Shown here piece by piece: positions 1-22,729 of a stretch of 22,729 nucleotides of DNA (its first letter is position 1; the number at the start of each line of letters is the position of its first letter). Origin of the DNA: a virus. The notes beneath the pieces are model-generated. The model saw nothing but the letters and a program-made list of their open reading frames with translations, did no database searches and was not told the origin of the DNA. The DNA lies in IMG/VR virus record IMGVR_UViG_3300024299_000748, positions 1 through 22,729 of that record; one strand, given 5' to 3'. The translations under genes and the position numbers were made by a program.

Positions 1-2151
1 ATCAACAGGCAGCTTAAGCTTAGAATGATCCATCGGCATATTCTTTCTGTATTCTGCTGTAGCTATCATACAAGCGTGATATTTGATAGTTAGATTCTTC
101 TGTTGATTAGAAATGGATGTCATCCTACTGGACTGCTCCAAATTCATGAAGTCCATATAGTTGTGTGTGTTATCACAAATCATGAGTATCTTGCGATCAG
201 GGTGACGATTGCGATAGTAGCGAAGGTTCCTCTCCAGAGTACTTAAGGTCGCTCCATCTTCGCTGTCGATTATAACTAGGCGCTCTGATTCAATTAAAGC
301 TCTGAAAGATTCATTTGCTTTGTTGAATGCATGCGTAAATTCAGGAGGATAGTCTTTTAACGTAAATTTTGGTTGAACAACCATCCCAATAGTAAGTGCG
401 GGTCCATCTGGATATAGCATTCTATAAATGTTTGTTTTGATCCGGGGCTCTATTTGCTCATAGCTATCGTCAGTGCTGTGAATTATCACAGTAGTGTTGT
501 CGTCTGAAAGTGCAACATCAGTACCAATCATCAAGCATGTAGCTGTCTTGCCTGAGTTAGCCCTGCCACCAACATACATTAGCGCTCCTGAAGACCAAGA
601 CATACCGCCATTCATACTATCGGCAAAAATGTCAAAATAATTCATTTTGAATCCAGCTGTAGAAGCATCAGTAGAAGCATTAGCTCTTAATTCCTGGATT
701 GCGTCAAATCGATTTATTTGATAATTGATTCCAATTGAGTCTGTTTTGAACTCCTTTTCAATCAGTTCAAGCATTTGTTCATGCGTAGCCATGTGGGCCC
801 TAATATTATTAGGGTCCTGTTCTACTGCCCGCATATATGCTTCTGCTGCAGTTTTACTTTTCTCTAATTTCTGGGAGAACTTATTTGTACGTATTGCATT
901 CACATCTGCAAGAATAGCGGATGTTGAAACTGTAGTGAAGGAAGCTAATTCTTTAATAAGTAGCTCCCTTTTTACTTCAGTTTCTTCCGTAGCGATAATG
1001 GGTACCATCTTCTGACAAATCACATCAGGAGTATGATCTGTAGAGAAGGAGTTCAGTTGCCACTCAAATGCAGACATCTTCTTTAAGTTGAGATAGTCTT
1101 CTGGAGAATCGGAATCTTTTAAAAATTCATCCGTATCGTTAACCTCAGAATTTTGAGGAGGCATAACAATATATGTACTGACACCAGATGTGGTCTTTAA
1201 TATATTCTCTAACACTCTTTGTGTAGCTGCATGTCCAGCTTGATCCCAGTCGAAATTTAAGAAAAGTTTTCTTATTCCGATTTGTTTTAAATAGAGCAAG
1301 TGTGTCTCTGTAAACGCTGTGCCGCAAACTGAAACAGCATTTTTAATTCCAAGTCTGTAGAGCTGCATGAGCTCTCCAGGACCTTCGACAACGTAAAGAC
1401 CATACTTCTTGGCGTCACGATAAGCTACGTCGATGCCCATTAAAGCCTTAGTCTTCTTGTAAATGGCTGACTCAGGACTGTTTGTGTATTTTGGGATGTT
1501 GTCTTCTTCGAAGTTCTGGTTCCTGCAAATAAACCCAACAGTTCTTTTGCAGTGATCCTTTATCGCAAAGGTTATTTTGCTTTCAGCGAAGTAGTCGACC
1601 CATCGAGTACTAATTAGATTGGTGCTCGAGATGTAACTGGAGTCCCACCCCTTTGCAACAAGAAGCGATACTAGATGATCTTTATCTATGCTTCCTGCAG
1701 GCATAAGACTTTGAATCCAATTGCGCTCGACCATGTACTCGTTATTTTTTGGGTTAAGCCCTGCTAATACATCAGAGATTTCTTGAGCTAGCTTGAATAA
1801 CTTAATACGTTCTCTATCTTCCTCTGAGAGGACGCCAGGAGAATAAGGTATGTCTAGGGTATCGCAAAGTGTGGGGATCGTCAGGGTGATCCATTCAGGG
1901 CCACTTAAAGGTAGCTGATCGAAGTGTTCTGCACAGGTGAATATATCACCAGAGAATTCACATGAAAAACATTTTACAGTTTCATTGTTAGTCCTAGGGT
2001 TCAGGCTCATATTGGGCCTGCCCGTATCATTGTGAGCAAAGCAATGGAACTTTTTATTTAAATCAGTATCTGCAGACATTTTTTTTAATAAGTACTCAGG
2101 AAGCTTCGACCTTAATAGTGCGATAACTTCATCTGTGTCAGTAATATACAT
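1..2151 (-). CDS. Bifunctional primase-helicase (DnaG/DnaB-like, T7 gp4 architecture), C-terminus outside window
   Basis: Translating the minus strand from the ATG at 2149-2151 gives an open frame of 717 codons that runs off the left edge, so the C-terminus is missing. An AAGGAAA ribosome site precedes the ATG. Domains in order: a CHC2-type zinc finger (C37, H40, C61, C64), a TOPRIM domain with EGPGE near residues 255-259 and DWDQAG near 301-306, a long linker, and a RecA-like helicase core with Walker A GGRANSGKT near 525-534 and a Walker B-like strand (RKILMICDN). The family makes RNA primers and unwinds DNA at the phage replication fork. One polypeptide carries both functions, as in T7 gp4. 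It is the last gene of the replication operon seen here, 160 bp after the Cas4-like gene. That gap may hold a promoter, but none is convincing. Confidence 0.93.
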   Translation of the reverse strand, partial: MYITDTDEVIALLRSKLPEYLLKKMSADTDLNKKFHCFAHNDTGRPNMSLNPRTNNETVKCFSCEFSGDIFTCAEHFDQLPLSGPEWITLTIPTLCDTLDIPYSPGVLSEEDRERIKLFKLAQEISDVLAGLNPKNNEYMVERNWIQSLMPAGSIDKDHLVSLLVAKGWDSSYISSTNLISTRWVDYFAESKITFAIKDHCKRTVGFICRNQNFEEDNIPKYTNSPESAIYKKTKALMGIDVAYRDAKKYGLYVVEGPGELMQLYRLGIKNAVSVCGTAFTETHLLYLKQIGIRKLFLNFDWDQAGHAATQRVLENILKTTSGVSTYIVMPPQNSEVNDTDEFLKDSDSPEDYLNLKKMSAFEWQLNSFSTDHTPDVICQKMVPIIATEETEVKRELLIKELASFTTVSTSAILADVNAIRTNKFSQKLEKSKTAAEAYMRAVEQDPNNIRAHMATHEQMLELIEKEFKTDSIGINYQINRFDAIQELRANASTDASTAGFKMNYFDIFADSMNGGMSWSSGALMYVGGRANSGKTATCLMIGTDVALSDDNTTVIIHSTDDSYEQIEPRIKTNIYRMLYPDGPALTIGMVVQPKFTLKDYPPEFTHAFNKANESFRALIESERLVIIDSEDGATLSTLERNLRYYRNRHPDRKILMICDNTHNYMDFMNLEQSSRMTSISNQQKNLTIKYHACMIATAEYRKNMPMDHSKLKLPVD

Positions 2152-2311
2152 TTATTTCCTTTTCAAGAGGAGGCTACTTATTGCGTAGCTGGGTATAGCT
2201 TTTCTAAAAGCGTTTTGAGGTATAGCTGTAAAATTTACATTTTTCTAATACTAATTTGTTCAATAAGGAAGCTCACAACACATAACTCTTTGTTATGATT
2301 GCGGACCCCCG

Positions 2312-3361
2312 TTACGATTCGCCGTTCTCGCCTTGTAAATCTTGTAGCGAGAACTCTTTTTGAGTGCCGTCTTCTTCGTGGCAGATATACTTATAATCAC
2401 AGAAGCGGCACTGCCAGTCGCCTTTTTGAACGGGCTTAACGACTCGGTTTTTGCCTTCCTCCAGCTGCTTCTTTCGCTTCTCGTATTGAGTCGCATCGGT
2501 TTTGCTAAGCAGCCCTTGTTCATGCAGTTGAGCTATCTTCTCTTGAGTGAAGAGCAGCTCATAATCAGCTGCGGGTATTTCGCCCTTTTCACTTTCAAGA
2601 CAATCAGAAAGCAGCTTGTAGTTTTCTAAGATGCTTTGAATTGTGATGTTAGAATTAACCTTCTTGGTAGTGATTGGAGTGTGACCTTGGTAGAAAATAT
2701 AATCAAGGTCGTCGTCGCCTTTTTCAACAGTAATCATGTATTCAGCGAAACGACCAGTGTCACGAGCACCATATGTAAGTAACGCAGCACCAAATTCCTC
2801 ATTACTGTTGCCGTACCACCATTGATAGATTCCTAATTGCATTAAATGTGATTCTCTGGGGGTGCCAATAAGACCCTTCTTATGTTGAGAATCAGTGCCA
2901 AGAACACTATTAGCATTAAATCCGTAAACCGATTTAACTTCAACAATGTGAAGATTGGTTGTTTCTGGATCAACTACAATTAGGTCGATCTTGCCGGAAA
3001 TATTATAGCCAGGGACATATATACTAACTTGAGAGCCAATATAGATCCCTGACTCTTTCGCCATATTGATACAATACTCTTCATACAATTCACCTTGGAT
3101 CCAAATCCAACGCATGTATTTGTCTGTAGGCGTCTTATATTCGTTAACAAGGTCAACGAGAGGCTTTAGGTGATCGTATTTCTTATCAAAATAATAATTA
3201 TCTTTAGCGAATCTAAAGAAAGCCTGCCTTCGGCATTTCCCTACGGGAGCCCCGTCTACTACTGCTGTTGCGGAGCTAGGCCACAAGGTGGGAGCTTTTT
3301 GCTCCCCTAACTTAGGGCGTTCTAAGTACTGAGAGACATGCTTGATAAAGGACCAAGTCAT
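2312..3361 (-). CDS. Cas4/RecB-like PD-(D/E)XK nuclease with predicted iron-sulfur cluster
   Basis: A 349-aa protein. The nuclease core is visible as D126 (SGKIDLIVVD), E141-x-K143 (VEVKS) and a downstream QxxxY motif (Q175, Y179), the signature of the RecB/Cas4 exonuclease family. One cysteine near the N-terminus (C43, GKCRRQAFF) and three near the C-terminus (C318, C321, C327) match the four-cysteine Fe-S cluster of Cas4 and AddB proteins. Such phage enzymes process DNA ends in recombination or replication, and no cas1, cas2 or array is nearby to suggest adaptation. The ATG directly follows the TAA of the upstream gene, so the two are probably translationally coupled. Family assignment is firm; the exact substrate is not known. 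Confidence 0.85.
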   Translation of the reverse strand: MTWSFIKHVSQYLERPKLGEQKAPTLWPSSATAVVDGAPVGKCRRQAFFRFAKDNYYFDKKYDHLKPLVDLVNEYKTPTDKYMRWIWIQGELYEEYCINMAKESGIYIGSQVSIYVPGYNISGKIDLIVVDPETTNLHIVEVKSVYGFNANSVLGTDSQHKKGLIGTPRESHLMQLGIYQWWYGNSNEEFGAALLTYGARDTGRFAEYMITVEKGDDDLDYIFYQGHTPITTKKVNSNITIQSILENYKLLSDCLESEKGEIPAADYELLFTQEKIAQLHEQGLLSKTDATQYEKRKKQLEEGKNRVVKPVQKGDWQCRFCDYKYICHEEDGTQKEFSLQDLQGENGES

Positions 3362-3673
3362 TTAATTATCCTTTAAGTTTATTTTTGATTCAGCTATCTC
3401 AGCTTCGGCCTCGGCTTCAGTCTTTTGAAGTTCGAACTGAGTTTTTATTTCCTTTACTCGTTCATCTTGGAAAGCTTGAAATTTATCTCCCATTTCAATT
3501 TCAATGTCTTTGCCTTCAAGTTCCTGATAGAGATACTCCACGAGTAGAGATAATTGAATCATGGAATTGAAGTTATAGTCGATTCTAGCTTCAAGAGCTT
3601 GAGAGAGAGGGATTAAGAATCCGAAGGGTACTGGTTGTTCTTGAACGTTAGGGTCTAGTTCGTCGTTTGACAT
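3362..3673 (-). CDS. Small acidic coiled-coil protein, function unknown
   Basis: A 103-aa protein not matched to a known family. The N-terminal third is Pro/Gln-rich. Residues about 30-55 look helical, and the last 35 residues are a charged helix rich in Glu, Lys and Ala (EAEAEAEIAE), likely a coiled coil. There is no signal peptide or membrane segment. It lies between the metallophosphoesterase (stop two bases upstream of this ATG) and the Cas4-like nuclease (ATG directly after this stop), so it is clearly part of that operon. It may be an accessory subunit of either neighbour, but nothing in the sequence proves this. Confidence 0.7.
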   Translation of the reverse strand: MSNDELDPNVQEQPVPFGFLIPLSQALEARIDYNFNSMIQLSLLVEYLYQELEGKDIEIEMGDKFQAFQDERVKEIKTQFELQKTEAEAEAEIAESKINLKDN

Positions 3674-3675
3674 GT

Positions 3676-4740
3676 TTAGATTACGCCTTTTTTTGTGGGT
3701 AAATGTGATCCTAAATAAATAGGAGTGGAGTCGTTAAAGTTTGTGTTGCCATCTGAATCTTGATAAACGATGGCGTAGCCATTCATTGCATTTTTAAATC
3801 TTAGATCTGCTCTGAATTGATAGGGGAGTTTATGCGCCATTGCGCCTTGTTCGATAAGGAGCTTTCCAGAGATAACACCCTTGTACACCTTATGTGTGTG
3901 ACCCACAACGATAGAATCAAAATCGCTAGAATCCATACGTTGTGAAAAGTGATCGTGAAGTTTAACTACGGTTGCGCCTGGGTATTTGCTTCCGAATCCA
4001 CTTGGATGACAGAAGATAGTTTTTCCAATTCGGACGTACCACGAGTCGTATTTTTGATAATGAACGTTCTTGAAATCTACGATAGTTTCTAATTCACCAA
4101 AAGTGTTTAATTTTTCTCCTGCAGCAATGCGTGACAAAAGGTCTGGACGGTAGACTTTCATAACATCGCTTGATAGTCCACTTTGTTTTATCGCTCTAGT
4201 AGTTCTATAATCATGGTTCCCAGAGACCATAACCACCGTGGGAAAGTTATTCGACAGATAGTGTACTAAGTCGAATGCAGCAATGTATTCTTTTATTGCA
4301 GCAATACTTTTAGTCTTACTGAAGGTGCTGAACATGTAGGCATCAAGGATGTCCCCATTCAGAACTACAATATCAGCGTCTTTATGCTTATCAAGTGCTG
4401 CTTTCATATCTTCCCAGAGGAAGAATGGTATGTGCAGATCACTGAAAGATATTATTTTTCTGGCTTTTGAAGTGCTAAGCCCTAGCTCTAACTTAGAGCT
4501 TTTAGACCTGAACTCCTTAGCGGTGTCAATAATATTCTTCCATGCATTGTCGTAAGTTTGAGATACTTTTGAATTATCTTTTCGAGAAATTTTAGTTCTT
4601 ACTGCGTCGAAGGTTCGCTTCACTGGAAAGCCAGGAGTTCCTTGCTCATGTTTTAGGCAGATTAATTCAGCAATTTCTTTAAAGGTTTTTTCACCAGTAA
4701 ATAGTTGCAATAGGTATTCTTCTTCAGGAGTCCATCTCAT
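3676..4740 (-). CDS. Calcineurin-like metallophosphoesterase with N-terminal SANT/Myb-like domain
   Basis: A 354-aa protein. The two-metal phosphoesterase motifs are complete: D101-x-H103 (SDLHIP), GD at 129-130 (LNGDILD), GNHD at 174-177, H245 (FCHPSG) and GHTH at 280-283. The first ~55 residues (RWTPEEEYLLQLF, later RTFDAVRTKISRK) resemble a SANT/Myb-type helix-turn-helix, which suggests nucleic-acid binding. The family hydrolyses phosphodiesters or phosphomonoesters; the Mre11/SbcD nucleases belong to it. The start overlaps the end of DnaE fragment 3 by 17 bases with an AAGGA site inside that gene, so the two are coupled. A role in DNA processing is inferred from context; a phosphatase acting on nucleotides or proteins is also possible. 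Confidence 0.85.
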   Translation of the reverse strand: MRWTPEEEYLLQLFTGEKTFKEIAELICLKHEQGTPGFPVKRTFDAVRTKISRKDNSKVSQTYDNAWKNIIDTAKEFRSKSSKLELGLSTSKARKIISFSDLHIPFFLWEDMKAALDKHKDADIVVLNGDILDAYMFSTFSKTKSIAAIKEYIAAFDLVHYLSNNFPTVVMVSGNHDYRTTRAIKQSGLSSDVMKVYRPDLLSRIAAGEKLNTFGELETIVDFKNVHYQKYDSWYVRIGKTIFCHPSGFGSKYPGATVVKLHDHFSQRMDSSDFDSIVVGHTHKVYKGVISGKLLIEQGAMAHKLPYQFRADLRFKNAMNGYAIVYQDSDGNTNFNDSTPIYLGSHLPTKKGVI

Positions 4741-5986
4741 AAAAGTCCTTATAAATATTAATTGAATTTAAAATAAGCTTTATATCTGGCTCAACTTGCT
4801 CAACCTTTACCTTGCAGGTAACGATTGTAGTTTCTTTTAAGCCTAGACTTGAAACTTTTTTCCATAGCTGTGGAAAAATAACAATTTCAGCTGAACTAGT
4901 TTTATCATTAATTTCAACGAAAGCCATCTGTTTGTTTTTTCTTGTTGTAATCTCTTTCATAGAAAGGATGACACCAGCGACGTTAGCGTAGTCACCTTCC
5001 TCTAATGAATCCAGGTCGTCTTTTTTAATTGATATCAAATCTAGTGGGTGTCCACCAATGTAACAACCAATGTAATTTGCTTGATTTAATATCTCTTCCA
5101 TACCTAGCTCAATAGAATCTGACTTAAGAAGTTCGGGGAACTCAGGCTTATCTTTCGGCTTTAGAGAGACTTTTTTCTTTAAGTTCTCAGCTTCTAATGG
5201 TTCTAGTTCCTCAGACATGAGATGAAAATTGTCTATGTCATTCTCTTTTACTTTATCTTTATCAATTCTGTTCTGTATTTTCTTAAGTTCTTTTCTAAGA
5301 AAGTTTCTACGCTCTATAAGCGGAACAACTTGGTTGTTGTAATTGTCTCGCTCCACAACGTCTAACTGGCGCTGCTTGTAGTCTTCAAGATCTCTTACGT
5401 ATGCGTAAATTAAAGGGCACTTCTCTAGAAGTCCTGCTCTATCGTAACCTAGCTTATCGAAGGCACCAGCCTTAACAAGAGCATCGAACGTTTTTGTATT
5501 TACTTTTTGAAGGTTAATTCTTGAAATAAAATCTTTAACAGATTTAAAGGGTGTTTTTTGTCGAGCTTTAATAATCATACGAGCAGCAGTCTTGCCGACG
5601 TCTCTGATTGCATTGAGCCCAAAGTATATCTCGCCATCACTGATTGTGAATTCGTATCCGCTTTGATTAACAAATGGCGGATACACATGCACACCAAACT
5701 TTTTAGCTTCTTGAATGTATTCAGGAGCTTTAATTGCCCAGGATTTAGGCTGTAAAGTTTTACTTCTTGTGGACATCAACGCAGTAAAAAACTCCACAGG
5801 GTAATGCGTCTTCATATACGCGCTTACATAAGTGAGTATGGAGTAGCTAACGCTATGTGCTTTATTAAAGCAATTAGAAGCTATAATTCCATTCTCGAGA
5901 ACAAAGTTATGATTGCCTTCCAAAGAAGCTACACCAATATCATAAACTTCTTCTTCTCCAAGGTACTCCTTTGAAATTATTTTCAT
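4724..5986 (-). CDS. dnaE: DNA polymerase III alpha subunit, C-terminal fragment, preceded by C-terminal half of a split intein
   Basis: 420 aa. Residues 1-38 are a C-intein ending IIASN. The extein starts at C39 with CFNKAHSVSYSILTYVSAY, the DnaE fingers segment that follows the ADY site of fragment 2. Next come a helix-hairpin-helix-like part (about 150-180, FDALVKAGAFDKLG), a charged helical stretch (about 198-275), the IGGHPLD motif (near 317-323) and an OB-fold domain (about 330-415). The β-clamp pentapeptide QxxLF normally found in bacterial alpha subunits is not evident. After splicing it would complete the polymerase begun by the genes at 13708-15330 and 16091-17425. The AAAGGA site overlaps the stop of the preceding gene. 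The gene lies downstream of a terminator that separates it from the virion block. Confidence 0.93.
   Translation of the reverse strand: MKIISKEYLGEEEVYDIGVASLEGNHNFVLENGIIASNCFNKAHSVSYSILTYVSAYMKTHYPVEFFTALMSTRSKTLQPKSWAIKAPEYIQEAKKFGVHVYPPFVNQSGYEFTISDGEIYFGLNAIRDVGKTAARMIIKARQKTPFKSVKDFISRINLQKVNTKTFDALVKAGAFDKLGYDRAGLLEKCPLIYAYVRDLEDYKQRQLDVVERDNYNNQVVPLIERRNFLRKELKKIQNRIDKDKVKENDIDNFHLMSEELEPLEAENLKKKVSLKPKDKPEFPELLKSDSIELGMEEILNQANYIGCYIGGHPLDLISIKKDDLDSLEEGDYANVAGVILSMKEITTRKNKQMAFVEINDKTSSAEIVIFPQLWKKVSSLGLKETTIVTCKVKVEQVEPDIKLILNSINIYKDFYEMDS
5873..5986 (-). other. C-terminal half of DnaE split intein (Int-C, 38 aa)
   Basis: Residues 1-38 of DnaE fragment 3. Block F is VYDIGV...NHNFVL and block G is NGIIASN followed by the +1 cysteine of the extein (C39). 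The terminal Asn38 and the +1 Cys are the residues needed for Asn cyclisation and transesterification. The penultimate residue is Ser rather than the common His, as in cyanobacterial DnaE inteins (from memory, Npu DnaE ends FIASN). The loop between block F strands (GVASLEGNHNF) is about three residues longer than the Npu form as remembered. Its partner is the N-half at 13711-14001. Confidence 0.93.
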
Positions 5987-5989
5987 AAG

Positions 5990-6217
5990 TTAATCCTTTA
6001 TTCTAATGGTTAAATCACTTAACTTTAAGGGCCTGCTAGAGCCTCTTTGAGAGGCTCTTTGAAGTCTTGTTAAGTTCACTTGTCGCTTTAGGTCTACTAA
6101 GCTAGAAGCATAAATAGTTGTGGTTTCAAATCCATCGAAATTGAATTTGTTTTTATAGTTGTCAATATCTGCAAGATTACAGAATTTTGGGTTTTCATAG
6201 GTTGCGACTATACGCAT
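5990..6217 (-). CDS. Small basic protein, function unknown
   Basis: A 75-aa protein with no recognised family. The N-terminal half looks mixed alpha/beta (MRIVATYENPKF) and the C-terminal half is basic (LTRLQRASQRGSSRPLK). It overlaps the 3' end of the preceding small gene by 23 bases. Its stop lies inside the ribosome site of DnaE fragment 3, three bases before that ATG, so the three genes form one translational unit. No LAGLIDADG, HNH, GIY-YIG or Vsr-type endonuclease motif is visible, although the gene lies between the two intein halves. Confidence 0.6.
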   Translation of the reverse strand: MRIVATYENPKFCNLADIDNYKNKFNFDGFETTTIYASSLVDLKRQVNLTRLQRASQRGSSRPLKLSDLTIRIKD

Positions 6218-6431
6218 TTAGGTTCCTTGAGGTTTCGTTGGGTATTTCAATGAATGTTACTTGAGAGCTCTCCCAAGTACAGACATAACTTTTGTTAGTT
6301 GTTGTAGTGAATTCTGTTGAGTAGAATTCGTGTGGCTCTATTCTATAAGTCTTTATAGACTTGATGGTTAGGCCGTGCCATTTCGTCCACTGTAGAGCAC
6401 CTTCTAGTGCTTCTTGAAACGAGTCGAACAT
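6195..6431 (-). CDS. Small protein, function unknown
   Basis: A 78-aa protein, not recognised. It begins MFDSFQEALEGALQW and continues with alternating hydrophobic and charged residues suggestive of beta strands (SYVCTWESSQVTFIEI). A good AAAGGAAA site lies just before the ATG. It is the first gene after the terminator at 6452-6486, so it opens the downstream unit that carries DnaE fragment 3. It overlaps the next gene by 23 bases. No nuclease or regulator motif is visible. Confidence 0.6.
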   Translation of the reverse strand: MFDSFQEALEGALQWTKWHGLTIKSIKTYRIEPHEFYSTEFTTTTNKSYVCTWESSQVTFIEIPNETSRNLNAYSRNL

Positions 6432-6451
6432 TTTTCTTTTCCTTTATATAT

Positions 6452-6486
6452 AAAAAAAGGGGTAGCCCGCCAATGCGAACTACCCC
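6452..6486 (-). terminator. Strong intrinsic (rho-independent) terminator
   Basis: Read on the minus strand, GGGGTAGTTCGC and GCGGGCTACCCC form a 12-bp stem (ten Watson-Crick and two G-U pairs) around the loop ATTG at 6459-6486, followed at once by seven U (6452-6458). It lies 48 bases after the stop of the 1196-aa fibre gene and 21 bases before the next ATG. There is no T tract on the other side, so it acts only on minus-strand transcription. It closes the virion block and separates it from DnaE fragment 3. Confidence 0.93.
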
Positions 6487-6533
6487 TCAAAACTAAAAGA
6501 TTACTTTATATTACTGTGTGTTGATTACTTTAA

Positions 6534-9500
6534 TTAAATTGACTGCCAACCAAATGCTGCTGTACCTATAACTTTTATTTTTTGTCCTGCAGTAAGCGTA
6601 GTGTTGGAAGCAGGGCTTCCATCAATCTGACTGGTGGAAGCAAAAGTTATAGTATTTGAGCCCACATTTTTGATTACATACTCTTTAGAAACCATGTCGG
6701 AATCGTTAGAAGTAGCCAAAGTGCAAGTACTATCCGACTCTACGTTGAATAGAATAGTATGGTCGTCACCAACAATAGTATAAGAATCGGTTTTGATTAA
6801 AGTTTTTCGTCTAACTCCATCAGTTTCCAAAAGACCGTTAATGCTAACATTGCCATCAGCAGTAATATTACCCCCAGACAATAATGTAAGATCAACTCCA
6901 GCTGCTATTTTAACGTCACCACTTGCAGAGTTTAGATTTAAATCACCAGAGGTAGATTTAAGATCATTGGCGTTTAATTGCAAATTGTCTACAGTAAGCT
7001 TTGTTAAGCTGGTTAGTGCACCGCCAGTCAAAGTAGCAGTACCATCAGTAAGAGTACCAAGAGTAACAGTACCGAGAGTGCCAATGTTTTTAGAACCATT
7101 GACCACAAGAGCTTTACTTGCAACTGCTGAACCAGGAGTTGCGCCATCAAGAACTTCAATCTCCCCATCGGCTAACGCAACAAGCTCTGTGGCAACAGCT
7201 GCTGTCAGGCTGGTTGAAAGCGTAGTAAGTTGAGTGTTTAGGCCTTGTTTAGCATCAAGCTGTGTCTGGATAGAGCCAGAAGCATTGTTAAGATGATTTA
7301 GTTCGGTAGTGGAAATTAACGCACCGTCGAGAATTTCTAGCTCTGCTTCGCTAATCACTGCGTTACCAAAAGTAATGGTGCCTGAGAAGATTGGATTGGC
7401 CGCTGGAGCTTTAGCATCAAGCTGTGTTTGGATGTTACTTGTAACTCCATCAACATAATTCAGTTCAGTTGCGTCAGCAGTAATATCAGTACTACCAATA
7501 GCGAGTGTAGTTAAATCTACACGCCCTGCAACAGTAAGGGTTCCACTTGCAACAGTAAGCAGGTCAATATCATCGGTGTGCCCAATATTAGATCCGTTAA
7601 TCTGAATATCATCAACCGCCAGGATTCCCCCAGTAAGAGTTCCAGTTGTTGTGATTGCACCTGAACCAACATCAATGGACGTGAATCCATTAGTAATACT
7701 ACCTGAATCCAAAGCACCCACAGTAGTCAAGCTTGAAGCAACTACACCTGAACCGAGAGTAGTAGCTGAAAGTACAGACGCATTATTAATTCTGTAGTCA
7801 TTACCACTAGCAAGATCGATACCGTCAGCATCGATATGCGCCTCTTCAGCACCAGCTATAGAGAGTGAAATCTCACTAGAAAAAGGAGCGTCAAGCCGAA
7901 GTTCGCCAACTTTATTGACAATATAAGAATTAGTTCCACCATGATAAAGGCTTAGATCGTTACTCGTGCCTAAAGTAAGTCTGCCGGTTGCACTGTCTGC
8001 GGAATAGCCGTCTATATCTGCGTCTGTAGCTAAATTAATAACTTGAGTAGTAGAGATATTACTTGCAGTAGAGATGGTTCCAAAACCAGAAGCAATACTA
8101 CCTGAGGCAAGAGCACCTACTGAAGTAAGGCTAGAAGCGACAACACCGCTTCCGAGAGTAGTGGCAGACAAAACATCAGTACCAGCAATCTGATACTTCT
8201 TTGTTGCTACAAGATTGAGATCGTCTTTCATATCTCCTGTAAGATCAAGATCACCTGGAATTGCAATGATTCCGTCTACATGCCCAACAGTAAGAGTCCC
8301 TGAGCTATTCAAAGTATCAAAGATTGTAAGGTTACCAGCTGCACCATCAAGATCGGTAACAGCTGTTAATTCCATAGCTTCGCCACCGATAGCAGCAGCT
8401 ATAGATGCTGCAGTAATACTAGCGCCAAGTGAAACTGATTGACCTGCAATACTCATGGCGCTTTGAGCTAACTCAGCATTTGCAATACCGCCATCCTTGA
8501 TAGTTACAGCACCACTTGAAACAAGGAAGTTGTCACCTGAAAAAGAAGCTACACCTAAAGTTGAAGCAGTAGCAGTATCGACTGCAATTGTTAAAGCTCC
8601 AGCTCCATTGTCAGCATAACTAAGACCAATTGCTTGGCCGTCGCTTAGTAACTCACTAACTCTATCGTCTACTCTTTCATCAGTGTAATACTTGTTGTCA
8701 GAATGCTCTGTGAGATTTTGAGTTGTATGATTAGAGATGCTAGTTACTACACCAGAAAAAGTAGTTGCAGTGACAGTACTAAAAGTAACATCATCAGTAG
8801 TCGCAACTGCTTGACCGATACTAAACGTACCATTAAGATGGGCAACGCCAGTTCCACCGCTTAGTTTTGAAATAACATAAGTGGGGATGCGAGATGCTAA
8901 CATAGATTTTTCTATACCGTTGCCACCATCATCAATAATGAGCAGGTCGGCATCAGCGATAGCAGCGTCCATTTCATCCGCACCATCAATATCTAAAGCA
9001 CCAAGTGAAACTTTACCAGCAGTATTAATCGTAGCTAAATCAGTATTAGAGACTTGGCCTGCAGCAAAAGTAATAGTGCCAGCTGAAACGTTGAGAGTCT
9101 TACCTACGCCAACAGTAACGTCGGAACCAGAAATACTACCACTAGTAATTTTTACATTAGTCATATCTTGATTATTGAAATTTACAGCCCCACCAGCAGC
9201 AAATGCATTGATAGTAGTTGCTGTAATGTTGTCTGAATAGACATGGCGCATTCTTAGTGCATTAGTACCCAGATCATGAGTTCCATCTACTTTTGGAACT
9301 ACACTAGATGCAAGACTACCTGTTACGGTAATATCGTCTGCAGCAGCATTGCCTAGCGTAACTGCTCCTTGCAAAGTTGTTGTACCGCTAACAGTAGCAC
9401 TACTTGCACTTAAAGTAGTCGCAGTAACAGCAGCTGCAGTTGTACCACCAATAGTTGTACCATCAATAGAGCCACCAGTGATAGCAACTTCTTCAAAAGA

Positions 9501-10124
9501 AGGAGCTGCACCTCCAGAAGTGCTAATTGCGCTTCCTGAAATCAAAACATTACCAGCTTGGATCGTACCAGAAGCAGTGATATTATTAATTCCAGTGAGA
9601 TTTTTACTATTGTCTACAGTAAGAACTTTATTAGCCTGAGCAGTACCTAAAGTTACAGCAGTAATGTAATCTATTGGAGTCCCATTGGCTTGAGGAACTT
9701 TTAGAGAGCTTCCGTTAGGAACTTCAAGATCAGCCACAAGCGTGGCTACTTCATGGGAGCCTACAGTTGTAGTAGGTTCGGCAGACGCATTTTTAAAGAT
9801 TTTGAATTTACCATCAGATGCAGCTCTAACAAAACCATGATAATCGGTTTCAGAAGAACCATTAACAGCTTTTCCATAGAATCCGATATCGAATACATCG
9901 CCAGTATTGTCTTTTGCAAGACTTATAAGCGGATCTTCTGCTGCTATAGTTGTCACTTCAGCAACAATGTTTGATCCGGTTACGGTTAGCGTACCGCCTA
10001 CAACAAGATTCCCAGAGGTAGTCAAGGTTTCTGTTTCGACGTGCACCGTGTGCACGGCGCCCCACTTAAAGGAGCTGTCTCCGAGGTCATGATCTCCGGA
10101 TGTTTCAGGTTTTATTTTTGCCAT
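6534..10124 (-). CDS. Large repetitive virion protein, probable tail fibre or receptor-binding protein
   Basis: A 1196-aa protein rich in Thr, Ser, Gly, Ala and Val, with beta-strand-like repeats throughout. The N-terminal HDLGDSSFKWGAVHTV (about 12-30) recurs as HDLGTNALRMRHVY (about 280-300). A 34-residue repeat starting near Y(Q/R)I and containing LSATTLGSGVVASSLT occurs near 643-677 and 776-810. The phage-fibre motif ELNxx...IQTQLDAK occurs twice (about 886 and 940). The last ~85 residues (YTIVGDDHTILFNV ... GWQSI) look like a compact beta domain of the kind found at fibre tips. There is no signal peptide. It follows the collagen-like gene and ends before the terminator. Virion structural role is confident; the precise part and ligand are inferred. 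Confidence 0.85.
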   Translation of the reverse strand: MAKIKPETSGDHDLGDSSFKWGAVHTVHVETETLTTSGNLVVGGTLTVTGSNIVAEVTTIAAEDPLISLAKDNTGDVFDIGFYGKAVNGSSETDYHGFVRAASDGKFKIFKNASAEPTTTVGSHEVATLVADLEVPNGSSLKVPQANGTPIDYITAVTLGTAQANKVLTVDNSKNLTGINNITASGTIQAGNVLISGSAISTSGGAAPSFEEVAITGGSIDGTTIGGTTAAAVTATTLSASSATVSGTTTLQGAVTLGNAAADDITVTGSLASSVVPKVDGTHDLGTNALRMRHVYSDNITATTINAFAAGGAVNFNNQDMTNVKITSGSISGSDVTVGVGKTLNVSAGTITFAAGQVSNTDLATINTAGKVSLGALDIDGADEMDAAIADADLLIIDDGGNGIEKSMLASRIPTYVISKLSGGTGVAHLNGTFSIGQAVATTDDVTFSTVTATTFSGVVTSISNHTTQNLTEHSDNKYYTDERVDDRVSELLSDGQAIGLSYADNGAGALTIAVDTATASTLGVASFSGDNFLVSSGAVTIKDGGIANAELAQSAMSIAGQSVSLGASITAASIAAAIGGEAMELTAVTDLDGAAGNLTIFDTLNSSGTLTVGHVDGIIAIPGDLDLTGDMKDDLNLVATKKYQIAGTDVLSATTLGSGVVASSLTSVGALASGSIASGFGTISTASNISTTQVINLATDADIDGYSADSATGRLTLGTSNDLSLYHGGTNSYIVNKVGELRLDAPFSSEISLSIAGAEEAHIDADGIDLASGNDYRINNASVLSATTLGSGVVASSLTTVGALDSGSITNGFTSIDVGSGAITTTGTLTGGILAVDDIQINGSNIGHTDDIDLLTVASGTLTVAGRVDLTTLAIGSTDITADATELNYVDGVTSNIQTQLDAKAPAANPIFSGTITFGNAVISEAELEILDGALISTTELNHLNNASGSIQTQLDAKQGLNTQLTTLSTSLTAAVATELVALADGEIEVLDGATPGSAVASKALVVNGSKNIGTLGTVTLGTLTDGTATLTGGALTSLTKLTVDNLQLNANDLKSTSGDLNLNSASGDVKIAAGVDLTLLSGGNITADGNVSINGLLETDGVRRKTLIKTDSYTIVGDDHTILFNVESDSTCTLATSNDSDMVSKEYVIKNVGSNTITFASTSQIDGSPASNTTLTAGQKIKVIGTAAFGWQSI
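7695..7796 (-). repeat. Internal 34-residue repeat, copy 2 of fibre gene
   Basis: Encodes a 34-residue unit containing LSATTLGSGVVASSLT and ending GSI. It matches the unit at 8094-8195 in length (102 nt) with strong protein identity but diverged codons, so the duplication is old or kept at the protein level. Confidence 0.8.
8094..8195 (-). repeat. Internal 34-residue repeat, copy 1 of fibre gene
   Basis: Encodes the first copy of the LSATTLGSGVVASSLT unit, 102 nt long. It is in frame with the copy at 7695-7796, about 133 residues further on in the protein. Probably a repeated beta element of the fibre shaft. Confidence 0.8.
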
Positions 10125-10156
10125 GGTAATCTCTCCTGCAATATAAAGTTTTTAAT

Positions 10157-12865
10157 TTAAAGTGTAGTACCTGTAAAGGTAATGTCGCCAGTTGTGGTGT
10201 CTATTGTAAAATGTCGATCTTCGTGTGTTTTTGCTTTGGTTCCATAGAATGTCAAATCGGCAGCACCACTATTCGCTATTGCTTGTGCGAAATCAATCCT
10301 AAATGGCCCTGCATGACTTGATAGCATTATTGTATCTGGAAGATATATTCCCGCGGTCGTCGTTTCCATAAGCAATCCGCCGCCTCTAATTTCTAAAAGA
10401 TCAATATTATCTGCATTGGTTTTAACCTGCGCATCAAGTAGAGTAGCTTCTCCAACAACATCTGTTGCGCTATCTATATAGTTTGTGCCACTTCTACTTT
10501 CATAGTTACCTGTAGAACTAATCCCAATAGCAGTTTCGTGAAGATTTCCTAATGAGTTAAGAGAAGTTATGTTAATTGTTTGCAACCTAACTTGCTCATC
10601 AACCCCTTCAATAGCTGCTTTAACAGTTGCTGCTACACTGTAGTTAGCATGATTGGCCCAAGAACCTAACGTGCCTCCAGTAGCTAAGCCTATAGTTGTT
10701 TCTATTTGATCAACTTGTGAATGTAACGCTGTGTCTTCAGAAGATAGGACTCCAGAAGCATTAATAGAAAGGTTATTCCCATTAATCTTAACACCACCAA
10801 GAATGCTTGCTGTTGCAATCACAACAGGACCAGTAGCTCCTGTTACTCCAGTGAGGCCCTGGTCTCCTTGCGGTCCTGTAGCCCCAATACTCCCTTGGAG
10901 TCCAGTTGCCCCTGTATCACCTTTGACGCTCGCTTGGAAGCTGGTGTCTGCTGCTAGGTCATCCCCAACGCTTGCTATAAAGCCACTGTGGGTAGAAAGA
11001 GTGGTCGCAATAGTTGCATTGTTTGCACCGGCACCAGCCGCTCCTGTAGCGCCGGTCGGTCCTGTAGCTCCAGCCGCTCCTGTAGCGCCGGTGTCGCCTT
11101 GAGGCCCTGTTACTCCCTGGGTTCCCGTGTCTCCAGCGGGACCTTGGACGCCAGTGTTTCCTATAGGGCCTGTTGCCCCAACGGACCCTGTAGCTCCAGC
11201 ATCGCCTTGAGGCCCTTGAATTCCTTGAGATCCAGTTGCTCCTACAGGGCCTGTTGCCCCGGTGGGGCCTTGAGATCCGGTACTTCCGGTCGTCCCAGTA
11301 TCACCTTGCAGTCCTGTGGCCCCAGTAGATCCTGTTGAGCCCGTGTCTCCAGTGGGACCCTGGACGCCTTGAGTGCCTGTTGGTCCAGCAGCTCCAGTGT
11401 CGCCTTGCGGTCCGGTTGGTCCTGTATCACCCTGCACACCTTGTGGGCCTGTTGCACCTGTTGGTCCAGTAGAACCCGCGTCCCCTTGAGGACCGGTACT
11501 ACCAGCAGCCCCAGCAGATCCTGTAGCTCCTTGAGGGCCTGTGATCCCAGCGGTACCTTGAACACCTTGAGGACCTGTATCGCCTTGAATTCCTTGAGGT
11601 CCAGTTGCTCCTGCAGGACCAGTAGAACCCACGTCACCTTGAGGGCCTGTGCTCCCTGCTGCTCCAGTGGCACCGACAACTCCCTGAGCTCCCTGGGGAC
11701 CTTGAGTCCCCGTATCGCCAGTATCACCTTTTGTACCTGTAAACTGACCGAAATCAGACCAAACACTCCCATCATAGACAACAAGATGTCCAGACATATC
11801 GCCAGCTAAAGGACTCGGCGTACTACTATCAGATCTGCTGTCAGTAGTGATAACAAAGAAGTATGGATTTTGTGCAGTGATTGAAGAGGTAGCCTGAATA
11901 CTACTAATAGCACTCTCGATTAAGACTCCTGTTTGGTCTATAGCGAATGCGTCGCCTCTGGGGCCAGTTGACCCAGTTGCGCCTGCCGGTCCTGTTGCAC
12001 CAGTATCACCCGTTGAGCCTTGCACTCCATTTGCTCCGTCGGTTCCGTCAGCGCCTGTTGGGCCAGCAACGCCTGTTGGGCCAGCAACGCCTTGAGCACC
12101 ATCGTTGCCAGTCGCCCCTTGGGGTCCAACTGCTCCGTCAGCACCAGTTGCACCATCGGCACCAACGGGTCCTTGAATCCCTTGTGGACCGTCAACGCCT
12201 TGAGCCCCTGTGGGGCCTTGAGCTCCGTCGATTCCGTTAGAACCGTTAGTTCCTGTTGCTCCTTGTGGACCCGTAGCGCCAGTAGGACCAGTTGCGCCAG
12301 TGTCGCCTTGAGGCCCTGTTGCTCCGTCGATTCCGTCAGCGCCAGTGGCGCCCTGTGGGCCAGTAGCTCCAGTGGAACCTGGATTACCTTGAGCTCCATC
12401 ATTTCCAGCAGCACCTTGAGGCCCTGTATCGCCTTGAACGCCCTGAGGACCTGTAGCACCGTCGTTGCCTGTTATTCCCTGAATACCTTGAAGCCCTGTA
12501 GCGCCATCGTCTCCAGTGGCACCTTGAGGCCCCAGGGGGCCTTGGATTCCTTGTGCACCGGCATCGCCTGTAGGTCCTTGAACGCCAGTGAGGCCTTGAG
12601 GCCCAACAGAGCCATCGTTGCCCGTCGATCCTTGTGAGCCTTGAATTCCACTGTCACCTGTGGGGCCCACAGGACCTACATTGCCTGTTGGTCCTTGTGA
12701 GCCTTGTGCCCCAGCTTGACCTTGGGTCCCCTGAGGTCCAGTTGCACCAGCAGGTCCAGTTGCACCAATTGATCCTGATACTTGTGCTATGACGGTATTT
12801 GTAATCTGGGTTATGACAGAGCTGTCAATTGCCCCTTTGCGTAAGTCAGTTCTTCTTGTAGCCAT
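10157..12865 (-). CDS. Collagen-like phage fibre protein
   Basis: 902 aa. The N-terminal 33 residues ([17 protein letters not shown]...) are followed by collagen Gly-X-Y triplets at about 34-304, a small globular insert at about 305-375 (YFFVITTD...LVVYDGSVW), a second triplet tract at about 376-611, a short break, a third tract at about 647-679 and a 220-residue C-terminal region ending in beta-rich sequence ([15 protein letters not shown]). Triplets are mostly GAT, GPQ, GPT, GDT and GIQ; Thr is common where collagen would have hydroxyproline. Such proteins form trimeric rods in tail or head fibres. The gene follows a small virion-type gene by 13 bases and precedes the large fibre gene. GC is locally high because of Gly and Pro codons. 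Confidence 0.9.
11032..11740 (-). repeat. Collagen Gly-X-Y coding repeat, second tract
   Basis: About 236 codons of uninterrupted 9-nt-period repeats encoding Gly-X-Y triplets in the collagen-like fibre gene. On the plus strand, cct/gcc/tcc motifs recur every nine bases. Copies are degenerate at the DNA level, and the boundaries are approximate. Confidence 0.85.
11953..12766 (-). repeat. Collagen Gly-X-Y coding repeat, first tract
   Basis: About 270 codons of Gly-X-Y triplets near the N-terminus of the collagen-like fibre. Some units are near-exact tandem DNA copies, for example the repeated block near 12051-12090, a likely site of length change by slippage or recombination. Confidence 0.85.
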
Positions 12866-12878
12866 TATGGAATCCTTA

Positions 12879-13283
12879 TTAAGCTAGTGTATAGCGAGCT
12901 AAAAGTACAGGAGTGTCCGTACTACTATGTCGTCTCGGAAGCTCTGCGTCGTCCCAGAGTAAATCGATTATTTTACTAGTAGCAATTTTATAGTCGCCAG
13001 CGCCATTTGGATTCAATTGGGGAGATAAAGTCATTCCGTCTAATATAATCATTATAGTATTGACTCTTGCTGATGCAGGCAGGGTTATTGTACTCAGAGG
13101 TTGCTGCGCAGCGATGAGGGCGTCGCCTGTTAGGCTGTTACCATCTGGTTCGGGATTCCAGTCTGGAAACTGATCACTTAAATCGTATGTATGGGTTCTT
13201 TGATTGTCGTCATAAACATTCACGGTGGTTACCGTAATTGTAGAAGCGTCTATATTTACTAATCCTGGATATACAACGGCCAT
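12879..13283 (-). CDS. Small virion-associated protein, probable
   Basis: A 134-aa protein, beta-strand-rich, without signal peptide or membrane segment. The motif [21 protein letters not shown] (approximately residues 78-98) resembles FFVDGQALSRMPDPTNLGPGY in the next gene upstream, so the two may be related structural subunits. It lies in the block of collagen-like and fibre genes, 13 bases before the collagen-like gene. A virion role is inferred from position and composition; the family is not recognised. Confidence 0.65.
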
Positions 13284-13327
13284 TTTCTCTCTCCTATTTA
13301 GATAGTGTATTTTGGATCATATTAACA

Positions 13328-13696
13328 TTATGGTTGATCTGTATACAATCCATGGATCTCACTAGTACTTAAATTAGTGAAACCGCTTATGGTCAAAGTC
13401 ATTCCGTCTGCAGTTAAATGATAGCCTGGTCCCAGGTTGGTCGGGTCAGGCATTCTTGATAGTGCTTGTCCGTCAACAAAAAACATAGAATTGTCTACAT
13501 GATCAACGCTCACAGGAGCAACTAATGAAATTTCTTCAGGGTTAGCAGTCCCTGATGCGATGATTGTATGATAAGAAGGAAGAGAGTTCATTATCTCTTC
13601 ATGGGTGCTCGTTTTATTGACATTTAAAGTGTCAATTTGAACTGTACTCCCTATAATATGGGTCCCGTTAGAGATATTTGTAGAGTGTGTAGCCAT
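13328..13696 (-). CDS. Small virion-associated protein, probable
   Basis: A 122-aa beta-rich protein that opens the virion block. It carries a DGQALSRMPDPTNLGPGYHL motif resembling that of the 134-aa neighbour. An AAGAGG ribosome site lies only 11 bases after the stop of DnaE fragment 2, so it is likely made from the same mRNA as that polymerase fragment and its intein half. No family is recognised; a structural role is inferred from its neighbours. Confidence 0.65.
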   Translation of the reverse strand: MATHSTNISNGTHIIGSTVQIDTLNVNKTSTHEEIMNSLPSYHTIIASGTANPEEISLVAPVSVDHVDNSMFFVDGQALSRMPDPTNLGPGYHLTADGMTLTISGFTNLSTSEIHGLYTDQP

Positions 13697-13707
13697 AAGA
13701 AAACCTC

Positions 13708-15330
13708 TTATTGTGTTTTTAATATTAAGTTTCGTTCATATATGGATTCAATTTCAACCATTTCGTTATTAATAGTTAAAAATTTATGTTCTGGAGTGCA
13801 AGAAATCTCAGCTCCAGTATCTGTTACGTACTTATAACATTTCTTTTTGCCTTTTTCATACCATTGAGCAACTCTTTGTAAATAAAATCTTTCAGAATTA
13901 GTATCAGCAGAAACGATAGTCGCAGGAATTTTGTTTTTAACAATACTTTCAATACTTAAGGCTCCACCTTGAGCCTTGATCTTTGTGCTTCCATGCAGGC
14001 AGTAGTCTGCGAATCCCACAAGGTTTTCCCATAGGTCTTGACTATAGGATTCTGATAAGCCACCTACAGAAATACACCCAGTTACAAATTTCTTTTGATA
14101 CTCGTTGAGTACTTCTACTTTCTTCTTGCCCATAGCTCTCCTAATGTCATCGGCTTCTTTGGGAGTGAACCCAGCGATACTAGAACAGATTTCCATAACT
14201 TGCTCCTGATAGACAAGAGTCCAGTATGAACTTTTTAAAATGTTAGCTATGTTTTCTGGAAGACTTGATGGTGGAGCGTTATTATATTTGTTGATTATGT
14301 ATTCTTTGTCGAGTCCCGCTTGTAGCGGACCTGGTCTGTTCAAAGCAGAAATAGCAGATAAATCTTCTATAGATCTTGGTTTAATTTTTACAATGAGCTT
14401 TTTAGCCACGCCAGAAGTTTCCATCTGAAAGACTCCTGTGAGTAAGCCTTTGTCTAATGTGGCATATGTGGCTTCGTCAAAATCTTCAATAGCGTATGGA
14501 TTTAATTTAACATCATGGTTTTCTTCAACAAGGCTCACACACTCTTTAATTATAGAAAGAGTATCTATTCCCAAGAAGTCGAATTTAATCAGACCTAACT
14601 CTTCACATTCGTCTTTGTCGAATTGAGTTATTCTTTCAGCTTTTTTATTCTTCCATAGCGGGACTATATCATCTATGTCGTTATCACTAATGATAATTCC
14701 AGCGGCATGGATACCAAAATTAGATACCATGCCCTCTATCCTGTCAGCGAATTCCAAGAAGTCTCCATATCTCTCATCGTCTTTAACTTCAGGGTTCAAT
14801 TCAAGAACCTCTTCTAATGTAGCTTCCTTACCAAACTTAGGTGGAGGAATCTTCTTTAACAGCTCGCTTAAATCTTCAGACTCTTTTTCAGTGATTCGAT
14901 AATAAGAGCGAGCAAGACTTTTTGGCTTAAAGGTTCCGTGCGTTATTATATTCGCTACTTTATCTTGACCCCAATAATCAGCACACCACTCGATTGCAAT
15001 TTCTCGATCTAAAGCATCATGGTCAATATCAATATCAGGAGGAGATCCGTCTATAGTATTTGACCTGGCTTTTAAAAAATCAAATTCATCTGTCAACCTA
15101 GTTATATAAAGTAAGATACTATTATAGGGGTTGTTAGCGAAAATTGGTAAGTGAAGATCTTTATCTTGAAGGTTCGCAACTGAATACAAGCAGTCTGAAA
15201 TCATTTGTAAATCTTTTAAAGAAGACATTTTAATTTCAAACTCTAGGAAATCAGGGTCTACTTGATTAATTCTTTCATCTATAATACATTTATCAATGTA
15301 CTGTAATATTTCTTTTCTTTTTTGATCCAT
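13708..15330 (-). CDS. dnaE: DNA polymerase III alpha subunit, middle (catalytic) fragment fused to N-terminal half of a split intein
   Basis: 540 aa. Residues 1-97 are an extension with no evident counterpart in E. coli DnaE. The catalytic palm follows: PDIDID at 98-103 gives D99 and D101, and KFDFLG gives D251, matching E. coli D401, D403 and D555 of the LVKFDFLG region. Then come FQMETSG (near 300), LNRPGPLQAG, YQEQVMEI (near 372) and GFTPKEADDIRRAMGKKK (near 386-403). The extein ends GFADY at 443 and the intein starts at C444. An AGGA site precedes the ATG. All three catalytic Asp are kept, so the fragment looks functional. It needs fragment 3 by splicing and fragment 1 by association. 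Three small genes separate it from fragment 1. Confidence 0.94.
   Translation of the reverse strand: MDQKRKEILQYIDKCIIDERINQVDPDFLEFEIKMSSLKDLQMISDCLYSVANLQDKDLHLPIFANNPYNSILLYITRLTDEFDFLKARSNTIDGSPPDIDIDHDALDREIAIEWCADYWGQDKVANIITHGTFKPKSLARSYYRITEKESEDLSELLKKIPPPKFGKEATLEEVLELNPEVKDDERYGDFLEFADRIEGMVSNFGIHAAGIIISDNDIDDIVPLWKNKKAERITQFDKDECEELGLIKFDFLGIDTLSIIKECVSLVEENHDVKLNPYAIEDFDEATYATLDKGLLTGVFQMETSGVAKKLIVKIKPRSIEDLSAISALNRPGPLQAGLDKEYIINKYNNAPPSSLPENIANILKSSYWTLVYQEQVMEICSSIAGFTPKEADDIRRAMGKKKVEVLNEYQKKFVTGCISVGGLSESYSQDLWENLVGFADYCLHGSTKIKAQGGALSIESIVKNKIPATIVSADTNSERFYLQRVAQWYEKGKKKCYKYVTDTGAEISCTPEHKFLTINNEMVEIESIYERNLILKTQ
13711..14001 (-). other. N-terminal half of DnaE split intein (Int-N, 97 aa)
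   Basis: Residues 444-540 of fragment 2. Block A is CLHGSTKI with Cys1. Block B is ISCTPEHKFLT with the TxxH motif (T69, H72 of the intein). The VAQWYEKG segment and the C-terminal IYERNL match the Npu/Ssp DnaE Int-N pattern as remembered (VAQWHDRG, IFEREL). At 97 aa it is close to the ~102 aa of Npu Int-N. The gene ends right after the intein half with no endonuclease domain. Its partner lies at 5873-5986. Confidence 0.94.
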
Positions 15331-15375
15331 GAGGTTCCTATGTTTAAGCGTTGGATTCTGCCAAGTGTTCGTAGA

Positions 15376-15404
15376 TGTAAGGGTGGTTGTTAACTACCCT
15401 TACA
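15376..15404 (-). other. Inverted repeat at the stop of a small gene
   Basis: TGTAAGGGT and ACCCTTACA form a perfect 9-bp stem; inside it, after one mismatch, GTT/AAC adds three more pairs around a 3-nt loop. The first arm contains the TAA of the gene at 15400-15645, and the element lies 45 bases before DnaE fragment 2. No U tract follows on either strand, so it is not a classical terminator. It may be an RNA processing or stability element. Confidence 0.5.
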
Positions 15405-15645
15405 TTGGGGCTTCTTTTTCGTTAGCGTAGAAAGCCGCTAAGTTTACATGGCGGCTAGTTGTAGCAGAAATAAACCTTCCAGCAGCTTTAGTGTAATCGT
15501 AAAGAATTTTGGTTCCGTCAGGGAGCGTTTCTCCTATCTTGAGTTGATAGGAGTACAAATCGTACCCGTCAGTCCAGTAATTGTCTGTGAATGATTTTGC
15601 AGGCGCATTGTTGCGCCAAAATTTAGGTATTTGGTCTATTTTCAT
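15400..15645 (-). CDS. Small protein, function unknown
   Basis: An 81-aa protein, rich in aromatic residues (FTDNYWTDGYDLYSYQLKIG), not recognised. It overlaps the preceding gene by 23 bases and its stop is inside the hairpin at 15376-15404. It lies in the trio of small genes that separates DnaE fragments 1 and 2. There is no intein, nuclease or membrane motif. Confidence 0.6.
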   Translation of the reverse strand: MKIDQIPKFWRNNAPAKSFTDNYWTDGYDLYSYQLKIGETLPDGTKILYDYTKAAGRFISATTSRHVNLAAFYANEKEAPM

Positions 15646-15898
15646 TTTTTTCGGAATTCCATTGTACGGTTATCGCTGCAATTAAATTAATATAATAATC
15701 GCAATAATCATTATTAACCCAACTTCCATCATCGTGGCGGAAAGCCGTATTGGGTCTTTCACTTTTCATTATTGAATCAGCACAGTCTGAAATCTTTTCA
15801 AAGCGATGCTCATCATGTAAGTCTGAATGATGCTTAATTAAAAATTCTACAGCTTCAGCTGTAGTCGTTACCTCTGGTTTCATCTGGCTGGAGTCCAT
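15623..15898 (-). CDS. Small acidic protein, function unknown
   Basis: A 91-aa protein, not recognised. It is mostly helical in appearance (AEAVEFLIKHHSDLHDEHRF) with a Tyr/Cys/Trp-containing C-terminal half. The start is uncertain: the ATG at 15898 overlaps the upstream gene by 19 bases, while an ATG five codons later (15883) gives a classic ATGA stop/start overlap with it. Neither has a clear ribosome site. It is the second of the three genes between DnaE fragments 1 and 2. Confidence 0.6.
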   Translation of the reverse strand: MDSSQMKPEVTTTAEAVEFLIKHHSDLHDEHRFEKISDCADSIMKSERPNTAFRHDDGSWVNNDYCDYYINLIAAITVQWNSEKNENRPNT

Positions 15899-16071
15899 TC
15901 GGTGTGGTTCATAAATTCACACCTTACTATTCGCACATCGTTACGATTCAATGAGCGTCTAGCTGTTCTGGCGTCGACTCTAGTCGTGTAAAGAGAGCGA
16001 TTCTTAATATTGATTAGATGCCCGTGGTTATCTTGGATCGCGTAAAGGGTTGTTGCGTAAGTTTTATCCAT
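15880..16071 (-). CDS. Small basic protein, function unknown
   Basis: A 63-aa protein with an Arg-rich centre (TTRVDARTARRSLNRNDVRI), compatible with nucleic-acid binding but not matched to a family. An AGAGAA ribosome-site-like sequence precedes the ATG. It lies 19 bases after the stop of DnaE fragment 1 and overlaps the next gene, so it belongs to the polymerase operon. Confidence 0.6.
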   Translation of the reverse strand: MDKTYATTLYAIQDNHGHLINIKNRSLYTTRVDARTARRSLNRNDVRIVRCEFMNHTEWTPAR

Positions 16072-16090
16072 AGTATTCTCTTATCGTGTG

Positions 16091-17425
16091 TTAAAAAGGT
16101 ATAGTTATGCCATCTGCTTTGATGGCCATTTGCTTGTTGAAGATCAGAGGGGTAGCTCCTCGACCTTCATTTAAAAATCTTTCAAAGATTAAACCGTATT
16201 TGATTGGATCAACTTCAGTGATGCCTAGTGCATAAGCGATTAGGGACCCTGCAGCAGAGCCACGACCAGGCCCATGAAGGACACCTCTTGTTCGCGCTCC
16301 ATCCATAAACTGAGCTACAATCAACAGGTAGTCAGAGAATCCCATCTTTTTGATTACATTAAGTTCATGAGTCAATCTGTTTTGATATTCCAAAGTCGGC
16401 ATCTGACCAAACCTATTGAATAGTCCATGCTGGCTTTCTAGAGCTAAAAAGTCAATGCTAGTATAACCTTCGGGAAGGTCTTTAAACTTCGGGTACCTGT
16501 TCATCCTGTCCATAAAATAAGTGTCTGAATCTATCATATTCGCAAGTTCGACAGTGTTCGAAATAACGTCGTATGGCATTCCTTGATTTGAAGATTCGTT
16601 CCACATCCAGTCATGATCTGCCATATGAACTTTTATTTCACCAAATGAAAACCTCTTTGGATTCGACAACGTTGTCTTAGTCTGCAAGCATAATGCTGCT
16701 TCATGATGCATTTTATCATGCTCATAAGCGTAATGACAATCGTTTGTGACTATCATCGGGAAGTTGTTTTTTAAAGCGATTTGCTGCAAGACTTTATTTA
16801 CAGCCTGCTGTTCTTCTTCTCGGTGCAATTGTAATTCAACGATGAATCTATCTTTGAATATGGCTCGATGATGATGAATTAATTTTTCGGCTGCAGTAAT
16901 TTCGTTATTTAGTATCAGCTGAGAGGCGCGACTACCCAAGCAAGTAGTGGTAGCGATTAGACCTTCCGAGTGGTCTGCAAGAAGTTTATCATCAATCCTA
17001 GGCTTCCTATAGAAGCCAGTGGTATAGGCTTTAGAGGACAGCTTTATTAAGTTGTGTAAGCCAATATTATTTTGAGCCAAAAGGATTAAGTGGTAATAGC
17101 TCTTTCCCATTTCGTCTGGCTCTCGAAGAGTTCTGTCGTTAATGGAATAGTAAGCTTCCATGCCTATTATGGGCTTAACATTTACTTTGTTGCACTCTTT
17201 GTAAAACCTATAACACCCAGAAATGTTACCATGATCTGTCATTGCAACTGCTGGCTGATTCATAGTTTTAACAAAAGATGGGAGCCTAGAGACCTTATTT
17301 ATGCCATCAAGCAAAGAGTATTCTGTGTGCACATGTAGATGTACATACTTTGACTCAGTGTGGTTGGAGGTTATATCCTGACTATTTTTAGCTGTATGCC
17401 TGGAGCAGTCATGCGTCATCTTCAT
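16091..17425 (-). CDS. dnaE: DNA polymerase III alpha subunit, N-terminal fragment (PHP domain and first palm motif)
   Basis: 444 aa from the chosen ATG. The PHP domain shows HLHVHTEYSLLDG (H29, H31, H33), MTDHGN (62-67), the GMEAYY strand and TNDCHYAYEHD, so its metal-binding residues appear kept and a proofreading or pyrophosphatase role is possible. The first polymerase motif GPGRGSAAGS is at 385-394, then DPIKYGLIFERFLNEGRG. The protein stops about 22 residues later, just where E. coli DnaE would run into PDFDVD; that motif is in the next fragment. No intein block is seen at its end. The frame stays open upstream inside recA, but the ATG at 17425 (or 17419) gives a sensible 9-17 base overlap with recA. 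Confidence 0.92.
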   Translation of the reverse strand: MKMTHDCSRHTAKNSQDITSNHTESKYVHLHVHTEYSLLDGINKVSRLPSFVKTMNQPAVAMTDHGNISGCYRFYKECNKVNVKPIIGMEAYYSINDRTLREPDEMGKSYYHLILLAQNNIGLHNLIKLSSKAYTTGFYRKPRIDDKLLADHSEGLIATTTCLGSRASQLILNNEITAAEKLIHHHRAIFKDRFIVELQLHREEEQQAVNKVLQQIALKNNFPMIVTNDCHYAYEHDKMHHEAALCLQTKTTLSNPKRFSFGEIKVHMADHDWMWNESSNQGMPYDVISNTVELANMIDSDTYFMDRMNRYPKFKDLPEGYTSIDFLALESQHGLFNRFGQMPTLEYQNRLTHELNVIKKMGFSDYLLIVAQFMDGARTRGVLHGPGRGSAAGSLIAYALGITEVDPIKYGLIFERFLNEGRGATPLIFNKQMAIKADGITIPF

Positions 17426-18446
17426 TCTCGTCTTCTCTATCTGAACTGAGGATATGATGATATAGCAGTTGGTAGTCCTCTGGGTTGTCAATAAAATGAC
17501 TTTTCGCCCCCAGCTTACCACCAGTACAAAGAGACTCTTCTTCTTTTGTTGCAGGGTTTATCCACTTGACGGATGAGCCTGCAAACCTCATCAACCCTAC
17601 GTCTTTAGCATAACCAATTATGTCTAAATAAGGATCTGTGCCTTTTCCACATATAAAGTCAAACTCAGCAGTTTTATTTAAAGCGGGAGCAACTTTGTTT
17701 TTGACAACTTTAACCTTCATTGTTATGGCGCCATCTTGATCTTTAGAGGGCTTACTGCTTACTCGAAGTCGAACCGAGCAGTAAAAAGGTATGGCGTTGC
17801 CACCTGAAGTTGTTTCTGGGTTCCCATACATAACGCCAATTTTCATTCTAACTTGATTAATAAACAAGTATAGACATTCGTTATCAACGCTTATCTTGGA
17901 TATAGAACGCAAAGCTTTTGAAAGTAAGCGAGGTAAGTCGCCTACTCCCGTTTCATTCATTAATCTTTTTGTGTCTTTTTCGCTTTGAGCAGCGTCAATA
18001 CTATCAAAAACTATTATGCCGACTTTACCTGTCTTACCAAGGTCTTGACAGAGCTGAAGTGCTTCTTCGGCGGTGTCAGGATAACAAAAAATCATTTTTT
18101 TTGGTTCGAGCCCCATAGAAGTGACAAGATCCAAACCAGTAGTGCGTTCAAGATCAACATAGACAGGAGGTCTGTCATATCCATATTTTTCTGTAAACTG
18201 TTTAAGTACTTGTAGGCAGAGAGAGGTTTTTCCGGCACTGGGCGGACCATATATTTCGACGACACGATCATTAGGTAAGCCTCCAACGCCAAGACAAGCA
18301 TCCAAAGATATTGAGCCTGTAGAGATTGGTGTAACTTTTTCATATTTAGGTCCTAAACTCATAATGTCTTCTTTGCCAAATTTCTTGGCAATAGAAGCTG
18401 CAATCATATCAATTTCGGGGATCCCTGTAATTTTTTTATTTGCCAT
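17409..18446 (-). CDS. recA: RecA recombinase
   Basis: 345 aa, the usual RecA length. Walker A GPPSAGKT is at 67-74, the catalytic-type Glu is in VDLERTTG (E100), Walker B GIIVFDS is at 143-149, and the DNA-binding L2 region NQVRMKIGVMYGNPETTSGG spans 197-216. The C-terminus is acidic (SSDREDENEDDA), as in bacterial RecA. It forms filaments on single-stranded DNA for strand exchange, serving recombination-dependent replication and repair. AAGGA lies seven bases before the ATG. It sits directly before DnaE fragment 1, with the two genes overlapping. Confidence 0.97.
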   Translation of the reverse strand: MANKKITGIPEIDMIAASIAKKFGKEDIMSLGPKYEKVTPISTGSISLDACLGVGGLPNDRVVEIYGPPSAGKTSLCLQVLKQFTEKYGYDRPPVYVDLERTTGLDLVTSMGLEPKKMIFCYPDTAEEALQLCQDLGKTGKVGIIVFDSIDAAQSEKDTKRLMNETGVGDLPRLLSKALRSISKISVDNECLYLFINQVRMKIGVMYGNPETTSGGNAIPFYCSVRLRVSSKPSKDQDGAITMKVKVVKNKVAPALNKTAEFDFICGKGTDPYLDIIGYAKDVGLMRFAGSSVKWINPATKEEESLCTGGKLGAKSHFIDNPEDYQLLYHHILSSDREDENEDDA

Positions 18447-18464
18447 TAATTAATCCTTTTATAT

Positions 18465-18902
18465 CTAATTTTCTAGACGTTTAAACAATATTGTTGGGTT
18501 TTCATTTAAATATTCCCTATATAGCTTTTGATTAGCGTCTTCATAGTCTTCTTGAAAGTGAATTGTTTTTATTCCTGCTTGAACTAGATTCTTGAAGCAA
18601 TTCCAGCAGGGTTTGCACGTGCAGTATATGGTCGCTCCTTTTAAATATGCGCCCATTTTTGCTGCTTGATTTATAGCGTTTGTTTCAGCGTGGATTGTTC
18701 TTGTGCAGTGATTACTGACAACATGACAACCCACATCTTTACAATGAGGCGCTGAAGGTAAGGAGCCATTGTATCCTGTCGATAGAATGGCTTTGAATTC
18801 TGGATTTACAATTACAGCGCCAACTTTCTTTCGAGTACAGGTACTCCTCGTAGCGACCATAAATGCTATGTCCATGAAATACTCATCCCAAGGTTTTCTC
18901 AT
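18465..18902 (-). CDS. Deoxycytidylate (dCMP) deaminase
   Basis: 145 aa from MRKPWDEYFM. Zinc/catalytic motifs are HAE at 71-73 and PCWNC at 98-102, with the GYNGSLP substrate loop at 43-49 and extra Cys/His at 54-66 (CKDVGCHVVSNHC), as in phage T4-type dCMP deaminases. The enzyme turns dCMP into dUMP for dTMP synthesis. The frame extends upstream to a TTG at 18980, but the ATG at 18902 fits the family N-terminus; it has only a weak ribosome site. It pairs with NrdJ and the MazG-like protein in the nucleotide block, 18 bases before recA. Confidence 0.93.
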   Translation of the reverse strand: MRKPWDEYFMDIAFMVATRSTCTRKKVGAVIVNPEFKAILSTGYNGSLPSAPHCKDVGCHVVSNHCTRTIHAETNAINQAAKMGAYLKGATIYCTCKPCWNCFKNLVQAGIKTIHFQEDYEDANQKLYREYLNENPTILFKRLEN

Positions 18903-18989
18903 AATTTGATGAATTTCATTTTCTTTATTATTGGTAATTAAACACAGAAAGTAACATATAGCATTACCTTTTGTGTTCAAAAAAAGTCT

Positions 18990-19265
18990 CTATAGGATCA
19001 AGAGATCCTTGACCAGCCACCCATAGGTGTCAGAGAGGTGGTTCGTTATGGGATCGTAAGAATCTTCAGATTCATCTTCTAGATAGGTGAATCTGTTAGG
19101 GACGTCGTAGAATTCACAAAGGCGATCATTTAGATGTATACCTTTTTCTTTATCCTCTAGCGCTTCTTGAAGGAGTTCAGAGGTAATTTTTAAACATCTT
19201 TGTGTATCAGCATCTGTTTCAATATCGAATTCCCAGAAGACGTATACAGAAAGTTCTTCAGTCAT
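18990..19265 (-). CDS. Small acidic protein, function unknown
   Basis: A 91-aa strongly acidic protein (for example YLEDESEDSYDP), not recognised. A GAGG site precedes the ATG, and the ATG overlaps the stop of the preceding gene by eight bases (ATGACTGA). The acidity recalls small phage inhibitors or DNA mimics, but nothing beyond composition supports that. The 87 bases between it and dCMP deaminase hold no convincing gene. Confidence 0.6.
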   Translation of the reverse strand: MTEELSVYVFWEFDIETDADTQRCLKITSELLQEALEDKEKGIHLNDRLCEFYDVPNRFTYLEDESEDSYDPITNHLSDTYGWLVKDLLIL

Positions 19266-19581
19266 TACAAACCTCGAACAATGCTGTATTTAAAGTTCCG
19301 AAGTCGTAGGGTGATTTTGTTTCATGGCCTTGAGAAAAGAAGAACCTGCCTGGTCCTGGTGTGATATGTCTTACGGTTTCTCCCGTAGGGTTTCGATGAG
19401 TAACTTCACCAGAACCTGAAAGGACTTTAAAAGGTACGTCAGAAATTCTTGTCGGTCCGCTTGTTACGATAACTACAGAACCTGGATTTAAGTATCCACC
19501 TCCAGGTCTATTCCAGTCATCGTCTTTAATTTTAACTTTCTGTAATGTCGTTAATTTCAGATCCTTTTTTAGTTTGATCAT
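19258..19581 (-). CDS. Small protein, function unknown
   Basis: A 107-aa protein. The N-terminus is basic (MIKLKKDLKLTTLQKVKIK), and a Gly/Pro-rich beta region follows (GGGYLNPGSVVIVTSGP), suggestive of a small beta-barrel. No family is recognised. It overlaps the end of the endonuclease gene by 50 bases, which is long, so the true start may be further in, though no other in-frame ATG lies near. It is coupled to the next acidic-protein gene. Confidence 0.55.
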   Translation of the reverse strand: MIKLKKDLKLTTLQKVKIKDDDWNRPGGGYLNPGSVVIVTSGPTRISDVPFKVLSGSGEVTHRNPTGETVRHITPGPGRFFFSQGHETKSPYDFGTLNTALFEVCND

Positions 19582-20194
19582 TTTGTTTTTCTAATTCTTT
19601 GTCTAAGTTTATTTCTGAGAATTGAACACGAGATTCTTTAATGGCATCTCGTATTCGTCGTTGGCTTTTGCTTAGGGAAGATTTCCCTGTTTTTATATCG
19701 ATGAAGTGTATTGACTTAATTTCATTGGAAACCCCGTCCAACAAATCTGAAAGTCCTTCAAAGCAAATATAGTCTATGGGGTTTCCCATGAATCTATAAT
19801 CTTTAGGATTTGTATCTTTCAGTATGTACGGGGCTAAATGCTCGGTGGCTTGACCTCTGATGACTGCTCGTGATTTCTTTACAGCATCTTTTCTCGCTGC
19901 CTCTGTTTTTTCTTTGATTTCTAGTTTGTGTGCTATTTTCATAGCATTAGAAGCTGTTTTTAGTTCTGATATTTCAAAATCACTTGATTTATTCAAGAGT
20001 TCCAATTTGGAAACCTTACAATTAAGGTTGTGCATATTTTGTTTTTGCTCTTCAATTCGCTCAAGATGAATTGTTAGAAGGACACTCTTGTTCAAAAGAT
20101 CGTGAATCTCTCTGTTGGCTGCTTTTATAGAATGGTTCTTCTTTAAGATGATGGTGAAGAACAGGACTAATAGGAAGAGAAGGATGTTATTCAT
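19532..20194 (-). CDS. Membrane-anchored Holliday-junction-resolvase-like endonuclease
   Basis: 220 aa. Residues 3-18 are a hydrophobic membrane segment (ILLFLLVLFFTIIL). Residues about 25-100 are a charged coiled coil. Residues 107-200 match the 'Endonuc_Holl' type domain (archaeal Holliday junction resolvase relatives, PF10107 as I recall it): RAVIRGQATEHLAPYI, DYRFMGNPIDYICFEGL, FIDIKTGKSSLSKSQRRIRD. Likely metal-binding residues are E118, D141 and D166-x-K168, a PD-(D/E)XK pattern with Asp in the second acidic position. Predicted to cut branched DNA at the inner membrane. An AAGG site follows the upstream gene's stop. Confidence 0.8.
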   Translation of the reverse strand: MNNILLFLLVLFFTIILKKNHSIKAANREIHDLLNKSVLLTIHLERIEEQKQNMHNLNCKVSKLELLNKSSDFEISELKTASNAMKIAHKLEIKEKTEAARKDAVKKSRAVIRGQATEHLAPYILKDTNPKDYRFMGNPIDYICFEGLSDLLDGVSNEIKSIHFIDIKTGKSSLSKSQRRIRDAIKESRVQFSEINLDKELEKQNDQTKKGSEINDITES

Positions 20195-20204
20195 GTTTTA
20201 AACC

Positions 20205-20786
20205 TTAAAATGCGTTGTTTATTTTTAAGAATAAATAAAACACCTTGTGCAGTCTTTCAAATGATTCATCTGAAAGGTCTATTTCGGACTCCTTCAGGAT
20301 GACCTTTAAACAGAGCTTAAAGAAAATCCTGTCAGAGCCTATTTTCTTTATAGGTAGATACAATTTGTTTTTATCAAAATCTATATGTTCTGTGGAGGCC
20401 GCATGTACGGAATAAACAATACCAAAGATATTAATTGAAGCTGGGACACTAATATCGTGGAAATTCTTTTCCCACCAATAGCGTACTGATTCTTCTATTG
20501 CATATTGACGAGCTTTACTCATTGAAACCCTTTGGTTCGAGATTAATATAGAGATTAGATCTTTTGTAGCAAGGGGCTTCTCTGTGAGGACTGAGGTAAA
20601 TGCTTCGAAACGGTAATCATCGTCAAAAAACATATTGATAGAATTGCGATAGCTTTGTTCAAGGTAGCGCTTGTTTCTATTTTTTGGATGCGAAAGTTTC
20701 GTATAGTCAGAAATCGCACTAATGACAACTGCCTGGATTATACGTTTATAATCTTCATCCTGGCTCAATTCCTCAAACTCAATCAT
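20205..20786 (-). CDS. Unknown phage protein, 193 aa
   Basis: No family identified. The N-terminal third is helical with a basic patch (YTKLSHPKNRNKRYLEQSYR) followed by MFFDDDYRFEAF; I have the impression that such stretches occur in other phage proteins but cannot check. It is mixed alpha/beta after that, with no catalytic signature or membrane segment. Translation is coupled to the MazG-like gene (stop TAG one base before this ATG, with AAGGTAG as ribosome site). Position between MazG-like and endonuclease genes suggests a replication-related role. Confidence 0.65.
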   Translation of the reverse strand: MIEFEELSQDEDYKRIIQAVVISAISDYTKLSHPKNRNKRYLEQSYRNSINMFFDDDYRFEAFTSVLTEKPLATKDLISILISNQRVSMSKARQYAIEESVRYWWEKNFHDISVPASINIFGIVYSVHAASTEHIDFDKNKLYLPIKKIGSDRIFFKLCLKVILKESEIDLSDESFERLHKVFYLFLKINNAF

Positions 20787-20787
20787 A

Positions 20788-21144
20788 CTAGACTACCTTG
20801 TTACCGTGCCTGTAGGGTCTAGTTTCATTGTATTTCATCTTTAGGGAAAGTGCTTCTTCAAGATCTATGCCGTGAAGACCGCAAAAATCAAATATTCTGA
20901 TTATGCAGTCAGCTAATTCTATGGGGATTCCTTCTGGCTTTTCAGGAGCGCCCAACAGGATAGGGTTTTTTGATACATAGTAGATTTCTTGAGGTGTTTT
21001 GCCTTTCCGATGTTCCTCAAGAGCTTCGGAAAGCTCTGAGTGCATCAGGCAGATTAGATCACCTATTGTTCTCGGTTGATCGTGCCAGCCATGATCTTTC
21101 GCATTGTTATACGAAGATTTTACGTAGTCGTTGATATTATTCAT
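20788..21144 (-). CDS. MazG-like nucleotide pyrophosphohydrolase
   Basis: 118 aa. The all-alpha NTP-pyrophosphatase signature is visible: E37xxE40 in the HSELSEALEE helix and E76xxD79 in IELADCIIRI, plus KMKYNETRPYRHG near the C-terminus. The family hydrolyses (d)NTPs or modified nucleotides to the monophosphate and pyrophosphate. Phages use it to clean or rebalance nucleotide pools, and an effect on host ppGpp has also been suggested for phage MazG. It follows nrdJ with a good AAAGGTG site, consistent with a nucleotide-metabolism operon. Confidence 0.9.
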   Translation of the reverse strand: MNNINDYVKSSYNNAKDHGWHDQPRTIGDLICLMHSELSEALEEHRKGKTPQEIYYVSKNPILLGAPEKPEGIPIELADCIIRIFDFCGLHGIDLEEALSLKMKYNETRPYRHGNKVV

Positions 21145-21153
21145 ATTGCACCT

Positions 21154-22729
21154 TTATTCGCATCGTCCCGCACCACAATTAGTGCAGGCGACACAACCAT
21201 CTTGGTAGATTAGTGAGTCATTATTACAGCTTTTGCAAATCTTGTCACTTGGTATTGCTCCATCTTGAATGTATTGCTTTAGTATCCGAGATATACACTT
21301 AGAAAAACTAAACATACTGCTAGTCTTATCTTTCTGCAATTGCTCTACCATAAATTTTACTTCTGCGCCATGCCTTAGTCCTAAAGATACCATTCTTGCA
21401 AAAGCAAGGTTGTTCGGATTATTAAATACAGAAACGATATCTTTAAAAACCAATTCCGCATCTTCAAGATACAAGTCGTACTTTGCATTTTGCGATTTAA
21501 ATATTCGTTTTTTTATCTTACCTTGCTTGTACTTCTTAGGTAAATCCAAGAAACTTGCATTGCCTCCAAATATCTCATAGGGCTTTCCACCCAAGAGCCC
21601 TACGAGGATGAGCCATGGTTCGTCCTGAATCTTTGTAAGGTGAATATCGCAATCAAGGTTCTCTGGTCTTTTTGGCGCAGAGTGTTGCGGAAAGTTGTCT
21701 TCCTTACTTTTGGTAATTAAGACTCCACTCCTGCTTCCGTCGACGTAAACAGTGACGCCTTTCAGCTGCTTCTCCCATGCGGTCATATATATATTGCTAA
21801 CTGTAACTTCACTAGTATCTGCAGGCAGGTTTATAGTTGAGCTTATAGCATGGTCAATATGTTGTTGAATTTCAGCCTGAACGCTAAGTCTAGCTCGCCA
21901 GCTAATATCTTGGGATTCAATAAACAAGTCCGGAAGTTGCTGGTTCGGATGTAAAGCTTTCCATTCTTGCGCATTATGATGAAAGACTTCAAAGTCATGC
22001 CACTTATCACCAAGTGGATCGATAAAATCCACTGATTCGCTTGCATTCGCTTCGAGTTTCCTTCGCCTAATATAGGAGTTCCTGAATACCGGCTCAAGCC
22101 CAGAAGAGGTTTGAGAGAGTAAAGAAACACTACCTGTTGGAGCGTTTGTTAAGATGCTGATATTTCTGCGTCCATACTTTTTTATTTCAGCTTGAAGCTC
22201 TTGTGGCAATGACTTTATATAGAGGTTGTCTTTCTCAACCTCCCAGCGGAATACAGGGAAGCTGCCTCTTTCTTTCGCTAGCTGAACACTCTCTTTGTAT
22301 GCTTCGATTTTCAATAAGCCATAGATTTTATTTATAGCTTTAAGAGAACTTGGGCTGCCATAAGTGAGGTTCAAGTTTGCAAGTGCATCTGCCAGTCCGT
22401 GAGTTCCGAGTCCAGTCCTGCGTCCATTCTTGCAAGCAGAATATAGCTTTTTCCATAATCGCTTTTCGTCTTCTGCATCTGAGATGTCGATTAAGCCTTG
22501 TAGCTTTTCTAATTCTAATTCCACCAAGTTGTCTGACATGCGCATTGCGCACCTAACTGTTTCGGTGAATTCGTCATAGTCGAACTTTGCATTAGGCGAA
22601 AATGCGTCTGTAACAAAATTTTTAAGATTGATTGATATCAGTCTACACGAATCGTAAGCAGATAAGGGAATCTCGGCACATGGATTTGTACTTATTGTTT
22701 TAAAGTCTAGATACTCGTTTGCTGGAAGA
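21154..22729 (-). CDS. nrdJ: Adenosylcobalamin-dependent ribonucleotide reductase (class II), 5' part outside window
   Basis: The frame is open to the right edge, so the N-terminus is missing; about 524 residues are visible. Close to the edge, TNPCAEIPLSAYDSCRLISI has the Asn-x-Cys-x-Glu active-site triad (catalytic thiyl Cys). APTGSVSLLSQTSSGLEPVF is the substrate-binding region, and the C-terminus CKSC...CVACTNCGAGRC is the Cys-rich redox tail typical of NrdJ. The ATG at 22545 is internal, not the start. It reduces ribonucleotides to deoxyribonucleotides using vitamin B12, so the host must supply or take up cobalamin. No intein is visible in this part, although phage RNR genes often carry them. 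Monomeric class I-like variants are less likely given the tail. Confidence 0.92.
   Translation of the reverse strand, partial: LPANEYLDFKTISTNPCAEIPLSAYDSCRLISINLKNFVTDAFSPNAKFDYDEFTETVRCAMRMSDNLVELELEKLQGLIDISDAEDEKRLWKKLYSACKNGRRTGLGTHGLADALANLNLTYGSPSSLKAINKIYGLLKIEAYKESVQLAKERGSFPVFRWEVEKDNLYIKSLPQELQAEIKKYGRRNISILTNAPTGSVSLLSQTSSGLEPVFRNSYIRRRKLEANASESVDFIDPLGDKWHDFEVFHHNAQEWKALHPNQQLPDLFIESQDISWRARLSVQAEIQQHIDHAISSTINLPADTSEVTVSNIYMTAWEKQLKGVTVYVDGSRSGVLITKSKEDNFPQHSAPKRPENLDCDIHLTKIQDEPWLILVGLLGGKPYEIFGGNASFLDLPKKYKQGKIKKRIFKSQNAKYDLYLEDAELVFKDIVSVFNNPNNLAFARMVSLGLRHGAEVKFMVEQLQKDKTSSMFSFSKCISRILKQYIQDGAIPSDKICKSCNNDSLIYQDGCVACTNCGAGRCE

What the first reader, a model, noticed from the sequence alone, without database searches (positions are those of the whole stretch)
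5870..14001. Phage DnaE joined by a split intein in trans across 7.7 kb
Fragment 2 ends in a 97-aa Int-N (Cys1, TPEH block B) right after GFADY, and fragment 3 begins with a 38-aa Int-C (NGIIASN) right before CFNKAHS. The two extein ends meet exactly at the fingers site that carries the cyanobacterial DnaE split inteins. All residues needed for trans-splicing are visible in both halves, and the polymerase residues on both sides are intact. The gene is therefore split but apparently working. A split DnaE intein in a phage, with virion genes between its halves, is not something I can name a precedent for.
Basis: partly seen in the sequence, partly recalled or inferred. Interest (0 to 1): 0.92.

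Follow-up and report, generated by a model that had tools for sequence, protein, structure and literature searches.

The report
Phage DNA polymerase rejoined by split intein
A family of uncultivated phages encodes its replicative DNA polymerase in separate genes, two of which carry matching halves of a self-splicing protein element of the kind long known from cyanobacterial DnaE, with phage tail-type genes lying between the halves; the pieces look built to be stitched into one protein after translation.

Summary
Window 13711-14001(-) is a 97-aa Int-N after ..GFADY of DnaE fragment 2. Window 5873-5986(-) is a 38-aa Int-C before CFNKAHS of fragment 3. They lie 7.7 kb apart on one strand. Both halves match cyanobacterial DnaE split inteins (Npu, Ssp) first, at the same insertion site. 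Mis-assembly is excluded: 13 other IMG/VR contigs (18-198 kb) carry both halves in the same order and strand, with gaps of 2.8-13.5 kb. Splice residues (Cys1, TxxH, Asn, Cys+1) are kept in all. One relative (L009) has the two fragments fused at exactly ..GFADY|CFNK.. without an intein. Trans-splicing to an 825-residue chain is very likely, though untested.

(1) DnaE is in three pieces; the fragment 1/2 break has no intein and cuts a lineage-specific insertion, so the polymerase probably remains a two-chain complex. (2) There are precedents: fractured genes, split PolB inteins in phages, and phage dnaE split inteins at other sites with endonuclease genes between the halves (found here). New are the cyanobacterial DnaE site and intein type in a phage family, and tail-fibre and lysis genes between the halves instead of endonucleases.

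The parts
13711..14001 (-). Int-N, 97 aa (CLHGSTKIK...CTPEHKF...LILKTQ), C-terminal part of fragment 2
   Evidence: intein_Nterm; Npu DnaE Int-N, E 9e-17; Cys1, T69, H72 invariant; all 17 Foldseek hits at E<=0.001 are DnaE inteins
14002..15330 (-). DnaE fragment 2 extein, 443 aa: 94-aa head, palm with PDIDID and KFDF motifs, fingers, ending GFADY
   Evidence: DNA_pol3_alpha 100-260, DNA_pol3_finger; collinear with the fused L009 protein
5873..5986 (-). Int-C, 38 aa (MKIISKEYLGEEEVYDIGVASLEGNHNFVLENGIIASN)
   Evidence: intein_Cterm; Npu DnaE Int-C
4724..5872 (-). DnaE fragment 3 extein, 382 aa, starting CFNKAHS (Cys+1): rest of the polymerase after the fingers, HhH, OB fold
   Evidence: (HHH_6, tRNA_anti-codon OB)
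16091..17521 (-). DnaE fragment 1: PHP domain and first part of the palm, ending FERFLNEGRGATP + 18-aa tail; no intein motif (true start probably downstream of this GTG)
15400..16071 (-). Three small genes between fragments 1 and 2; content varies among relatives
13328..13696 (-). Gap gene, 122 aa, conserved next to the Int-N gene in L003-L005
12879..13283 (-). Gap gene, 134 aa, conserved in L003-L005
10157..12865 (-). Gap gene: collagen-repeat protein, 902 aa (probable virion fibre/appendage)
   Evidence: PF01391, E 8.5e-82
6534..10124 (-). Gap gene: 1196-aa repeat-rich fibre-like protein
   Evidence: no family hit; inferred from composition and neighbours
6457..6488 (-). Intrinsic-terminator-like hairpin (14-bp stem, U run) between the fibre gene and the Int-C gene group
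   Evidence: similar hairpins in L083, L087 and others in L088, L122; absent in L120, L126, L128
5990..6431 (-). Two small genes directly upstream of the Int-C gene (78 and 75 aa)

Best explanation
The phage's DNA polymerase III alpha is made from three genes. Int-N on fragment 2 and Int-C on fragment 3 associate and form a class-1 (Cys1 ... Asn/Cys+1) intein of the cyanobacterial DnaE type; it excises itself and ligates fragment 2 to fragment 3 in trans into one 825-residue chain holding the catalytic palm, fingers, HhH and OB parts. Fragment 1 (PHP and start of the palm) is not spliced; its tail and the head of fragment 2 are the two halves of an insertion that is contiguous in a distant relative, so fragment 1 most likely binds the spliced chain non-covalently. 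Shown: sequence anatomy, residue conservation, collinearity with a fused intein-less homologue, independent occurrence. Inferred: trans-splicing itself, assembly with fragment 1, and separate transcription of the two halves.
For: Profile and PDB matches of both halves to DnaE inteins; the Int-N model matches only DnaE inteins at E<=0.001 (TM about 0.46, half-domain, so supportive only). The fused intein-less homologue L009 runs ..GFADY|CFNK.. with no residue missing or extra at the junction and has an open 824-aa frame. 13 other contigs hold both halves. Catalytic residues are invariant while Int-N otherwise diverges; in the closest unsaturated pair (G008/G009) Int-N dN 0.19, dS 0.52, Int-C dN 0.01, dS 0.41. 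All intein-bearing members have Cys at +1, while intein-less viral DnaEs of other lineages have G, A or S there. Fragment 1/2: profile coordinates abut (443/441 in phrog_405), no intein hits, insertion contiguous in L023.
Against: No biochemical, proteomic or expression data. Int-N evolves unusually fast, and some members (for example L006/L095) shift the block-F His by one residue, so activity may vary. The model of the fused L009 protein was of low confidence (pLDDT 58) and gives no structural support. Non-covalent function of unspliced halves cannot be excluded from sequence.
Confidence: 0.88

Rival explanations
1. The intein halves are vestigial; the polymerase works as a non-covalent three-chain complex and the halves are kept only as docking domains.
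For: The frag1/frag2 break suggests that this polymerase tolerates a split without an intein; fast Int-N divergence.
Against: Cys1, TxxH, terminal Asn and Cys+1, which matter for chemistry and not for docking, are the invariant positions across divergent members.
Confidence: 0.07
2. The arrangement is an assembly chimera or a recent breakage (decaying gene).
For: A single metagenomic record on its own could be chimeric.
Against: 13 further contigs from different metagenomes with the same order and strand; the ORFs are intact.
Confidence: 0.01
3. As to origin only (compatible with the main explanation): an ordinary HEG-driven fractured gene, in which the late genes between the halves are a later insertion and the split has no regulatory meaning.
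For: Other phage dnaE split inteins have HNH or LAGLIDADG ORFs between the halves; LAGLIDADG ORFs sit at the frag1/frag2 break in L012 and L141.
Against: No HEG was found in the window gap. Late-type genes occupy the gap in several members down to the distant G017, which argues for a long-lived arrangement but not for regulation.
Confidence: 0.6
4. The fragment 1/2 break is also repaired, by an unrecognised atypical intein or a trans-spliced intron.
For: Extein ends nearly abut.
Against: No nucleophile with intein blocks at the junction, no Rfam intron in the window, intervening DNA not conserved among relatives, and both tail and head are conserved as protein with a contiguous counterpart in L023.
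Confidence: 0.04

Closest known systems
Cyanobacterial DnaE split inteins (Npu, Ssp DnaE)
   Same: Same protein, same insertion site (Y|C before FN), same split position (about 100 + 36-38 aa), same catalytic residues, best sequence hits.
   Different: Host gene is a phage DnaE, 33-35% identical in the extein to cyanobacterial DnaE and in a separate clade; halves are kilobases apart in one gene cluster with tail-type genes between; DnaE has an additional non-intein break.
Fractured genes with split inteins (Dassa et al. 2009, cited in PMC3653736 and PMC10448857; the paper itself is not held)
   Same: Gene split at an intein, two ORFs each with one intein half, phage or phage-like genes.
   Different: No homing endonuclease between the halves here; late-type structural/lysis genes instead; host gene is DnaE.
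PolB split inteins of phages (Aes123, CP21, MIJ3) (PMC11923092, PMC12707363, PMC6892783)
   Same: Phage replicative DNA polymerase split by an intein; in MIJ3 another ORF lies between the halves.
   Different: Family B polymerase; Aes123 and CP21 are cysteine-less inteins; the MIJ3 intervening ORF is an HNH endonuclease.
Aeh1 NrdA gene in pieces (described in PMC3653736)
   Same: Model for the frag1/frag2 break: a gene split by a HEG whose pieces function as separate polypeptides.
   Different: Other protein; here a HEG is present at the break only in distant relatives (L012, L141).

Membership tests
Cyanobacterial-type DnaE split intein | Insertion at the DnaE Y|CFN site | tested here: met
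   fused L009 versus halves; cyanobacterial FAEY|CLSY junctions
Cyanobacterial-type DnaE split intein | Closest sequence and profile relatives are DnaE split inteins | tested here: met
Cyanobacterial-type DnaE split intein | Class-1 residues: Cys1, TxxH, block F His, terminal Asn, Cys+1 | tested here: met
Cyanobacterial-type DnaE split intein | Protein trans-splicing activity | not testable with these tools
   Needs an expression experiment
Cyanobacterial-type DnaE split intein | Common descent with the cyanobacterial alleles after the split | tested here: inconclusive
   10 phages form one group (95/89); L007 and L322 unresolved; G017 (L141) falls weakly among cyanobacteria (86/70); long branches
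Fractured gene (split intein + HEG) | Two ORFs, each extein part with one intein half | tested here: met
Fractured gene (split intein + HEG) | Homing endonuclease gene between the halves | tested here: not met
   no nuclease family in the six gap genes
Phage DNA polymerase III alpha (DnaE) | PHP, palm, fingers, HhH, OB in order across the three ORFs | tested here: met
Phage DNA polymerase III alpha (DnaE) | Polymerase activity of the reassembled protein | not testable with these tools
   Needs biochemistry

The most novel reading that the evidence does not exclude
The split is a regulatory device: the Int-N half is transcribed with the genes leading into the late tail/lysis island and the Int-C half from a separate unit behind a terminator, so full-length polymerase forms only when both units are expressed, making protein splicing an AND gate between replication and late expression; and phages of this kind are a reservoir for the DnaE split intein of cyanobacteria.
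Probability: 0.12. Interest if true: 0.85.

Novelty: new variant of a known kind. Interest (0 to 1): 0.64.

Why it matters
The split DnaE intein is the workhorse of protein trans-splicing and is known to me, and in the papers searched, from cyanobacteria. Same-site, same-type split inteins throughout a phage family, one intein-less allele, and a second deep phage lineage with the same layout make the question of how that intein became split and moved directly testable. The finding adds about a dozen divergent natural Int-N/Int-C pairs, and it shows that a split intein can let a block of structural genes several kilobases long settle inside an essential polymerase gene.

Tried and rejected
Mis-assembly: rejected by independent contigs. 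Intein or intron at the frag1/frag2 break: no motif, no Rfam hit in the window, variable intervening DNA. Cyanophage origin: no psbA in 12 related records while the control rings in Synechococcus, so no sign of a cyanobacterial host, though absence proves little. The genome scan with alignment A1 failed for lack of conserved stretches; a Npu query worked. Structure prediction of the fused L009 protein was of too low confidence to use. dS is saturated for most pairs, so only G008/G009 gives a usable ratio. No isolate phage in INPHARED carries a recognisable copy at this site; hits there were other proteins or inteins at the neighbouring FNK|S site. Literature: the full text of Dassa 2009 is not held, so whether DnaE was among its examples could not be checked.

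Full report
Observation. Fragment 2 is 443 residues of extein followed by 97 residues of Int-N; fragment 3 is 38 residues of Int-C followed by 382 residues of extein. NCBIfam finds intein_Nterm and intein_Cterm exactly there, and the cyanobacterial split-DnaE models (PRK09532 for the N half, PRK07373 for the C half) align through the intein parts. Against the PDB, Int-N hits Npu DnaE at E 9e-17 and Int-C hits it at E 1e-8; nearly all other hits are DnaE inteins as well. An AlphaFold model of Int-N (pLDDT 80, pTM 0.41) has only DnaE inteins among its 17 Foldseek hits at E<=0.001; TM-scores are about 0.46, as may be expected for half a domain, so this is supportive only.

Not an artefact. The window is a 22.7-kb IMG/VR record. 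A 65.6-kb record repeats it at about 100% identity and 12 further contigs repeat the layout at lower identity: frag2 with Int-N, then, on the same strand, the Int-C gene after 7.7 (G001, G002), 8.2 (G003, G004), 11.5 (G005), 4.0 (G006), 9.4 (G008), 9.1 (G009), 13.5 (G010), 8.4 (G014), 12.2 (G015), 2.8 (G016) and 3.5 kb (G017). G017, a 197.7-kb record with only about 35% identity in frag2, shows the same layout: recA, frag1, frag2 with Int-N, two virion-like genes, Int-C with frag3, primase. Several more contigs hold only the Int-C side.

Empty site. L009 (G007, 75.7 kb) encodes fragments 2 and 3 as one 808-residue ORF without intein. Aligned with the extein parts of the others it continues ..GFADY|CFNK.. 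with no gap at the junction, so the extein ends are exact. In intein-less viral DnaEs of other lineages the residue at +1 is Gly, Ala or Ser, but in L009 it is Cys, as in every intein-bearing member. This, with its position inside the family in the extein tree (94/68, weak), suggests loss of the intein in L009, although a pre-existing Cys cannot be excluded.

Selection. Across the phages Cys1, Leu2, Thr69 and His72 of Int-N and Ser37-Asn38-Cys39 around the Int-C junction are invariant. Int-N as a whole diverges fast: 42% identity between window and L003, where the adjoining exteins are 86-88% and Int-C 95% identical. G008 and G009 have identical protein over the shared part of the frag2 extein but 71% identity in Int-N, with dN 0.19 and dS 0.52. 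The element is changing quickly but under constraint at the chemical positions. Why Int-N outruns Int-C is unexplained; selection for partner specificity during co-infection is one idea, untested.

Fragment 1/2 break. Profile coordinates of frag1 and frag2 abut (443 then 441 of phrog_405). Frag1 continues for an 18-residue tail (LIFNKQM...) and frag2 begins with a head of about 94 residues; both are conserved in the family, including L009. In L023 the corresponding stretch is one continuous insertion between FERFLNPDR and CDIDVDF. There are no intein blocks, no Rfam intron in the window, and the DNA in between differs among relatives. In L012 and L141 a LAGLIDADG ORF lies at this break. The best reading is a HEG-associated split whose two products associate, as described for NrdA of phage Aeh1. 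The PDIDID and KFDF motifs, which carry the three catalytic aspartates of DnaE by general knowledge of the family, are both on frag2 (sequence).

What lies between. In the window: two small conserved genes, a collagen-repeat protein, a 1196-residue fibre-like protein, two small genes. In relatives the gap genes match PHROG tail-fibre, head-decoration and endolysin families. No homing endonuclease was found in the window gap. A terminator-like hairpin with a 14-bp stem and U run lies between the fibre gene and the Int-C gene group at 6488-6457(-); near-identical ones occur in L083 and L087, and others in L088 and L122, but not in L120, L126 or L128. So in a part of the family the two halves are probably in separate transcription units. 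This rests on a consensus scan, not on evidence of function.

Origin. In an Int-N tree with 34 cyanobacterial sequences, ten phages form one group (95/89), two are unresolved, and G017 falls among cyanobacteria with weak support. The exteins are 33-35% identical to cyanobacterial DnaE and the window family is a clade of its own (100/100) apart from cyanobacteria. The intein has therefore not simply come along with a cyanobacterial dnaE gene. The direction of transfer is unresolved. No psbA was found.

Precedent. Split inteins in phage PolB are published (PMC11923092; PMC12707363; PMC6892783, with an HNH ORF between the halves). Fractured genes are cited from 2009; the paper is not held. Cultured Rhodococcus phages and a gut phage have contiguous inteins at the neighbouring FNK|S site. 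No isolate with an intein at Y|CFN was found, and no paper found describes one. Hence: a new variant of a known kind.

Noticed in passing
window 15331-16090; L012:9118-9900; L141:7143-7562: dnaE fragment 1/2 break inside an insertion that is contiguous in L023; LAGLIDADG ORFs sit at the break in distant relatives. A genes-in-pieces polymerase without intein.
   Followed up: partly
L130 / L141 (IMGVR_UViG_3300035137_000026, 197.7 kb): A second, deep phage lineage with the same dnaE-IntN // virion-like genes // IntC-dnaE layout; its frag2 and frag3 appear to carry additional contiguous inteins.
   Followed up: partly
L149:9620-12430; L150:9389-12337; L152:4985-7826; L143:9158-12398: Other viral dnaE genes with split inteins at different sites, with HNH, LAGLIDADG or unknown ORFs between the halves; L143 has two split inteins in a row.
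   Followed up: partly
L010:3970-5983: recA broken after ..GVMYGN by a 205-aa nuclease-like ORF (weak REase_MTES_1575 match); no Rfam intron found there.
   Followed up: partly
L323:2397-2719 (G015, 123.7 kb): Group I intron (Rfam RF00028) inside dnaE fragment 2, so this dnaE combines an intron with a split intein.
   Followed up: partly
L008:1202-1464: dnaE fragment 2 interrupted after RRAMG by about 260 nt, no Rfam match.
   Followed up: no
L023:6903-8515: recA appears interrupted by an intein-like sequence spread over two ORFs (..NPET|CVSPSTK.. and ..LINHN|TTGGN..), next to a dnaE with two contiguous inteins.
   Followed up: no
window 13711-14001 versus 5873-5986 and relatives: Int-N evolves much faster than Int-C and exteins (42% versus 95% and 86-88% identity between window and L003).
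   Followed up: partly
window 10157-12865: 902-aa collagen-repeat protein with six Pfam collagen stretches and a local G+C of 56-57% against about 40% elsewhere.
   Followed up: no
L338, L339 (Rhodococcus phages Weasels2, Trina): Cultured phages with dnaE in two genes (PHP part and the rest) and a contiguous intein at FNK|S, three residues from the site studied here.
   Followed up: partly
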